Assembly: GCA_943330855.2 (NCBI GenBank) | Contig: CALQJI020000003.1 | Location: 1 to 64,000 of the forward strand | Source of the DNA: Klebsiella pneumoniae | GTDB lineage: Bacteria; Verrucomicrobiota; Verrucomicrobiia; Limisphaerales; SXTU01 | Length of the DNA stretch: 64,000 nt | Direction of reading: 5' to 3' | Part shown: positions 1 through 64,000 of the stretch, piece by piece | How the letters are laid out: each line of letters opens with the position of its first letter | How positions within the stretch are numbered: position 1 is the first letter of the stretch | Notes under the pieces: generated by a model | The model's database searches: none | What the model saw: only the letters and a program-made list of their open reading frames with translations | What the model was told of the DNA's origin: nothing | Translations under genes and position numbers: made by a program

Positions 1-123
1 AGCGCCCGGCGGGCCAGCCAGCGCTCGGTAAAGTTCATCCGGTGGTTGCGCCATGCGCTGCAAGAAAACCTCACGGAAGCCGCCGCCGTGCCCCGCCTGA
101 CCACTCTCTATGCCTCACTTTGA
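1..123 (+). CDS. 3' end of an unidentified gene (partial)
   Basis: An open frame enters from the left edge and stops at TGA 121-123, giving about 40 residues rich in Arg, Leu and Ala and ending LTTLYASL. I do not recognise the family. It stops a few bases before the truncated surface-protein remnant begins in another frame, so the two may abut at a rearrangement junction. A chance open frame cannot be excluded. Confidence 0.3.
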   Translation, partial: SARRASQRSVKFIRWLRHALQENLTEAAAVPRLTTLYASL

Positions 124-134
124 CACACCTTCAC

Positions 135-563
135 TGGACACCGTTGCTGCCCGGGTTCAACCCCGCCAGCACCTACACATGGACCATCGCCCAAGCCGGC
201 AGCGTGCCCGAGTTTGCGGCGAATGCCTTCACGCTGGATACGACCGGCTTCGTGAGTCCCACGGCGGGCGGCACCTTCGCCCTCCAGTTGTCCGGGGGCA
301 ATGTGCAGGTGAAGTTCACACCGGCGACCGTGGTGGCCCCGGTGCTGGCCATCCAGCGCGGGAGCGGCAACGTGACGATCAGCTGGCCGGTGCCCACGGG
401 CACGTTCAACCTCCAAAGCACGGCCACGCCGCAGTTGCCCGGTTCCTGGACCCCGGTCGTGGAGCAGCCAACGGTGACCAACGGCACGAACTACCTGACC
501 GTGCCCGTGCTCCCCGCGCCGCCAGCGGCGGTGCGCCTCTTCTACCGGCTCAGGACGCCGTAA
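135..563 (+). pseudogene. C-terminal remnant of a secreted beta-strand-rich surface protein
   Basis: From about residue FNPASTYTWTIAQAG the frame reads as the C-terminal portion typical of large Verrucomicrobia autotransporter-like or PEP-CTERM-type surface proteins: alternating hydrophobic and polar strands, then a second small all-beta module, ending FYRLRTP. There is no signal peptide and no start with a ribosome binding site. The part before about residue 5 of this call does not resemble the rest, so the gene looks truncated at its 5' end. A perfect 14-bp inverted repeat follows 38 bp after the stop. Family placement is by composition and pattern only. Confidence 0.5.
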
Positions 564-600
564 CGGGGTCGGTTCACTTTGCTCGTCCGTGTGGACGGGC

Positions 601-643
601 CACGGGCGGGAGTGTGAGCCTTCGTGTGCCACTCCCGCCCGTG
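601..643 (+). terminator. Perfect 14-bp hairpin after the truncated surface gene
   Basis: Arms 601-614 (CACGGGCGGGAGTG) and 630-643 (CACTCCCGCCCGTG) are exact reverse complements around a 15-nt loop, followed by CTGTTTC. It is a plausible terminator, although the U-tract is weak. Confidence 0.5.
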
Positions 644-806
644 CTGTTTCGGAGCAGCCGTTCGGGGCTACGAAGAGCAGTCCACGCGGCTCGGCGGTTG
701 CAAGCGGCCGGCCCGGTCAACTCTTGGGCTTGAGTCGCCCTGCGCTCGCTCGTATATCATCTGCCGCGCGTCGCGTTGCTCCCGGCGCGTTTTGAAAGAA
801 CTGAAA

Positions 807-1934
807 ATGAACCAACCCAAGATGCGCGCGGTGGCCGTCGTCCCGTCCCAGCGCCAGGTCGCCCAGGTCGAACACGCTCACCCCGAGCTTTCCCAGCCCA
901 CTCACCTCAAGGTCCGCACCCTCGACGTCGGCATCTGTGGCACGGACCGCGAGATTTGCACCTTCGTCTATGGCGCGCCGCCCGCCGGCTCCGACTACCT
1001 CGTGCTCGGTCACGAGGCGCTCGGCGAAGTCGTCGAGGTCGGCGCGGGCGTGAAGCAGCTCAAGGTCGGCGACCTCGTCGTGCCTTCTGTGCGCCGCCCG
1101 TGCCCGGACCCGAACTGCCGTCCGTGCCAGATGGACCGGCAGGATTTTTGCGCGACGTGGAAGTTCAACGAGCGCGGCATCAACCAGCACCACGGCTACA
1201 TGACCGAGTTCTTCGTGGACGACGAAAAGAACTTCGTCGTCGTGCCGAAGGAGTTGCGCCAGTTCGCCGTGCTGGCCGAGCCGCTGACCATTGCCGAGAA
1301 GGGCCTCGCGCAAGTCTGGGAAATCCAGAAGCGCCTCCCGTGGGCGTGCGAAGAACCCGGCCAGCCCAAGGGCAAGGGCCTCCGCGCCGTCGTGCTCGGG
1401 GCCGGCCCCATCGGCATCCTCGGCGCGATGACCTGCGTGCTCAACGGCTTCGACACCTACGTTTATTCCCGCTCGCCCAAGCCCAACGACAAGGCCGCGC
1501 TCGTCGAGTCCTTCGGCGCGAAATACCTCTCCATCACCGACACCACGCCGGCCCAGCTCGCCGAGCGCGTGGGGAACATTGACCTCGTCTATGAGGCCGT
1601 GGGCGTGGCGAAAACGTCCTTCGACGTGATGATGCACCTGGGGTTGAACGGGGTGTTTGTCTTCACCGGCATCCCTGCGCCGGAGGGCCACGTCGAGCTG
1701 GAGGGCAACCAGCTCATGCGTAATCTCGTGCTGAAGAACCAAATCGTCCTCGGCACGGTGAACGCCGACAAAGCCGCCTTCCAAGCCGCCATCCGCGACC
1801 TCGGTGAGTTTCAAAAGCGCTGGCCCGACGCGTTGGCGAAGGTCATCTCCGCCCGCCATCCCATCGAGAGTTTCCGCGAGCTGCTCACGGGCAAGGCGAC
1901 GGGCATCAAGAACGTCATCGCGTTCGGGAAGTAG
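807..1934 (+). CDS. Zinc-dependent alcohol/glucose dehydrogenase (MDR family)
   Basis: Predicted NAD(P)-dependent medium-chain dehydrogenase of 375 residues, closest in look to glucose 1-dehydrogenases. Catalytic zinc ligands are visible as Cys44 (GICGTD) and His69-Glu70 (GHEALGE). Four cysteines (99, 104, 107, 115) form the structural-zinc loop. The Rossmann motif GAGPIG begins the cofactor domain near residue 195. The ATG at 807 is chosen because the conserved MRAVAV strand follows it; the longer open frame upstream lacks similarity. A weak GAAAGAA precedes the start. An imperfect 9-bp inverted repeat (1942-1950/1978-1986) follows. Substrate (glucose, another sugar or an alcohol) is not decided by the sequence. 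Confidence 0.85.
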   Translation: MNQPKMRAVAVVPSQRQVAQVEHAHPELSQPTHLKVRTLDVGICGTDREICTFVYGAPPAGSDYLVLGHEALGEVVEVGAGVKQLKVGDLVVPSVRRPCPDPNCRPCQMDRQDFCATWKFNERGINQHHGYMTEFFVDDEKNFVVVPKELRQFAVLAEPLTIAEKGLAQVWEIQKRLPWACEEPGQPKGKGLRAVVLGAGPIGILGAMTCVLNGFDTYVYSRSPKPNDKAALVESFGAKYLSITDTTPAQLAERVGNIDLVYEAVGVAKTSFDVMMHLGLNGVFVFTGIPAPEGHVELEGNQLMRNLVLKNQIVLGTVNADKAAFQAAIRDLGEFQKRWPDALAKVISARHPIESFRELLTGKATGIKNVIAFGK

Positions 1935-2042
1935 CGCGCCCGCCCCACTCCAAAAAAACCGGACACGCGGCGCCCGCGAGTGGGGCCATCGTAACTCGCC
2001 CCCTTAACGCCCAAGCCCTTTTCTCATTAAGAATTCCAGAAC

Positions 2043-3893
2043 ATGAACCCACCCGAATCCCATCAGTTCCAGGCCGAGATTCAGCAGTTGCTGAACATCG
2101 TCATCCACTCCCTCTACACGGACAAAGAGATCTTCGTGCGCGAGCTGATCTCCAACGCGGCGGACGCGTGCGAGAAGCTGCGCTTCCATCAAGCTTCGGG
2201 CGGCCCCGTGCACCAGTCGGAGGTCGCGCCGGCCATCACCGTCACCACGGATGAAACCGCCGGCACCATCACGATCACCGACACCGGGTTGGGCATGACG
2301 CACGGTGAGTTGGTGCAGAACCTCGGCACCATCGCGCACTCGGGGACGAAGGCGTTTCTCAAGCAGCTCGCGGAGAGCCAGAAGCCGGACGTGGGGCTGA
2401 TCGGCCAGTTCGGCGTGGGCTTTTACTCGGCCTTCATGGTCGCCAAAAAGGTGACGGTGTTGAGCCGGTCCTTCGCCCCGGAGGAAGCGGGTTGGCAGTG
2501 GACCAGCGAGGGCATGGGCGGTTACGAGCTGGCGCCGGCGGCGGACCTGCCGCGCGGCACGAAGATCACGTTGGAGCTGAAAGACGACGCCAAGGAATTC
2601 GCGGCGGAGGGCAAGACAGAGCAAATCATCCAGCGCTACTCCAGCTTCGTCCCGTTCCCCATCGAGCTGAACAGCAAGCGGCTGAACACGGTGCAAGCCA
2701 TCTGGGCCCGCAGCAAAAACGAGATCAAGGAGGAGGAATACAACGAGTTCTACACGTTCGTCGGCCACGACCACGAGGCCCCGCGTTTCCGCCTGCACTT
2801 CAGCGCCGACGCGCCGCTGGCGATTCAGGCACTGGTCTTCGTGCCGCAGCGCAACTTCGAGACGCTGGGCATGGGGCGGATTGATTCCGAGGTGAACCTG
2901 TATTGCCGCAAGGTGCTCATCCAGGCGAAGGCGAAGGGCTTGCTCCCCGAGTGGCTGCGGTTCCTCAAGGGCGTGGTGGACAGCGAAGACCTGCCGCTCA
3001 ACATCTCGCGCGAGACGATGCAGGACACCTCGCTCATGCAGAAGCTCAACAAGGTGCTGACCGGGCGGTTCCTCAAGTTCCTCGACGAGCAGGCCGGCAA
3101 AGACTCCGAGAGCTACGACAAGTTTTACCAAGAGTATCAGCGCTTCCTGAAGGAAGGCGTCGTCACCGACTTCACGCACAAAGAGGCGCTGGGCAAGCTG
3201 CTGCGCTTCGAGTCCTCCACGCTGGACAAGGGCAAACTCACGTCGCTCACCGACTACGTGAAGCGCATGCCGTCCGAGCAAAAAGACATTTACTGCCTGC
3301 TCGCCCCGAACCGCGCGGCGGCCGAGGCCAGCCCGTATTACGAGGTGTTTCGCGACCGGAAGTTCGAGGTGCTCTTCCTCTACGACGCGTGGGATGAGTT
3401 CGTGACCGACCACTTGCACACCTTCGAGGGCAAGATGCTCAAGCTGGCCGAAAAGGCCGATCTGAACGTGAACGAACCGAAGCAGGACGGCGCGCTGTCC
3501 GAGGACGCCGCGAAGTCCCTCTCCCAGTGGCTCAAGGAATCACTCGGCGAGAAGGTCGGCGAAGTGCGGAGCTCGCTGCGACTCGTTGAAAGCCCGGCGG
3601 TCGTTGTGGACGCCGACAAGTTCATGACCGCGAATATGCGCCGCATGATGAAGGCCATGAAGAAGGACGCGGGCGATGACGAGCCATTGAAGCACGACTT
3701 CGAGATCAACCCGGCGCATCCCATCATCACACGCCTTGAGGCGATGCGGCAGACCGACCCCGCCCTGGCCGCGAGCGTCGCCGAGCAGGTGCTGGACAAC
3801 GCGCGCGTCGCCGCCGGCGTGCTCGAAGACCCGCGCACGATGCTGAACCGCCTGAACCAGTTGCTCGAACGGGTGCTGACCACGAAGGCGTAA
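2043..3893 (+). CDS. htpG: Molecular chaperone HtpG (Hsp90)
   Basis: 616 residues, the normal bacterial Hsp90 length. The N-terminal GHKL ATPase domain carries ELISNAADACEKLR (the Asn that binds magnesium-ATP), DTGLGMT and GQFGVGFYSAF. The middle domain contains NISRETMQ and the client- and phosphate-contacting region. The C-terminal dimerisation domain ends near the stop. The cytosolic ATP-dependent chaperone acts on stressed or partly folded proteins. No clear Shine-Dalgarno sequence precedes ATG 2043, and no heat-shock CIRCE element was seen upstream. Confidence 0.96.
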   Translation: MNPPESHQFQAEIQQLLNIVIHSLYTDKEIFVRELISNAADACEKLRFHQASGGPVHQSEVAPAITVTTDETAGTITITDTGLGMTHGELVQNLGTIAHSGTKAFLKQLAESQKPDVGLIGQFGVGFYSAFMVAKKVTVLSRSFAPEEAGWQWTSEGMGGYELAPAADLPRGTKITLELKDDAKEFAAEGKTEQIIQRYSSFVPFPIELNSKRLNTVQAIWARSKNEIKEEEYNEFYTFVGHDHEAPRFRLHFSADAPLAIQALVFVPQRNFETLGMGRIDSEVNLYCRKVLIQAKAKGLLPEWLRFLKGVVDSEDLPLNISRETMQDTSLMQKLNKVLTGRFLKFLDEQAGKDSESYDKFYQEYQRFLKEGVVTDFTHKEALGKLLRFESSTLDKGKLTSLTDYVKRMPSEQKDIYCLLAPNRAAAEASPYYEVFRDRKFEVLFLYDAWDEFVTDHLHTFEGKMLKLAEKADLNVNEPKQDGALSEDAAKSLSQWLKESLGEKVGEVRSSLRLVESPAVVVDADKFMTANMRRMMKAMKKDAGDDEPLKHDFEINPAHPIITRLEAMRQTDPALAASVAEQVLDNARVAAGVLEDPRTMLNRLNQLLERVLTTKA

Positions 3894-3965
3894 GGCCCCC
3901 CAACGCATCCGCGAGAAATCTCCTTCCTTCACTGGCGTCCCACCCCTAATCCTCTCCTCACATTT

Positions 3966-4640
3966 ATGGCTAAACCTTGGATCGACATCACCGTGGAAAT
4001 GCGTGACGGCATGGTGCAGTGGCCCGGCGACCCCGTCTGCCGCGTCAGCCTGCACGTCAAGCTGGGCGACCCCATCCCCGGCCAGCCCGGCAAGACCATC
4101 CCTTGCAACCTCACCAAGCTCGCCCTGAGCGCGCACACCGGCACGCACATGGACGCCCCGCGCCACTTCGTTGCGAAGGGCACCACGATGGAGACGATGC
4201 CGCTCGACGCCGTGCTGGGTCGGTGCCGCGTCATCGAGCTGAAGCACAAGACCGCCATCACCGTGGAGGAGCTGAAGCCCCACAAACTCAAGCGCGGCGA
4301 ACGCGTCCTCTTCAAGACCCGCAACTCCACCAAGAGCTGGCGCATGGCGAAGACCTCCACCTTCGACGAGGACTTCATCTACATCCCGGCGACCACCGCG
4401 CAATACCTCGTGGACACCGGCGTGATGACCGTGGGCGTGGATTACCTCAGCGTGGGCGGCTTCAACAAAGACGGCGTCGAGTGCCACCAGATCATGCTCG
4501 GAGCGAAGCAGCCCATCTGGATCATCGAAGGCCTGAACCTCGCGAAGGTGAAGCCCGGCCACTACGAACTCGCCTGCCTCCCGCTGAAAATCGTCGGTGC
4601 CGACGGCGCGCCGTGCCGCGCGGTGTTGCGTCCCCTGTGA
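3966..4640 (+). CDS. Cyclase family protein (kynurenine formamidase-like)
   Basis: 224 residues of the metal-dependent PF04199 'cyclase' family. The diagnostic HTGTHMDAPRHF motif at about residues 58-69 supplies the metal-binding His and Asp ligands, and VGVDYLSV and a C-terminal LPLKIVGADGAPCRAV strand follow the family plan. Members hydrolyse N-formylkynurenine or related amide/lactone substrates; the true substrate here is unknown because no tryptophan-degradation gene is nearby. It lies 72 bp after htpG on the same strand and may be cotranscribed with it. Confidence 0.85.
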   Translation: MAKPWIDITVEMRDGMVQWPGDPVCRVSLHVKLGDPIPGQPGKTIPCNLTKLALSAHTGTHMDAPRHFVAKGTTMETMPLDAVLGRCRVIELKHKTAITVEELKPHKLKRGERVLFKTRNSTKSWRMAKTSTFDEDFIYIPATTAQYLVDTGVMTVGVDYLSVGGFNKDGVECHQIMLGAKQPIWIIEGLNLAKVKPGHYELACLPLKIVGADGAPCRAVLRPL

Positions 4641-4674
4641 GCGTGGGTTGATGGCTTCGGGACGGAATTGTCGA

Positions 4675-4703
4675 TTGACTTTTGGCTGTTAGAAAATTGC
4701 AAT
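4675..4703 (+). promoter_or_regulatory. Possible sigma-70 promoter for fabH
   Basis: TTGACT at 4675-4680, a 17-bp spacer, then TGCAAT at 4698-4703, in a stretch noticeably richer in A+T than its surroundings. The predicted transcription start would leave only about 8 nt before ATG 4718. The -10 match is weak. Confidence 0.3.
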
Positions 4704-4717
4704 CCTGCGACACCGCA

Positions 4718-5755
4718 ATGAGTTCATTACCCGCCCGCGATTTCACCAATCCCCGCGCCAAGCACGGCTTTCAAGGGCGCACCTGCTCTGTCACCGGCGT
4801 CGGGGCTTACTTGCCCGAGCGCGTAGTGACCAATGCGGACCTGGAGAAGGTCGTCGAGACGACGGACCAGTGGATCACCAGCCGCACGGGCATCAAGGCG
4901 CGGCGCTTTGCAGCGGACGATGAGTTTTGCTCCGACCTCGCGGCCAAGGCGGCGGAGCGCGCGATGGCTCAGGCCGGGGTGACGGCGGAGCAGATTGATC
5001 TCATCATTGTCGCCACCATCACGCCGGACATGCCGTTCCCGTCCACGGCGTGCTTGGTGCAGCACAAGATTGGGGCCAAGCGCGCGGCGGCCTTCGACCT
5101 CGAGGCGGCTTGCTCGGGTTTCATTTACGCGCTGGAGGTCGGCCAGCAGTTCATTATGTCCCGCACGAGCGAGTGTGTGCTGGTCATCGGCGCGGAGAAG
5201 CTTTCATCCATCATTGATTGGAAGGACCGCACGACGTGCGTGCTCTTCGGCGACGGTGCGGGCGCGGCGATTCTGCAGCACCGCCCCGACTCGCACGGCT
5301 TGCTCACCGCCTGCATGGGCGCGGACGGCGGGAAGGCTGGCCTGCTCTCGCAGCCCGGTGGCGGCTGCCGCTTTCCTGCCACGCACGAGAGCGTGGACCA
5401 GCGGTTGCATTTCCTAAAAATGGACGGCAAGGAGGTTTTCAAAAACGCCGTCAACGCGATGTGCACCGCCGCGCGCGAGGCGCTGGCGCGCTGTGAACTC
5501 ACCGTCAGCCAGATCAAGTGTGTCATCCCGCACCAGGCCAACCAGCGCATCATTGATGCTGTGGCCGAACGACTGGACGCGAAGCCGGAGCAGATGTTTG
5601 TGAACCTCGATAAGTATGGGAACACCTCTGCTGCCAGCGTGGCCATCGCACTGGATGAAGCCGTTAGCATTGGCAGGATTCAGCGGGGCGACCTCGTGTT
5701 GCTCGTGGTCTTCGGAGCGGGTCTGACGTGGGGCGCGGCGGTGATCGAGTGGTGA
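4718..5755 (+). CDS. fabH: 3-oxoacyl-[ACP] synthase III
   Basis: 345 residues. It catalyses the first condensation of type II fatty-acid synthesis, joining acyl-CoA to malonyl-ACP. The thiolase-fold triad is intact: Cys132 (AACSGF), His272 (IPHQANQR) and Asn302 (YGNTSAAS). The N-terminus has about 20 residues more than usual before the conserved TGVGAYLPERVVTN strand, so a shorter protein is possible, but no better in-frame start was seen. The ATG at 4718 has no Shine-Dalgarno. The gene converges on proS with only 13 bp between stop codons and no terminator hairpin. Confidence 0.93.
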   Translation: MSSLPARDFTNPRAKHGFQGRTCSVTGVGAYLPERVVTNADLEKVVETTDQWITSRTGIKARRFAADDEFCSDLAAKAAERAMAQAGVTAEQIDLIIVATITPDMPFPSTACLVQHKIGAKRAAAFDLEAACSGFIYALEVGQQFIMSRTSECVLVIGAEKLSSIIDWKDRTTCVLFGDGAGAAILQHRPDSHGLLTACMGADGGKAGLLSQPGGGCRFPATHESVDQRLHFLKMDGKEVFKNAVNAMCTAAREALARCELTVSQIKCVIPHQANQRIIDAVAERLDAKPEQMFVNLDKYGNTSAASVAIALDEAVSIGRIQRGDLVLLVVFGAGLTWGAAVIEW

Positions 5756-5768
5756 CGCCCGCCGTCGG

Positions 5769-7487
5769 CTACGACTTGGCGGCAAGAAACGCGCGGACTT
5801 GGGCGAGGGCTTCCTCGGCTTTCACCAACTGCACGGCCCCGCCGCGCGGCTTGAGTTCCACTTCTCCGTTCGCCAATGACTTCTCGCCGATGCTGACGCG
5901 GAGCGGGAAGCCCACGAGGTCGGCGTCCTTGAACTTCACGCCGGGCCGGTCGTCGCGGTCGTCGAGGATGACTTCCACGCCAGCAGCGGTGAGTTCGGCG
6001 TAAATCTTTTCGGCGAGCTGCATCACGGCGGACTCCGGCGCGACGCTGAGCGGGGTGATGCAGACGGCGAAGGGCGCGACGGACAGCGGCCAGACGATGC
6101 CATCCTTGTCGTTGCTCTGCTCGATGACGGCTTGCAGCGTGCGCGTGACGCCGATGCCGTAGCAGCCCATGACGCAGGGCTTGGACTTGCCGTCGGCGTC
6201 GAGGAAGTAGGCGTTGAGCTTCTCGCTGTATTTGGTGCCGAGCTTGAAGACATGGCCGACCTCGATGGCGCGCTGAATTTTCAGCGGCTTGGCGCACTTG
6301 GCGCACGGCTCGCCGACGGTGACGGTGCGGAGGTCAAACCACTCGGTCACTTTGATGTCGCGCTCAATGCTGACGGCGCGGAGGTGGAAGCCGTCTTCGT
6401 TCGCGCCGGTGGTCATGTCGTTCGCGCCGCGCAGGCGTTCGTCGGCAAGAATCTTCACGGTGGCCGGGACGTTGACGACCGCGCCGAGAGAGCCGGGCTT
6501 CGCGCCGAGGGTCGCAGCGCATTCCTCCGGAGTCGCCGGGCGGGCGGCGAGCGCGCCGGTGCGGGCGAGGAATTTGGTTTCGTTCAACTGGTCGTCGCCC
6601 CGGATCAAGATCAGGACCGGCTGGCTGTCGGCGATGTAAACGAGCGTCTTGATCTGGCGGTTCGCCGGCACGCTGTAGGGGGCTTTGCTCAAGGCCTCGA
6701 TGGTCACGACGCCGGGCGTGGCGAATTTTTCGGTGCCCGCACCCAGCTCGCGCGCGGCGGTCTTCGGGAGGCCGCTGGTGGCCTTCTCGATGTTCGCCGC
6801 GTAGCCGCAGGCCTCGCAATAGACCACGTCGTTTTCGCCGGTCACCGCCGGCACCATGAACTCGTGGGAGTGGCTGCCGCCGATGACGCCGGTGTCGGCC
6901 TCGACGGGGAAGTTTTTCAGGCCGCAGCGGTTGAAGATGCGGGCGTAGGCGTCATACATCTTCCGGTAGCTGACCATCGCGCCCTCGTCCGTGGCATCGA
7001 AGGAATAGGCGTCCTTCATGATGAACTCCTTCGCGCGCATGAGGCCGAAGCGGGGGCGGATCTCGTCGCGGAATTTGACCTGGACCTGGTAGAAGTTTTT
7101 GGGCAGCTGCCGGTAGCTGGAGATTTCCCCGGCGGCGAGGGTGGTGATGACTTCTTCGTGCGTGGGGCCGAGGACCCATTCCTTGTTCGAGCGGTCTTTG
7201 ACTTTGTAGAGCACGTCGCGGGCGGTCTCGTAGCGGCCGGATTGCTGCCAGATGTCGGTCGGCTGGAGCGCGGGCATGAGCACTTCAATCGCGCCCGAGC
7301 GGTTCATCTCCTCGCGGATGATGTTTTCGATTTTGCGCATTACGCGCAGGCCCAGTGGCAGGAAGGTGTAGAGGCCGCCGGTGAGTTTGCGGACGAGGCC
7401 AGCGCGGAGCAGGAGCTTGTGCGAAAGGATTTCCGCATCGGCGGGGGATTCCTTGAGGGTTGGGATGAAGTATTGGGACCAGCGCAT
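5769..7487 (-). CDS. proS: Prolyl-tRNA synthetase (bacterial type, with editing domain)
   Basis: 572 residues, class II synthetase that charges tRNA-Pro. Motif 1 lies in PLGLRVMRKIENIIREEM, motif 2 around QVQVKFRDEIRPRFGLMRAKEF, and motif 3 in GCYGIGVTRTLQAV. The YbaK/INS-type insertion (about residues 225-385) that hydrolyses mischarged Ala-tRNA-Pro is present, and a C-terminal anticodon-binding domain (VILDDRDDRPGVKFKDADLVG) completes it. It lies downstream of the FAH-family gene on the minus strand, but a hairpin at 7511-7542 between them suggests separate transcription. Confidence 0.96.
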   Translation of the reverse strand: MRWSQYFIPTLKESPADAEILSHKLLLRAGLVRKLTGGLYTFLPLGLRVMRKIENIIREEMNRSGAIEVLMPALQPTDIWQQSGRYETARDVLYKVKDRSNKEWVLGPTHEEVITTLAAGEISSYRQLPKNFYQVQVKFRDEIRPRFGLMRAKEFIMKDAYSFDATDEGAMVSYRKMYDAYARIFNRCGLKNFPVEADTGVIGGSHSHEFMVPAVTGENDVVYCEACGYAANIEKATSGLPKTAARELGAGTEKFATPGVVTIEALSKAPYSVPANRQIKTLVYIADSQPVLILIRGDDQLNETKFLARTGALAARPATPEECAATLGAKPGSLGAVVNVPATVKILADERLRGANDMTTGANEDGFHLRAVSIERDIKVTEWFDLRTVTVGEPCAKCAKPLKIQRAIEVGHVFKLGTKYSEKLNAYFLDADGKSKPCVMGCYGIGVTRTLQAVIEQSNDKDGIVWPLSVAPFAVCITPLSVAPESAVMQLAEKIYAELTAAGVEVILDDRDDRPGVKFKDADLVGFPLRVSIGEKSLANGEVELKPRGGAVQLVKAEEALAQVRAFLAAKS

Positions 7488-7510
7488 GGAAATGGAGTTG
7501 TTTCAGAAAG

Positions 7511-7542
7511 AAGGCCGTCGAGAAGTAGTTCCCGACGGCCTT
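7511..7542 (-). terminator. Hairpin terminator after the FAH-family gene
   Basis: Perfect 10-bp arms (AAGGCCGTCG at 7511-7520 and its complement at 7533-7542) with a 12-nt loop. In the minus-strand transcript it follows the stop at 7560 and is trailed by CTTTCT. It sits immediately before the proS start. Confidence 0.6.
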
Positions 7543-7559
7543 GAGAGTGATGTGACGGG

Positions 7560-8315
7560 TTACTTGACGGTGTTGACCAGCGGGGCGAGTCCCTGGATGC
7601 GAACTTCGAGGCGGTCGCCAGATTCAATCGGACCAACGCCGCTCGGGGTGCCGGTGAGGATGATGTCGCCGGGCAGCAGTGTCATGTTCGTGGAGACGAA
7701 GCTGACGATCTGGTAGCAGTTGAAGATGAGCTGGCTGGTGTTCGAGTTCTGCCGGAGCTGGCCGTTCTGGAAGAGCTGGATGGTCAGGTCATGCGGGTCG
7801 ATCTTTGTCTCCACATACGGCCCGAGCGGCGTGAAGGTGTCGAAGGACTTGCAGCGTGCCCACTGGCTTTCGGAGTTCTGGATGGTGCGGTCGCTGATGT
7901 CCTCGGCGGCGGTGTAGCCGAAGATGTATCTGGCTGCGGCGGCGGGGGTGACGTTGCGCACACGGCGGCCGATGACGATGGCCAGCTCGGCCTCGAAGTC
8001 GGTGCGGTGATTCGGAAAGGGGATTTCGACTTTCGCACCATCGGGAATGAGGGAGGTGGGCGCTTTCAGCCAGAACAGGGGTTCTTTCGGAAGCGGCTTG
8101 CCAGATTCGCGCGCGTGGTCGGCGTAATTCAGGCCAACGGCGATCACTTTAGAAGGCTGCACCGGGATGAGGGTCTTGATGCCCTTGACCGAGAGCGGCT
8201 TCTTGTCGAAGGACGGCGATCCAAACACATCGCCGTGGAGCCGGAACAGTTCCCCGTCCACGACTTTGGCGTAGAAAATTTCGTCGCCCTTTTGGAATCG
8301 TCCGATAGCTGACAT
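7560..8315 (-). CDS. Fumarylacetoacetate hydrolase (FAH) family protein
   Basis: 251 residues of the FAH/5-oxopent-3-ene-1,2,5-tricarboxylate decarboxylase fold. A short N-terminal domain precedes the metal-binding core. The core carries GLNYADHARE, the EAELAIVIG acidic ligand pair and AAEDISDR, and the C-terminal TGTPSGVGP loop is typical. Members cleave C-C bonds in or isomerise 2,4-diketo acids during aromatic or sugar-acid breakdown. The exact substrate cannot be read from sequence and no pathway partner is adjacent. Start ATG 8315 has no Shine-Dalgarno. Confidence 0.85.
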   Translation of the reverse strand: MSAIGRFQKGDEIFYAKVVDGELFRLHGDVFGSPSFDKKPLSVKGIKTLIPVQPSKVIAVGLNYADHARESGKPLPKEPLFWLKAPTSLIPDGAKVEIPFPNHRTDFEAELAIVIGRRVRNVTPAAAARYIFGYTAAEDISDRTIQNSESQWARCKSFDTFTPLGPYVETKIDPHDLTIQLFQNGQLRQNSNTSQLIFNCYQIVSFVSTNMTLLPGDIILTGTPSGVGPIESGDRLEVRIQGLAPLVNTVK

Positions 8316-8320
8316 AATTA

Positions 8321-8357
8321 TTAGTTGATACTAACAACCGTAAAGGTGGCATCGCAA
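8321..8357 (-). promoter_or_regulatory. Candidate promoter with palindromic operator upstream of the FAH-family gene
   Basis: On the minus strand, TTGCGA (8357-8352), an 18-bp spacer and TAGTAT (8333-8328) give a moderate sigma-70 match about 12 bp before the start codon. A palindrome TTAGT-TGAT-ACTAA (8321-8334) covers the -10, which could be an operator. The stretch is A+T-rich relative to flanks. Confidence 0.35.
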
Positions 8358-8495
8358 GTTGATTTTTCAGGCGTTTTGAGCCTCTTTCAAACGACTGGCG
8401 GGGCGCTCGCTCGCTCTCTTCCACCAACCGTCCAGTTTTCCGGGGGGAGCAGTGGAAGCCAGCGTGCCAACGGTTGCCGGGGTTTCCACTGGATT

Positions 8496-9125
8496 TCACC
8501 CCGAGTTGGGCCCGCTACACAGGGCGTCGCTGCGGCCTTTGGGGATTCGTCCGAGATGGTAGATGAGGAATCCGTGGAGGAACTGGCGCAGCTCCATTTC
8601 CTGGCCGGCGCTTAACTTGAGGAGCGCCAGATCCGGCCAGGATTGCGTCTCGAGGCGTTCGTAAATCTGCCGACTGCCGGGACTGAATTTTACCTCGTCC
8701 ATGTCCGGCTGCTGGCCCAGCTCCACGAGCAATTTCGCCTCGAAGGTTAGCACGGTGCGTGGCTGGCCCATGCCTTGCGTCACCTCAGTGAGGAAGGATT
8801 TAAACAGGGCGTGGAGCGTTGGGATGGGCGTCTCGGTCTCGGTGGTCTGCTCGAGCAGCGCCGTGCAATAAGCGGCCTGCTGGAGTGCGTGCAGGTCCTC
8901 ACGGAAGCGCGGGTGCGTCTGGCGCAGACTGACTTCTCGCAGTGTGTGTAACTCGCTCCGACGGCTGCGGGCAAAGCTGAAGTCGGCTTCGTAGAAGAGG
9001 TCCAGCTTGCCGCGAAAGGGGGAGTTTGCACGGCGCGCCCCCTTCGCGACCGTTGCCACGCGGCCAAGCTCCGGTGTGAGCCACTGGACAATGAGGCTCG
9101 TCTCCGTCAGCGGACGGGTGCGCAA
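8496..9125 (-). CDS. recO: DNA repair protein RecO
   Basis: 209 residues with the N-terminal OB-fold of RecO (ILRTRPLTETSLIVQWLTPELGRVATVAKGARR when read from just upstream) followed by the helical domain. RecO loads RecA on SSB-coated DNA in the RecFOR pathway. The zinc-ribbon cysteines present in many RecO proteins are absent, as in several families. The start is uncertain: the first recognisable start is TTG 9125, but similarity continues upstream through ASGLI to an in-frame stop, without an ATG. That upstream stretch is a GAACTCT quasi-tandem tract, so the original start may have been overwritten. Confidence 0.82.
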   Translation of the reverse strand: MRTRPLTETSLIVQWLTPELGRVATVAKGARRANSPFRGKLDLFYEADFSFARSRRSELHTLREVSLRQTHPRFREDLHALQQAAYCTALLEQTTETETPIPTLHALFKSFLTEVTQGMGQPRTVLTFEAKLLVELGQQPDMDEVKFSPGSRQIYERLETQSWPDLALLKLSAGQEMELRQFLHGFLIYHLGRIPKGRSDALCSGPNSG

Positions 9126-9140
9126 GATGAGGCCGCTGGC

Positions 9141-9170
9141 GAGTTCAGAGTTCAGAGTTCGGGGTTCTGA
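9141..9170. repeat. Short quasi-tandem tract at the recO start
   Basis: Degenerate direct repeats of GAGTTCA lie across the presumed 5' end of recO. One of seven comparable tracts in the window. Confidence 0.6.
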
Positions 9171-9173
9171 CGG

Positions 9174-9255
9174 GTTGCCCGCGAATCACGCGAATGGGGC
9201 AGGGGAATGCGGCCGGCTTGCGGAGGCGCGTTCATTTGCGTGATTTGCGGGCAAC
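9174..9255. repeat. Long palindrome, CCCGCGAATC family, overlapping the ybeY 3' end
   Basis: Arms 9174-9197 (starts GTTGCCCGCGAATCACG) and 9233-9255 pair with only a few mismatches. The 3' arm encodes the last YbeY residues and abuts its stop codon. Related copies lie at 16947-17005 and 63676-63765. Confidence 0.8.
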
Positions 9256-9813
9256 TTGTTTCTCCAAGTCGCTGAGGTCGAAGGCTGGGGCAAGTCCGCG
9301 CAGGAGGCGGTTTTCCTCGCGCTTCATCACACGGCGTTTCGCGGGCTGCAAGTCGTCGTAGCCGCGCAGGTGTAGCACGGCATGGATGGCGTAGCGGACG
9401 ACTTCGCTCTGCCAGTTCGTCTTAAACTCCTGCGCCTGCTTCACCGCGTCTGCCACGCAGATGAAGGCTTCGCCAGAGAGAGGGGATGGGGGATGGCGTC
9501 TGGGGTCTGGGGAAGGGGCCGTCGGTTGCGAGTGGTCGAAAGTGATGACGTCCGTGGAACCCTCGTGTTGGAGGAACTGCCAGTTCACTCGGGCCATCTC
9601 CTCGGTGGTGACGAAGTGGAAGCAGAGGTCGTGGGTGGGTGCCGGAAGTTGCTCGGCGAGGAGGTGGTGGAGGACGCGGCGGAGGAAGGGGAGGTTGAGG
9701 CGTCGGTCGCGCTGGCGGTTGGTGAAAGTCAGCGTGCTCCGCGCGGCGTGTCCTTTGTCGGAAGGGTTGTCGGATACTGAACACTGAGCACCGAACACTT
9801 TTTTTGCCCTCAC
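9232..9813 (-). CDS. ybeY: Endoribonuclease YbeY
   Basis: 193 residues (GTG start 9813), metal-dependent RNase used in 16S rRNA maturation and ribosome quality control. The family signature reads HAVLHLRGYDD (His144, His148, Asp154). The third ligand, normally His in GYDH, is Asp here, and the usual HG is HA. The start overlaps the phoH stop as GTGA, so the two are likely coupled, as in many bacteria. Both ends look acquired: residues about 7-20 come from a quasi-tandem tract (9772-9799), and the tail VARKSRK is encoded by a palindrome arm. A later start near STLTFTN is possible. Confidence 0.86.
   Translation of the reverse strand: MRAKKVFGAQCSVSDNPSDKGHAARSTLTFTNRQRDRRLNLPFLRRVLHHLLAEQLPAPTHDLCFHFVTTEEMARVNWQFLQHEGSTDVITFDHSQPTAPSPDPRRHPPSPLSGEAFICVADAVKQAQEFKTNWQSEVVRYAIHAVLHLRGYDDLQPAKRRVMKREENRLLRGLAPAFDLSDLEKQVARKSRK
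9772..9799. repeat. Quasi-tandem tract coding the YbeY N-terminus
   Basis: Degenerate CTGAACACTGAGCACCGAAC repeats read in frame as part of YbeY residues 5-14 (KVFGAQCSVS). Very similar to the tract inside rlmN at 29641-29670. Confidence 0.6.
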
Positions 9814-10775
9814 CCGTTCCTCGCCTTCCCGCGATGCTCCTCGTAGGCCACGATGATGCGTTGCACGAGCGGGTGGCGCACGATGTCACGCCGGGAGAAT
9901 TCGACAACGGCGATGCCTTCGACTTGGTCGAGCACCTTGACCGCCTCACGCAGGCCGGAGGTCTTATGCTGCGGCAGGTCGGTCTGCGTGGGGTCACCGG
10001 TGACAACAGCCTTGGAGTTGAAGCCCAGCCGCGTGAGAAACATCAGCATCTGCTCGGGCGTGGTGTTCTGCGCCTCGTCGAGCACGATGAAGGCGTGGTT
10101 CAATGTGCGCCCTCTCATGTAGGCCAGCGGCGCGACCTCGATGACGCCTCGCTCCATGAGCTTCTCAATTTCCTCGCCGGGCAGCATATCGTGCAGCGCG
10201 TCGTAGAGCGGGCGGAGGTAGGGCGTGAGTTTCTCGTGCAGGTCACCCGGCAGGAAGCCTAGCGCCTCGCCTGCCTCGACCGCCGGGCGCGTGAGGATGA
10301 TGCGCGAGACGGTGCCCTCGCGCAGCGCGGAGACGGCCATGGCCATGGCGAGGTAGGTCTTGCCGGTGCCGGCGGGGCCGATGCCCAGCGTCACGTCGTG
10401 CGTGCGGATGGCTTGGATATATTTCTTCTGGCCAGTGGTCTTGGGCAGGACCGTGCTCTTCTTCTGCGAGGTCTGGATGCGTTCGGAGTGAAGTCCTTGC
10501 AGCGCGGCCACGCCCTCGTGTTTCACGATTTCCAGTGCGGAGGTGAAGTCTCGCTGGTTGATGGCCGACCCCATTTTCAACGACGCCTCCAACTGCTGGA
10601 AGAGATGGCGCGCTTGTTCGACGGCCTCGGCCTCGCCTTCGAGCTTGATCCACGCGTCACGCGAAGTGGCCTTCACGCCGAGCTGCGTTTCCAGTGACTT
10701 GAGATTGCGTGGGTCGTTGTGGAAAAGCTGTTGGGCGAAGCGCGCGTTTTCGAAGTGGAGAGTTTCGGAGGGCAT
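9810..10775 (-). CDS. PhoH family ATPase
   Basis: 321 residues. An N-terminal KH-like region ([24 protein letters not shown]) precedes a P-loop ATPase core with Walker [12 protein letters not shown], Walker [12 protein letters not shown] and sensor [12 protein letters not shown]. PhoH-like proteins act with YbeY in RNA metabolism, though the biochemical role is not settled. It starts 3 bp after the HIT gene stop and overlaps ybeY by 4 bp, making a compact HIT-phoH-ybeY unit. Confidence 0.93.
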
Positions 10776-10778
10776 GGG

Positions 10779-11276
10779 TCAGTGGATTTCCGCCAGCGCG
10801 GCTCGGAGCCTGGCAGCGGTTTCATCCAACGCCTCGGGCAGCACAGCCGTGCTGCCGGTGATGGGCATGAAGTTGGTATCGCCCGTCCAGCGGGGGACGA
10901 TGTGCCAGTGCAGGTGCTCGACGATGCCAGCCCCGGCGACCCTGCCGAGGTTCAGGCCGAGGTTGAATCCCTCCGGGCGCATGACTTGCCGGATGGCCGC
11001 CTGCACGCGTCGGAGCAGGGTTTGCATTTCCATCGTCTCCGCGTCGGTCAACTCCGGCAGGTCAGCCACCTGCCGATACGGGCAGACGAGCGTGTGGCCA
11101 GCGCTATAGGGATAGGTGTTGAGCACTGCGTAGGAAACTTTGCCGCGTCCGATGACATGGTTGGTCACGTCATCGCTCGACTGGCCGATGGCGGCGAAGA
11201 TCGAGCGCCCATCGGCATCGGTCTGCTTTGGCCCGAGGATGTAACGGATGCGCCACGGTGAGTGGAGTGTGTCCAT
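10779..11276 (-). CDS. HIT family hydrolase (Ap4A phosphorylase/hydrolase-like)
   Basis: 165 residues with the histidine-triad motif HLHWHIVPRW near residues 121-130. The third and fourth triad positions are embedded in Trp as in the bacterial/archaeal HIT branch related to diadenosine tetraphosphate phosphorylases. TYPYSAGHTLVCPYR and LNLGRVAGAGI form the nucleotide site. It probably cleaves dinucleoside polyphosphates or nucleotidyl phosphoramidates in the cytosol. First gene of the HIT-phoH-ybeY unit. Confidence 0.88.
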   Translation of the reverse strand: MDTLHSPWRIRYILGPKQTDADGRSIFAAIGQSSDDVTNHVIGRGKVSYAVLNTYPYSAGHTLVCPYRQVADLPELTDAETMEMQTLLRRVQAAIRQVMRPEGFNLGLNLGRVAGAGIVEHLHWHIVPRWTGDTNFMPITGSTAVLPEALDETAARLRAALAEIH

Positions 11277-11467
11277 GGGCGGACGCTAGCGAGCGAGCCT
11301 CGGGAAGTCAAAGCGGTGCGTGGCGTCGAGACACGGCCAACCGGTCGCGGTGCCTGCGGTCTTGGCCCTACTGCGACTCCCTTACTGGAGCGGCTCGATT
11401 TCGTCGCCGTGTCCCGCGTGGCACTTGTGGTGCAGTGCAAAGCGAAACTTTAACCACCGCGCCCCAG

Positions 11468-11814
11468 ATGAACACGCTCACCACCTCCGCCCCGCGCTGG
11501 TTCGTCGTGGACGACGAATCCATGATCAGCAGCCTCGTCGAGCAAGTGCTCCGCAGGTTCTCCATTGCCGATGTGCGCGCGTGTGCCGACCCGTGCGATG
11601 CCCTCGACCGGATGAACGCTGCGCCCGCCGCATCCGCACCCTCGCTCCGCGTGCGAAGATACTGCTCACCACCGGCCGTGCGCTGGCGATGCCCGACGAG
11701 CGCACCCTGCGGTCGTATGGCGTGGATTTATTCCTGCCCAAACCCTTCGGCGTGCAAGAGCTGATGTCCGCGGTGCGCAAACTCTGCGGGGAGGGCAGCC
11801 TGCGGAGTGTGTGA
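11468..11814 (+). pseudogene. Degenerate response-regulator receiver domain
   Basis: The N-terminal half (MNTLTTSAPRWFVVDDES..., frame 2) carries the acidic DD pair of a CheY fold up to DALDRMNA. The rest (RIRTLAPRAKILLTTG...FLPKPFG..., frame 1) carries the conserved Thr and Lys. Between these, near 11617-11640, the frame shifts and about 25 codons expected to hold the phospho-acceptor Asp and its beta-3 strand are missing. No single frame encodes a full domain. A functional frameshifted product without the Asp is unlikely. The receiver protein at 26705-27628 is intact for comparison. Confidence 0.7.
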
Positions 11815-11976
11815 GAACTCTGCGAAGTCGGTGAGCAGGTGGGAAAGCGAGAAAGTGAGAGAGTGAGATGGGGGGAGTGTTCCGCGATTCTAACTCTCCC
11901 ACTTTCTCACCTGCACACCGGCTCCCCTCCCCGACACTGCGCACTTGCGCGTGGACGCAGGCAAGCGGTGGAAATA

Positions 11977-12729
11977 ATGTCGGCCCACGACATGAGCAGT
12001 CACGCGCCGCAACTTAGCCCGCCGGCCAAGGCCAACATCCCCACTCACATCGCCATCATCATGGATGGCAACGGCCGCTGGGCCAAGACCCGCGGCCTCC
12101 CGCGTGTCGAGGGCCACCGCAACGGCGTCGAGTCCGTCCGGGCCACCGTGCGCGCGTGCGGCGAGCTGGGCGTGAAGTATCTCACCCTCTACGCCTTCTC
12201 CGTTGAGAACTGGAACCGCCCCAAGGACGAGGTGGACACCCTCATGAAATACCTCGCGCGCTTTCTGAAGAACGAGATCGGCGAGCTGAACAAAAGCAAC
12301 GTCCGCCTCGAAGCCGTCGGGCAGATCTACCGCCTGCCTGAGTTCGTGCAGGAACAACTCGCCAAGACCCAGGCCGCGCTGGCCAAGAACACCGGACTGA
12401 CCCTCATCTTGGCCCTCAGCTACGGCGGTCGCACGGAGATCGTCGAGGCCACACGCGCCATCGCCCAGCAGGTGAAGGCCGGCAAGCTCGACCCGGCGGA
12501 AATCAACGAGCAAGTCATCGCGCGGAACCTTTACACCCATAGCTACCCCGACCCCGACCTGCTCATCCGCACCAGCGGCGAGCTGCGCGTGAGCAACTTC
12601 CTCCTGTGGCAAATCTCCTACGCGGAATTCGTCGTCACGCAGACGCTGTGGCCCGACTTCCGCAAGCCGCAGCTCTACGAGGCGCTGGAAGAATACACCC
12701 GCCGTCACCGCCGTTTCGGCGGTCTGTAG
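11977..12729 (+). CDS. uppS: Isoprenyl transferase (undecaprenyl diphosphate synthase)
   Basis: 250 residues from ATG 11977; ATG 11992 is an alternative. Cis-prenyltransferase that extends FPP with isopentenyl units to make the C55 lipid carrier for cell wall synthesis. Motifs: IAIIMDGNGRWA (catalytic Asp and Gly loop), GHRNGVESV, YAFSVENWNRP, and the C-terminal DLLIRTSGELRVSNFLLWQ with the RxxGExRxSxF signature. The stop codon TAG lies inside a GTAGCCGCCGA palindromic repeat at 12726. The region between it and the receiver pseudogene holds imperfect inverted GAAAGTGAGAG-type sequence. Confidence 0.95.
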   Translation: MSAHDMSSHAPQLSPPAKANIPTHIAIIMDGNGRWAKTRGLPRVEGHRNGVESVRATVRACGELGVKYLTLYAFSVENWNRPKDEVDTLMKYLARFLKNEIGELNKSNVRLEAVGQIYRLPEFVQEQLAKTQAALAKNTGLTLILALSYGGRTEIVEATRAIAQQVKAGKLDPAEINEQVIARNLYTHSYPDPDLLIRTSGELRVSNFLLWQISYAEFVVTQTLWPDFRKPQLYEALEEYTRRHRRFGGL

Positions 12730-12750
12730 CCGCCGAGGTGAGGAGTCGGA
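12726..12750. repeat. Half-copy of the GTAGCCGCCGAGG palindrome family
   Basis: One 25-bp arm, starting GTAGCCGCCGAGGTGAGG; its partner arm has decayed. The arm includes the uppS stop codon. Confidence 0.7.
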
Positions 12751-12797
12751 GGGGCGCACCGCCCTACTTGAAGTGCCGCGCGGGGTCATTTGGCCAA

Positions 12798-12832
12798 ATC
12801 CGTGTTTGCTCCGGGTTCCATCCGTGGCTAAA
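12798..12832. repeat. Half-copy of the CACGGATGGAACACGG family
   Basis: One arm ending TTCCATCCGTGGCTAAA, immediately before the Gfo/Idh gene start. Two-arm copies lie at 18516-18646 and 38744-38919. Confidence 0.65.
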
Positions 12833-12843
12833 ACCTTCGGACC

Positions 12844-14181
12844 ATGAAGCCAATCGCAACTACAGCTCGTCGTTCTTTTCTCAAACAACTCGGCACCGCC
12901 GCCTTTGCCGCGCCGTTCGTCACGCGCGGTTTGATGGCCGCGTCGCCGAATGAAATGGTCCGCCACGCCAGCTTCGGCGCGAGCGGCATGGCGGGTGCGG
13001 ATTGGGGTGCGATCACCGGGCACAAGCAGGTGAAGTTCGTCGCGGTCGCCGAGGTGGATACGGCACGAGCGGAGGCGGCGAAGAAGAAGTTTCCCGAGCT
13101 GAAGGTGTATCAGGACTGGCGCGAGATGCTGGACAAGGAGCACAAGAACCTCGATTGCGTGAACGTCTCCACGCCCGACCACATGCACGCGCCGATGGGC
13201 ATGAGCGCGATGCAACTCGGCTTGCACGTCTATGGCCAGAAGCCGCTCACGCACGATGTGTATGAGTCGCGCCGGCTGACCGAGGTAGCACGCGAGAAGA
13301 AGCTCGTGACGCAGATGGGCATCCAGGTCCACTCCAGCTACGAGTATCGCGTCGCGGTGCAGCTCGTGCAGAGCGGCGTGGTCGGCAAAATCAAAGAGGT
13401 CCACACCTGGAGCAGCAAGAAGTGGGGTGACCCCGCGCCGCGTCCGGACAACACCGACCCGGTGCCCGCGAACTTGAACTGGGACCAGTGGCTCGGCGTG
13501 GTTTCCGAGCGGCCCTTCATCGGCGGCGGTTACTACCATCCCGGCAATTGGCGCAAGCGGCTCGATTTCGGCACCGGCACGTTTGGTGACATGGGCTGCC
13601 ATATTTACGACCCCGTCTTCAAGGCGCTCGGCGTCACTGCGCCGCTCACCGTGCGCAGCGAGGGGCCGCAGCCCAACGCACACAACTGGGCCAACGACGC
13701 CATCGTCCACTACGTCTTCCCCGGCACGCCCTTCACCGACGGCCCGACGGTGAAGGTGACGTGGTATGACGGCAGCCAGCGTCCGCCGGCGGACATCATC
13801 GCGCTGCTCGGCAAGGTGAAGCAGCCGGACCAAGGCTCCATCTTCATCGGCACCAAAGGCATCATGGTGCTGCCGCACGTGAGCAAGCCCATCCTGTTGC
13901 CTGAGGAAAATTTTAAGGACTTCGTGTTGCCGAAGCTGGACGCGGTGAACCACTGGCATTCGTTCGTCGAGGCCGTGCGCGGCAACGGCAAGACCTCCGC
14001 GAACTTTGACTACGCCGGCCCGCTCACGGAAACCATCCTGCTCGGCGGCATCGCGTCGCGCTTCCCGAAGACGACGCTGGAGTGGGACGCGAAGGCGCTG
14101 GCGTTCAAGAACGTGAAGGAGGCGAACCAGTATGTGCGCCGCCCGTATCGCAAGGGCTGGGAAGTGAAGGGGTTGAGTTGA
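12844..14181 (+). CDS. Tat-exported Gfo/Idh/MocA family oxidoreductase
   Basis: 445 residues. A twin-arginine signal (ARRSFLKQLGTAAFAAPFV) leads the protein, so it is predicted to be folded with cofactor and exported to the periplasm. The Rossmann domain retains a variant Gly-rich loop (FGASGMAG), and DCVNVSTPDHMHAPMGMSAM and QKPLTHDV match the nucleotide and substrate sites. The C-terminal Gfo/Idh fold carries DMGCHIYDPVFKALG. Such exported paralogues are numerous in Planctomycetes and Verrucomicrobia and act on sugars or sugar derivatives; the substrate is unknown. Confidence 0.9.
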   Translation: MKPIATTARRSFLKQLGTAAFAAPFVTRGLMAASPNEMVRHASFGASGMAGADWGAITGHKQVKFVAVAEVDTARAEAAKKKFPELKVYQDWREMLDKEHKNLDCVNVSTPDHMHAPMGMSAMQLGLHVYGQKPLTHDVYESRRLTEVAREKKLVTQMGIQVHSSYEYRVAVQLVQSGVVGKIKEVHTWSSKKWGDPAPRPDNTDPVPANLNWDQWLGVVSERPFIGGGYYHPGNWRKRLDFGTGTFGDMGCHIYDPVFKALGVTAPLTVRSEGPQPNAHNWANDAIVHYVFPGTPFTDGPTVKVTWYDGSQRPPADIIALLGKVKQPDQGSIFIGTKGIMVLPHVSKPILLPEENFKDFVLPKLDAVNHWHSFVEAVRGNGKTSANFDYAGPLTETILLGGIASRFPKTTLEWDAKALAFKNVKEANQYVRRPYRKGWEVKGLS

Positions 14182-14236
14182 GGCTCATGCCGGAATGAGA
14201 TTCGGTGTAATGGCAAAAGGGCACGGGGCGTTTTGA

Positions 14237-14365
14237 CTCCCTACTCCTTCTTTGGAGGAGGGGAGAGGGCCGGGGGTGAGGGGTTGCGTGCTTCGGCGTT
14301 GGTGGCTGCATGCCTCATCCGGCCTTCGTCCACCTTCGCCCCTCCTCCGAGGAAGGGAGAAGGCA
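14237..14365. repeat. CT-rich dispersed repeat, copy A
   Basis: A run of about 130 bp with internal pairing of GGAGGAGGGGAGAGGG- and CCCCTCCTCCGAGG-type segments. It is closely similar to 47251-47375, sharing GAGGGGTTGCGTGC, TCGGCGTTGGTGGC and CTCCTCCGAGGAAGGGAGAA in the same order. It occupies the convergent gap between the oxidoreductase and the dehydratase gene. Confidence 0.75.
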
Positions 14366-14373
14366 CTCTCCGT

Positions 14374-15921
14374 TTAGAACTGCGCGCCCAGCAGCCACGG
14401 GGCGAATTCGTCGTCGCCCAAGCCCGCGAGCTCACTCTTCGTTTTCTTGCCGCTGGCGACGGCGATGATCTCCTCGAAGATGCGCTGGCCGACTTGCTCC
14501 ACCGTCTCCGTGCCGTCGAGGATCGTGCCGGCGTTGATGTCCATGTCCTCGATCATGTGGTTGTAGATCGCGGTGTTGGTCGAGACCTTGATGCAGGGCG
14601 AGGGCTTGCAGCCATAGACGCTGCCACGGCCGGTGGTGAAGACACCGATGTTGCAGCCGCCGCTGACGAGGCCGGTCATGCTCACGGGGTCGTAGCCGGG
14701 CGTGTCCATGAAGCCGAAGCCGGGTGTGGTGATCTCCTGCGCGTAGGCATAGACGGCGGCGAGCGGCGACTGCCCGCCCTTCGCGACTGCCCCGAGGCTC
14801 TTCTCGTAAATGGTCGTGAGGCCACCTTCCTTGTTGCCGTAGCTCGGGTTGTTATCAATCGAGCCACCGTTCGAGCGCGCGTAAGCTTCCCACCAGTGGA
14901 TGAGATCCACGATTTTCTGGCCGACGGCGGCGGACACGGCGCGCCGCGTGAGCAAGTGCTCGGCTCCGTAAATCTCCGGCGTCTCCGCGAGCACGCTGGT
15001 GCCGCCGTAGCGCACGAGTTCGTCGGAGGCGACGCCGAGCGCGGGGTTGGCGGTGATGCCGCTGTTGCCATCGGAGCCGCCGCAATTCTCGGCGAGGATG
15101 AGTTTGGAAATCGGCTGCGATGTGCGGCGCATCGCGTTGGTGGTGGGGAGCAACTTCGCAACGGCAGCCGCTGCGGCCTCGACGGTTTTGCGGACACCGC
15201 CGGAGTTTTGAATCGTGAGGAAGGTCGGGGCCTGCTCGCCGGGGCGGGACAGGTCGAGCTTGTGGGCCTCGGCGACCAAGTGGACTTGGTTCACCTCGCA
15301 GCCCAGGCCGATCATCACGTAGCCCGCGATGTTCGGGTGCCGCGCGATGCCGGCGGTGACGCGCTGGAGGAGCTCATGCGGCGCGCCGGGCTGTATGCCG
15401 CAGCCGATCTTGTGGGTGAACGGAACGACGCCATCGATACCCGGGAAGTCGCGCGCGAAGTCCGGCCCGCGAAAGCGGTCGGCCACGTAGCGCGAGACGC
15501 CGGCGGAGCAGTTCACGCTGGAGATGACGCCGATGTAATTGCGCGTGCCGACCTTTCCGCTGGGCCGCGCGTAGCCGGGGAAGTGGCGCATCGCGGACGC
15601 AGGATGGTAGGCCACGGGCCGGGCATCCACGCCGAAGGCGTAGTCGCGCCCGAAGTCCCGCAGCTCGACGTTGTGGACATGGACGTGATCGCCCGGCGCG
15701 ATGCGGCCCTTGGCGAAGCCGATGGTCTGCCCATATTTCGTGACGGGCGCGCCGTCGGGGATTTCAGCGATGGCGAGTTTGTGGCCGGGCGGGATGCCCT
15801 TGGCCATGACGAGGCGCAGCGAGCCGCTGGCCAGTTCCACGCCGGGCTTGAGCGGGCGCTTCACCACCACGACGTTGTCAGCCGGATGCAGGCGCAGGGT
15901 CAGGTCTTCGAGTTTCAACAT
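14374..15921 (-). CDS. UxaA family dehydratase (altronate/galactarate dehydratase type)
   Basis: 515 residues in the UxaA/GarD layout. An N-terminal SAF-like domain (about 1-90, with HPADNVVVVKRPLKPG) is followed by the catalytic domain, which has GTRNYIGVISSVNCSAGVS, VPFTHKIGCGI and ENCGGSDGNSGI. The C-terminal part has FMDTPGYDPVSMTGLVSGG and PCIKVSTNT. Members dehydrate hexuronate-derived aldonates such as altronate or galactarate to 2-keto-3-deoxy sugars. Adjacent convergent Gfo/Idh oxidoreductase fits sugar-acid metabolism but does not fix the substrate. Confidence 0.9.
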   Translation of the reverse strand: MLKLEDLTLRLHPADNVVVVKRPLKPGVELASGSLRLVMAKGIPPGHKLAIAEIPDGAPVTKYGQTIGFAKGRIAPGDHVHVHNVELRDFGRDYAFGVDARPVAYHPASAMRHFPGYARPSGKVGTRNYIGVISSVNCSAGVSRYVADRFRGPDFARDFPGIDGVVPFTHKIGCGIQPGAPHELLQRVTAGIARHPNIAGYVMIGLGCEVNQVHLVAEAHKLDLSRPGEQAPTFLTIQNSGGVRKTVEAAAAAVAKLLPTTNAMRRTSQPISKLILAENCGGSDGNSGITANPALGVASDELVRYGGTSVLAETPEIYGAEHLLTRRAVSAAVGQKIVDLIHWWEAYARSNGGSIDNNPSYGNKEGGLTTIYEKSLGAVAKGGQSPLAAVYAYAQEITTPGFGFMDTPGYDPVSMTGLVSGGCNIGVFTTGRGSVYGCKPSPCIKVSTNTAIYNHMIEDMDINAGTILDGTETVEQVGQRIFEEIIAVASGKKTKSELAGLGDDEFAPWLLGAQF

Positions 15922-16005
15922 GGGGCGAGGGTAACAGCGAGGGGCGGGGCTTCAAGCCGCTTGGCAGCCTTCGACCTGCGCCACGATGGTTAGCACGACG
16001 GCGTT

Positions 16006-16929
16006 TTAATTGCTCCGCTCCACCGGGCGGAACGGCCAGACCCAGCTCGCGAACGCACCGAGCTTGCGGGTTTGAATCCACACCTTGCCCTGGCCGCGAA
16101 AGCGGCAGACGAAGCCTTCGCCGGAGAAGAATAGGGACTTGTAGCCACCGATGCGGCCGACCTCGTATTGCAGGCCGTCGGTGAAGGCGACGATGTGCCC
16201 GGTGTCCACGACGTAGCTGCCGGAGACATCCACACAGAACATCGCGCCGTAGGTGTTGAACCACAGGTCGCCCTTGCCAGAGCACTTGATGAGGAAAAGG
16301 TTTTCGCCGGAGAAGAAGCCTTTTAAGCCCTGCCATTTGCTGTCGAGCGTCACGCCCATGCCGCTCGCGACAAAGCCGCTGCTTTGCAAATACACCGTGT
16401 CGCCGTCGAGATACACATGCTCCAAATCACCGGGTGCGCCGGGCGCGATGCCGATGCTGCCGGGGGCGTTCGCGGCGGTGAACTCGTTGACGAAAATGCT
16501 CTCGCCGGTGAGCAGGCGCGAGAGGCCGCCGCGCATCTTGGTCTTCATCTCCATGTTCGTGTCCATCGTCGCCATCGCGGAGGCCTCGACCTTGACGGTC
16601 TGGTTCGCGGGGACTTGCACGGTGAGGAAGGCGAAGTCGGGACGGCCCTCAATCAGGTAGTCGAACTCGCGGCGCGGGTCCGTGCTGTAACCGGCGGTGA
16701 GCAGGCCGCCCCCGGTGGCGCGCAGAGGCGGCGGGTTGCCTTTCGGAAGCGGGGGCGGGCCACCAGCCACAGCGAGGGCGGGCGATTGTGCGGCCGTGAC
16801 CCACGCGGTGAGGCCTTCGTGGAAGACATGGTCGGTGGGCTTGAGTTCGCCCGACGCGAGCATCTGGCGGACTTGCTCGATGGGGAACGGGCCTTCCGAA
16901 ACGCCGGTGCGGGAGATGTGGATTTGCAT
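16006..16929 (-). CDS. GYF_2-AIM24 fusion protein
   Basis: 307 residues. Residues 1-50 (MQIHISRTGVSEGPFPIEQV...GLTAWVTAAQ) form a GYF_2/DUF4339-type domain, then a Pro-rich linker PPPLPKGNPPP. From about residue 85 an AIM24/TIGR00266 beta-sandwich follows, with LTGESIFVNEFTA, GFFSGENLFLIKCSGKGD and GSYVVDTGHIVAFTDG. The molecular function of bacterial AIM24 proteins is not known. It is the last of three AIM24 genes read on the minus strand, separated from the next by a palindromic repeat. No signal peptide or membrane helix is obvious. Confidence 0.85.
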   Translation of the reverse strand: MQIHISRTGVSEGPFPIEQVRQMLASGELKPTDHVFHEGLTAWVTAAQSPALAVAGGPPPLPKGNPPPLRATGGGLLTAGYSTDPRREFDYLIEGRPDFAFLTVQVPANQTVKVEASAMATMDTNMEMKTKMRGGLSRLLTGESIFVNEFTAANAPGSIGIAPGAPGDLEHVYLDGDTVYLQSSGFVASGMGVTLDSKWQGLKGFFSGENLFLIKCSGKGDLWFNTYGAMFCVDVSGSYVVDTGHIVAFTDGLQYEVGRIGGYKSLFFSGEGFVCRFRGQGKVWIQTRKLGAFASWVWPFRPVERSN

Positions 16930-16946
16930 GGGAAATCAGGAGTTGG

Positions 16947-17005
16947 CCCGCGGATGACGCGGATGGAGTGAACTGCCATCCGCGCCAATCCGCGTTATCC
17001 GCGGG
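16947..17005. repeat. Palindrome, CCCGCGGAT variant of the CCCGCGAATC family
   Basis: Arms 16947-16964 (CCCGCGGATGACGCGGAT) and 16988-17005 pair 17 of 18. It sits between two AIM24 genes. Confidence 0.75.
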
Positions 17006-17045
17006 TAAAAATGTTTTCTGCTCGGGCGCACGTTTGATTGAGAAG

Positions 17046-17723
17046 TCATCGCGGTTTCAGTTCGGGTCCCAGCTCCATGCCGAAGCCCTTTGCGTTGTGG
17101 CTCTGGCACCAGACCGTGCCGCGACCGGAGAAGCGGCAGACCAAGCCCTCACCGCCGAGGATGGCCGTCATCCAGCTTCCGCCGGCCTTGGTGATGCTGA
17201 AGTTCAGCGTCTCCTGGAAGGCGACGATGTGCCCGGTGTCCACGATGTAGTCGCCGTCCACCTCGATGGGATAAATCGCGCCGAAGCTGGAGATGATGAC
17301 CGGGCCGGTGCCGCTGAGTTGCAGCCAAATGGTGCTCTCGCCGGAGAAGAGGGATTTAAACCCCTGCCAGCCCATGTTCACGTTCACGCTGCTCTCGCAC
17401 GCGACGAACGAGCCGGACTGCACGATGAGATTCTCCGCGCGCAGATCGTAGCGCAGCATGTCGCCCGGCAGCGTGGCTGCGAGGAAGACTTCGCCGCTGG
17501 CCGAGCTGGCGGAGTAGTGGTTCAGAAAGAGGGATTCGCCCGCGAGCAAACGCTTGGCGGCCGCAAAGAGCGAGCCGGAGTCGCGCTTGTGCGTGCTGGT
17601 GGTGAGCGCGAGTGAGTCGCTCATCGCAATCATCGCGCCCGATTCGGTGGTGAGGTGCTCGCCGGGCGAGAGCACGACGCGCGCGGCGGCGTTACCGGGG
17701 CGGGAGAGGAGTTGAATGTCCAT
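17046..17723 (-). CDS. AIM24 family protein (second paralogue)
   Basis: 225 residues from ATG 17723 (MDIQLLSRPGNAAARV); the open frame extends upstream but that part overlaps the neighbouring gene. AIM24/TIGR00266 fold with LLAGESLFLNHYSA, SLFSGESTIWLQLSGTG and GDYIVDTGHIVAFQETL, matching the blocks in the flanking paralogues. The start lies 1 bp after the upstream stop (TAA, one base, ATG), so translation is probably coupled. Function unknown. Confidence 0.85.
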   Translation of the reverse strand: MDIQLLSRPGNAAARVVLSPGEHLTTESGAMIAMSDSLALTTSTHKRDSGSLFAAAKRLLAGESLFLNHYSASSASGEVFLAATLPGDMLRYDLRAENLIVQSGSFVACESSVNVNMGWQGFKSLFSGESTIWLQLSGTGPVIISSFGAIYPIEVDGDYIVDTGHIVAFQETLNFSITKAGGSWMTAILGGEGLVCRFSGRGTVWCQSHNAKGFGMELGPELKPR

Positions 17724-17724
17724 G

Positions 17725-18384
17725 TTAGATGCGGGGGTTGAGCCAGTTGGCGAGGCCGCTGAGGCTGCGGGTTTGGATGACAATTTTTCCCTTGCCCTCG
17801 ACGCGGGTGACGAAGCCCTCGCCGCCGAACAGGCTCGAAAAAATGCCGCCGGCCAGTTGCAGCTTGAGCTTCATCTGCGGCTCGTAGGCGACGAGGTGGC
17901 TGGTGTCCACGATGTATTCGCCCTCTACCTGCCGCTCCAGCATCTCGCCATATGCGCCATACCAGAGCGTGCCCGTGCCGGTGACGGTCAGCTTAAAAAA
18001 CCCTTCGCGCGCGAGGCCGCTGACGAGGCCCGCCCAGCGCAAGCCCAGCGCAAGCCCCGCTGTGGATGCGACGTAAGCGCCGGGTTGGAGGCAGAGCGTC
18101 GTGCCGTTGAGCTGCACTTCCTTCATATTGCCCGGCGTGCCCTGCACCAGCGTGACGCGGCGCGGACCGGAGGTGCCATTGGTGAACGTGTTCACGAACA
18201 GCGACTCGCCGGCGAGGAACTTCTTGGCCAGGCCGGAGAAAAATCCGCCGTTTAAGGTCGCCAGCATCCCGAGGTCCGCCGCCATGCTGGACATGGCATC
18301 CGACTCGGCCACGACGCTCTCTCCCGGTTCGAGGTCAACGTGCAGGTAGGCGAATGAGGGCGCGCCTTCGATGGTAGTTTTCAT
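17725..18384 (-). CDS. AIM24 family protein (first paralogue)
   Basis: 219 residues. Blocks shared with its two neighbours are FLAGESLFVNTFTN, a lone aromatic/Gly strand, and GEYIVDTSHLVAYEPQ (His retained, Gly replaced by Ser). The C-terminal IFSSLFGGEGFVTRVEGKGKIVIQTR resembles the other two, including the invariant GGEGF. It is transcribed first. Upstream (18385-18732) only repeats and the SOD terminator are seen. Family role unknown; yeast Aim24 is a mitochondrial inner-membrane organisation factor, which need not apply here. Confidence 0.85.
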   Translation of the reverse strand: MKTTIEGAPSFAYLHVDLEPGESVVAESDAMSSMAADLGMLATLNGGFFSGLAKKFLAGESLFVNTFTNGTSGPRRVTLVQGTPGNMKEVQLNGTTLCLQPGAYVASTAGLALGLRWAGLVSGLAREGFFKLTVTGTGTLWYGAYGEMLERQVEGEYIVDTSHLVAYEPQMKLKLQLAGGIFSSLFGGEGFVTRVEGKGKIVIQTRSLSGLANWLNPRI

Positions 18385-18515
18385 GAGCTGGATGAGAGTG
18401 GATCAGGGCGGTTATGTGCGCAGAGGTTGCCAAGACTTCCCACGCGAAGGCAAGCAGGCAGCGGCAGGCAGCGGCGAGGCTATCCCTCAACTTTCTGATT
18501 TTCGGGGAAGATTGA

Positions 18516-18646
18516 TTAGCCACAGATGAAACACAGATGAAAAACTGCGGTGGGTAGCCGAGGTAAACTAGGCTGCCAGACGACTTCACTCTTCGTCCGC
18601 AAACCTTGCCTTATCCGCGTTTCATCTGTGTTCCATCCGTGGCTAA
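18516..18646. repeat. Two-armed CACAGATGAAACACAG palindrome
   Basis: Left arm 18516-18543 (TTAGCCACAGATGAAACACA) and right arm 18613-18646 (ending TTCCATCCGTGGCTAA) are inverted around about 70 bp. With the terminator it fills most of the 348-bp gap 18385-18732, where I see no gene. Confidence 0.75.
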
Positions 18647-18683
18647 AGAATTCCTCTGGGAAAGTGTGGGCTGGAAAAACGAA

Positions 18684-18714
18684 AAGGCGCGGGGAAGGTC
18701 ATTCCTCGCGCCTT
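18684..18714 (-). terminator. Rho-independent terminator of the superoxide dismutase gene
   Basis: In the minus-strand transcript AAGGCGCGAGG pairs with CCCCGCGCCTT (one G-U type mismatch) around a 9-nt loop, followed by TTCGTTTTT. It lies 19 bp beyond the stop codon. Confidence 0.85.
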
Positions 18715-18732
18715 GATTGTCTGAAGTTTGGA

Positions 18733-19356
18733 TTACTTCGCCGCTGCGTAAGCCGTGGCGACTTCCGCCCAGTTCACGACGTTCCAGAAAGCCTTGAGGT
18801 AGTCGGCGCGCTTGTTCTGGTATTTGAGGTAGTAGGCGTGCTCCCAGACGTCGCAGCCGAGGAGGGGCTTGCCTTCGCAGCCAGCGACGGCTTTACCCAT
18901 GAGCGGGTTGTCCTGGTTGGCGGTGGAGCAGATTTCCAGTTTGCCACCGTTGACTACGAGCCACGCCCAACCGGAGCCGAAGCGGCCAATGCCGGCGGCT
19001 TCAAACTTCGCCTGGAAGTCGGCGAAGGAACCGAAGGTGGCGTTGATGGCTTCGGCGAGTTCACCGGTGGGCGCGCCGCCGGCGTTGGGGGCCATGAGCT
19101 TCCAGAAGAAGGAGTGGTTCCAGTGGCCGCCACCGTTGTTGCGCACGGCACCGCGGATGTTCTCGGGCACGGAGGCGATGTCCTTCACGAGCTCGCAGAT
19201 GGACTTGGACTCGACGGGCGAGCCAGCCAGGGCCTTGTTGAGGTTGGTCACGTAGGCGTTGTGGTGCTTGCCGTGGTGGATTTCCATCGTGGCCTTGTCC
19301 ACATGGGGTTCGAGCGCGTCATGAGCGTAGGGAAGAGCGGGGAGTTCGTGAGCCAT
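18733..19356 (-). CDS. Superoxide dismutase (Fe/Mn family)
   Basis: 207 residues from ATG 19356. Converts superoxide to peroxide and oxygen. Metal ligands sit in [12 protein letters not shown] (first His), [13 protein letters not shown] (second His) and [20 protein letters not shown] (Asp and third His). GGGHWNH with Gly before the second His and the context around DVWEHAYY suit Mn- or cambialistic enzymes, but I would not decide metal use from this. The open frame extends 51 codons upstream without family similarity, so the shorter start is preferred. Cytosolic; no signal peptide from the chosen start. Confidence 0.94.
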
Positions 19357-19502
19357 AGTGTTTTCGATTTGGGTTTGAGCTTTCGCGTTTTGGAAAAGCG
19401 CGGCGAAGCTAGCATCGTGAGACGCGGGCGCAAACGGATTTCTCGGCCGTCTTCCCTGAATCCGGACAGCTGTGGACGGCTGAAAAATTTCTAAATCGCT
19501 GG

Positions 19503-19531
19503 CTGACAAGCGGGGGAGTTTTTGCTAGAAT
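19503..19531 (+). promoter_or_regulatory. Strong sigma-70 type promoter for the giant secreted protein
   Basis: CTGACA (19503-19508), 17-bp spacer, TAGAAT (19526-19531). The predicted start near 19538 gives a leader of about 170 nt before ATG 19709. Confidence 0.55.
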
Positions 19532-19548
19532 TTCCGCGCGAGCGGAAA
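19531..19548 (+). other. GNRA-capped hairpin at the predicted 5' end of the giant-gene mRNA
   Basis: TTTCCGC-GCGA-GCGGAAA, a perfect 7-bp stem with a GCGA tetraloop, overlapping the -10 edge and the expected transcription start. In the rest of the 352-bp gap 19357-19708 I see no gene. Confidence 0.45.
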
Positions 19549-19708
19549 GAAAAACCACCTGACCGCTTTGCAAGCGAATGACGCAGATTCAATCGGACAG
19601 TTTGCTCCTAGCACGGACGGGCTACGTTCGGACCTTGCCGTATTTTCCCAATGCCAGCCCGGCGACGCTCGTTCGCACTTCCGGTTCCTTCTTCAACAGC
19701 TTTTTCCC

Positions 19709-22700
19709 ATGAAAAAATCGAACGTTCTCACACCTGTTGGCAGTCCTGTCCTCGTCCACGCCGCCGTTTGGCTGGCCATGCTCGGCCTGCTGGTGACGGG
19801 CGCACGGGCGGCCTCGCCCTACGCCGGCTTCTACACCGGCTATGTCTATAGCTCTATCTCAGGCACTATCACTGTGCCCGAGTCAGCCATCGGTGCGGCG
19901 GCGTTCACGGTGGACAGCAATGGCAATATCACGGGCGGCCCCACCGGCACGGTGGACGGCAGCGGCAACATCACTTGGAACGCCAACGCCACCGGGTTCA
20001 CGACCGGCACCATCAACGGCGGCGTCTTGGCAGCCACCACCAGTCAGAACAACGGCGGGGCCATCACCACCACCCGCATCGCGGCGAACAACAGCGCCGG
20101 CGGGTTCGGCGGGGCGGGGACCGTGGCGCAGAGCCTGAACTGGCGCGTGCCGACGCCGACCGGCGCGAACATGAAGGGGGTGACGCACGGCGCGGGCAAG
20201 TTTCTCGCGGTCGGTTCAGGGGGAAGCGTGGTCATTTCGGGCGATGGCACGAACTGGCTAGCGGTCAACAGCTCCACCACGAAGCAGTTGAACGCAGTCG
20301 CGCACGGCAACGGCGTCTATGTCGCGGTGGGCGACGGCGCGATGGTCATTAGCTCGGCGGACGGCTTGACGTGGACGACGCGCAGCGTGACTGGGTTTCA
20401 AAACATCCTCGGGGTGGCTTTTGGTAACGGCGTGTTCGTCGCCGTCAGCATTCAGAACGAGATTTACACCTCCACCGACGGCACGTCGTGGACCACTGTG
20501 CAAGGGCCGTCCGCTGCCGGCCTGTCATGGTCGAACATCAAGTTCCTCAACGGCGTGTTCGTCGCGTTGGGCTACAACCTCTTCACTGATGGCAGCCGAA
20601 TCCAAACTTCCGCCAACGGCAGCACTTGGAACCCGGAACAAGTTTCCGGCACCGGCTACTTGTCCGATGTCGCTTACGGCAACGGCAAATGGGTCGCCAT
20701 GAACCCCATCAAAGTCATTTCCTTCGTCAACGCGGATGCCAGCGGGGCCACAAGCACGGTCGTCAGCGGGTTGGGCGACGCGATCGGGTTCGTGAACGGC
20801 GTCTTCGTCTCGGACAACTGCTACTTCTCCACGAACGGCACGGCCTGGAGCCGGGGGAGTTATCCGATCGTGGACATCAACGACATGGTGACGGCCAACA
20901 ATACGCTCGTCGCCGTCGGCAGCGTGGTGATGACCACGGGGGACGGGCGCGCGTGGGCCGTGCATACGCGCACGCTCCAGCAGCCGGACGTGAACAATCA
21001 AAACTACAACAACACGCCGGTCTCCGGAGAGGTGTGGGATGAAATCCAGTATTACGACTTCCAAAGCGTCCTGCAGAACCAGAGCTTCGGCGTGCGCGGC
21101 GTCATCGCGCACCCGGCGTATCTCGCAAGCCTCGTCTCGCCCACCACGAATACCCTGCGCGATGCGCACAGCTTTTTCTCCAGCGGTGGCGTTGCCGTGG
21201 GCGAAAATGGCACCATTGTGCGCTACAGCAGTGGCCAGAACGCATGGACCAATGTTCCCTCCGGCACCACGGTTTCCCTACGCAGCATCGCGGCCTCGGC
21301 GGACGCAAACGTGGTCGTGGTCGGTGGCGGCGGCACGATTTTGCGCTCGGTGAACAGCGGCCAGTCGTGGAGTGGCGTCGCCTCCGGCACCACGGAGAAC
21401 TTGAACCGCGTCGTCTACACGATCTTCAACTATTTCGTCGCCGTGGGCGACAGCGGCGTCATCCGCAAGTCCACCAACGGCACCACTTGGACCACGCTCA
21501 CCTCCGGCACCTCGAAGCGCCTCGTGAGCATCGGCTATCCCTCTGTGGGGAATGTGAAGCTTGTCGCCCTTGCGGAAGATTCCACCGTGCTGGTTTCCGA
21601 AAATCACGGCACGAACTGGAGCGCCATCACGGTGAACATTCCGCGCCCCGTCACCTACGGCTCGCGGGACGGGACGACAGGTTACGCGCAAGACGGTATC
21701 CGCATGACCAGCATCGACAGCACGAACTGGAGCTACACCCTCCCCTCCGTGTCGGGCATTTTTGGCCTGGGTTACGGCAACGGACGCTTCGTCGCGTTGG
21801 CTGGCCTGAACCGGATGACTTCGCCGGACCTGGTGAACTGGTCTATCGCCACCACGACGCACGGCCACAACGCGGTCACGTTCGGCAACGGCCTGCTCGT
21901 CTCCGTTGGCGAGGGCAACAACACCTTCTCCAACGGCTTTGTCTCCGTCTCCATGGACGGCTCACGCTGGCTGCCGCAAACGACGCCGACGCAGGTTTAT
22001 CTAAACGCCGTCACATACGCGCAGGGCAAATTCGTGGCCGTGGGCGCGAACGGCACCATTCTCACCTCGACCAACGGAATGAACTGGGCGAACCGCACGA
22101 CCGGCAGCACTAGTGCGCAGTTGAGAGATGTAGCCTACGGAAACGGACTCTTCACGGCCATCGGCACTAGCAGCCTGCTGCGTTATTCCACCGACGGTGA
22201 AACCTGGGTCACCACCGGTGGCTCCAGCGCTTCGCTCAAGTCCGTCACCTTTGCCAAGGGTCTCTTCGTCGCCGTCGGCGATAACGGGGCCATCCGCACC
22301 TCGGTCAATGGCATCGACTGGACTTCCCGCAGCACCAGCCCCAGCACCTTTGAATTCCTCAACGCCGTGAAATACGCTGGCGATCGTTTTGTCGCCGTGG
22401 GCTATACCGCCGGCTCCGGCGAAGGCGCAGTGGTCCTGCACTCGCAGAACGGCACGAACTGGACGCGCGAAGTCTCCAACATTCCCAGCACGCTGTGGAC
22501 CGCCGTGGCCGCAGCGGGCCAATACGTCGCCGCCAGTGACAGCGCGGGTGTCATCGTCTCCGCGCCGTATCAGAGCGCTCCGCAGCCGGTCATCACCGGC
22601 CAGCCCAGCCCCGCAGGCCAGACGGTCAACGCCGGCACAACCGTGGGCTACACCGTGACCGCCACTGGCACGAACCTCCAATACCGCTGGCTCAACAACG

Positions 22701-25700
22701 GCTCGCCCATGAGCGATGGCCCCGGCGTCTCCGGCTCCGGCACCGCCACGCTCACGCTCACCGGCGTGGATGTGCTGGATGCCAGCGTCTATCATGTCTC
22801 CGTGTGGAACGACAACGGCAGTGCGTTGAGCCAGCCGGTCTCGCTTGGCGTGAGCGGCCCGCCCGTCATCGTGTTCCACCCCGTCTCCCTCACGGTGAGC
22901 AACTTGCAGAATGCCCAGTTCACCGTCGGCGCGGTCGGTCCCGGCCCGCTCAGTTATCAATGGCGTTTCAACGGCCAGCCCATCGTGGCCGGCGGCAAGT
23001 TCAGCGGCGCGCTGACCAGCCAGTTCCTCGTCTCCAACGCCGTGGGCACGAACGAAGGTGTCTACGATGTCATCGCCAGTAACCCCTTCGGCGCCAGCGC
23101 GCCCAGCAATCCGGCGCAGTTGCTCGTGAACCGCCCGCCGACCATCACCCAACAGCCGGTCGCGCAAGTTGTTTATCAGGGCCAAACACTCACGCTCACC
23201 GTGGTGGCCGACGGCACGCAGCCACTCACCTACCAATGGCGACGCGACGGAACGAACCTCGTCAATGGCGGCAACCTCTCCGGCGTTAACACCAGCACGC
23301 TCGTCATTCAAAACGCGCAACTGGCCGACGCGCAGGGCAACAGCGGCTACAGCGTGGTGGTCAACAACGCTTTTGCGCCGGGGGCCACCAGCAGCACCGC
23401 CTATCCGAGCGTCATCGCCCCCGGCGCGTTGCGGCCCGACTTCGTCACCACAGTGAGCGGCACGGTCAACGACATCGCGCCCGCCGCGAACGGCGACTTC
23501 CTGCTCGCTGGTGACCTGTTTGCCAACGGCTCCGACGCCGCGCGCGTCCGCGCCGATGGCACGGTGGTTACGAACTTCGTTTCCTCCGGCAGCGGCGGCA
23601 GCGCCGTGGTGACCAGCGTGCGCGAGCTGTTGAACGGGCAGGCCTTCGTCGGCGGCTTTTTCTCCACCTGGCAACCGGGCAATCGCCTGTGGCTCGTGCG
23701 CCTCAACACCAACGGCTCCACCGATACGAACTTCACCCACGCGATCGGCTCGCCCGTGAAGCGCATTCTCCGCCTCGCGGACGGCAAGCTGCTCGTGGCC
23801 AGCGGCAGCAGCGGTTTCAACAATGGCAACGTCCACCGCTTCAACGCGGACGGCACGGCAGACGGCACGTTCACCACCGTGACGCTGACGGGCCAGTTGT
23901 TCGACATGGCCTTGCAGAGCGACGGCCGGATCATCGTGTCCGGAGCCTTCGGCCTGCGGCGCATCAACGCCGACGGCACCGGGCAGGCGGCCTTTGGCGC
24001 GGCGGGGGCGAACATCCCGACCGTCCACGTGGGGCCGGACGACAAGGTCTATTTCAGCGACAACAACGGCACCGCGCTCACGCGCTTCAACGCCGACGGC
24101 ACGGCGGACAGCACGTTCAGCGCGCCGCTCAACGGCCACGTCTTCGGGATGGCATTCCTGTCCGGCGGCCGGATGGCCATCGTCGGCAGCTTCAACAATG
24201 TCAACGGCACGCTCATGCCGAAGATTGCGCTGCTGGAGAGCAACGGCGTGCTCACCGCCGGGTTCACTTCCACCTATCCGCCGGTATTCGGAAACGTCCT
24301 CTATGCCATCCGCCCGCTCGGCGATGGCACCGCGCTGGTCGGCGGCAACATGCAACTGACCCTGCCCACCACGCAGCGCGGCCTCCAGCGGGTGCAACTC
24401 GACGCGGTGGTGCCCGCACCCCCGACCATTACGCAGCCCCCGCAGTCCATCGCCCGTGCGGTCGGCGCGACCGCGACTTTTACGGTGCAAGCGACCGGCT
24501 TCGGCGGGCCGTTCAGCTACGTGTGGAAGAAGGATGGCGTGGTGCTGGTGAATGGCGGCGCAGTTTCCGGACAAGGCACCGCCACGCTGACGGTTGGCAA
24601 TGTGCAGACGAACAACGCCGGCTTTTACACGGTGGAAGTCTCCAGCCTCAACGGCACCACCTTCAGCACCACCGCCGCACTCTCCATCCACACTCCGCCG
24701 GCCACGAGCATGGACCTCACGCTGAACACGGCCTTCAACGCCAACGTGCCGCTCGTGCGCTCCACCGTCATCCGCAGCGGCGCGTCGCTTTACACCACGA
24801 ACCTCATCTTCGCGAATGGTGTGGTGCAACCCGACGGCAAGGTCGTGGTGGCGGGCACGTTTGAGTATTCCAACGCGAGCGGCGGCACGAACTACAGCAT
24901 CCTCCGCCTCAATGCGGACGGCACGCTCGACAGTGGCTTCACGCCGCCGCTGCTCGAGTTCCTGCGCGGCGGCGCTTACTTCGGTCCGGCGCGCATCACC
25001 GATGTGGCGCTGCTCTCGGATGGACGCATCGCCATCGTAGGCGAGGTCTCCCGCGTGGGCGGCGTGACCAACGCGCGCGTCGTGCTGCTCAACGCCAACG
25101 GCACGCACGACACCAGCTTCGCCCCTGCTGCCGCACTGAACAACCTCTTCTCCGTGGCCGTGGATGCGCAGGACCGGGTCGTCGTGGCCGGTTATCTGCC
25201 GGGCATCGCTGCGGGCGGTGGCGCGACGCACAAGCATGTGTCCCGCTTGCTGACCAACGGCGCGTTTGACACGAACTTCAATACTGGGTCGCTGGTCATT
25301 GACGAGGTGCAGTCCAACGGGCTGCTCATCCAGCCGGACGGCAAAATCCTCATCTTCGCCTACACTGCCGGCTACACGGACAGCACGCTGATGCGCTTGC
25401 AGACGAATGGCACGTTGGACGGCACGTTCGCCACCGCGAGCTTCAACGGTTCGCCCGCGTATGACCTGCAGCTCGCGCCCACCGGAGGGATTCTGGTGCC
25501 CGGCCGTTATCTCACCATCGCCGGACAGCCCCGGCGCGGCATGGCGCGGCTGCTGGATAGCGGCGCGCTGGACACGACATTCATCAACACCGCTACGAAC
25601 AACGTCCTCCAGCCCTCGTTCAGCACCGCGATCGGCTTTGCCAACGGCTCCGTGCTGCTCGCGGGTTCCTTCACGAACATCAACGGCACGACCATCCGCA

Positions 25701-26560
25701 ACCTCGCGATGGTCAACAGCGACGGCACGTTTCAGAACTCCATCCAGCTCGGCACGGGGCTGGATGGGACTGCGCAGTTTGCCTTTGCCGATGCCACACG
25801 CAGCGCCGTGTTTGTCTGCGGTGCACAGACGAGTCTGAACGGCACGCCCGTGCCCCGCATCTTTCGCCTCAACGCCGCGCCCGCCGGCGGCACCTCGCTG
25901 CCGCTGCAAATCCTCTCGCTCAGTCCCAGCCAAGCGGTTCCCGCCGGAGCCAGCCATCAGCTCGCGGTGGTCGCGACGGGCAGCGGCTCACTTGCCTATC
26001 AGTGGCGGAAGGATGGCGTTGGACTGGCCGGCGAGGTCAGCTCGCAATTGTTTTTCCCTAACGTCCAAGTGCCGCAGACCGGGAGTTATACGGTGGTCGT
26101 CACAGACAACGCCAATTCCATCACCAGCTCGGTGGTGAACATCTCCCTCGCCGGACCTTCACCCACGTTTGCTGAATGGAAGGCCGACAAAGGCCTGCCC
26201 GTCGGCCAGGACGGCCCCGGCGACGACCCCGACGGTGACGGCCTCTCGAATGTAGTCGAGTTCGCCTTCGGCACGCACCCGATGCAATCGCAGTCCCGAG
26301 TGCTGCCCGCCAACCGGACGCACTCAGAGGGCGGGGAAAACTATCCGGCGCTCTCCTTCATCCGCCGCAAGAACCTCAACGGGGCGAACATCGTAGTGGA
26401 TGCGTTCACCAGCATTCCCTTCGGCAGCGCGGTGGGCACCACGCAAGTCGGCCAGCCGGAAGATCTCGGTGACGGCACGGAGCGCGTCACCATCCGCAGC
26501 CAGACGCCATTGCGAAGCTTGCAGCGCTATTTCTTCCGCACACGCGTGCAGGTGCCTTGA
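19709..26560 (+). CDS. Giant secreted protein: BNR/Ycf48-like, Ig-like and delta-60 repeats
   Basis: 2,283 residues from ATG 19709, the start that directly precedes a signal peptide (MKKSNVLTPVG...LGLLVTGARA). Order: about 130-950, many repeats of the form AVAYGNGxFVAVGxxGTIxxS (BNR or Ycf48-like propeller blades). About 955-1235, three Ig-like domains (YRWLNNG, YQWRFNG, YQWRRDG). About 1240-1565, delta-60 repeats (RLNxDGTxDxxFxx). About 1570-1660, Ig (YVWKKDG). About 1667-2057, delta-60 repeats. About 2064-2147, Ig (YQWRKDG). The tail has a calcium-type DDPDGDGLSNVVEFAFGTHP segment. Probably exported and cell-surface or extracellular; ligand unknown. No LPXTG or PEP-CTERM anchor was seen. 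Confidence 0.85.
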   Translation: MKKSNVLTPVGSPVLVHAAVWLAMLGLLVTGARAASPYAGFYTGYVYSSISGTITVPESAIGAAAFTVDSNGNITGGPTGTVDGSGNITWNANATGFTTGTINGGVLAATTSQNNGGAITTTRIAANNSAGGFGGAGTVAQSLNWRVPTPTGANMKGVTHGAGKFLAVGSGGSVVISGDGTNWLAVNSSTTKQLNAVAHGNGVYVAVGDGAMVISSADGLTWTTRSVTGFQNILGVAFGNGVFVAVSIQNEIYTSTDGTSWTTVQGPSAAGLSWSNIKFLNGVFVALGYNLFTDGSRIQTSANGSTWNPEQVSGTGYLSDVAYGNGKWVAMNPIKVISFVNADASGATSTVVSGLGDAIGFVNGVFVSDNCYFSTNGTAWSRGSYPIVDINDMVTANNTLVAVGSVVMTTGDGRAWAVHTRTLQQPDVNNQNYNNTPVSGEVWDEIQYYDFQSVLQNQSFGVRGVIAHPAYLASLVSPTTNTLRDAHSFFSSGGVAVGENGTIVRYSSGQNAWTNVPSGTTVSLRSIAASADANVVVVGGGGTILRSVNSGQSWSGVASGTTENLNRVVYTIFNYFVAVGDSGVIRKSTNGTTWTTLTSGTSKRLVSIGYPSVGNVKLVALAEDSTVLVSENHGTNWSAITVNIPRPVTYGSRDGTTGYAQDGIRMTSIDSTNWSYTLPSVSGIFGLGYGNGRFVALAGLNRMTSPDLVNWSIATTTHGHNAVTFGNGLLVSVGEGNNTFSNGFVSVSMDGSRWLPQTTPTQVYLNAVTYAQGKFVAVGANGTILTSTNGMNWANRTTGSTSAQLRDVAYGNGLFTAIGTSSLLRYSTDGETWVTTGGSSASLKSVTFAKGLFVAVGDNGAIRTSVNGIDWTSRSTSPSTFEFLNAVKYAGDRFVAVGYTAGSGEGAVVLHSQNGTNWTREVSNIPSTLWTAVAAAGQYVAASDSAGVIVSAPYQSAPQPVITGQPSPAGQTVNAGTTVGYTVTATGTNLQYRWLNNGSPMSDGPGVSGSGTATLTLTGVDVLDASVYHVSVWNDNGSALSQPVSLGVSGPPVIVFHPVSLTVSNLQNAQFTVGAVGPGPLSYQWRFNGQPIVAGGKFSGALTSQFLVSNAVGTNEGVYDVIASNPFGASAPSNPAQLLVNRPPTITQQPVAQVVYQGQTLTLTVVADGTQPLTYQWRRDGTNLVNGGNLSGVNTSTLVIQNAQLADAQGNSGYSVVVNNAFAPGATSSTAYPSVIAPGALRPDFVTTVSGTVNDIAPAANGDFLLAGDLFANGSDAARVRADGTVVTNFVSSGSGGSAVVTSVRELLNGQAFVGGFFSTWQPGNRLWLVRLNTNGSTDTNFTHAIGSPVKRILRLADGKLLVASGSSGFNNGNVHRFNADGTADGTFTTVTLTGQLFDMALQSDGRIIVSGAFGLRRINADGTGQAAFGAAGANIPTVHVGPDDKVYFSDNNGTALTRFNADGTADSTFSAPLNGHVFGMAFLSGGRMAIVGSFNNVNGTLMPKIALLESNGVLTAGFTSTYPPVFGNVLYAIRPLGDGTALVGGNMQLTLPTTQRGLQRVQLDAVVPAPPTITQPPQSIARAVGATATFTVQATGFGGPFSYVWKKDGVVLVNGGAVSGQGTATLTVGNVQTNNAGFYTVEVSSLNGTTFSTTAALSIHTPPATSMDLTLNTAFNANVPLVRSTVIRSGASLYTTNLIFANGVVQPDGKVVVAGTFEYSNASGGTNYSILRLNADGTLDSGFTPPLLEFLRGGAYFGPARITDVALLSDGRIAIVGEVSRVGGVTNARVVLLNANGTHDTSFAPAAALNNLFSVAVDAQDRVVVAGYLPGIAAGGGATHKHVSRLLTNGAFDTNFNTGSLVIDEVQSNGLLIQPDGKILIFAYTAGYTDSTLMRLQTNGTLDGTFATASFNGSPAYDLQLAPTGGILVPGRYLTIAGQPRRGMARLLDSGALDTTFINTATNNVLQPSFSTAIGFANGSVLLAGSFTNINGTTIRNLAMVNSDGTFQNSIQLGTGLDGTAQFAFADATRSAVFVCGAQTSLNGTPVPRIFRLNAAPAGGTSLPLQILSLSPSQAVPAGASHQLAVVATGSGSLAYQWRKDGVGLAGEVSSQLFFPNVQVPQTGSYTVVVTDNANSITSSVVNISLAGPSPTFAEWKADKGLPVGQDGPGDDPDGDGLSNVVEFAFGTHPMQSQSRVLPANRTHSEGGENYPALSFIRRKNLNGANIVVDAFTSIPFGSAVGTTQVGQPEDLGDGTERVTIRSQTPLRSLQRYFFRTRVQVP

Positions 26561-26704
26561 TAGGGCACGCCGCTGAACTTCCTTTTCGCAGCGAACTCGG
26601 CTTGAGGAAAACTGGGCTGCTGCGGTATGCCCGTGAGTTTAGGAAGTCGCGGCCAATTCGTCCCGACATGAATCCAAAACCGAAGGGTGAAATCAGCACT
26701 CCGC

Positions 26705-27628
26705 TTATCTGCGTGCCGGACTGGAGGAGGCCGCCAAGCCGGCATCATTCGTGACCCCGGCCAGCGTGAAGATGGAGGTGTCTCCCAGCGGACGCGGGGA
26801 GCGTGCGCGCAGGATGTGGCCGAGGGCTTTCACCGTGAGTTCGCCGCCGTGGAAGGGCTTGCCGATGAAGTCCGTGCCGCCGCTCAGGAAGGCCTGGGCA
26901 CGGGCTTTCAAGTCGTTCTGGCCGGTGACGAATACGACGGGGGTGGTGGCGTGGAAGGCCATTTTCCGCATCCGCCGGCACAGCTCGCAGCCGTCGAGGT
27001 TGGGCATGTGGATGTCGAGGATGACGAGGTCGAAGCGCTGGCGTTGGAGGAGTTCGACTGCTTCGGTGGAGGAGTCGAGGCTGATGTGCGCGAGGCCCGC
27101 CCGCTCCATGCCCAGATTGGCGAGGCGACGGGAGAGCGGTTCGTCATCCACCACGAGGACGAAGGGTGCGGGGCCGGTTTCATCGAGGCCGGGTGTGTGC
27201 CGCTCGATCAGGTTCGCCAGCAGGTCGATGCCTTGAGCCAGCGTCCGCATCGCGGAGGTGGAGGCCGCCTCTGGTTCAGCCTGCAACTCCTCCGTGTAGC
27301 TTTGCAATGCGCGGGCCAGTGTGGCGGCGGCGCGGGATTCCCAGCGCGCCGGGCCTTCTGTCAGGGAGTGGAGTGCCTCATACATATCCAGCAGCACGGC
27401 GAGGCGGCGGGGGGAGGCATCGTGAGCTTCGACCTCGCTCTCCTGCCGCATGAAGAGATGCAAATCATGTCGGAGTTGTGCCACGGCCCGCGCGGCGGTG
27501 GCCGCCCCGGTGGCTGCCTCGGTGGGCGCGACGGCGGCGATGGCGAAGGGAGCTCTCGCCGCCGTCGCTGGCTTGGGGCCGAGTCGGCGGTAAATCTGAG
27601 TCTCGGTGGTTAAAATGCTAGACGACAT
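26705..27628 (-). CDS. Response regulator with C-terminal receiver domain
   Basis: 307 residues from ATG 27628. Residues about 1-165 are helical, Ala-rich and not recognised (RHDLHLFMRQESEVEAHD..., possibly a signalling helix bundle). A CheY-like receiver follows (about 175-290) with FVLVVDDEPLSRR, the phospho-acceptor in LVILDIHMPNLDG, the Thr in VFVTGQ and the Lys in IGKPF. No DNA-binding or enzymatic output domain is attached, and no histidine kinase is adjacent. The N-terminal domain may be the output or a dimerisation module. It starts 35 bp beyond the hisH stop. Confidence 0.82.
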   Translation of the reverse strand: MSSSILTTETQIYRRLGPKPATAARAPFAIAAVAPTEAATGAATAARAVAQLRHDLHLFMRQESEVEAHDASPRRLAVLLDMYEALHSLTEGPARWESRAAATLARALQSYTEELQAEPEAASTSAMRTLAQGIDLLANLIERHTPGLDETGPAPFVLVVDDEPLSRRLANLGMERAGLAHISLDSSTEAVELLQRQRFDLVILDIHMPNLDGCELCRRMRKMAFHATTPVVFVTGQNDLKARAQAFLSGGTDFIGKPFHGGELTVKALGHILRARSPRPLGDTSIFTLAGVTNDAGLAASSSPARR

Positions 27629-27662
27629 GAAGGTGGGAGCGACGCGATGACCGGCGCAAAAT

Positions 27663-28280
27663 TCAAGCCGCCACGGAAACAAAGTTCCGCAGCAACCGCA
27701 ACCCGACGGTTTGGCTTTTCTCGGGGTGAAATTGCGTCGCGAAGACGTTGTCCCGCCAGACGGAGGAGGCGAACGTCCCCCCGTAATCCGTGCGGGTGGC
27801 AACAATGCCGGGGTCCGTCGGCTGCGGGTGGAAGCTGTGGACGAAATAGACGTGGCTGCCGTCGGGGATACCGGCGTAGAGCGGGCAGTCGGGGCGGGTG
27901 ATTTCGAGCTGGTTCCAGCCAATCTGCGGAATCTTCAGGCCCGGCTGCTCGGCGAAGCGCACGACCTTGCCGCCGAAGACGCCCAGGCCCGCCGCACAAC
28001 TGTTGAACTCTTCGCTCTTCTCAAACAGCGCCTGGTAGCCGACGCAGATGCCGAGGAAGGGCTTGCCCGTCTGAATGAACTCCCGCACCGCGCCGAGCAG
28101 GTCCTGCCGCTGCATCGCGGTGATGCAGTCGTCAAACGCGCCGACGCCGGGGAGCACGATGGCGCGCGCGTCCCGGAGCGCCTCGGGCCGCGTGGTGACG
28201 AGCAGGTCCGCGCCGACCTTGTGCAGGGCTTTCTCCACACTGCGCAAGTTGCCGGAGCCGTAGTCGAGCAGAGCAATCAC
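27663..28280 (-). CDS. hisH: Imidazole glycerol phosphate synthase, glutaminase subunit HisH
   Basis: 205 residues (GTG start 28280). It supplies ammonia from glutamine to HisF in histidine synthesis. Class I amidotransferase triad: Cys in PFLGICVGYQALF, His in ATQFHPEKSQ with its Glu. Start motif IALLDYGSGNLRSVEKAL and VLPGVGAFDDC are typical. The usual ICLGMQ is ICVGYQ here. No other his gene is in the window, so the histidine genes are scattered. A half-copy palindrome sits just upstream at 28290-28323. Confidence 0.93.
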   Translation of the reverse strand: MIALLDYGSGNLRSVEKALHKVGADLLVTTRPEALRDARAIVLPGVGAFDDCITAMQRQDLLGAVREFIQTGKPFLGICVGYQALFEKSEEFNSCAAGLGVFGGKVVRFAEQPGLKIPQIGWNQLEITRPDCPLYAGIPDGSHVYFVHSFHPQPTDPGIVATRTDYGGTFASSVWRDNVFATQFHPEKSQTVGLRLLRNFVSVAA

Positions 28281-28289
28281 GGGAACAGT

Positions 28290-28323
28290 TTAGCCACGGA
28301 TGGAACACGGATGGAACACGGAT
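28290..28323. repeat. Half-copy of the CACGGATGGAACACGG family
   Basis: A single arm starting TTAGCCACGGATGGAACACG with two further GGAACACGGAT units, between hisH and the broken nucleotidyltransferase gene. Confidence 0.7.
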
Positions 28324-28341
28324 TATCCACCACCGACTGTT

Positions 28342-28833
28342 TCAAAGCGGACGAACCCGCCGTTTGGCAGGCGGTCGTCGCGTCGTTGCTGCCCGTCTGC
28401 ACTTCAATGCCTGCTTGATTAGAAGGATGTGGAGTTTGTCCTTGTCCCGACCGATGGCCTGTTTGCTCTTGCAGATGCGCTCCAATGGGAGGACGGGGAT
28501 GCGTTGCCCGTGGAAGGACAGCCATTTGGCCTTGGGCAGCTCTTTCTCGAAGGCAGGCAGGCCGGTGACTTCGTAGATAAAATCCACCGGCGTGTCGTCG
28601 GAGAGGTAAACCTTGTTTGGACTGCGTAGCGTGGCCCCGAGGCTTCGGCACAGGTTGGAGACCCTCATGTATTGGCGCGAGGGCAAGCCAAGCTAGATGT
28701 CCACGTCAATGGTGCTGACCATGATGCCCTGCAAGTTGGCCGCCGACCTGCCCGCTAGCATGAAGGGGATGCCCCCCTGCTTCAGGGCGTCGAGGAGTTG
28801 AACAACCGAAGATGATTCCGCATCAGTCGCCAT
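28342..28833 (-). pseudogene. Nucleotidyltransferase-fold protein interrupted by an in-frame stop
   Basis: ATG 28833, preceded by GGAGG, opens a frame MATDAESSSVVQLLDALKQG... containing FMLAGRSAANLQGIMVSTIDVDI. This matches the GGxAxxxxGxxRxTxDxD core of MNT/AbiEii-like nucleotidyltransferases. TAG at 28695-28693 (codon 47) interrupts it, and the same frame continues LPSRQYMRVSNLCRSLGATL, DTPVDFIYEVTGLPAF and LERICKSKQAIGRDKDKLHI, the family's C-terminal part. Family members usually have Trp or Leu at the stop position, so a TGG-to-TAG change is the simplest reading. The upstream small ORF may be its partner. Confidence 0.75.
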
Positions 28834-29009
28834 CGTTCCTCCGGGGTAGCCGCCAAACCGAGCGCGTGCAGCGCCTTTTCGTCCTCGCTCAGGCCGCGCA
28901 CATGCTTGAGCCGGGCGAGCATTCGTTTCGCGCGGTGGGCCAGTGGCGTGGTGGGAGCTTTGCGATTCACTACGAGCAATTGTTTATCAGACGGCGGCCT
29001 GAAGTTCAC
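28782..29009 (-). CDS. Small protein upstream of the nucleotidyltransferase pseudogene
   Basis: Up to 75 residues, charged (AHRAKRMLARLKHVRGLSEDEKALHALG) and ending EERWRLMRNHLRLFNSSTP. A GTG at the NRKAPTT segment could be the true start. It overlaps the rlmN end by about 23 bp and the pseudogene start by about 50 bp, an arrangement typical of paired small genes such as antitoxin-toxin sets. Its partner is broken, so it may be a relic. No domain is recognised with confidence. Confidence 0.4.
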   Translation of the reverse strand: MNFRPPSDKQLLVVNRKAPTTPLAHRAKRMLARLKHVRGLSEDEKALHALGLAATPEERWRLMRNHLRLFNSSTP

Positions 29010-30135
29010 GCTCCGTTTTCAGCCGCAACTGGCCGCACGCCGCATCAATGTCCCCGCCCTTTTCGCGCCGCAGTGTGGCGGTGACTTCGTGCCGCTCCAG
29101 CGCGGCGAGGAAGGCTTCGCACACGGACTCCGCCGGGCGTGACCATTCGAGGCCCTCCACCGTGTTGTAGGGAATCAAGTTCACCTTTGCGTGCAATTGA
29201 GTGGCGAGGGTGGCGAGCGGTTTGACCTGATCGAGAGCGTCGTTCACGCCGGCGATGAGAATGTATTCGAAGGTGATGAGTTGGTCCTTTCGGCGCTGGT
29301 AAACTTCGAGCGCCGCCACCAGTTCGGCCAACGGATATTTGCGGTTCACCGGCATGATGCGGGCACGGACCTCGTCCGTCGCGCCGTGCAACGAAATGGC
29401 GAGGCGGAATTGTTCCGGCTCGATCGCGAGCTTGCGAATTTGCGGCGCGAGGCCGCTGGTGGAGATGGTGATTTTCCGCGCGCCGATGCCGCCGCCCCAC
29501 GGCGCGTTCAGCAAGCGCAAGGCCTTCAGCAAGTTGTCGTAGTTCGCCAGCGGTTCGCCCATGCCCATGATGACGAGGTTGTTTATGAGTCGAGCCTTCG
29601 GAGTATTTAGTGATGGCGACGCCGCGTCCGCCCCCTCCGACTGAATACTGGAAACTGAACACTGAACACTCTCTGAGGCGTGCCATCTCTCCGTGGCCAA
29701 AACCTGCTCCACGATTTCCTCCGGCCCGAGGTTGCGCTTCCAGCCATCGAGGCCGCTCGCGCAGAACTTGCAGCCGTAGGCGCAGCCCACCTGGGTGGAG
29801 ACGCAGAGCGTGTGGCGGTCGCTGGCCTCGCCGTAGAGCGCGGGGTTGGCGGGGATGAGCACGCTCTCGATGAGCGCGCCGTCAGGCAGCCGCCAGAGAA
29901 ATTTCTGCGTGGTGTCGCCCGCGCCCTGCTTGCGGACGAGTTCGAGGACCTGAAGCGAGAAGCTCTCGGTCAGCTTCGCGCGAAGTGGTTTGGGCAAGTT
30001 CGTCATCGCGTCCCAGCTCGTGACGCGGCGCTTGTAAAGCCAGTCCAGCACCTGCCCCGCGCGGTAAGCGGGCGCGCCCCACTCCTTCAAGCAGGCTTCC
30101 AGTTCCGCGCTCGTGATGGATTTAATGTCAGTCAC
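28987..30135 (-). CDS. rlmN: 23S rRNA (adenine-2503-C2)-methyltransferase, radical SAM
   Basis: 382 residues from GTG 30135 (TDIKSITSAELEACL); TTG 30171 is an alternative. Radical SAM enzyme that methylates A2503 of 23S rRNA and A37 of some tRNAs. The cluster motif is CAYGCKFCAS, with GMGEPLANYDN for SAM. The conserved C-terminal Cys sits in DIDAACGQL. Unusual: between EQVLATERWHA and INNLVIMGMGEP there is an insertion of about 28 residues (ESVQCSVSSIQSEGADAAS...) encoded partly by a quasi-tandem DNA tract at 29641-29670. Other RlmN proteins lack it, so it is a recent in-frame acquisition, probably tolerated in a surface loop. Confidence 0.92.
   Translation of the reverse strand: MTDIKSITSAELEACLKEWGAPAYRAGQVLDWLYKRRVTSWDAMTNLPKPLRAKLTESFSLQVLELVRKQGAGDTTQKFLWRLPDGALIESVLIPANPALYGEASDRHTLCVSTQVGCAYGCKFCASGLDGWKRNLGPEEIVEQVLATERWHASESVQCSVSSIQSEGADAASPSLNTPKARLINNLVIMGMGEPLANYDNLLKALRLLNAPWGGGIGARKITISTSGLAPQIRKLAIEPEQFRLAISLHGATDEVRARIMPVNRKYPLAELVAALEVYQRRKDQLITFEYILIAGVNDALDQVKPLATLATQLHAKVNLIPYNTVEGLEWSRPAESVCEAFLAALERHEVTATLRREKGGDIDAACGQLRLKTERELQAAV
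29641..29670. repeat. Quasi-tandem tract inside rlmN
   Basis: Degenerate CTGAACACTGAACACT repeats encode VQCSVSSIQS in RlmN. Confidence 0.65.
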
Positions 30136-30171
30136 TGTGCCCAGCGTGGCTGACCCAGCGCGCAATGACAA

Positions 30172-30556
30172 CGCTCGGGGCGCAACTCATACCAATTCCC
30201 GATGAATGTCGGGGCCTTGCCAACCGAACGCCACACCGCGCGCCTTCCCCTCATCCGAGGAAGGGAGAGGGAGACCAAAACGCAGCGCATCGGTATTCCA
30301 CGCTTCCATCACGCCGTGCCGCTGCCGTAGGAAAGTGTGCTTCTTCCCTCACCCCATCCCTCTCCCGCTGGGAGCGGGAGCCACGGAGTCCGCGTCTCGG
30401 CAAAAGGCGGCGCACGGGTTCACGAGCTGGCGCGAAGTCGCTCCCTCTCCCAGCGGGGGAGGACCAGGGTGAGGGGGGAAGGGCCCCGGAGTCTGAGCTT
30501 TTCCTCCTCGCGGCGTCCCGCAGCCAGAGGCCGCGCAGCAACGCGGCCCTACCGGG
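30172..30556. repeat. Intergenic repeat cluster between rlmN and argA
   Basis: No gene seen. About 30213-30266 is an inverted copy of part of the CT-rich repeat: its complement has AAGGCGCGCGGTGTGGCG and GGTTGGCAAGGC, as near 47370-47405. At 30350-30480, paired GGGAGCGGGAG/CTCCCTCTCCCAGCG-type segments occur. GGCCGCG-CAGCAA-CGCGGCC (30529-30548) is a compact hairpin just after the argA stop and could terminate argA, though no T-tract follows. Confidence 0.6.
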
Positions 30557-31834
30557 TCACTTGCCCAGCTTCTTCACCAGCACCTTCGAGTTGCGTCCGC
30601 TCTGCTCATACTTCTCGCGGCGGGCGGGGGGCAGGTTCTCCGGCGTGCCCTCGGTGAAGCCGCCCTTGCTCTGGAAGTAGGTGAAGGCTTGCGTGGAGAG
30701 CGTGACGAGTTCGCTAAGGCCGAGGTCGCGGGCTTTGTTCTCGACGAACTGGATGAGCTTCTTGCCCACGCCCTGGTTCTCGTGTGATGGCGCGACGAAG
30801 AGGAAGGCCAGCTCGCCGGTGTTCGCCTCGGGATAGACGTGCAGCGCGACGCAGGCGACCGGGTTGCGGTCAATGTCGAAGACGTAGTAGTCGCCGAGGT
30901 GCTTCTCGATGCTGGCGCGCGTGCGCTTCATCAGCTCCTCGCTGAGGACGGAGCTTTTCGTCAGGCGCAGCAGGGCGCGGATGTCCTTCTTCTGCGCGGG
31001 GCGGATTTGCTGGAACTCATCTGCGTAGATGAGCGTGCCGACGCCTTCGTTGGAGAAGACCTCGGCGAGCAGCGACTCGTCGGTGCGGCCGTTGATGAGG
31101 TGGACGCGGGGAATGCCTTGCAAGCAGGCGGCGGCGGCGGCGCGGGCGCGGGCGGTGTCCTCGGTGGAAAGTTCTCTGCGCTCAATCAAGGCGCGCAGGT
31201 CGGCGGCGAGGACTTGCTTGAGCAGCTTGCCCTGATGGAACAGCCCGTCTGTCGTCGTGATGAAAATTATCTTCGCCGCTTTCAGCGCCGTGCCGATGGC
31301 CAGCGCAATCGTGTCGGAGCTGACGCGGTAGGTCTTGCCATCGCCGTCGAAACCCAACGGCGGAATGACCGGGGTGATGCCGGCTGCCAAGAGGGTTTGG
31401 AGCAGCTCCGTGTCTACGCGCTCGACCTTGCCGGTGAAGAGATGGTCCACGCCCTGCAAAATGCCCAAGGGCGAGACGATGACAGCGTTGGGCGTGGCCG
31501 CGCGCAGGTCGTTCGTGGAAAGCCCCTCGAGGATTTCGTGGGTGAGGCGGTTCGCCGCGGTGAGGGAGAGTTGGAGCGTGGCGGCGTCGGTGATGCCGGT
31601 GCCGTCGAGGTTCGAGGGCGTGATGCCGCGCTCGGCCCCGAGCGCCTGGATTTGCGCCGCCGCGCCGTGGACGATGACGACGCGGATGTTCAGCGAGCGC
31701 AGCACTGCGACATCTAGCAGGAGGTTGGCGAAGTTCTCGTCGGTCACGACCGCGCCATCCACGGCGATGACAAAGGTCTTTTCGCGGAAGCGGGGGATGT
31801 ATTGGAGGATGCCGCGGAGGTCGGTGGGTTTCAC
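30557..31834 (-). CDS. argA: Amino-acid N-acetyltransferase (N-acetylglutamate synthase)
   Basis: 425 residues (GTG start 31834). Committed step of arginine synthesis: acetyl-CoA + glutamate to N-acetylglutamate. The N-terminal amino-acid-kinase-like domain (FVIAVDGAVVTDENFANLLLDVAVLRSL..., VIVHGAAAQ) lacks kinase chemistry and normally carries arginine feedback. The C-terminal GNAT domain (about 285-425) has LAFLFVAPSHENQGVGKKLIQFVE, the acetyl-CoA loop. Length fits the classical ArgA. It stands alone; no other arg gene is nearby. Confidence 0.93.
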   Translation of the reverse strand: MKPTDLRGILQYIPRFREKTFVIAVDGAVVTDENFANLLLDVAVLRSLNIRVVIVHGAAAQIQALGAERGITPSNLDGTGITDAATLQLSLTAANRLTHEILEGLSTNDLRAATPNAVIVSPLGILQGVDHLFTGKVERVDTELLQTLLAAGITPVIPPLGFDGDGKTYRVSSDTIALAIGTALKAAKIIFITTTDGLFHQGKLLKQVLAADLRALIERRELSTEDTARARAAAAACLQGIPRVHLINGRTDESLLAEVFSNEGVGTLIYADEFQQIRPAQKKDIRALLRLTKSSVLSEELMKRTRASIEKHLGDYYVFDIDRNPVACVALHVYPEANTGELAFLFVAPSHENQGVGKKLIQFVENKARDLGLSELVTLSTQAFTYFQSKGGFTEGTPENLPPARREKYEQSGRNSKVLVKKLGK

Positions 31835-32048
31835 TTTGATTGGCTCTGACTGTCGCGACGTAAATAAGGGGCAAGCGCGCGGAGGGATACAACGAGAAAG
31901 TGAGTTGGTGGAAAAGCGGGAGGGGAGGAAGGGAGACGCACGAGCCGCAGCTCCCCTTTCTCATCGGGTGGGGTGGTGAGAAAAACTCCTCTTGCGCTGA
32001 CGGCATTCGTGAACAACTTATCGGGAGTCACCACGAGAGAACGCCGAT

Positions 32049-32222
32049 ATGAACACAGCACCCACGCCCACGCCCTTGTCCAAGGCACCGCCGTCTGCCA
32101 TCGCACTGTTCCCACGGAGTATCTCGCCGCCGGAAAGCCCCAAGCCTGAAGCCTGTCCGGTGGGGGGCGCGCGGCAACTCTCGCGCTGGGAGGACTTGGA
32201 AGAGACGTGGCTATCCGAATAG
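32049..32222 (+). CDS. Possible small Pro-rich protein
   Basis: ATG 32049 opens 57 codons rich in Pro (MNTAPTPTPLSKAPPSAIAL...) and ending SRWEDLEETWLSE. After the TAG the frame stays readable for a few codons (RDLSHSGIN), as if the C-terminus had been shortened. Not recognised. It lies alone in the 548-bp gap between argA and ahcY, whose remaining parts show only short repeats. Confidence 0.25.
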   Translation: MNTAPTPTPLSKAPPSAIALFPRSISPPESPKPEACPVGGARQLSRWEDLEETWLSE

Positions 32223-32316
32223 CGGGACCTCTCGCACAGCGGCATCAACGAGTAGCCGTGGGGGAAGGCGGAGAGCTGCGCCTACGAAGGCAACTTGGGA
32301 GGTTCGTAGTAAAGCG

Positions 32317-32346
32317 AAAGGCGGACGGGGTGAGCCGTCCGCCTTT
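32317..32346 (-). terminator. Terminator after ahcY
   Basis: Perfect 12-bp stem AAAGGCGGACGG/CCGTCCGCCTTT with a 6-nt loop, followed by CGCTTT in the minus-strand transcript. It can also serve the plus strand. Confidence 0.7.
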
Positions 32347-32353
32347 GAAGTGT

Positions 32354-32378
32354 TCCGCCTGCTGACCTCGGCGGCTAC
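32354..32378. repeat. Half-copy of the GTAGCCGCCGAGG palindrome family
   Basis: Arm ending CCTCGGCGGCTAC, five bases from the ahcY stop. Confidence 0.7.
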
Positions 32379-32382
32379 GGCT

Positions 32383-33810
32383 TTAGTAGCGGTAGTGCTC
32401 GGGCTTGTAGGGGCCGTCGGCGGAGATGCCTAGGTAGGCGGCCTGCTTGTCCGTGAGGCGGGTTAGCTTCACACCGATCTTCTCGAGGTGCAGGCGGGCG
32501 ACTTCTTCGTCGAGCTTCTTGCTCAGGCGATAGACGCCGACCTTGTAGGTGTCCTTGTTCGCCCAGAGGTCGAGCTGCGCGAGCGTCTGGTTCGAGAAGG
32601 AGTTGGACATGACAAAGCTCGGGTGGCCGGTGGCGCAGCCGAGGTTCACGAGGCGGCCTTCGGCGAGCATGAAGATGCTGTGGCCGTCGGCGAAGGTGTA
32701 TTGGTCCACCTGGGGCTTGATGTTCTTGCGCTTGACGCCCTTGGCCTGGTTCAGGCGGTCCACTTGAATCTCGTTGTCGAAGTGGCCGATGTTCGCGACG
32801 ACGGCTTGGTCCTTCATCTTGGCCATATGCTCCAGCGTGAGGATGTCCTTGTTGCCGGTGGTGGTGATGTAGATGTCAGCGCGGCCGAGGGTGTCCTCGA
32901 GGGTGGTGACTTCGTAGCCTTCCATCGCGGCCTGGAGGGCGCAGATGGGGTCGATCTCGGTGACGATGACGCGCGCGCCCTGGCCGCGGAGGGATTGGGC
33001 GCTGCCCTTGCCGACGTCGCCGTAGCCGCAGATGACGGCGACCTTGCCGGAGATCATGACATCGATCGCGCGGTTGAGGCCGTCCACGAGGGAGTGGCGG
33101 CAACCGTAGAGGTTGTCGAACTTCGCCTTGGTGACAGAGTCGTTGACGTTGATAGCGGGGACGAGAAGTTTGCCCTGTTCGAGCATCTGGTAGAGGCGGT
33201 GGACGCCGGTGGTGGTCTCTTCGGAGACGCCCTTCCAAGCGGCGACGATGCCGTGCCAGTAGCCCTTGCCGCGCTTCTTGGACATGGACTTGAGGAGGTC
33301 TTTGATGACTTTGACCTCGTGGTTGTCGGAGGGGGTGTTGACCCAGCCGTCGCCGTTTTCGAGTTCGTAGCCCTTATGGATGAGCAGGGTGGCGTCGCCG
33401 CCGTCGTCCACGATCAACTCGGGGCCTTTGCCGTCGCCGTGGTCGAGGGCCTTCTCAGTGCACCACCAATATTCTTCCAACGACTCGCCCTTCCACGCGA
33501 AGACGGGGATGCCGGCGGCGGCGATGGCCGCAGCGGCGTGGTCTTGGGTGGAGAAGATGTTGCAGCTCGCCCAGCGCACGGACGCGCCCAAGGCCGCGAG
33601 CGTCTCGATGAGCACGCCGGTCTGGATGGTCATGTGCAGGGAGCCGGTGATGCGGACGCCCTTGAGGGGTTTCGTTTTCGCATGCTTCTGGCGGATCGCC
33701 ATCAGGCCGGGCATCTCGTGCTCGGCGATGTCGAGTTCCTTGCGGCCCCATTCGGCGAGGCTGATGTCTTTGACTTTGTAGTCGTTCTTGGCGGCGGTTT
33801 TTTTGGCCAT
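32383..33810 (-). CDS. ahcY: Adenosylhomocysteinase
   Basis: 475 residues. Hydrolyses S-adenosylhomocysteine to adenosine and homocysteine, recycling the product of SAM-dependent methylation. NAD-binding [20 protein letters not shown] and substrate residues ([27 protein letters not shown]) are intact. C-terminal [10 protein letters not shown] is the conserved NAD-clamping tail. It follows metK with 109 bp between them, so both SAM-cycle genes are probably cotranscribed. The N-terminal [12 protein letters not shown] is a short extension. Confidence 0.97.
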
Positions 33811-33833
33811 AGTGTTCTTGTTTGTGGTTAGGG

Positions 33834-33873
33834 GATTGAAGAGTTGAAGGGTTAAAAGATTGAAACGCTGAAG
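33834..33873. repeat. Quasi-tandem tract between metK and ahcY
   Basis: Degenerate GATTGAAGAGTTGAAGGGTT repeats. An imperfect hairpin of GAAGC-type arms follows. I saw no SAM or SAH riboswitch consensus here or upstream of metK. Confidence 0.5.
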
Positions 33874-33919
33874 CGCAGAGGCATAGCCCCGGTTCGCTTC
33901 AAAGCTTCAACGAGAGCAT

Positions 33920-35104
33920 TCACTTAACAGCCTTTTGCAGCGCCTTGACCTTGTCCGTGGTTTCCCAGGTGAGGTCCTTGTCGCCGACCTTGCCGAAGTG
34001 ACCGTAGTTGGTTGTCTTGCCGTAAATCGGGCGGAGCAGGTTGAGGTGCTTGACGATGTCGGCGGGCTTGAAGCTGAAGACGGCGCACACGGCGTCCGTG
34101 ATGGCTTCGTCGGTCAAGCCTCCCTGCGCGGTGCCGAAGGTGTTCACATACACGCTGACCGGTTCGGGATAGCCGATGGCGTAGGCAAACTGAATCTCGG
34201 CGCGCTTGGCGAGGCCGGCGGCGACGATGTTCTTCGCAACGTAGCGGCCCATGTAGGCGGCGCTGCGATCCACCTTCGACGGGTCTTTGCCGGAGAAGGC
34301 CCCGCCGCCGTGACGACCAAAGCCACCGTAGCTGTCCACGATGATCTTGCGACCGGTGAGGCCGGTGTCGCCCTGCGGGCCGCCGACGACGAAGTTGCCG
34401 GTGGGGTTGATGAGGAACTCGGTCTTGGCGGTGAGCATCCCCTTGGGCAGCACCTTCTTGATGACTTCCTCGATGCAGAACTGCTCAATCAAGCTGTGCT
34501 CCACGCCCGCCGCGTGCTGGGTGGAGATAACGACGTTCGAGATGGAGACGGGCTGGTCGTCCTCGTAAACGACGGACACCTGGGATTTCGCATCGGGGCG
34601 GAGCCACGGAGCGAGCTTCCCGGCCTTGCGGATCTGCGTGAGCTTACTGCCCAAGCGATGCGCGAACATGATCGGCGCGGGCATCAGTTCGGGTGTCTCG
34701 TCACTCGCGTAGCCGAACATGAGGCCTTGGTCGCCGGCACCTTGCTCGGCCTTCTTCTTGCCCTTGGCGGCCTTGGCGTCCACGCCCTGCGAAATGTCGG
34801 GGGACTGCTGCGTGATGATCGTGTTCACGAACACCTTGTCGGCGTGGAACACATCGTCCTCGTTCACGTAACCGATGCCACGGATGGCCTCGCGGGCGAG
34901 CTTGGTGAAATCGAGCTTGGCCTTCGTGGTGATCTCACCGCCGACGATGACGATGTTCGACTTCACGTAGGTCTCGCAGGCGACGCGGCTGTATTTGTCC
35001 TGCGACAAACACGCGTCCAAGACGGCGTCAGAGATCGTGTCGGCGACTTTGTCCGGATGGCCTTCGCCGACGGATTCGGAGGAGAAGATGAATCGTTTGC
35101 TCAT
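33920..35104 (-). CDS. metK: S-adenosylmethionine synthase
   Basis: 394 residues from ATG 35104 ([25 protein letters not shown]). Makes SAM from methionine and ATP. The signature hexapeptide appears as [12 protein letters not shown], the P-loop-like segment as [19 protein letters not shown], and the flexible gating loop between is normal. A small Lys/Ala insertion ([13 protein letters not shown]) precedes GAGDQG. The longer open frame upstream is not conserved. Upstream on this strand TTGCTT-N16-TAGTTT and a CTGCCG-ACG-CGGCAG hairpin may be promoter and leader. With ahcY it forms the SAM recycling pair. Confidence 0.97.
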
Positions 35105-35255
35105 GCGTAGAACTGCTTGGTTGTTTGGTTGAGCTGCCGCGTCGGCAGCGGGCTCGCAAACTAGCCAGCCAATGCACCAAAGCAACTTTTTATTCCTCCG
35201 ATGCCGCACCATGCACGACTGCTTGTCCGGCATGATTGAATCATTGATCCAGGAC

Positions 35256-35278
35256 GCAACGGAGAGCGTTTCCGTTGC
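35256..35278. other. Hairpin at the truncation point of the cohesin-dockerin gene
   Basis: GCAACGGA (35256-35263) and TCCGTTGC (35271-35278) form a perfect 8-bp stem with a 7-nt loop exactly where the following open frame begins. Confidence 0.45.
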
Positions 35279-38200
35279 TGCCCCGGCCGGTCTCCGTGCC
35301 GCAAAACCGCTGGTATTCTAACAGTGAGAGCGGCTCGCAGTTCGGCGCGTTCAGCGAGTCACTGGGCTACGCGGACGCGACGTTTGTCTCCTCGCCGGTC
35401 TCCCCGACGATTGCCGTGCAGCCGACAGCGGTGAGCGTCATCGTGGGCGAGGCCGCCGCCTTCTCCGTCGCTGCCAGCGGCACCGCACCGCTGACCTATC
35501 AGTGGTATAAGGATGTCGGGGCTGGACCTGTCCTCATTCCTTTGGCGACCGCCAGCACCTACCCCATCGCCGTGACGGTGCTGGGTGACGTCGGAAACTA
35601 CTCAGTCGTCATCGTGAACGCCAGCGGCTCCGCGACCAGCTCCGCCGTGGCGCTGGCGGTCAGCGCGATTGACGCCGACCTCTTCAAGATTGTCCGCCTC
35701 ACGGCCAACAACGTGGTAACCGTGGACCCGGGCAACATCGCCGGCGACGACCGCGGCGGCCTGGTCGTTACGGACCAAAAGGTATTCCTTCGGGGCGATG
35801 AAGCGGTCGGCAGCTTCAATCTGGACCTGACTGGCGGGGTGCAACTCACGAACCCCTTGGTGACGCCGGCCGGACGCTTGGCGCACGATTCCCTCGTCAG
35901 CGACCTCCGCTCGCAGAAGGCCTACCTCCTGGCCAACGGCACGGCGCCCCTCGGCATCCTCGGCGGCACGGTGACACGGCTCGTTGAAATCAACAGCACC
36001 ACCGGCCTGCCCAACGGCACGGCCGTCACGCTGGACGCGTCCATCGTCATGCCCGGCACGGGGCTTTATAACGCCGAGGTGGGCATCTTCTCCGGCTGGG
36101 GCCGCATCGTCCTGCACAACGGCACCCGCGCCTACTCCATCAACCCCGCCAGCGGCGCTGTCACCGACCTCGGAGCGATGGCTCGTCCGACCCGCGTCAA
36201 CTCCGAGAGCTGGGCCTATTGGGGCGTCGCGGAGTATTTCGGCGGCAGCCACTACCTCGTCTATGCCCGCGACTCGCAGAGCATCGTGCGCACGCGCCTC
36301 CCGGACGGAGCGACCACGGTGATCAGCTCCTTCGCGAACTTGAACGACCTCGCCAACCTCACCGTGGTGCCCGGCCTGAACCGCTGGTATTTCCGCAACG
36401 AGAGCATCAATCAGTTCAGCACTGCCATCAACTTCGGCTCGGAAATCCTCGGCTACGCGGATGCCGCCTTCCTGTTCCGCCCCGCCAGTCTAGTCGTCAC
36501 CCTGGCCACCAACACCGTGACCGTGGTGGAGGACTCCGGCCTCCGCAGCACGCCCGGTTTCGTGACCGGTTCCCCCGCCACCACGGAGAGCTACAGCCTC
36601 ACGAGTGACAATGCAGCGCTCTTCAGCGCGCCCCCCGCATTGGCCGCTAACGGCACCCTGATCTTCACACCCGCAGCCAACGCCAACGGCAGTGCGGTCA
36701 TCACGGTAGTCGGGCTAGATTCCAGCGCGGCTCCAACTGGCAGCGGCACCTTCACCATCACCGTCACGCCGGTGAATGACGCGCCGAGCTTTGCGCTGGC
36801 GGCCCCCACCGTCACGGTCTTGGAAGACTCCGGCGCGCAGACGGTCGCCACCTACGCCACGAGCATCTCTGCCGGCCCGGCGGGTGAGGCTTCGCAGGTC
36901 GTCACCTTCACCGTCACGAACGATGCCGACGCGCTCTTCCTCGTGCAGCCGGCCCTCAGCACGGCGGGCACGCTCACCTTCATCCCGGCGCTAAATGCCT
37001 ACGGGTCCGCCACGGTCACCGTCATCGCGCAGGACGACGGCGGCACAGCCAACGGCGGCGTGGACACCAGCGCGCCGCAAACCTTCACCATCACGGTGAG
37101 TCCGCTGGCCACGCGCGTCTTCCTCTCCGGCGCGACGCCGACGGGGCGGCAGGGTGAAACCTTGGTGGTGCCCATCCTCCTCAAGGCCGTCGGCACCGAG
37201 AACGCCGTCGGCTTCACGTTGAACTTCGACACGAGCAAGCTCACCTACGCGGGCACCGCGCTCGGCGCGAACTCCACCGGAGCCTCGCTGCTGGAAAATG
37301 CGGTTTCAGCCGCCAGTGGCCGTGTGGGCCTCGTGCTCACGCGCGGCGCGAGCGGCGGGGCCTTCTCGGCCGGCACCAACGAACTGTTGCTGGTCTCGTT
37401 CACCGTGAGCCCCACGGCGGCGGTGGGCACGACGCCCGTCACGTTCACCGATGTGACCGCACGGCGTGAAGTAACGGATGCGTCGGCCTCGGTGATAGCC
37501 ACGGCCTTCGTGGACAGCAGCGTGACCATCGCGAGCGGGACGGCGAGCAATTACGAGGGTGACGTGGCCCCGCGGCCTTACGGCACCGGCAATGGCAGCG
37601 TGACCGTGGCGGACGCGGTCCTGATCGGGCGCTTCGCCGCCGGCCTCGACACGGCGAGCACCGCCAACGGTGAGTTCCAACGCGCGGACTGCGCGCCGCT
37701 CGGCTCCAAGGGCGATGGTCGGGTCACGGTCGCGGACTGGGTGCAGGCGTTGCGCTTCGCATCGGCGCTGGATACGCCCGGTGCGGTGGGCGGCCCGACG
37801 GGTTTGGAAGCGGTCGCATTGCGCGCTTCGGCGGTCCTGTCGGCGGGCAACCGCACTCTGCGCGTGGCGGGGGGCAGCTTGGTCGCGGGCCGGGCGAACA
37901 CGGTGACTGTGCAGCTCGACGCGCAGGGCAACGAGGCGGGGTTGCAGTTCAGCCTGGGTTTTGACCCGGCGGCGTTGACCTTCGTTAGCGCCAGCGCCGG
38001 CAGCGGCGCGCCGGGAGCCACGGTGGTGGCGAACACGCAGCGGGTGGGCTTGGGCCGCGTGGGCCTGTTGGTGGTGATGCCCGCTGGCAGCAGCGTAGCC
38101 GCTGGCACGCGTGATGTGCTGACGCTCACCTTCACGGTCAACGGGACGGGCAGCACCGCAGTCACCGTGCTGAACGACACTGCCGCTTCGCCGCGCGAGG

Positions 38201-38520
38201 TGGCGGACGTGAACGCGAACCCGGTGGGGGCGACGTATGTAGGCGGCAGTTTCAACATCCTCCTGCCCGCCGGCCTCAAGGCCGCCGGCATGGAACGCGC
38301 GGCGGATGGTTCGCTGCATCTCGTGGTGCGCAACACGGACGGCACGCCGGTGACGGCTGCCCAAGCCGCGCGGTATGCGGTCCACGTGACGAGCAACCTC
38401 GGTGGCGTGTGGACGCTGCTGCCCAACGCGTTGGTCGTGGAGAACGGGGCGCTCAAGATAGCGGACCCGGCGGCGAATGGCGCGGGCCTGCGGCTCTACA
38501 AGTTGGTGGAGATGCCGTGA
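35275..38520 (+). pseudogene. 5'-truncated surface protein with cohesin-dockerin-cohesin region
   Basis: The open frame encodes 1,081 residues but has no signal peptide. It starts mid-domain: residues about 10-38 ([20 protein letters not shown]...) match a segment that ends a module at about 365-400 (LNRWYFRNESINQF...). So at least one module is missing in front. Then: Ig-like (40-130, YQWYKDV); an unnamed module (about 137-400); two cadherin-like domains (405-610, FTITVTPVNDAP); a cohesin-like domain (613-755, VGFTLNFDTSKLTY); a dockerin-like pair of loops (758-838, GDVAP...GNGSVTVADAVLIGRFAAGL and GDGRVTVADWVQALRFASAL); and a second cohesin-like domain (855-1005). Whether it is translated is unknown. 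I call it truncated, but an unrecognised upstream start cannot be excluded. Confidence 0.6.
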
Positions 38521-38527
38521 GGGTCGG

Positions 38528-38597
38528 GTAGCCGCCGAGGCGCGGAGGTGGATTCGGGTTCGGGCGGATTGGTCCGCCTCCTGACCTCGGCGGTTGC
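38528..38597. repeat. Two-armed GTAGCCGCCGAGG palindrome
   Basis: Arms 38528-38552 and 38573-38597 (ending CCTCGGCGGTTGC), 8 bp after the stop of the surface-protein frame. It may act as its terminator. Confidence 0.8.
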
Positions 38598-38682
38598 GGC
38601 AGATTTAGCAGCCACGTGTGTGGTTGCGACGGGCTTCAGCGGCAATAAACATTCGTGCGCCCGCTGACGCCCGTGCTTAATT

Positions 38683-39004
38683 TATGGAGTCCGGCGGCAG
38701 AGCGCTGCGCTGGCGCCGCCGGGGGAGGGGAGGCCGAAGTTTGGGCCACAGATGGCTACAGATTAAAGACAGATGTGGCAAGCAAGGCTCAATAAGGAGA
38801 GCAGGAAGGCAGGAGTGTAAACCAAGACCCGCCCGGACTGCCTCCCATTCTTGCCTTCCTGCTCTCCTTATAAACTTCCTTCCCTCCCATCTGTGTTTCA
38901 TCTGTGTCCATCTGTGGCTCAGACACGGGGGGTTGGTTGCCGATGGCAGCACGCGTTTGCGCCGAAAGCGGGGTCGCCCCTGCGCTCGGCCACCGCACTC
39001 CATA
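38683..39004. repeat. Three concentrically nested palindromes
   Basis: Outer arms 38683-38720 (TATGGAGTCCGGCGGCAG...) and 38971-39004. Middle arms 38744-38775 (GGCCACAGATGGCTACAG...) and 38888-38919, of the CACAGATG family. Inner arms 38793-38817 (TAAGGAGAGCAGGAAGGC) and 38846-38870, 23 of 25 paired. With the preceding palindrome this accounts for the 486-bp gap 38521-39006, in which I see no gene. Confidence 0.8.
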
Positions 39005-39006
39005 GG

Positions 39007-40140
39007 CTACTTCGCTGGCTTCAGGAAGTGCTCGAAGAAGGCCACGAGCTGGGCGTTGGACTCGGCGTTGGGCGAGTGCTCCTTGCGGTTCGTCATCGCC
39101 ACGCGGTGCTTCACGCCGAGGAGGTCGTTCACGGCTATCGTGTGGTTCAGCGGAATCCACCGGCTGGGCGGGTCTTCGCTGCCGGCGCTCACGAGGAACG
39201 GGCGCGGGGCCATCAGCGCGTGGACTTCGTGCAGGTCGCGGCCCGTCTCCAGCATCGTCTTGTAAGCGCCGGTGCGCGGGCTGTCGGCGCGGAGGAGGCC
39301 GGGCTTGCGCGTCATCTGCGGGTCGCGGCCCAGATACCACGGCTCCCAGTAGTTCACGTTGCTGCGCGGCTCGTCGAAGACGATGCCGGGGTCGCTCCAG
39401 GCGGCGGCGGCGAACTTGTCGTAGAAGCACGAGGCGAACATGGCCCACTTGCCGCCGTAGCTGTGGCCGGCCACACCGATGCGTTTGGAATCAACCTGCG
39501 GGAGGTTCGCCAGCGCGTGCCAGCAGTTCGCGCCGATGTAGCCGAGGAAGGAGAGCGGTTGCCAGACCGCGCGGCCCGGCTCGGGCTTGCGGGCGTCGCC
39601 GCCGGGGGAGCCGATGCTCAAGCTCACGAAGCCGCGTTTCGTGAGTTGCAGGGCGAAGTCGCGGTCCTGGCTTTTGCCCAAGCCAATGCTGGTCTCCGGT
39701 TCGTAAAAGGGCACGAGCACGGCGGGGAACGGACCTTTGCCATCGGGGATGAGCAGCCAAGCTTCGCTGAATTGGCCGGGTGCAAGTTCGAGGCGAACGC
39801 GGTGCTGGGTGAAGTTGTCGCGTTTGCTCTGCGCGAGGAATTCAAGCTTCGGCTTTTCCAGCACCGGCGGCCACGCGCCCATGAGGCCGTGCCATTGCGT
39901 GAGAATTTCGGCGCGGCGGCGCGGCCAGTCGGCGGCGGTCTTCACGCGCGAACCGTCGTTGAAGAGGAGCGGGGAACGGTAGCTGCCGAGCTGGCCGGCG
40001 AACTCGGGCGGTGGCGTGAAGAAGGGGGAGATGAGCTGTGTGGCCGGGTCCGCCGCGTGCAGAGCTGCCGCGCCGAGCAGGGAGAGGAGAGTGATTAGTA
40101 AGTAGTGATTAGTCGGCGGCAGGGGTAACGCGGGTTTCAT
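39007..40140 (-). CDS. Exported alpha/beta hydrolase (acetyl xylan esterase-like)
   Basis: 377 residues with a signal peptide (LLITLLSLLGAAALHAADP). Alpha/beta-hydrolase core: nucleophile Ser in AGHSYGGKWAM, acid Asp probably in the ARPFLVSAGSEDPP turn, and His in RKEHSPNAESN. The length and the N-terminal lid resemble acetyl-xylan-esterase or dienelactone-hydrolase-like proteins frequent in Planctomycetes and Verrucomicrobia; substrate likely a carbohydrate ester, unproven. The signal peptide core TNHYLLITLL is coded by a quasi-tandem ACTAATCACT tract. It follows lspA by 3 bp. Confidence 0.82.
   Translation of the reverse strand: MKPALPLPPTNHYLLITLLSLLGAAALHAADPATQLISPFFTPPPEFAGQLGSYRSPLLFNDGSRVKTAADWPRRRAEILTQWHGLMGAWPPVLEKPKLEFLAQSKRDNFTQHRVRLELAPGQFSEAWLLIPDGKGPFPAVLVPFYEPETSIGLGKSQDRDFALQLTKRGFVSLSIGSPGGDARKPEPGRAVWQPLSFLGYIGANCWHALANLPQVDSKRIGVAGHSYGGKWAMFASCFYDKFAAAAWSDPGIVFDEPRSNVNYWEPWYLGRDPQMTRKPGLLRADSPRTGAYKTMLETGRDLHEVHALMAPRPFLVSAGSEDPPSRWIPLNHTIAVNDLLGVKHRVAMTNRKEHSPNAESNAQLVAFFEHFLKPAK
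40091..40113. repeat. Quasi-tandem tract coding a signal-peptide core
   Basis: Two ACTAATCACT units on the minus strand encode the hydrophobic part of the hydrolase signal peptide. Confidence 0.55.
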
Positions 40141-40143
40141 GGT

Positions 40144-40695
40144 TCACTTCGACGGTTCAGCAGTGGATTCCTTGGCGATGGTGTCTGGCGGCGCGGCTTT
40201 CGGCGGCTCCGGCGGCTTCTCCTCCATTTGCCACGAGAGTAGGAACATCAGGCCCACGCCGATGCAGATGCCGCTGTCGGCGATGTTGAAAGCCGGGAAG
40301 CCTGCCTCGATGCCGCTGCGTGTCTGGACGTGGAAGTAGATGAAGTCCACGACGTGGTTGTGGAGCAACCGGTCAATGATGTTGCCGACGATGCCGCCGA
40401 ACATGAAGCCGAGCGCCCATTGGCCGAGCGGTTGTTCGATGCCGAAGTGGTGTCGTGTGAGGAAGAGCGCGAGCAGCGCCACCAGCGCGATGACGGTGAG
40501 CAGTTCGTTGTTTCCATGAAGCATGCTCCACGCCGCGCCGGTGTTGCCCCAGTGGACGAACTTGAAGAAGCCCTCGATGACGACGCGCTCCTGCGCGTAG
40601 CCGAGGAAGCGCAGCACGGCGAACTTCGTGAGCTGGTCCAGCACCAGCGTCACGATGGCCACGAGCGCCAGACGGCGGTTGGGGGTCAAGGTCAT
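40144..40695 (-). CDS. lspA: Lipoprotein signal peptidase (signal peptidase II)
   Basis: 183 residues from ATG 40695. Inner-membrane aspartic peptidase that removes lipoprotein signal peptides. Catalytic Asps lie in GGIVGNIIDRLLHNHVVDF and FPAFNIADSGICIGVGL; four membrane segments are evident (ALVAIVTLVLDQLTKFAV and three later). The Pro/Ala/Lys-rich C-terminal tail (EEKPPEPPKAAPPDT) is longer than in E. coli LspA. The open frame extends 42 codons upstream without similarity. Upstream of it lies a palindromic repeat (40785-40854). Confidence 0.92.
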   Translation of the reverse strand: MTLTPNRRLALVAIVTLVLDQLTKFAVLRFLGYAQERVVIEGFFKFVHWGNTGAAWSMLHGNNELLTVIALVALLALFLTRHHFGIEQPLGQWALGFMFGGIVGNIIDRLLHNHVVDFIYFHVQTRSGIEAGFPAFNIADSGICIGVGLMFLLSWQMEEKPPEPPKAAPPDTIAKESTAEPSK

Positions 40696-40784
40696 GCGCC
40701 GCGTGGTGTAGCCGGTTGGCTGCGGGAAGACAACTGTGGGCTGGCAGGCCGGGGATTGGGACGAGGCCGAGGCCCGAGGGAATC

Positions 40785-40854
40785 GTAGCCGCCGAAGTGA
40801 GGAGGCGGAATCCCCGGACACGCAACGAAGCCGCCTCCTGATCTCGGCGGCTAC
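40785..40854. repeat. Two-armed GTAGCCGCCGAAG palindrome
   Basis: Arms 40785-40809 and 40830-40854 (ending TCTCGGCGGCTAC) between lspA and the next upstream gene. Confidence 0.85.
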
Positions 40855-40864
40855 CGGTTCACGG

Positions 40865-41899
40865 TTATTTACGCGGGTGCTCGCCAGTGACCTTCGGCAG
40901 TGCCAGTGACAACGCCGTGGTCGCCCAACTCGCGGCGCTCATGCAGATGAACTGGTTCGTGCCGTGCGGGTAGCCGGACTCGTAGTAGGACTGAATTGGC
41001 TTGCTGCGGGAGGTCACGAGCCACGAGCCGTCGGGGAGCTGCTTCGAGAGCAGGAAGCGAAGGCCCTTGCGGTAAGCGTCCTCGGTGGTGGCCAGGCCGC
41101 CAGTTTGGTGGAGCGCAGCCAGTGCGGTGCTGGTCGCATAGGCATCGCTCTCCAAGTCGGCGAGTTGCGCCCAGCCGCCGTCCGCGCGCTGCGTTTGAAG
41201 TAACTCCTGCATGGCCTTGTGGAGCTCGGCATCCGGCGCGGCGGCGAGGTGCAGCGCGCGTAAGCGGAACACGCGGTCCTCGGTGTCCTGTGCGGGCGTC
41301 TTCAGCAGCCATTCGCGCACTTGCTCCGTGCGCTGCCCGATGCGCTCGCGCTGTTCCGGCGTGGCGAATGTCTTCAGCCCGCGCAACGCCGCGTGGGTGG
41401 AGGTGAACAGGCTTTGCTCCGTTGGCGGGCGGCGCGACTGCGGCTTCCAATGTGTTAGTTCGCGCTGCCACAGCAGCAAGTATTCGGAGACGGCGGCGGT
41501 CGTGGAGTCTGGTTTCCAACCGCCGTTCTCCAATGCCCACAGCGCGTAGCCGGCGGTGTCGGCCTGTCCGCCTTGGCCTTTTCCGGCGACGTAGTTCGTC
41601 CGGTTTTTGTCGAGGAAGTCGGCGGTGAACTTGAGCTGCTTCTGCAATTCCACCACGTCAATCGTGATGCCGCGCGACTGCGCCGTGGTCAGCGCCATGA
41701 TGGGCAGTCCTTGGTTGTGGCAGGTGAAGCAGCGCTCCCGTTTCTCCATTGAGCCGCGCGCCCCGGCGGTCAGGAGCGGGAGGGACTTTTCGACGGCGAG
41801 TTTGATGGCGTCGGCCGATGGCGTGAGGTCAGCGGCCCTGGTATCCGGCAGCAGAAAAGTGGCCAGCACAGCGGCCAGAAGCAGGGGGTGAGTGTTCAT
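40865..41899 (-). CDS. Exported terpenoid-cyclase-fold protein with a CxxCH motif
   Basis: 344 residues with a signal peptide (MNTHPLLLAAVLATFLLPDTRA). A CFTCH motif at about residues 57-61 fits covalent c-type heme attachment, and MALTT some 10 residues on offers a Met ligand. Most of the rest matches prenyltransferase/squalene-oxidase repeats (QADTAGYALWALENGGWKPD, TQRADGGWAQLADLESDAYATSTALAALHQTGG, LPDGSWLVTSRSKP). Catalytic DxDD of squalene-hopene cyclases is not evident, so enzymatic cyclisation is doubtful. Similar proteins occur in Planctomycetes and Verrucomicrobia with unknown role. Confidence 0.72.
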   Translation of the reverse strand: MNTHPLLLAAVLATFLLPDTRAADLTPSADAIKLAVEKSLPLLTAGARGSMEKRERCFTCHNQGLPIMALTTAQSRGITIDVVELQKQLKFTADFLDKNRTNYVAGKGQGGQADTAGYALWALENGGWKPDSTTAAVSEYLLLWQRELTHWKPQSRRPPTEQSLFTSTHAALRGLKTFATPEQRERIGQRTEQVREWLLKTPAQDTEDRVFRLRALHLAAAPDAELHKAMQELLQTQRADGGWAQLADLESDAYATSTALAALHQTGGLATTEDAYRKGLRFLLSKQLPDGSWLVTSRSKPIQSYYESGYPHGTNQFICMSAASWATTALSLALPKVTGEHPRK

Positions 41900-41982
41900 G
41901 TGGGCGCTTTAATGGACGGGCTGGACCTGATGCGGACTCGCTCAGAGCGATAGTGTTGGAGTGGAGCGAGGCGTGAGAACGC

Positions 41983-42954
41983 TCAATTCACCGGCGCGGC
42001 GGGCGTTGTCAGTTGCCGCGTGCTCGACGCGAGCACGGCCTTGTGCGCCGTCTCTTGGAGGAAGCGCGCGTAGGTCTTGTCCAAGCCCGCCGTGATGAAC
42101 GCGTTGCCCACCACGCTCTCGCCGAAGAGGATTTCATACCAGACGCACGCGCCCAGATACTCGCCCGCCGGGCCGGCGTGATGACCGTCGATGCCGAGCT
42201 GGTTGCTGCCATCCTTCTGCTTCGCCATGCGCCAGCCGACGTGGAGGGAATGCTTCTGGTCGGGCAGGGCGGTCTGGTCCTTGTTCTTGAAGTCATACTT
42301 CGTGTCCGGCTGGTAGCCCCACTTCGGGTCCGTGTCGGCGAAGTTGAAGGCGTCGCCCACCGGGAGTCGGTGCGCGCCCAGCTCGGCGGCGATGGTCGTG
42401 TAGGCGCTGGTGAGCAGCCGATACATGTCGGCCTGCTTGGCTGGCTCGCCGACCTTCGGCGCGGCGACGGCGAAGCGCGGGTCATCCACGCGATACGCCC
42501 AAGTCTGATGCACCAGCAACGCAGCCTTTGGCGCGTGCTGCTGGATGTAGTCGTGGAGCTGCTTGGCGAACGGCCGGTAGGTCGCGAGGTCGTGGCTCTT
42601 GAAACTCGCCTGCTGGATAGTCACGAAGTCCCACGGCTGGGCGCTCAGCATTTGTTTCAGGCTCTGCTTGTTTGAGTAGAGACCGTTGGTGCTCTGCGGG
42701 TCCTTCTCGTGCGCCAGTGCCTTGGTCGCGTGGAGCTCCAGCGACGCGCCGCCCACGACGATGGGTTGGTGAATGAGCGTGTGGCCCGCCGCCTTCACCA
42801 GCGCGTCGAGATGCCGGGTGGCGTTCGCCGAAAAGCTGTTGCCCACCGTGAGCAGGCGCACGGTCTTGGCGGGCTTGAGAGGCGGCGCATCAGCCGCCGG
42901 CGTAAGGCCGGAAAGAAAGCAGAGCGATGCGAGGAAGAAGGCGAGAGTTTTCAT
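41983..42954 (-). CDS. Exported SGNH/GDSL-like hydrolase
   Basis: 323 residues from ATG 42954, chosen because a signal peptide follows (MKTLAFFLASLCFLSGLTPA); ATG 42975 is the alternative. SGNH block I reads LLTVGNSFSANA (Ser nucleophile in GNSFS), with an Asn/Gly region GGASL (block II-like). C-terminal DGHHAGPAGEYLGACVWYEILFG supplies the Asp-x-x-His pair. Secreted esterase or acetylhydrolase is the likely activity. It precedes the ArsR gene on the same strand by 31 bp downstream of it, so could belong to the same transcript. Confidence 0.75.
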   Translation of the reverse strand: MKTLAFFLASLCFLSGLTPAADAPPLKPAKTVRLLTVGNSFSANATRHLDALVKAAGHTLIHQPIVVGGASLELHATKALAHEKDPQSTNGLYSNKQSLKQMLSAQPWDFVTIQQASFKSHDLATYRPFAKQLHDYIQQHAPKAALLVHQTWAYRVDDPRFAVAAPKVGEPAKQADMYRLLTSAYTTIAAELGAHRLPVGDAFNFADTDPKWGYQPDTKYDFKNKDQTALPDQKHSLHVGWRMAKQKDGSNQLGIDGHHAGPAGEYLGACVWYEILFGESVVGNAFITAGLDKTYARFLQETAHKAVLASSTRQLTTPAAPVN

Positions 42955-42985
42955 TCGTGTTCGGACGTTCTGCATGGCTACCGAC

Positions 42986-43294
42986 TCAGTCCGCCAGTTG
43001 CGCCCGCACCAGCTCGCACAACTTCATCACCAGCTTGTCCTTGATGCCGTAATAGACGCACTGGCCTTCCTTGTCGCGTGTCAGGATGCCGGACGCAGCC
43101 ATCAGCGCAAGGTGTTTGGACACGTTCGCCTGCGTGGAGCCGGTGGCCGCCACGATTTGGCTCACGGTGCGCGGCTCGTGGCAGACGGCTTGCAAAATCC
43201 GCAGCCGCATCGGCTCGCCGAGCAGCTTGAACCGCCCGGCCAGATGACCGAGTTCATCCTCCGACAGCGGCGGTGGTGAAACATTCTTTGACAT
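42986..43294 (-). CDS. ArsR-family regulator (YgaV/SqrR/BigR-like by context)
   Basis: 102 residues with a winged helix: FKLLGEPMRLRILQAV, recognition helix TGSTQANVSKHLALMAASG and wing RDKEGQCVYYGIKDK. Three cysteines (38, 79, 93) are present, but the ArsR metal site ELCVCDL is absent. Head-to-head with a YgaP-like rhodanese gene, as ygaV is beside ygaP in E. coli, which suggests sensing of sulfide/persulfide or redox state rather than arsenic. The 27-bp spacer means it would repress both directions. Confidence 0.88.
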   Translation of the reverse strand: MSKNVSPPPLSEDELGHLAGRFKLLGEPMRLRILQAVCHEPRTVSQIVAATGSTQANVSKHLALMAASGILTRDKEGQCVYYGIKDKLVMKLCELVRAQLAD

Positions 43295-43315
43295 ATCGTT
43301 AATTAGTTATATGAT
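43288..43315 (+). promoter_or_regulatory. Promoter for the rhodanese gene, predicting a leaderless mRNA
   Basis: Perfect -35 TTGACA (43288-43293, overlapping the arsR start codon), 16-bp spacer, TATGAT (43310-43315). The transcription start predicted 7 bp further is the A of ATG 43322. The palindrome ATGATCAT (43311-43318) overlaps the -10 and is the best operator candidate for the ArsR protein. The spacer is strikingly A+T-rich. Confidence 0.7.
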
Positions 43316-43321
43316 CATTCC

Positions 43322-43912
43322 ATGATTCTGAACACAACGCAAACCGAAAAAAACATCAGCCCACGCGAGCTGCAGCGGCGCCTGGCCGCTGGCCAGCCCG
43401 CCCAGCTCCTCGACGTGCGCACGCCTGGCGAGCACGCCCACGCCCACGTCCTCGGCGCGCGACTCATCCCGCTCGACGAGTTGGATGCCGCCGCGTTCTG
43501 CCGTGAACGAAAGGGTGCGAGCACGCCCCTCTATGTCCTCTGCCAGTCTGGCAGCCGTGCGAAGCGGGCCATTGAGAAGCTGGAGCAGGCGGGCGCGCTC
43601 GGCTGCGTGCTGGTGGAGGGCGGGACGCAAGCGTGGATGGACGCCGGACTGGCCGTGAATCGAGGCGAGAGCCGGGTGCTTCCGCTCATGCGGCAGGTGC
43701 AGATTGTCGTCGGCTTCGTTTCTGCCGTGGGCGCGGCGCTGGCACTGGCGGTGCATCCGTGGTTCGCCCTCGTTCCGCTCGTGGCTGGTGGCGGGTTGCT
43801 GTTCGCTGGACTCACCGGCTTCTGCGGCCTCGCCCTCGTGCTGGCGAAAATGCCTTGGAACAAAACCTCTACTTGCCACTCCACTGCCTGCTGCACTCCT
43901 GATTCAAAATGA
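43322..43912 (+). CDS. YgaP-like membrane rhodanese
   Basis: 196 residues. Residues about 10-112 are a rhodanese domain with the DVRTPGEH start motif and active-site Cys74 in LCQSGSRAK. Residues about 125-180 form a DUF2892 two-helix membrane part (GFVSAVGAALALAVHPWF, LVAGGGLLFAGLTGFCGLALVL), the same architecture as E. coli YgaP. A Cys-rich tail (TCHSTACCTPDSK) follows. It should carry persulfide sulfur at the inner membrane. No Shine-Dalgarno precedes the start, in keeping with the leaderless promoter. Overlaps the next gene by 4 bp. Confidence 0.9.
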   Translation: MILNTTQTEKNISPRELQRRLAAGQPAQLLDVRTPGEHAHAHVLGARLIPLDELDAAAFCRERKGASTPLYVLCQSGSRAKRAIEKLEQAGALGCVLVEGGTQAWMDAGLAVNRGESRVLPLMRQVQIVVGFVSAVGAALALAVHPWFALVPLVAGGGLLFAGLTGFCGLALVLAKMPWNKTSTCHSTACCTPDSK

Positions 43913-45573
43913 AACCCTTCTCCCAACCCAGACGTATCATCATCGTCGGCGGCGTGGCCGGTGGGGCCTCCGCCGCCGCCAAGGCGCGGCGCGTGGACGA
44001 ACTCGCGGAGATTCACGTCTTCGAGCGCGGCCCCTACATCTCCTTCGCCAACTGTGGCCTGCCCTATTTCATCGCGGGCGAGATTGACGACCGCGCCAAG
44101 CTCATCGTCATGACGCCGGAGAAGTTTTGGGAGCGCTCGCGCGTCCACGCGCACGTCAACCACGAGGTGCGCTCCATCAACCGCGCCGCCAAGACCATCC
44201 AGGTCAAAGGCCCGGACGGCGCGACGCGCGATGTGGCCTACGACAAACTCGTCCTAAGCCAGGGCGCAAAACCCATCGTGCCGCCGCTGCCCGGCGTGGA
44301 CCTGCCGCACGTCTTTACGTTGCGCGACATCCCGGACATGGACCGCATTGCGCGGTTCGTGGACGAGCAAAAACCCAAACGTGCCGTCGTCATCGGTGGG
44401 GGCTTCATCGGCGTGGAGATGGCCGAGGCCTTTCACCATCGCGGCCTGCACGTCACGATGGTGGAGCGCAACCCGCACATCCTGCCGTTGCTGGACCGCG
44501 ACATGGCAACGCATCTGCAAAACCAGATTCGCCGCGCTGACTTTGACTTCAAGCCGCTCTCTCACGCCACGCAGTTCACCCGCGAAGGCGTGGAGTTTGC
44601 CGACGGCAGCCGGCTCGCGGCGGACTTGATTCTCCTAAGCGTCGGCGTGAAGGCCGAGGTGGAGCTTGCGAAGTCGGCCGGGCTGGAGATTGGCGTAACG
44701 GGCGGCGTGAAAACCAATGGCCGCATGGAATCCTCCGACCCCGCCATCTACGCCGTGGGCGACGCCGCCGAGACCATGCACGCACTCACCGGGGCGCGGG
44801 CGCGGATCGCACTGGCCGGCCCGGCGAACCGTCAGGGCCGCATCGTGGGTGCGAACGCAGCGGGCGCGAAACTCACCTACCCCGGCGCGCTCGGCACCTC
44901 CATTGTGCGCGCGCTGCACATGACCGTGGGCTTCACCGGCCTCAACAGCGCACAGGCGGCCAAGGCGGGTTTCAGATTCTTCACCAGCCTGACGCGCGAC
45001 CACAGCCACGCGCATTATTATCCCGGCGCGACTCCCCTGCTGACCAAGCTCGTCATCGAGGAAGGCACGGGGCGCTTGCTCGGCGCGCAGGTGCAGGGCG
45101 AGCGCGGCGTGGACAAGCGCGTGGACGTGTTCGCGACCGCCATCGCTGGCAAGCTGACGGTGGATGATTTGGAGAGCCTTGACCTGGCCTACTCGCCGCC
45201 GTTCGGCTCCGCGAATGACCCGGTGAACACCGCTGGCTTCGTGGCCGGCCACATCGCGCGCGGGGACATTCCAACGGTCGCGCCCGAGACCTGGCAGCCC
45301 GCCGGCGAATTCCTCCTCGATGTGCGTGACCGGGATGAAGTCGCCGAGTTGGGGATGCTGAAGGACGCGGTGAACATTCCACTGGGCGAGTTGCGCGACC
45401 GGCTGGGCGAGTTGCCCCACGACCGACGCATCGTGGCGTATTGCCAGAAAGGCCAGCGGGGCTACCTCGCCACCTGCCTGCTACGAGGACGGGGATTTGA
45501 AAATACCAGCAACCTCCGCGGCGGCTACTTGCAGGCGAAACTAAACGGACTGGCAACCACTGGGTCGGATTGA
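43909..45573 (+). CDS. CoA-disulfide reductase with C-terminal rhodanese domain
   Basis: 554 residues of the CoADR-RHD/NADH-dependent persulfide reductase type. FAD site IIIVGGVAGGASAAAKARR; active-site Cys49 in SFANCGLPYF; NAD(P)H site RAVVIGGGFIGVEMAEAFH; FAD site AIYAVGDAAE. The C-terminal domain (about 465-554) is a rhodanese with Cys in VAYCQKGQRGY. Known homologues reduce CoA persulfide, polysulfide or CoA disulfide. Translation is coupled to the YgaP-like gene (ATGA). Together with the ArsR gene this is a coherent reactive-sulfur operon. It converges on the GH5 gene with 10 bp between. Confidence 0.93.
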   Translation: MKPFSQPRRIIIVGGVAGGASAAAKARRVDELAEIHVFERGPYISFANCGLPYFIAGEIDDRAKLIVMTPEKFWERSRVHAHVNHEVRSINRAAKTIQVKGPDGATRDVAYDKLVLSQGAKPIVPPLPGVDLPHVFTLRDIPDMDRIARFVDEQKPKRAVVIGGGFIGVEMAEAFHHRGLHVTMVERNPHILPLLDRDMATHLQNQIRRADFDFKPLSHATQFTREGVEFADGSRLAADLILLSVGVKAEVELAKSAGLEIGVTGGVKTNGRMESSDPAIYAVGDAAETMHALTGARARIALAGPANRQGRIVGANAAGAKLTYPGALGTSIVRALHMTVGFTGLNSAQAAKAGFRFFTSLTRDHSHAHYYPGATPLLTKLVIEEGTGRLLGAQVQGERGVDKRVDVFATAIAGKLTVDDLESLDLAYSPPFGSANDPVNTAGFVAGHIARGDIPTVAPETWQPAGEFLLDVRDRDEVAELGMLKDAVNIPLGELRDRLGELPHDRRIVAYCQKGQRGYLATCLLRGRGFENTSNLRGGYLQAKLNGLATTGSD

Positions 45574-45583
45574 GCCGGGTGGC

Positions 45584-47266
45584 TCATCGCAGCTTCTTCA
45601 GCTCGAACTGCTCCCCCGCCAGCGCGCGCTTCACGAACGCGCCCCAGAACGGCGTCGGCGTGTAGTCCCAGCCGGTAATCATCACGGGCGTGGCGGCGGG
45701 GTGGAAGGAGAACGCGGTCCAATGGAGGCGGTGCTTCTGGATGAAGCCCAGCATGTCCGGCACCCACGTGTAAGGGTCTTCCTGCGCGGACGCCGGGATG
45801 AAATCCATCTTCTTGATGTCCGCGCCGACCTCGCCGACGAGGATGGGATGGCGCTCGGCGATGACGAGCACCTTCTCCTGCCAGCCGCGTTTCCACGGGT
45901 AGATGTGCGTGGTATAGAGGAGGCCGCGCCCGGTGGTGTCCTTCAGCTCGAAGCCGCGCGCGATGCCCGAGAGGTCGTAGGCCCAGTCCAGCCCGCCGGC
46001 CACGACGAGGTTCCGCGCGCCGGTGCTGCGCACGGCATCCACGAGCGCCTGCATGCCGATGGCTTGAAAGCCCTTGCCGCCCTTCGCCTTCTCCTCCGGC
46101 GTGAGGAAGGCGTCCTCGTCCGCCGGCCCTTTCTTCTCCAGCACGTAACCGCCGTCGCGCCAGACTTCCCACGACGTGCCGTGCGGCTCGTTGAAGAGGT
46201 CGAAGAGCACCGCCGGGTGGTCCTTGAAGCGCGTCGCCGCGTCCTTCCAAAACTCCGCGTGTTCGGCGCGGGGCGCGCGGAAGCGATGCAGGTCCAGCAG
46301 CACATACGCGCTGCGATTGGCGACGAGCGTGACCGCCGCGTCCACCAGCTCGCGATACGCCGCGCCGCCGTCCTTCTGGCCCGCCGCGCGGCCGAACCAA
46401 TACTCCTCCTTCACCGGCAGCCGGATGAGGTTCGCCTTCCAGTCGTCCACGGCGACCAGCACGGACCTGAGCACCTGGTCGCCCTTCACGAGGAACTCCA
46501 GGCTGACGACGTTGACGCCTTGCAGCCACACGGGCTTGCCGGCGGGGCTGAGCACCTGGTTGCCCACGACGTGCAGTTGCGCCGGCCACTTCGCGCGGTT
46601 TGGCTGTTCCGGCGCGACTTGAGCCAGCTTATCCGCTGCCGCCGCTGCTTGGGCGGAGGCCAGCAACGCCACGGCGTCGGTCGGCTTCAGCACGATGTCA
46701 TCGAGGTCGAACGTGCCGGCCTCGACCTGAAACAACACCGGCATGAACTCCAGCGTCCGCGCGCCTTCGGGCACGATAAACTTCGCACTGCGCGCAACCC
46801 AGCCGTCCGTGCTCTTCCGCGTGTTCGGTGCGGACGGTGCGCCGGTGAGCTTGGTGCCCGCCGCGTCCTTGAACTCCATCAGGATGCGCGCATCGAACCA
46901 CGCTTGCTTGCCCAGTTTCAGCCCGGTCACGCGCTGCCGCCACGTCAGTTCGAGCGCCGTCACGCCGGTGGGAATTGTCACCGGCTGATAGAGCAGGACC
47001 GTCTCGCCCGGCTGACTGGAGGCGAGCCGCAGGAAGTGATTGCCGCCTTCCTTCTGCCAGCTCACGCCGCCCTTCGCCCGCTCCCAGCCATCCGGCCAAG
47101 CGTCGGAATTCTTGTCGGTCTCGAAGCCGCCGTTGGGGACGAGCGAGCCAGGTGCGTCCGCAGCGCGTGCGGTGGAGGGGAGGAGAAGCAGCAAGGCGGC
47201 GAGCCAGGCCAGGACGCAAGGCCAGGCTGTGAGGCCGCGACGTGCGCTGGCTCCCTCTCCCTTCAT
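45584..47266 (-). CDS. Exported glycoside hydrolase family 5-like enzyme
   Basis: 560 residues from ATG 47266. A signal peptide ([19 protein letters not shown]) is followed by a carbohydrate-binding-like beta-sandwich (about 40-190, [20 protein letters not shown]). The (beta/alpha)8 GH5 domain has [10 protein letters not shown], the acid/base Glu in [12 protein letters not shown] (about residue 359) and the nucleophile Glu in ILVGEVGAD (about 480). Length and motifs suit endoglucanase or mannanase activity; substrate not fixed. The start codon and first residues MKGEGAS lie inside a dispersed CT-rich repeat, so transcription and translation signals may be repeat-derived. Last gene of a secreted-enzyme cluster. 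Confidence 0.85.
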
Positions 47267-47375
47267 CGGATGAGGGGAGCGGGCCGGGGTGAGGGGTTGC
47301 GTGCGTCGGCGTTGGTGGCCCACCCCTCATCCGGCCTGCGGCCACCTTCTCCCCTCCTCCGAGGAAGGGAGAAGG
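47251..47375. repeat. CT-rich dispersed repeat, copy B
   Basis: About 125 bp closely matching 14237-14365. It lies in the gap between the GH5 gene and the FAD oxidoreductase gene, and overlaps the GH5 start. Confidence 0.75.
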
Positions 47376-47452
47376 CGCGCGCCGTCGCGTTTGGTTGGCA
47401 GGCTACCGACTGGCATCGGAAGCTGGTGGCAGGGGTTTCGCAGTTCATATCG

Positions 47453-49738
47453 CTATTCTCCCAGCCACACCCAGCGCGCGCCGTCGATCGCCACGCGGCC
47501 GTCGGTGCTGCCGTTGCTGAGTTCGAGGAAGCCGCTGTCGCCAGCCTTGAACGTAAACTCGCCGAGCGTCACGAAGTTGAAGGGCGTGGTTTCCTTGCGT
47601 TGGTCCACGGTGAGCTTCGCCGTGCCGCTGGCGTGGCGGATAGTGATGGGCGTGTTCGTGGCTTGCGCCTTCGCGGGGCGGAAGCCGAGGCAGACCAGGT
47701 AACGACCCGCGCGCGGGAGCGTGGGCTGGAAGCGGGCGCGCGCCGGCGCAACCTTGCCGCGCACCACTTGGTCGCGATGGATGCCGGGGCCGTGGAAGAC
47801 ATCCGAGTAGCGCAGCGGCAGGCCGACGATGTAGTCGGGGAACGTGCCGTTCCAGCGGCCCGCGAGGTCGGCGTCGAAGTCGTCCAGTGTCACGTCGCGC
47901 GCGGCGGCGGTGCCGACGGGGACTTCGGCGGTGAGCAAGCGGCGGCGACCCGAGGCATCCGTGACGAGGAGGCTGACGGAGTAAGTCTTGTCGAGGTCGA
48001 AGGTCTGCACGACGCGCTCGCCCTCGGCGGAGACCTTCCCGCTGCCGGTGAAGTCCCAGACGATTTGCTTCAGCGGCTCCTTGTTGAGCGCGCTGGTGAC
48101 GGCCTTGAAGATGACCTTCTCGCCGGGCTTCGGGTGCGTCGGGGTGAAGGTGAGTTTCAACTGCGGCTGATACCCGGCGTCGAGGACCGCGCCTTCCTTG
48201 AGCAGGAGTTCGCGGAGCTGCTTCGTGTCCACCTTCTGCACGGAGGACTTGGCCGCGAGCGCGAGATGCGCGGCGTCGCCCGCCGCGTGGCCGAGCATCA
48301 TGTAAACCGGCTCCATCCGCAGCGAGCAGTAGGCGACGTGCGTGGCGGAGAGGCAGACGGGCACGAGGAGATTCTCGACGTCGGGCGGCACGAGGCTGCG
48401 GTAGGGGATGTCGTAGTTGTTGCACGCGACGTGCCGCGTGTGCTCCGGCACGAGGCGGCCGTTTTCGCGGAGGTGCTGCACGACGTGGCAGTCAATCCCG
48501 TAGCTGCCGGTCGCGATGCCGTCGGGCTTCCAGCGGTCCTGCGTGAGGTCCTGCTCGCGCAAAACATAACGCCCGACCATGCGGCGGCCCTCGCGGACGT
48601 AGAGCTGGAAGGGCCAGTGGCCGTTGTCGGCGAACTCATCCTTCGGCAAGCCCCAGGTGCGCGCCTCGGTGCGGAAGGCCTCGGGCAGCTCCGGGTCGTT
48701 TTGGAGGTAGTAGAGGCGGCTCTGGAAGTTGTCGCGGATGCGAGCGGCGATGCGTTCGCGCGTGGCCCAGTCACCGTCGGCGTAGCCCTCGCTGTTGCCG
48801 GGGGAGTCGGCCCAGTTCGCGTCGTATTTACCGTTGGGATGCGCCTTGTCGGTCGTGGTGAAGAAGCTGCCGAAGCCCGTGGCCTTGCCTTCCTTCACGC
48901 GCTTGCCGTCGGTGGGGATGAAGGGCGACGGGTCGTAATGCTCGGGCTTGGGGAAGAGCACGCGGTTGACCGTGTTCGAGGTGACGGAGGCCCGGTAGTT
49001 GTAAGCCTGCGTGCGGTGGTCGCCGAGGCCGCGCTGCTCCATCGGCCCCATGCTCACGCCCGCGAGCTGCTCGCCGAACTCCGCCCGCGCCTCGCGCCCG
49101 ACGCGATACGGCACGCGCGCGCCGGCCATCACGTCGCCCTCGTAGCTGGCGTCAATGAACACGTCGCCGGTGAAGGTGCGCGTGGACTTGGTCGCGAGGT
49201 CGTCCACCACGAGCGAAGTGACGCGGCTGCCCGGCGTCGAGCGGTCGCCGTTCGTCGTGACGGAGCGATAGCGGTGGCGCTTCCAGACGGTGACGCGCGG
49301 CTGCTCCTTGAGCATCTGCTCGAAGATGAGTTCCGCGACGTGCGGCTCGAAGGTCGCACCGTTGCGACAGGCTTTGAATTCCTTGGAGTCCGCGCCGTAT
49401 TTGTCGGCGTAGAACTTCACGATGCGCTTGAAGAAGTCATCCGCCAGCCCGCCGACGGTCTTGCGGTCGCCCATGTCGCTCGCCACCAACCCGCCGCTCA
49501 CCACGCCGCCGACGTGCGCGTTGAGGTCCACGAGCGCGACCGTGTGCCCCTGCCGTGCAACGGCGATGGCGGCCATGACGCCGGCGGGCGTGCCGCCGTA
49601 GACGATGACTTCACGCCGGACCACCGCGTCCGCCGCCGGAGCCTGCGCGGTGGTGACGAGTGGAAGCGCGAGCCAGAGCAGGGCAAGGGCGGTTGAGAGC
49701 ATTGGGCGGGAGCGTTGCGAGGCGGAGGGCGGTTTCAT
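47453..49738 (-). CDS. Exported FAD-dependent oxidoreductase with golvesin-like C-terminus
   Basis: 761 residues. A signal peptide (MLSTALALLWLALPLVTTAQA) leads the FAD_oxidored domain, which has REVIVYGGTPAGVMAAIAVARQGHTVALVD (dinucleotide fold), HVGGVVSGGL and FIDASYEGDVMAGARVPYRVGRE, a hallmark of the 'xanthan lyase-annotated' family. Residues about 530-610 form a PKD-like strand region and about 620-761 a golvesin/xanthan-lyase C-terminal domain (RAGRYLVCLGFRPA, TPFNFVTLGEFTFKAGDSGFLELSNG). Reaction unknown; likely oxidises sugars or sugar-linked substrates outside the membrane. It begins 8 bp after its paralogue. Confidence 0.87.
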   Translation of the reverse strand: MKPPSASQRSRPMLSTALALLWLALPLVTTAQAPAADAVVRREVIVYGGTPAGVMAAIAVARQGHTVALVDLNAHVGGVVSGGLVASDMGDRKTVGGLADDFFKRIVKFYADKYGADSKEFKACRNGATFEPHVAELIFEQMLKEQPRVTVWKRHRYRSVTTNGDRSTPGSRVTSLVVDDLATKSTRTFTGDVFIDASYEGDVMAGARVPYRVGREARAEFGEQLAGVSMGPMEQRGLGDHRTQAYNYRASVTSNTVNRVLFPKPEHYDPSPFIPTDGKRVKEGKATGFGSFFTTTDKAHPNGKYDANWADSPGNSEGYADGDWATRERIAARIRDNFQSRLYYLQNDPELPEAFRTEARTWGLPKDEFADNGHWPFQLYVREGRRMVGRYVLREQDLTQDRWKPDGIATGSYGIDCHVVQHLRENGRLVPEHTRHVACNNYDIPYRSLVPPDVENLLVPVCLSATHVAYCSLRMEPVYMMLGHAAGDAAHLALAAKSSVQKVDTKQLRELLLKEGAVLDAGYQPQLKLTFTPTHPKPGEKVIFKAVTSALNKEPLKQIVWDFTGSGKVSAEGERVVQTFDLDKTYSVSLLVTDASGRRRLLTAEVPVGTAAARDVTLDDFDADLAGRWNGTFPDYIVGLPLRYSDVFHGPGIHRDQVVRGKVAPARARFQPTLPRAGRYLVCLGFRPAKAQATNTPITIRHASGTAKLTVDQRKETTPFNFVTLGEFTFKAGDSGFLELSNGSTDGRVAIDGARWVWLGE

Positions 49739-49746
49739 GGCGGTGG

Positions 49747-51615
49747 CTATTCAACGGCTTGGACAAAGTTGTGGATGACGGTGCGAACGTTTTCCCCGCC
49801 GCACTTGCCGTCAGTGGTCGCCCGCCCCTGCCAGTAGGTGGTGGAGCGGAGAACCTTGTGCTTGATGAGCACTTGCAGGCTCCCGGTGGCGGTGGTCGCG
49901 GGTTCAAAATGACGCGCCATGTTGAGTAGCATCGTCGCGACTCGTGCGCCGTCGCACAGTCTGCCCTTGATGGCGTTGGCCAGCCAGTAGTCCGGCGCGT
50001 CCACGATTTTCTTCGCCACGAGCGCCTTCACGTCGGCGACGAACGGGTCGGCGGGGGTTGGCGGGGCGGGAGCGGGCGGGACCGGGTTTGCCGTGACTGG
50101 CTGGGCGGAGTCGAGCACGGCCCCTTCCTTGCGGAGCAACGCGCGGAGCTGTTGCACGTTCACCTTCTGCACCGTCGTCTGGTCCGCGATGGCGAGGTGC
50201 GCCGCGTCGCCCGCTGCGTGGCCGAGCATCATGTAAGTCGGCTCCATGCGCAGCGAACAGTAGGCGACGTGCGTGGCGGAAAGGCCGACGGGCACGAGTA
50301 GGTTGGGCAATTCGCGCGGGGTGAGGCTGGCGTAGGGAATGTCGTAGGGCTTCACCATGATGTGGGGCGTGCGGTCGAGGGCGAGCTTGCCGTTGAGCGT
50401 GAGGATTTGCACGACGTGGCAATCCACGCCGTAGCTGCCCGCGCAGACGCCGTCGGGCTTGCTGCGGTTCTCCGTGAGGTCGCTCTCGCGCAACACATAG
50501 CTGCCCACCATCCGACGCGCTTCGCGGACGTAGAGCTGGAAGGGAAAGTGGCCGTTGTCCACGAACTCATCCTTCGGCAAACCCCACTGCTGCGCGCTGG
50601 CGTGGAAGGCGGCGGGCAGCTCCGGGTCGTTCTGCAACCAGTAGAGCAGGCTGAGGAAGTAGTCGCGATGCCGCGCCTCAATCTGCGCGCGCGTCGCCCA
50701 GTCGCCCTCGGGATAACCGGCGCTGCCGCCCGCGAGGTCGCACCAGTTGGCGTCGTGCTTGCCCGTCGGGCCCGGCCTGCTGATGAAGAGGTCGGCGAAG
50801 GTTTTGATCTTCCCGATCGCGAGACGCGGGCCGAACTTCTTCCGCCACGGCTCCGGGTCGTAATTCCCAGGCTTCGGAAACAACACGCGGTTCGTGCTAA
50901 CCCCAGTGAGGGTAACGCGGTAGTTGTAGGCCATCACGCCCTGGTCGGCCTTGCCTTTGTCCGGCCCCACGCTGATGCCAGCGAGCGTCTCACCGAACTC
51001 CGCCGTGCTCTCGCGCCCGACGCGATACGGCACCTTCGCCCCCGCCATCAAGTCGCCCTCGTAGCTCGCATCAATGAACATGTCGCCGGTGAACGTCCGC
51101 GTGGTTTTGCCGGCTAGATCGTCCACGACCAGCGCCGTGATGCGGCCTCCCTCGACGGTCACGGAGCGATAGCGGTGGCGCTTCCACACCGTGACGCGCG
51201 GTTGTTCCGCGAGCATCTGGTCGAACACCAGCTCCGCGACGCGCGGCTCGAACTTCCGCCAGTTCTTGCACGCCGCGAACTGCGGCGAGTCCGGCCCGAA
51301 CTTGTCTGCGTAATGCTGCACGGCGCGTTCGAGGAACTCTTTCGCGAGCCCGCCCACGGTCTTGCGGTCGCCGATGTCGGTGTTGACAAGCCCGCCGCTA
51401 ATCATGCCGCCGACGTGATTGTTGAGGTCAATGAGCGCAACCGTGTGGCCGTGCCGCGCCGCCGCGACGGCCGCCATCACGCCCCCCGGCGTGCCGCCAT
51501 AGACAATGACCTCGCGCCGGACGGCGTCCGCCGCCGGAGTTTGCGCGGAGCAAACGAGCGGGAGCACCAACCAGACAAGCGCGCAGGCGGTCGGGAGGAA
51601 CGAGGGCGGTTTCAT
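49747..51615 (-). CDS. Exported FAD-dependent oxidoreductase (paralogue with a different C-terminus)
   Basis: 622 residues from ATG 51615. Signal peptide (ALVWLVLPLVCSAQ) and FAD domain are nearly parallel to the downstream paralogue (REVIVYGGTPGGVMAAVAAARHGHTVALID, FIDASYEGDLMAGAKVPYRVGRE, CSLRMEPTYMMLGHAAGDAAH). After about residue 500 the two diverge: this protein has a Pro linker (NPVPPAPAPPTPADPF) and a module of about 100 residues (VADVKALVAKKIVDAPDYW..., TYWQGRATTDGKCGGENVR), in place of the golvesin-like domain. Substrate unknown. The 400-bp gap upstream holds strong hairpins. Confidence 0.87.
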   Translation of the reverse strand: MKPPSFLPTACALVWLVLPLVCSAQTPAADAVRREVIVYGGTPGGVMAAVAAARHGHTVALIDLNNHVGGMISGGLVNTDIGDRKTVGGLAKEFLERAVQHYADKFGPDSPQFAACKNWRKFEPRVAELVFDQMLAEQPRVTVWKRHRYRSVTVEGGRITALVVDDLAGKTTRTFTGDMFIDASYEGDLMAGAKVPYRVGRESTAEFGETLAGISVGPDKGKADQGVMAYNYRVTLTGVSTNRVLFPKPGNYDPEPWRKKFGPRLAIGKIKTFADLFISRPGPTGKHDANWCDLAGGSAGYPEGDWATRAQIEARHRDYFLSLLYWLQNDPELPAAFHASAQQWGLPKDEFVDNGHFPFQLYVREARRMVGSYVLRESDLTENRSKPDGVCAGSYGVDCHVVQILTLNGKLALDRTPHIMVKPYDIPYASLTPRELPNLLVPVGLSATHVAYCSLRMEPTYMMLGHAAGDAAHLAIADQTTVQKVNVQQLRALLRKEGAVLDSAQPVTANPVPPAPAPPTPADPFVADVKALVAKKIVDAPDYWLANAIKGRLCDGARVATMLLNMARHFEPATTATGSLQVLIKHKVLRSTTYWQGRATTDGKCGGENVRTVIHNFVQAVE

Positions 51616-51776
51616 GCGGGGTGATTGGTAGCAAGACGCACGGGTTGTCACAAGCAGCACGCGGGAACGCCGAGGCGCAACTTGGCACCCGCACCAAGAT
51701 AGGTGAACCACTTCTCCCCACGACGCAGGAGTGGGGAGAGAACCAACGGCCCGCCAACTGCCGCGATTTCGGCCCC

Positions 51777-51829
51777 TGAACCTCCCGGCTGTAAGTCCTT
51801 GGAAATCAAGGTGGGTGCCGGGAGGTTCA
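51777..51829. repeat. Two-part perfect hairpin
   Basis: Outer arms TGAACCTCCCGGC (51777-51789) and its complement (51817-51829) are perfect, 13 bp. Inside, CCTTG...CAAGG forms a second stem. It lies in the gap 51616-52015, where no gene is seen. Confidence 0.7.
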
Positions 51830-51890
51830 TGCGTAGGGCTGGGGAGAGGGGAGCCTTGATAACGCAGTGGTAACGCCCCCCTCTCCCCGG

Positions 51891-51919
51891 CCCTCTCCTC
51901 CATTCGATGGAGGAGAGGG
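51891..51919. repeat. Perfect 13-bp hairpin of the CT-rich family
   Basis: CCCTCTCCTCCAT and ATGGAGGAGAGGG around TCG. Neighbouring GGGGAGAGGGG/CCCCCTCTCCCC segments form a second stem at about 51841-51890. Together they may attenuate transcription within the secreted-enzyme cluster. Confidence 0.7.
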
Positions 51920-52015
51920 AGCTGACGTGCTTCTTCGGATGGTGCGGGGATCAAGTTGCGCCCGAACGCCGGGGCAAAGGCAATGCTGGAGCCACGGCTG
52001 CGCTTCGGCTGCGGA

Positions 52016-53212
52016 CTACTCCAGCTTGCCAAACATAATGCGCTCCTTGCGGCTCGCGTCGGTGTCGCCCTGCGTGGTGGTGAGGTAGATGGTGCCCTCG
52101 TATTCGCGGAAGGTCGGATACTGAAACGACTTCACGGTCTCGAAACGATACTTGCGCTCCCAGGCCACGCCGTCGCGCGAGACGTCGAGGTTGAACACCG
52201 ATCGGCTCACGCCCGCGATGCGCGTGCGCTCTTGCCAGCCGAGGTAATAGACCGCGCCGAACCGGTCGAAGGTCGGGCGCGACGCCGCGCCGTTCGTGAC
52301 GAAGCTGCGGTGCTCGCCCGGGGTCCAGCGCACGCCGTCGCGGCTGGTGGTGAAGGTGTAGTTCTGATTGCCCGCCTCTTGTCGGCAGATGGCCAGCCAA
52401 GTGCCGTCGGGCAGGCGGTTCACGGCGGGCTCGGTGAGCTTGAGCGCGGCCGGCTCGTTGAAGTGGCCGACGAGCTCGAAGGTGTCCATCGCCGCGTTCA
52501 ACGTGGCGAGCGCGTTCTGCCCGGCGGCGTAGTTGTTGATGCCCGCGTAGTGCTTCCCATCGAACACCTTGATGGGGTCGAAGATGTAAATGCCGTAATC
52601 CTTCGGCTCGCGCGCGAAGCCGTGCTTCACCGCGTCCTCATAAAACGGCTTCGGCTGCATGGGGAACGTGCCGGCGCTGGTCTTAAGCTGCGCGCGGTGA
52701 ATGCTGTCGGCGAACGCGCCGCGCTCCAAATCGAAGTCGCGGAACCAAACTTGCGACTGCCGTTTGCCTGGCTCCTCGCTGGTGAAGAAGCAGCGCAACG
52801 TGCGCGCGTCCTTGCGCAGGATGCGCGGCACGAAGCACGCGCCCGGCGACAGCGTCTCGTGCGCGAAGACTTGCTCGCCCTTCGCCACCAGCAGGCGCTG
52901 CTCGACCGCCAGGGTTTTCACGTTCACCACCGAGAGCGTCGCGTAGATGTAGGGCCAGGACGGGGCTTCGCCCGCCTTCACGTCGTTCGCCTCGGCCACG
53001 ATGTAGGCGCGGCCATTCACGATGGCCATCTCGGCGTCGTGCGCGCCCTTCACCTCCGGCGCGGAGACATTCACCAAGCCAGCCAGCACGCGGTCGCCGG
53101 CGGCTTTGGCGTTCCAGTCGAGCGGCAGCAGTGGCGGGGCGGCGTGGAGGGATTGGCCGCAGACAACGGAATAAAGCGCCAGGACAAAGGCGACGCACAG
53201 GAATCGTTTCAT
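52016..53212 (-). CDS. Exported sialidase/BNR-like protein
   Basis: 398 residues with a signal peptide (MKRFLCVAFVLALYSVVCGQ). Repeated Trp-containing blades (VWFRDFDLERGAF, SRDGVRWTPGEHRSF, VSRDGVAWERKYRF) and FRIP-like or Asp-box-like positions (TSRDGVRW, VSRDGVAW) indicate a six-bladed sialidase-type propeller. The catalytic Tyr-Glu pair is not identified with certainty, so enzymatic action on sialosides or other glycosides is a guess. It follows the phosphodiesterase gene by 49 bp and precedes the two FAD oxidoreductases. Confidence 0.68.
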   Translation of the reverse strand: MKRFLCVAFVLALYSVVCGQSLHAAPPLLPLDWNAKAAGDRVLAGLVNVSAPEVKGAHDAEMAIVNGRAYIVAEANDVKAGEAPSWPYIYATLSVVNVKTLAVEQRLLVAKGEQVFAHETLSPGACFVPRILRKDARTLRCFFTSEEPGKRQSQVWFRDFDLERGAFADSIHRAQLKTSAGTFPMQPKPFYEDAVKHGFAREPKDYGIYIFDPIKVFDGKHYAGINNYAAGQNALATLNAAMDTFELVGHFNEPAALKLTEPAVNRLPDGTWLAICRQEAGNQNYTFTTSRDGVRWTPGEHRSFVTNGAASRPTFDRFGAVYYLGWQERTRIAGVSRSVFNLDVSRDGVAWERKYRFETVKSFQYPTFREYEGTIYLTTTQGDTDASRKERIMFGKLE

Positions 53213-53261
53213 GGAGCGAATGGGTTTCCGGGGTGGCTCGCTTCGCCGCGTGGGGATGAAC

Positions 53262-54623
53262 TCACTTGCGCTCCAACGCGTCGGCCAGCACGCGGCCCTC
53301 GACGTTTTCCATCTTCAAGCCCAAGAGCGCGGCCACGGTCGGGGCCACGTCCACGTTGCGGATTTCGCCGAGCTGCGCGCCGCGCTTCACGCCGTGGCCC
53401 CACGCGACGAACATGCCGTTCAACTGCGGGTCGCTCGCGAGGTAGCCGTGGTGGCCGGGATAAACTTCCGGCGTAAGGTCGGTCACGGCCTCGTCGCCAG
53501 TCGGGTAGTGCGTGAAGGCATAGCCGTCCTTCGCCACGACGAACAGGTCGGCCATCTGGTCGTTCTGCGCTGGCGTGGGCAGGCCGAGCGACGCGTATTC
53601 CGCCGGCTCGTAGATGCGCTCGACACCCTCGAGCTTGCCGAGCAAGTCCTTCAACTTCGGCGTGAGCGCCGCAAGCTTCGACTTGTCCGGCACGTAAATC
53701 ATCGCGGAGCCGCCGAGCGTGTTGGCCACAGCATCGCACGTCGTGATGGTCGGGCCTTGCACGCGGAGGAGGCTGGCCTGCCGCAGCGCGACGTTCGGGC
53801 GGATGATGCGCTTGGCGGACTTGAAGCCGTGGTCCGTGGTGATGACGAACGTGGCCTTGTCCGCAAAGCCCGCCGCCTGCACGGCGTCGAACATCTCGCG
53901 CAGGCAGGTGTCCGCGAAGGCGAAGGCCGAGAGGCTCGCCCACGTGCCGGGGCCGAAGCGGTGATTGATGGCGTCGGTGTTCAGCAGGTGGAAGAGCAGC
54001 AGGTTCGGTTTGTGCTGCTTCACGATGTGGACGCCCGCGCGGGTCCAATACACATCCCGCCACGGCGGGTTGCGCTGGTTGAACTCTTTGAGCTCGGGCG
54101 CGTTGATAAGCCCGGCGGCGAGCATCTCGCGCTCGATAGGGTTGGCCGCGTTGGGCCGCTCGCCGAACTCGAAGTGGAACGTCCCGGCGTTGGTCGTGGG
54201 CACCCAGTCCACGTGGGCGGTCTTGAGGCCAGCCTTGAATGCGAGGTCATACACGGTCGGCACGCGGATGAGTTCGGCCTTGTCTTTCCACGGCTCGAGC
54301 TTCAGTGGTGAGTTCGGCCCCTGACGCAGCATTTTGCCGTTGAAAAGCACGCCGTGCCGCGCGGGCGTGACGCCGGTGACGAGCGTGGTGTGGTTCGGCC
54401 AAGTGACGGAGGGGTTGGAAATCTTCATCCCCTTCGCCACCGCGCCTTCGCGCGCGAGCCGCTGGAGGAAGGGCATCGGCAACGCCGGGTCGTTCCAAAT
54501 CCACGACGGAAAGCCATCAATCGTCACCAGCACGACGATGCGGTCCTTGGCGGGAGCCTCGGCGGCGAAGGCGGGGACGAGCGAAGCCAGCAGGACAAAG
54601 AGGAGAAAGGCGGGGCGCAACAT
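53262..54623 (-). CDS. Exported type I phosphodiesterase/nucleotide pyrophosphatase family protein
   Basis: 453 residues from ATG 54623, which precedes a signal peptide (FLLFVLLASLVPAFAAEAP); the longer frame is not conserved. Alkaline-phosphatase superfamily: metal Asp in VLVTIDGFPSW, nucleophile Thr in NPSVTWPNHTTLVTGVTP, then VDWVPTT, LLNTDAINHRFGP and TTDHGFKS with further metal-binding Asp/His, and ending in PEVYPGHHGYL. It hydrolyses phosphodiester or phosphate ester bonds outside the cytoplasm; substrate not known. It heads the minus-strand series of exported enzymes. Confidence 0.88.
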   Translation of the reverse strand: MLRPAFLLFVLLASLVPAFAAEAPAKDRIVVLVTIDGFPSWIWNDPALPMPFLQRLAREGAVAKGMKISNPSVTWPNHTTLVTGVTPARHGVLFNGKMLRQGPNSPLKLEPWKDKAELIRVPTVYDLAFKAGLKTAHVDWVPTTNAGTFHFEFGERPNAANPIEREMLAAGLINAPELKEFNQRNPPWRDVYWTRAGVHIVKQHKPNLLLFHLLNTDAINHRFGPGTWASLSAFAFADTCLREMFDAVQAAGFADKATFVITTDHGFKSAKRIIRPNVALRQASLLRVQGPTITTCDAVANTLGGSAMIYVPDKSKLAALTPKLKDLLGKLEGVERIYEPAEYASLGLPTPAQNDQMADLFVVAKDGYAFTHYPTGDEAVTDLTPEVYPGHHGYLASDPQLNGMFVAWGHGVKRGAQLGEIRNVDVAPTVAALLGLKMENVEGRVLADALERK

Positions 54624-55150
54624 GCGGGAGTTTTGTCGCAGCGGGACCTGCCTTCGGCAAGGCGCAATCCCGCCAAACGCAACTCGGGCTAAGACTTCCG
54701 AGCAAGGACCAGAAGCCGCTGGACCCTTCGGTCTTTTGCCCACCGATAACGCTTTGGGCATGGCTTCAAAGAATGAACACCTTGGTCAAGGTTGGTCCGC
54801 AAGCGATTCCTCAAGTTCCACTACGCCCGCTGCAAAGGGGAGACAAGCCATCATGACTCCAGTGACCAGCCCGGAGGCCCACTGGCTGAGTTCCGCCAGC
54901 ATTCGAGGATTGAGGTCACCGGTTTTGCTTTCCCGCCGGCAAGCGCCAACGCTCCGATTGACCCACCGGTGTCGCACGCGATACGTTTCAGGTATGACCG
55001 CAGTCGAGTTCTTCACCGACTTGAGCGACAGCGCAGTTTCGACCCGCCTTCCCGCATCTGACGGGGAATGGCAGCCGGCGGCATACGCGCAGTTCCTTCG
55101 CCATGATCCGGTAGAGGGCGCTATTTACGAGCAACTGCCATAGCCACCTT
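54624..55150 (+). other. Gap with one weak ORF (54994-55143)
   Basis: No confident gene. A short frame from ATG 54994 encodes 49 residues (MTAVEFFTDLSDSAVSTRLP...); AGG lies 3 bp before it. A competing 76-residue frame on the minus strand (55016-54786) is hydrophobic in its middle (VTGVMMACLPFAAGVVE). Neither is recognised and at most one is real. Confidence 0.2.
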
Positions 55151-55468
55151 ATGCCCACCGTTAAAAAGAAACCCGCAGCCCCACCCGAGGCCAAAGCCGA
55201 GCCGAAGCTTCCACCTGACCCGCGCCAATCCAAGTCGCGGCTGTGGCTCACCTATCCGGCCCCACTCATCACGCGCCCGGTGATTTGGGAGTTGGGGCAG
55301 AAGTTCAAAGTCGCCTTCAACCTGCGCCAGGTCAGCGTGGGCAAGGACATCGGCATCGTCTGCCTCGAAATCGAAGGCGCGCGCTCGGAGATCAAGAACT
55401 CCATCAACTGGCTGGAGAGCCTCGGCATCGAGGTCGAGCCGGTGGAGATTGGTGTGTTGGAGAGTTGA
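55151..55468 (+). CDS. NIL domain protein, copy 1
   Basis: 105 residues. A basic, Pro-rich lead (VKKKPAAPPEAKAEPKLPPD) precedes a NIL-type ferredoxin-like domain, as at the C-terminus of MetN (WLTYPAPLITRPVIWELG, FNLRQVSVGKDIGIVCLEIEG, INWLESLGIEVEPVEIG). NIL domains bind small ligands such as methionine in ABC ATPases; alone they are of unknown role. About 90% identical to copy 2 at 63030-63311. A GTAGCCGCCGA palindrome separates it from the DUF309 gene, just as in copy 2. Confidence 0.82.
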   Translation: MPTVKKKPAAPPEAKAEPKLPPDPRQSKSRLWLTYPAPLITRPVIWELGQKFKVAFNLRQVSVGKDIGIVCLEIEGARSEIKNSINWLESLGIEVEPVEIGVLES

Positions 55469-55472
55469 ATCC

Positions 55473-55539
55473 GTAGCCGCCGAAGTCAGGAGGCAGATGA
55501 CTGGAGCCTACGAATCCGCCTCCTCACCTCGGCGGCTAC
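55473..55539. repeat. Two-armed GTAGCCGCCGAAG palindrome
   Basis: Arms 55473-55497 and 55515-55539 (ending CCTCGGCGGCTAC), between the NIL and DUF309 genes of copy 1. Confidence 0.85.
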
Positions 55540-55545
55540 TTTTCC

Positions 55546-55992
55546 GTGAGCCACAAGTCATCCAAAATCTCCGCCCTCATCGCCGGCCTTCAGGGCCGCG
55601 ACCTCGACGCGCACTACCTCGGTTACTTTGCGTGCTTCAATCGCGGCCTGTTTTACGAAGCCCACGACGTGTTGGAAGAACTCTGGCTCGCTGACCGACA
55701 TGGTCCGAATGGCAATTTTTACAAGGGCCTCATTCAGTTCGCCGGCGCGTTCGTTCACTTGCAGAAGGACTGCGTGAAATACCCGCGCCTCCGTCCGGCT
55801 GCTGCGTTGTTCAAACTGGCGCGGACGAACCTCGGCCAGTATCCCGCGCAGCACGAGCGGCTGGATTTGAACGTGGTTCAGTCACACAGCGTAGACTGGC
55901 TGGTGCGCTTGGAAACGGAGGACTTCGCAAAAAATCCGCTTACAACCGGTCAGGCCCCGCAACTTAGTCTTGCGGACCTCGCTCTGCGTTGA
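55546..55992 (+). CDS. DUF309 domain protein, copy 1
   Basis: 148 residues from GTG 55546 (MSHKSSKISALIAG). The DUF309 signature is intact: FNRGLFYEAHDVLEELWLADRHGPNGNFYKGLIQFAGAFVHLQK. This family is small, helical and of unknown function; the conserved His/Glu suggests metal or ligand binding. It is the intact counterpart of the truncated copy at 62768-62953. It converges on the beta-CASP gene across a palindrome. Confidence 0.85.
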   Translation: MSHKSSKISALIAGLQGRDLDAHYLGYFACFNRGLFYEAHDVLEELWLADRHGPNGNFYKGLIQFAGAFVHLQKDCVKYPRLRPAAALFKLARTNLGQYPAQHERLDLNVVQSHSVDWLVRLETEDFAKNPLTTGQAPQLSLADLALR

Positions 55993-56066
55993 AGGAGCGC
56001 GGACGCCTACGTCCGCAGCTCAAAGTCCGACCTGCATCGGCGGGGGACGTGGGCGTTCGCGCTCCT
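55993..56066. terminator. Palindrome between convergent DUF309 and beta-CASP genes
   Basis: Arms AGGAGCGCGGACGCCTACGT (55993-56014) and 56045-56066 pair 20 of 22. It starts on the base after the DUF309 stop. Bidirectional terminator or repeat element. Confidence 0.6.
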
Positions 56067-56078
56067 ATCTCCGCGGCG

Positions 56079-57473
56079 TCACACCTCCACCACCTGATGC
56101 AGCACGGGCACGGTGATTTCGGACTTCGGCAGGAGTTCCTTCAGCGTCTCGGCGAAGGCGAGCGACTGCGTTTCCTCACCGTGGATGACGAAGGTTTTCT
56201 TGATGTGGCCGGTGAGCGACTTCACGTAGCCGGAAAGTTCGTCGCGATCGGCGTGGCCGGAGAAGGCATCGATCTTTGCCACGCGGGCGCGGATCGCGTG
56301 CGGCTCGCCGTAGATGTTCACGGGGCTGCGCCCGGCGATGATCTGCGCGCCGAGCGTGTGCTCTGCGCAGTAGCCGACGAAGAGAATCAGGTTCACCGGG
56401 TTGCCGCCGTGGTTGCGCAAGTGGTGCAGCACGCGGCCCGCCTCCGCCATGCCGGACGCGCTGATGATGACGGCGGGTCCTTCCAGTTCGTTGAGTTTCC
56501 GCGAACCCTCCACTTCGCGGATGTAGGTGAGATTCTCCATGCCGAACGGGTTGCCCTTCTCGCGTAGGAACGTGTAGGTCTGCTCATCGAAGCACTCGGG
56601 GTGGAGGCGGAAAATCTCCGTGGCATTCGTGCTCAACGGGCTGTCCACGAAGATGGGAACAGGCGGCAATTTCCCGGCGTCCGTGAGCTGGTGCAGGGCG
56701 TAAACAATCTGCTGCGTGCGACCCACGGAGAAGGCCGGGATGATGACCTTGCCGCCGTCGCGAATCGTATCGCCCACGAGCGAGGCCAGGTCTTCCCGCG
56801 CGTCCACCGGGCTGGAGTGGAGGCGGTTGCCGTAAGTGCTTTCGATTTGGAGGAAGTCCACGTTCTCCACAGGTTGCGCGTCGCGGAGGATGTCCTGGCC
56901 GGGCCGCCCGATGTCGCCGCTGAAGAGGTAGCGGAATTTGCGGCCGCCCTCGCGCACATCGAGCACGACCTGCGCGGAGCCCAGGATGTGGCCGGCGTCC
57001 TTGAACGTGACGGTGACCCCATCGGCGACGGGCATGGGACGGTCGTAGTTGATGGCAACGAACTGCCGCACGGCCTTCTCGGCATCGCTCGGGGAGTAGA
57101 GTGGCTCGACGGCAGGGAGGCCTTTCGCCGCGCGTTTCTTGGAGACGAACTGCGCGTCGGACTGCTGGATCCGTGCGGAGTCTTCGAGCATGATGCTCGC
57201 GAGGTCACGCGTGGCGAAGGTGGAGTAAATATTCCCGGTGAAGCCCTGTTTGCAGAGGTTCGGCAGGTTGCCGCAGTGGTCAATGTGCGCGTGGCTGAGG
57301 ATGGCGACGTCCACGGATTTCGGGTCGAACGGGAAGCGGCGGTTGCGCTCCATGGACTCGTCGCGTTTGCCTTGGTAGAGGCCGCATTCGAGGAGGAGTC
57401 GCTGGCCGTTGACCTCCAGCAGATACATGGAGCCGGTGGTGGTGCGCGCCGCGCCGTGGAAGTGGATTTTCAT
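56079..57473 (-). CDS. Metallo-beta-lactamase/beta-CASP RNA-processing exonuclease-like protein
   Basis: 464 residues. MBL core with HxHxDH as ILSHAHIDHCGNLP, later His/Asp ligands in KDAGHILGSAQVVLD and LFSGDIG. The beta-CASP insertion holds PAFSVGRTQQIVYALHQL, and C-terminal SASGMAEAGRVLHHLRNH and FSGHADRDELSGYV provide motifs A-C. It resembles bacterial/archaeal CPSF-like RNases that cut or trim RNA, though single-strand DNA action cannot be excluded. Its ATG lies 11 bp from the divergent transpeptidase frame, so promoters must sit inside coding sequence or that neighbour starts further in. Confidence 0.9.
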   Translation of the reverse strand: MKIHFHGAARTTTGSMYLLEVNGQRLLLECGLYQGKRDESMERNRRFPFDPKSVDVAILSHAHIDHCGNLPNLCKQGFTGNIYSTFATRDLASIMLEDSARIQQSDAQFVSKKRAAKGLPAVEPLYSPSDAEKAVRQFVAINYDRPMPVADGVTVTFKDAGHILGSAQVVLDVREGGRKFRYLFSGDIGRPGQDILRDAQPVENVDFLQIESTYGNRLHSSPVDAREDLASLVGDTIRDGGKVIIPAFSVGRTQQIVYALHQLTDAGKLPPVPIFVDSPLSTNATEIFRLHPECFDEQTYTFLREKGNPFGMENLTYIREVEGSRKLNELEGPAVIISASGMAEAGRVLHHLRNHGGNPVNLILFVGYCAEHTLGAQIIAGRSPVNIYGEPHAIRARVAKIDAFSGHADRDELSGYVKSLTGHIKKTFVIHGEETQSLAFAETLKELLPKSEITVPVLHQVVEV

Positions 57474-57484
57474 CCAGGGAGGTT

Positions 57485-58753
57485 ATGAGGCGGGCGGGGA
57501 GTTCAAAGGTCAAAGTTCCAAGTTCTAAGTTGGCTGGGCGTCTGGCAGAGTCGTTGGCCGTGCAGATATACACGAAGTTCAAACAGGCCAAGCCGAAGCA
57601 CCGCGCCCGCAAAGGAGCGCACTGGGGCTGGGGCTTGATCGTGGTGGTGCTGGCCTTCGGCGCTTGGTGGCGGTGGGTGCGCGCGGAGCCGCCGCCGGCC
57701 AACGCCGGCCCCAGCATGAGCAGCGAAGTGCAGTTGCAGACGTTCAACCCGGCGTTGCCCGTGACCGTCGTCACCAATCACGCGCGGCCCGCCCTCGGGG
57801 TGAACGTGAGTGTGTTGCCGACGAATCGTGTCGCGCCGCCCACGGTCACGAATCGCCTGACGGTGATGGAGCCGGTGCTGGACAGCAGCGTTTTTCCGCG
57901 TCTGCCGCGCGACATGTTTGAAGTGCAGGTGGCGCTCGCGCGGGTGGGGATTTCCTCGGGCTCGTTCGATGGTGTCGTTGGCTTGCAGACGCGGGCGGCG
58001 ATTCGCGCGTTCCAATTGCGCGAGGGATTGATCGAGTCGGGCTTGGCGGACGCGGAGACGAAGAGCCGGCTGCTGCTGACCGCGCCGGTGTTGACGAACT
58101 ACGTGGTCGGATCGAACGACCTCGCGCGGCTGCAACCCATCGCGACGACGTGGCTGGGCAAGTCGCAGCAGAGCGCGCTGGACTACGAGTCGGTGCTCGA
58201 ACTCATCGCGGAGAAGGGCCACGCGCACCCGTTGCTCATCAAGCGGTTGAACCCAGCGGTGAACTGGACGAACGTGACCCTCGGCACAGAGGTGCGGCTG
58301 CCGCACGTGAGTTACCCGCCAGCACGTGCGAAGGCGGCGCAGGTCCTGATTCATCTGGGGGGCAAGACGCTCAAAGTGTTCGACGCGAACACGAACCTGC
58401 TGGCGCATTTCCCGTGCAGCATCGCGGCGCGCGTGGAGAAGCGGCCGGTGGGCGAATTGCACGTGGCGGTGGTCGCGCCAAATCCGAACTACACCTTCGA
58501 CCCAGAGGTGTTTCCCGAGTCGGCGGAGGCGCAGAAGCTCGGGCGCAAACTTATCCTGCCACCGGGGCCGAACAACCCGGTGGGCTTGGCGTGGATTGGC
58601 CTCGACCGGCCTGGCTACGGCCTGCACGGCACGCCGTCGCCAGAGCAGGTGGGCCGCACCGAATCGCACGGCTGCTTCCGGCTGGCGAACTGGAACGCGG
58701 AGTATTTAGTGCGGCTGGTGTCGGTGGGGACGCCGGTGAGGGTCGTGGAGTGA
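57485..58753 (+). CDS. L,D-transpeptidase with peptidoglycan-binding domain
   Basis: 422 residues as the open frame; a later GTG near 57559 is possible. After a cytosolic head, one membrane segment (WGWGLIVVVLAFGAWWRWV) anchors the protein. A PG_binding_1 domain (about 145-200, EVQVALARVGISSGSFDGVVGLQTRAAIRAF) and a linker precede the YkuD domain (about 285-422). The catalytic motif is LHGTPSPEQVGRTESHGCFRL with Cys397. It makes 3-3 peptidoglycan cross-links or attaches proteins. Residues about 7-17 (SSKVKVPSSKL) are coded by a quasi-tandem tract. Confidence 0.88.
   Translation: MRRAGSSKVKVPSSKLAGRLAESLAVQIYTKFKQAKPKHRARKGAHWGWGLIVVVLAFGAWWRWVRAEPPPANAGPSMSSEVQLQTFNPALPVTVVTNHARPALGVNVSVLPTNRVAPPTVTNRLTVMEPVLDSSVFPRLPRDMFEVQVALARVGISSGSFDGVVGLQTRAAIRAFQLREGLIESGLADAETKSRLLLTAPVLTNYVVGSNDLARLQPIATTWLGKSQQSALDYESVLELIAEKGHAHPLLIKRLNPAVNWTNVTLGTEVRLPHVSYPPARAKAAQVLIHLGGKTLKVFDANTNLLAHFPCSIAARVEKRPVGELHVAVVAPNPNYTFDPEVFPESAEAQKLGRKLILPPGPNNPVGLAWIGLDRPGYGLHGTPSPEQVGRTESHGCFRLANWNAEYLVRLVSVGTPVRVVE
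57501..57531. repeat. Quasi-tandem tract at the L,D-transpeptidase start
   Basis: Degenerate GTTCAAAGGTCAAAGTTCCA repeats, coding SSKVKVPSSKL if ATG 57485 is used. Confidence 0.55.
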
Positions 58754-58800
58754 CAAGTGGGCCTCCAGAACGACGGACGCGGGCGGTGGACAGGTCCCCC

Positions 58801-58830
58801 TTGTCATCTGTCATCTGCCACCTGTCACCT
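58801..58830. repeat. Quasi-tandem tract before yaeQ-like gene
   Basis: Degenerate TGTCATCTGTCATCTGCC repeats ending a few bases before the GTG start at 58836. Confidence 0.55.
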
Positions 58831-58835
58831 ACTTC

Positions 58836-59387
58836 GTGAGCGCCAAATACTCCTTCAACCTTACCACGGAGGACCGCTGTCGCGCGGACCTGCCGCGGAA
58901 GGTTATCATCGCCCAACACGACGGCGAGACGGTCGCGCACGTGACGTTACGGCTGCTGGCCTTGCTCATCTTCTGGCGGCCCCGGCTTCAGCTCGAAACC
59001 AATCTGCATCAGGCTGACATCCCGTTCGTGCCCGATCTCGCACAGTTCGACTATCAGTTGCGGCTCGCGCTGTGGGTGGAGTGCGGCGAGTGCTCGGTGG
59101 CCAAGTTGGACAAGCTCGCCGTGAAGTGCCACGACGCGGAAATCTGGGTCGTGAGGCGCTCTCTGGCCGAGGTAGAAGAACTGCGACTCGCGATGAAAAA
59201 AGCCGGCCTGCGGGAGAACCGCTATCACTTGCTGGCGCTGGATCCGGAGATGTTCGAGGAAGTCCGAGGGCTTGTGGAGCAGCGCAACGACGTGACGTTG
59301 TTCGCCTGCAAGTTTGACCCGCCGAAGTTGCAGTTTGAATTCAACGGGCTGTGGTTCGACGCGGAGTTTTCACTGCTGCGTTTTTGA
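58836..59387 (+). CDS. YaeQ family protein
   Basis: 183 residues from GTG 58836. The YaeQ pattern is seen in ADLPRKVIIAQHDGETVAHVTLRLLALLIF, PDLAQFDYQLRLALWVECGE and KLAVKCHDAEIWVV. The family adopts a PD-(D/E)xK nuclease-like fold; its substrate is unknown. The conserved Glu and Asp positions appear retained but I cannot verify the full catalytic set. No operon partner is apparent; the next gene is convergent 114 bp away. Confidence 0.75.
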   Translation: MSAKYSFNLTTEDRCRADLPRKVIIAQHDGETVAHVTLRLLALLIFWRPRLQLETNLHQADIPFVPDLAQFDYQLRLALWVECGECSVAKLDKLAVKCHDAEIWVVRRSLAEVEELRLAMKKAGLRENRYHLLALDPEMFEEVRGLVEQRNDVTLFACKFDPPKLQFEFNGLWFDAEFSLLRF

Positions 59388-59501
59388 TTTGCCCGGAAAG
59401 GGCACAAAGATCGCAAAGGAAAACCGCCGGAGATATCCATCCGGGGAACCGAGAGTCGTCGACCGAAAGGGTTTCTATGCGCTCTTCGAGCACTTTCGCG
59501 G

Positions 59502-62495
59502 CTACTTCTTCCCGAGCACTTCCTTGAGCTTGTCGGAGGCTTCCTTGCCGGCGGCGAGCTTTTGGCGGACGAGCTTGTAGGCTTCTGAGGCGCGCTTCTG
59601 TCCCTCGGTGATTTGCCACGGGCTCATGAGGCGGATGACCTTGTCGCGAGCTTCCACTGCGCGCTGGTGGCCGAAGGCGCCGACGAGGTTATACCACTTG
59701 TAGGCTTCGACGTAATCTTGCGCGACGCCGCGGCCCAGCTCGTGGCAACTGCCCAAGCGGAACTGCGAGTCGAGATGCGCTTGGTCCGCTGCGCGGGAAT
59801 ACCACTTCACCGCTTCGGCGTAGTCCTGCGGCACGACCTGCCCGACCTCGAAGAACTGGCCGAGGCGCGCCTGCGAGTCGGCGATACCGGCCTCAGCGCT
59901 GAGGCGATACCACTTCACGGCTTCCTGCTGGTCCTGCCCGACGCCGAGACCGAGGTCGCAATATTGCGCGAGCCGCGCCTGTGCTTCGTGGATGCCTTGT
60001 TGGCCGGCCATGCGGAAATATTTCGCGGCTTCGGCGAAGTCCTGGAGCGTGCCCAGCCCACGGTCAATGCAGCGGCCCAAGCGGCCTTGCGCCTCGGCGT
60101 GCCCGGCGTCGGCAGCCTTGCGATACCACGCGACGGCGGCCTGGTGGGATTGCAGCACACCGCGCCCGAACTCCGTGCAGAAGCCGATGCGGAACTGTGC
60201 GTTGGGCTCGTTCTGATCGGCCGCGAGGCGATACCAACCGGTGGCTTCCGTAAAATCCTGCGCGATACCATCGCCAAACTCGTAGCAGAAGCCGGTGAAG
60301 AACTGCGCGCCGGCGTGGCCGTTGTCAGCCACGGTGCGGTAGAGGCCGTAAGCGGTGGCGACGTCGCGCTCGACGCCGAGGCCCTGACGGAGCAGCTGTG
60401 CGAGGAGGAACTTGGATTCAAGGTGGCCTTGGTCAGCGGCGGCGTGGAAGCATTGCGCGGCTTTCGTATAATCTTGCGCGATGCCGTGGCCGTGCTGGTA
60501 GCAGGTGCCGAGCTTGTGCTGGGCGCTGACGTTGCCCTGATTGGCGGACTGGAGGAACCAGCGCGCGGCGGTCACCTGATCGTGGACGACGCCTTGGCCC
60601 TTTTGATAGAGGCAGCCGAGGGAGTATTGCGCGGCGGCGTTATTGCGGTCGGCGGCACGCTGATACCAGCGGGCGGCTCCGGCGTAATCCTGCGGGACAC
60701 CTTCCCCCAGCTCATACTTCGTGGCGAGGGTGAACTGGGCGCCAACGTTGTCCTGCTCGGCGGCCTTGTGATACCAGACGATTGACTCGGCGTAGTTCTG
60801 TGGGACGCCCTGACCGCGGGTGCAAAGCTCGGCGAGGGTGAACTGGGCCTCGGGATTTCCGTTCTCGGCGGCGAGCTGAATCAGCATACCGGCCGCGACG
60901 AAGTCCTGCGGCACGCCGTCACCGATGAGATATTTCTGGCCGAGCGCGTGTTGCTCGAAGGGGTTGGCCTGCTGGGCTACGCCCATGAGCGACTCGGTCT
61001 CCTCGAAGGCCGGCGAGACGATCTGCTCGGGTGCCGTGACTGGCTGCGGCGGAACGAACGTCGCTTCGGTGAACATCGGTGCGGGCATCGCCTGCGGCGG
61101 CGGGGCGAACTGCTGTTGCGTGATGAAGGAAGTGCCCGGTGCGGTCGGAGCCGAGAGTGTGTAGATGGGCTGCGGAATCGGGGCCGGAGCGGGTTCCGGC
61201 GCTGGCATCGCGAAGGCGGCGCGCGAGAGGAGGGTGGTCGCACTCGACGCCTGAATAACCACTGGCGGCTCTGGCGCGGGGGTGGGCTCTGGCTCTGGTG
61301 CGGTCGCGGGTGCCTCGGCGATGACCTCGGCTTCGGCAGGCTTCACTTCTTCCACAAGCGGAGCGATTTCGACTGCTGGCGTGGGTTCTGGCGCGGGGGT
61401 GGATTGCAACGTGTCCGCTTCGGGGTCCGCTTCACCCTTGGTCAAGTCTTGGAGCGCGGCCTTTGCCTCGGGATCGCCCTGCGCGGCCGCGCGGCGATAC
61501 CAAGCAACCGCTTCATCGCGGTTCTTCGGGACCCCTTCGCCGATCTCGAAGCAGTAGCCGAGGTTGAATTGCGCGGCGGCATTACCTTGCAACGCGGCTT
61601 GGCGATACCACTCGACGGCTTGCGTGTAATCTTGGGAGACGCCTTCGCCGCGATGATAGTGCGCGCCGAGTGCGAATTGCGCCTCCGGCAGCCCTTGCTC
61701 GGCCGCGCGGCGAATCCACTTCACCGCAGTCTCGTAGTTGGGTTGGCCCATGATCCCGTTGACGTAGGCGATGCCAAGGTCGAACTGCGCGTTGGCGTCG
61801 CCGCGCTCGGCGTCCGCGACCATCTTGGTCTGCGGGTCATCGGAGGTGGGTGAATTGGTGGCTGCGTAAGAAATCGGCCCGGGGGGAGGCGTGAAATCCT
61901 GCGCTGGCATCGACATGGAAATCGGTGCTTCGGGCTCCGGCGGGAGCACTGATGCAGGTTCCGGTAAATGAGCAGCGCTCGGTGCTGTGGACAACACCGC
62001 ATCGAAATGAGTTTCGGTCGGCGGCGGTTGTGTGAAGGGGCTGGGACCCGAAGGCACCGGGGCCTGGGCAGACTTGGGCATCGTCTTTTGCAGCTCGATG
62101 ATGGCCTGCCGCGCGTCTTCGTCGCCAGAGTCAGCGGCCTTGCGATACCAGACCAGGGCGTGGTCGGAATTCTTTTCGACGCCCTCACCGATTTCGTAGC
62201 AGTAGGCGAGGTTGAATTGGGCGAGGGTGTGACCTTGCTCTGCGGCCTTGCGATAAAGGCCGACGGCCTTTTCGTAATCGGCGGCCACTCCTTTGCCTTG
62301 TTGATACAGCGCGCCGAGGAGGAACTGCGCATCCGCGTGGCCGCGACGCGTGGCCTTCTCGAGATAATCGGCAGCGAGTGAGTAATCGAGTGGCACACCC
62401 TCGCCTCGCGTGTAGAGGTGGCCGAGCTGATATTGAGCGTGAGCGTCGCCTTGCTGAGCCTTGATCTGGAGAGTCTTGATGTTGGCGCTGGCCAT
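59502..62495 (-). CDS. Large Sel1-repeat protein
   Basis: 997 residues from ATG 62495, no signal peptide. I count 18 Sel1-like repeats of about 36 residues (pattern AQFxLGxxYxxGxGVxxDxxxAxxWYRKAAxQG) in three blocks: repeats 1-3 (about 17-125), 4-6 (about 230-345) and 7-18 (about 520-960). The blocks are separated by two Pro/Ala-rich linkers (about 140-225 and 355-515). A Lys-rich tail ends the protein. Sel1 solenoids usually scaffold protein complexes or signalling. Partner unknown. Confidence 0.9.
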   Translation of the reverse strand: MASANIKTLQIKAQQGDAHAQYQLGHLYTRGEGVPLDYSLAADYLEKATRRGHADAQFLLGALYQQGKGVAADYEKAVGLYRKAAEQGHTLAQFNLAYCYEIGEGVEKNSDHALVWYRKAADSGDEDARQAIIELQKTMPKSAQAPVPSGPSPFTQPPPTETHFDAVLSTAPSAAHLPEPASVLPPEPEAPISMSMPAQDFTPPPGPISYAATNSPTSDDPQTKMVADAERGDANAQFDLGIAYVNGIMGQPNYETAVKWIRRAAEQGLPEAQFALGAHYHRGEGVSQDYTQAVEWYRQAALQGNAAAQFNLGYCFEIGEGVPKNRDEAVAWYRRAAAQGDPEAKAALQDLTKGEADPEADTLQSTPAPEPTPAVEIAPLVEEVKPAEAEVIAEAPATAPEPEPTPAPEPPVVIQASSATTLLSRAAFAMPAPEPAPAPIPQPIYTLSAPTAPGTSFITQQQFAPPPQAMPAPMFTEATFVPPQPVTAPEQIVSPAFEETESLMGVAQQANPFEQHALGQKYLIGDGVPQDFVAAGMLIQLAAENGNPEAQFTLAELCTRGQGVPQNYAESIVWYHKAAEQDNVGAQFTLATKYELGEGVPQDYAGAARWYQRAADRNNAAAQYSLGCLYQKGQGVVHDQVTAARWFLQSANQGNVSAQHKLGTCYQHGHGIAQDYTKAAQCFHAAADQGHLESKFLLAQLLRQGLGVERDVATAYGLYRTVADNGHAGAQFFTGFCYEFGDGIAQDFTEATGWYRLAADQNEPNAQFRIGFCTEFGRGVLQSHQAAVAWYRKAADAGHAEAQGRLGRCIDRGLGTLQDFAEAAKYFRMAGQQGIHEAQARLAQYCDLGLGVGQDQQEAVKWYRLSAEAGIADSQARLGQFFEVGQVVPQDYAEAVKWYSRAADQAHLDSQFRLGSCHELGRGVAQDYVEAYKWYNLVGAFGHQRAVEARDKVIRLMSPWQITEGQKRASEAYKLVRQKLAAGKEASDKLKEVLGKK

Positions 62496-62767
62496 GACTG
62501 AAGTCTTTGTTTTCCGGAAGTTTGAAAGCAATCAAGAAATCGGTGTGCTACGCATCTCCGCCGCTTAGAACCTGTCGGCTGGTTTCGCGCGCAAAGCTGG
62601 AGGGATTGAAAGCGAGCAACTATGGGGGGAGCGCACGGTCAGCAACGAAGCAGCTCGCTGCCCCGACAGGGGGTAATGGATGATGGCAGCGCTCCCAGCC
62701 CGGTCAGAAACGGTAGGGACGTTCTGTGAGTGTCGAACTAATCGCCGGAAGTGCCAAAACTCGGCGG
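62496..62767. other. Gap with palindromic debris beside the truncated DUF309 gene
   Basis: No gene seen. GGGGAGCG (about 62637) and CGCTCCC (about 62690) pair loosely. Near 62763-62787 TCGGCGGTCACAGGCCGCCG forms a hairpin which directly follows the point where the DUF309 copy breaks off. Confidence 0.4.
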
Positions 62768-62953
62768 TCACAGGCCGCCGCTACCCTTGTAGAAGTTCCC
62801 GTCCGGCCCGTGGCGGTCAGCGAGCCAGAGTTCCTCCAGCACGTCGTGGGCTTCGTAGAACTGGCCATGGTTGAAGCACGTGAAGTAGCCGAGGTAGTGC
62901 GCGTCGAGGTCGCGGCCCTGAAGGTCGGCGATCTTGGGCGACTTGTGGCTCAC
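62768..62953 (-). pseudogene. Truncated DUF309 gene, copy 2
   Basis: From GTG 62953 the frame follows copy 1 (VSHKSPKIADLQGRDLDAHY, then HDVLEELWLADRHGPDGNFYKG) with a short deletion of about 4 codons. It ends SGGL-stop at 62768 where a hairpin-forming repeat begins, losing about 85 C-terminal residues. Probably non-functional. Confidence 0.75.
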
Positions 62954-62959
62954 GGGAAG

Positions 62960-63025
62960 GTAGCCGCCGAGGTAAGGAGGAGGATTTGCGATGTTCAACC
63001 GTCCGCCTCCTCACTCGGTGGCTAC
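62960..63025. repeat. Two-armed GTAGCCGCCGAGG palindrome
   Basis: Arms 62960-62984 and 63002-63025, between the NIL and DUF309 genes of copy 2, in the same relative place as 55473-55539. Confidence 0.85.
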
Positions 63026-63029
63026 GGGT

Positions 63030-63311
63030 TCAGCTCTCCAGCACGCCGATTTCCACCGGTTCGACCTCGATGCCGAGGCTCTCCAGCCAGTGGATGGCGT
63101 TCTTGATTTCCGAACGCGCGCCGTCGAGTTCGAGGCAGACGATGCCGAGGTCCTTGCCCACGCTGACCTGGCGCAGGTTGAAGACGATTTTGAACTTCTG
63201 CCCCAGCTCCCAGATCACCGGGCGCGTGATGAGCGGCGCGGGGAACGTGAGCCACAGCCGGGACTTGGACTGGCGCGGGTCGGGCGGGAGCTTCGGCTCG
63301 GTTTTGGCCAC
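63030..63311 (-). CDS. NIL domain protein, copy 2
   Basis: 93 residues from GTG 63311; about 90% identical to copy 1 over 92 aligned residues by eye. Homology continues upstream in the same frame (AATKKKP), but no start codon is there. ATG 63334-63332 with an AGGAG Shine-Dalgarno lies just upstream in a frame displaced by two bases, as if a 2-nt insertion (or 1-nt deletion) followed the original start. So this copy is either starting at the weak GTG or frameshifted. It comes after the MoaD-like gene on the same strand. Confidence 0.65.
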   Translation of the reverse strand: MAKTEPKLPPDPRQSKSRLWLTFPAPLITRPVIWELGQKFKIVFNLRQVSVGKDLGIVCLELDGARSEIKNAIHWLESLGIEVEPVEIGVLES

Positions 63312-63350
63312 GGGTTTCTTCTTCGTGGCAGCATGCGTCGCTCCTAAAGT

Positions 63351-63626
63351 TCAGCCCCCCGCAATCGCCGGGATGATGCTAATTTCGTCGCCGTCCTTGA
63401 GGGGCGTGGCTTGGTTCTCGAGGAAGCGGATGTCCTCCTCGTTCACATACAAGTTCACGAAGCGGCGGACCTCGCCCTTGTCGTCGAGCAGCCGGTCCTT
63501 GATGCCGGGGAACTTGCCCTGCAATTCGACGATGGCCGCGCCAACGCTGGCGGCGGTGACGGTGACGACTTCCTCGCCGCCGGTGAGCTGGCGGAGCGGT
63601 GTGGGGATGCGGACGTTGATGGGCAT
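63351..63626 (-). CDS. MoaD/ThiS family sulfur-carrier-like protein
   Basis: 91 residues from ATG 63626. Beta-grasp ubiquitin-like fold (VRIPTPLRQLTGGEEVVTV..., FVNLYVNEEDIRFLEN, LKDGDEISIIPAIAGG) ending in Gly-Gly. The free diglycine C-terminus fits thiocarboxylate formation by an E1-like enzyme, so it can carry sulfide to an acceptor. No molybdopterin or thiamine gene is near; it lies between threonine synthase and a NIL protein, suggesting amino-acid sulfur transfer. Confidence 0.87.
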   Translation of the reverse strand: MPINVRIPTPLRQLTGGEEVVTVTAASVGAAIVELQGKFPGIKDRLLDDKGEVRRFVNLYVNEEDIRFLENQATPLKDGDEISIIPAIAGG

Positions 63627-63675
63627 AGAGGCTGGCTGGTTTCTGACGCTACGATGAAAAGGAAGCAGGTAGGTT

Positions 63676-63765
63676 GGCCCGCGAATCAAGCGAATGGACG
63701 CGAATGGAGGCGGGGAGTGGGGGTATCTGGTTTTGATTCGCGTTCATTCGCGTGATGCGCGGGCC
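63676..63765. repeat. Long palindrome, CCCGCGAATC family
   Basis: Arms 63676-63705 (GGCCCGCGAATCAAGCGAAT...) and 63736-63765 pair 27 of 30, in the 145-bp space between threonine synthase and the carrier gene. Confidence 0.85.
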
Positions 63766-63771
63766 ATCAAC

Positions 63772-64000
63772 TCAGGCGGCGACAGGAGTCTTGTCCTCAT
63801 CCTTCATCATCGCCTCGAACTCGCGCAGGCTCGGGCGAATCTCGCGGGTCTGGCCCACGTGGCCGACCATCGCTTCGAGCGTCTTGAGGCCGTTGCCGGT
63901 GATGCAAAGGACGGCGGAATCGCTCGCGGGAATCTTGCCGGAGGCAATGAGCTTTTTCGCCACGCCCACGGTCACCCCGCCGGCGGTCTCGGCGAAGATG
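63772..64000 (-). CDS. thrC: Threonine synthase (C-terminal part, runs off the window)
   Basis: 76 codons with stop at 63772; the start is beyond the right edge. The end region IFAETAGGVTVGVAKKL and VLCITGNGLKTLEAMVGHVG is characteristic of PLP-dependent threonine synthase, in which ETAGGV and TGNGLKT occur together. It converts O-phosphohomoserine to threonine. The phosphate-binding and Lys motifs are outside the window, so a related PLP enzyme acting on an activated homoserine cannot be fully excluded. Confidence 0.85.
   Translation of the reverse strand, partial: IFAETAGGVTVGVAKKLIASGKIPASDSAVLCITGNGLKTLEAMVGHVGQTREIRPSLREFEAMMKDEDKTPVAA

Follow-up and report, generated by a model that had tools for sequence, protein, structure and literature searches.

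The nested palindromes lie between two converging genes, one coding for a cohesin-domain protein and the other for an alpha/beta-hydrolase-like protein (Table 1), in the window, that is, the whole stretch of 64,000 nucleotides that was analysed. The earlier note had described three unlike inverted-repeat pairs nested at 38683–39004 with a fourth palindrome alongside, and this layout is confirmed by an inverted-repeat search and by local alignment. The middle arms (37 nt) are 84% complementary and the inner arms (26 nt) 92% complementary. The outer pair is too weak for the ungapped threshold of the inverted-repeat search and is shown instead by local alignment, with 28 matches out of 37 between 38682–38722 and the reverse complement of 38965–39006, a score that none of 5000 random pairs reaches; taken singly, the two outer arms are both REP-like hairpins. 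When the folding check that had been suggested is made, a single strand of the nested segment folds at −92.9 kcal/mol (z = −8.85).

Table 1. Genes, palindromes and single arms at the locus and elsewhere in the window
Feature	Position	Strand	Sequence	Remark
Left gene, cohesin-domain protein, 1081 aa	35275–38520	+		
Fourth palindrome, a REP dimer with GTAG tag, next to the stack	38528–38597	.	GTAGCCGCCGAGG...CCTCGGCGG	
Terminator-like hairpin of the upstream cohesin-domain gene	38606–38680 (hairpin about 38628–38670)	+	GACGGGCTTCAGCGG...CCGCTGAAGCCCGTTTTCTTT	
Outer family, left arm, REP-like hairpin	38683–38720	+	TATGGAGTSCGGYGGC...	Other copies: L009, L010, L017, L027
Middle family, left arm	38739–38775	+	AGCCACAGATG words	Matches GxxExxY terminal repeat in L301
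Inner family, left arm	38792–38817	+	ATAAGGAGAGCAGGAAGGCAGGAG	Matches GxxExxY terminal repeat in L332
Inner family, right arm	38846–38871	-		
Middle family, right arm	38888–38924	-	CCACAGATGGACACAGATGAAACACAGATG	
Outer family, right arm	38971–39004	-		Ends at stop codon of converging gene
Right, converging gene, alpha/beta-hydrolase-like, 377 aa	39007–40140	-		
Solo copy of the middle family	18511–18651	.		
Solo palindrome	16947–17005	.	GCGGATAACGCGGATGACG	Arms match GxxExxY terminal repeat of L354

The fourth palindrome, whose arms are placed at 38532–38552 and 38573–38593 by the inverted-repeat search, has the GTAG terminus, the short stem and the dimer arrangement of a GTAG REP dimer, and we class it as such. 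Its family (GTAGCCGCCGAGG...GGCGGCTAC) has 25 copies in 1.26 Mb of the same genome; in relatives, the spot is occupied by other palindromes, or by none. The terminator-like hairpin and a small AGCAGCCTCGTGTGAGG palindrome within 38606–38680 are conserved downstream of the cohesin-domain gene at six loci in relatives. The stack abuts the 3' side of this hairpin, and at its other end it reaches the stop codon of the converging gene. The middle family does occur a second time in the window, as had been claimed for 18516–18646, where we find a solo copy with slightly wider limits. A GCGAATCACGCGAATGAACGCGAAT word palindrome is also present twice in the window (9174–9255 and 63675–63766).

Partial stacks and orthologous sites

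The window belongs to contig C3 of a 5.4-Mb assembly in 153 contigs, about 86% complete, of which 1.26 Mb was sampled in stretches; its nearest named relatives place it in the Verrucomicrobiota. This sample contains 173 inverted repeats of comparable strength, versus 3 in 0.64 Mb of shuffled sequence, which excludes chance as their origin. They fall mostly into about 20 families, and 132 of them lie in the intergenic DNA, which makes up 11% of the sequence. The flanks that remain around the elements have a median length of only 64 nt, and several stacks directly adjoin stop codons.

The layers of the window stack are found in every partial combination elsewhere in the genome. The outer family occurs alone (L027) or with the middle family and no inner unit (L009, L010 and, with another spacer, L017); the middle family occurs alone (L012, L014, L022) or with the inner family in six or more places (L011, L013, L016, L018 and L019 among them); the inner family occurs alone at L028. 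The middle family also hosts other guests, namely two palindromes at L021, a GGAGCGCGG dimer at L143 and a further guest at L150. The spacer between the outer and middle arms is common to L009, L010 and the window, which shows that outer and middle were copied as one unit, and among these three only the window copy has the inner unit. Once the inner unit is removed, the middle loop of the window aligns, in inverted orientation, with the loop of L009, which has no insert (p about 0.001 by permutation); the L009 loop is a paralogous empty site for the inner unit. Comparison of L009 with L010 shows the middle loop in opposite orientations with respect to the outer element, as arm-to-arm recombination would give. 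At L333, a middle element contains two near-identical inner copies and a fragment of the outer family, apparently by a recent internal duplication.

Some two-layer palindromes were duplicated as one, as with outer plus middle at three places and with a different two-layer type in many copies. A palindromic family of about 170 bp (L021:325–490; L313–L326), to which the guest in L021 belongs, has RCCCGAACTCCGAAATGG ends and inner CGCGAAAGGGCGCAAAG arms; there are tens of copies in G008, several in the genome of the window and none in the window stack. Two nested palindromes form a single unit in this family, which shows that a nest is in some cases one unit. Most copies have a direct repeat of 3 bp, TNA, on both sides (TCA in L021); this duplication, left by the insertion, recalls elements of the IS5 group.

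Orthologous intergenic sites vary in the same modular way. Between grx and lipA, the genome of the window has three nested palindromes, that is, a middle element with two further palindromes in its loop, while G009 and G010 have the middle element alone with an empty loop of 29 nt; in G005 it is middle plus inner, in G008 a version that has degraded, and G002 carries a nested pair of unrelated palindromes, while the site is empty in five species. The livH–livM and dppB–dppC sites hold different families or none in sister species. Between dppC and dppD, there is a GxxExxY element (see below) in G001 and G006, a solo palindrome with a guest in G002 and G004, middle plus inner in the genome of the window and in G005, a scar in G009 and nothing in G008. 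In the genome of the window (L168, about 13656–14080) and in G006 (L284), the palindromic site that follows dppC contains or adjoins a reading frame for a ParD-like antitoxin.

The order of the layers is not fixed. A computed search finds an inner-family palindrome that encloses a middle-family one in G008 (L330), and the same reversal is seen by eye in G005 (L328), where the inner family also encloses two further palindromes at L327. From one species to another, the two families change in copy number independently of each other, G008 having 91 inner arms and 3 middle arms (in the ACAGATG form). These separate copy numbers and the reversed order are contrary to what the earlier note had named as its refutation, arms that always occur together, as far as the middle and inner families are concerned.

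The idea that the nest was built by sequential insertion is thus largely borne out, by independently mobile families, by partial stacks and by orthologous hosts that lack the guest, except that some stacks have multiplied as one unit. The empty sites that it calls for exist at grx–lipA and, as a paralogue, in the loop of L009, but the exact stack of the window has no clean one: in relatives, no element is present at the orthologous 3' end of the converging gene, and the gene has other neighbours there. The nesting order had been read as a record of relative age; since it is reversed at other loci and some stacks were copied as units, it is only a partial clock, valid within one stack. We conclude that it is mostly right to regard the middle, inner and outer palindromes as independent mobile families whose nesting arises by insertion.

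GxxExxY genes between the same repeats

At L332, a pair of inner-family repeats encloses an open reading frame that matches TIGR04256 (GxxExxY) with E = 1.4e-37, and at L301 perfect 31-bp repeats of the middle family surround another TIGR04256 gene. L379 (middle) and L378 (inner) are further such loci, and both families qualify as GxxExxY-associated. The elements that bear the gene measure about 420–520 bp and have GxxExxY as their sole gene. The arms of these word-type families are about 30 bp long, consist of roughly 10-bp words and face each other; their ends are palindromic and T/A-rich, and no direct repeat indicating a target-site duplication was seen.

The association extends well beyond these loci. 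Inverted repeats within 250 bp of the gene (E ≤ 1e-3) flank 50 of 72 GxxExxY genes of the order versus 2 of 70 control genes, the tested GxxExxY loci being the best-scoring ones and not a random draw, and all genomes being draft or metagenome assemblies. A second sample gives 16 of 31 loci (30 phylum-wide and one on a viral contig), and shifting the search window by 850 bp to either side reduces the count from 29/46 to 0/46. Between about one third and one half of GxxExxY genes have no detectable repeats. Across the phylum, 104 of 195 sampled genomes have GxxExxY matches, and a single genome may have as many as 12. Between genomes, similarity of the repeats is correlated with identity of the proteins (Mantel r = 0.446; maximum of 2000 permutations 0.113): as judged from sequence comparison, the repeat family tracks the GxxExxY protein clade. 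In pairs with 62–92% protein identity, the repeats are mostly 88–97% identical while fourfold sites are only 21–57% identical (near saturation), which indicates that repeat and protein are under joint constraint and that the repeat is not merely recent.

Among the 132 intergenic palindromes sampled in the genome, 36 have arms that match a GxxExxY repeat and are correctly oriented, versus 2 and 0 in the controls, and these 36 include the middle and inner arms of the window. Regarding the inner family, arms are most numerous in the two species that carry a GxxExxY gene of this type (91 and 53, followed by 31). For the middle family, gene presence tracks copy number poorly: G009 has the gene but only 15 arms, and in G004 and G010 middle-family copies are present while no GxxExxY gene was found. 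The single GxxExxY gene in the assembly of the window's genome (C26:41915) has CACAGAG repeats, of which solo palindromes exist at L170, L206 and L212; no partner gene of the middle or inner family was found in this assembly, which is about 86% complete. Cognate genes are present in the sister species G005, G008 and G009.

The columns G, G, E, Y, D, K, N and F are near-invariant in 70 GxxExxY proteins, and the match to PF13366 has E = 1e-37. The family (TIGR04256/PF13366), which is assigned to the PD-(D/E)XK nuclease superfamily, shows the E, D and K motif of these enzymes, and is predicted to have nuclease activity. A single-sequence structure model of the relative from the viral contig was unusable (pLDDT 32), there is no credible solved structure among the sequence relatives, and further scans of viral contigs found no other relative. 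Libraries of defence and phage families gave no match. In the literature searched, mainly open-access journal papers, GxxExxY is mentioned in two papers only, both times incidentally, and we found no assigned function and no link of GxxExxY or PF13366 to repeats; the repeat words gave unrelated matches only.

The outer family is of another kind. It has the layout of a REPIN, with two REP-like hairpins that are inverted and dispersed (L009, L010, L017, L027), and we call it REPIN-like only, since no cognate RAYT flanked by the same repeat was found among the Y1 genes of the genome or at 30 Y1 loci of relatives. Two Y1_Tnp genes are present in the genome, and many in relatives. The two (L154 and L155, at G000:C91 and C18) have their own REP dimers on both sides (GTAGTCGCAACCTTCAGG and GGAGCGCGGCRTTCATGCCGC), and the GGAGCGCGGC repeat around the gene at C18 looks like the outer family but does not belong to it. 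A Y1 transposase as the partner of the middle and inner families was rejected, none of the 30 Y1 loci of relatives being flanked by their arms.

Proposed mechanism, rival readings and known systems

The explanation that we favour, with a probability of about 0.6, is that at least three palindromic elements, none of them autonomous, make up the stack, and that those of the middle and inner families were mobilised by GxxExxY-type elements. The palindromes would have entered one another's loops between the two converging genes, the outer one being REPIN-like and the middle and inner ones belonging to word-type families. We propose that the middle and inner palindromes are non-autonomous copies of GxxExxY elements, in a system that would resemble REPIN-RAYT with a different enzyme. 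The GxxExxY nuclease would recognise its own terminal repeat, act on DNA or on the extruded hairpin, and promote the copying of complete elements and of palindromes without a gene to places between genes, among them the loops that resident palindromes expose; finished stacks could later be copied as one unit. The role of GxxExxY as mobilising enzyme, catalysis included, is what we infer from sequence. The broader proposal, that GxxExxY (PF13366) proteins are the enzymes of widespread, undescribed minimal elements which spread gene-less palindromes and target hairpin loops, so that concentric nests form, has in our opinion even chances of being correct.

Hairpin loops may indeed be preferred targets. 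The loops of strong palindromes contain 19 further inverted repeats in 10.0 kb, versus 26 in 86 kb of flanks, where shuffled sequence leads one to expect 0.4 and 6.4, respectively; these counts are small and inflated by composites. No intergenic region of the sample has two strong palindromes side by side, and a looser threshold gives 6 nested versus 2 side-by-side pairs, so few that the preference rests on a handful of pairs. It may be that nesting is instead a by-product of selection, insertion taking place anywhere between genes and being harmless only in the loops of existing palindromes, because the flanks carry terminators, promoters and start sites. The concentration of palindromes in the intergenic 11%, the short flanks and the stacks that touch stop codons all agree with this, but about 14.5 side-by-side pairs would be expected by free length (9 if insertion is uniform per region) where there are none, in a comparison that again involves few pairs. 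We regard this as a serious possibility, although at somewhat less than even odds, and it is compatible with the explanation that we favour.

The other readings are less probable. It is unlikely that GxxExxY genes are passengers, for instance defence or toxin genes, in palindromes moved by another enzyme such as a Y1 transposase: such genes are available in the genome and its relatives, and the loops also hold other genes and palindromes, but the Y1 genes of the genome are flanked by other repeat families, those at 30 loci in relatives not by middle or inner arms, neither defence nor phage libraries recognise GxxExxY, and the coupling of clade to repeat and the conservation of the repeat are not expected of a passenger. 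We consider it very unlikely that the palindromes are immobile RNA signals (terminators or mRNA stabilisers) built in place under selection, since the same orthologous gap holds unrelated families, or none, in sister species and a separate conserved terminator-like hairpin is already present, even though the predicted hairpins are strong and lie at gene ends and in operon gaps. That 38683–39004 is one unit with several stems, and not a set of layers, is likewise very unlikely: the segment does fold as one hairpin, the spacer between outer and middle is shared in three places and another two-layer palindrome was copied as one, but every sub-combination is found separately, copy numbers of the families differ between species and the order can be reversed. 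This reading is already contradicted for middle versus inner, and may hold for an outer-plus-middle composite.

REPIN-RAYT systems are REP dimers moved by Y1/HUH tyrosine transposases. What we describe has in common with them the many gene-less intergenic palindromes, the few cognate enzyme genes with the same flanking palindrome and the tie between clade and repeat; on the contrary, the putative enzyme belongs to the PD-(D/E)XK superfamily and not to HUH/Y1, and the arms of about 30 bp are made of 10-bp words without a GTAG tag. Because the enzyme family differs, the GxxExxY system is not a member of REPIN-RAYT. Like MITEs, the palindromes are short and gene-less and share inverted ends with gene-bearing elements; unlike MITEs, the word-type families have no target-site duplication that we could see, while one other guest family has TNA duplications. 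Rpn proteins are PD-(D/E)XK members, and we know of no flanking repeats of this type around their genes. These YhgA-like proteins (PF04754, a different Pfam family from PF13366 of GxxExxY) form a family of recombination-promoting nucleases annotated as transposase_31 (PMC5350276).

GTAG REPs are known in the PVC group, and TIRtrons/TIRYTs have long terminal repeats around tyrosine transposases (PMC3733652). The latter resemble GxxExxY elements in having a small gene between long inverted repeats, together with dispersed copies of the repeat, but the gene family is another one and no Y1 gene was found between the arms studied here. Nesting as such has a precedent, since REP dimers inserted in palindromes have been reported (A. 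variabilis GTAG-15 and H. neapolitanus CGTC-1; PMC3733652), and insertion sequences that target REPs have also been described (PMC1525189). In all these cases an element is inserted within a palindrome; they concern one REP family and one target, whereas here many unrelated families are nested in several orders and up to three levels.

The link between layers of the stack and the ends of GxxExxY elements suggests an unrecognised way in which bacteria spread short DNA hairpins. If this link is true, it would give a role to the common GxxExxY proteins, account for a large class of word-like repeats that are so far unexplained in environmental genomes, and show that a life of the REPIN-RAYT type can also be based on a second enzyme, unrelated to the first, the nests being a partial natural record of the order of insertion.
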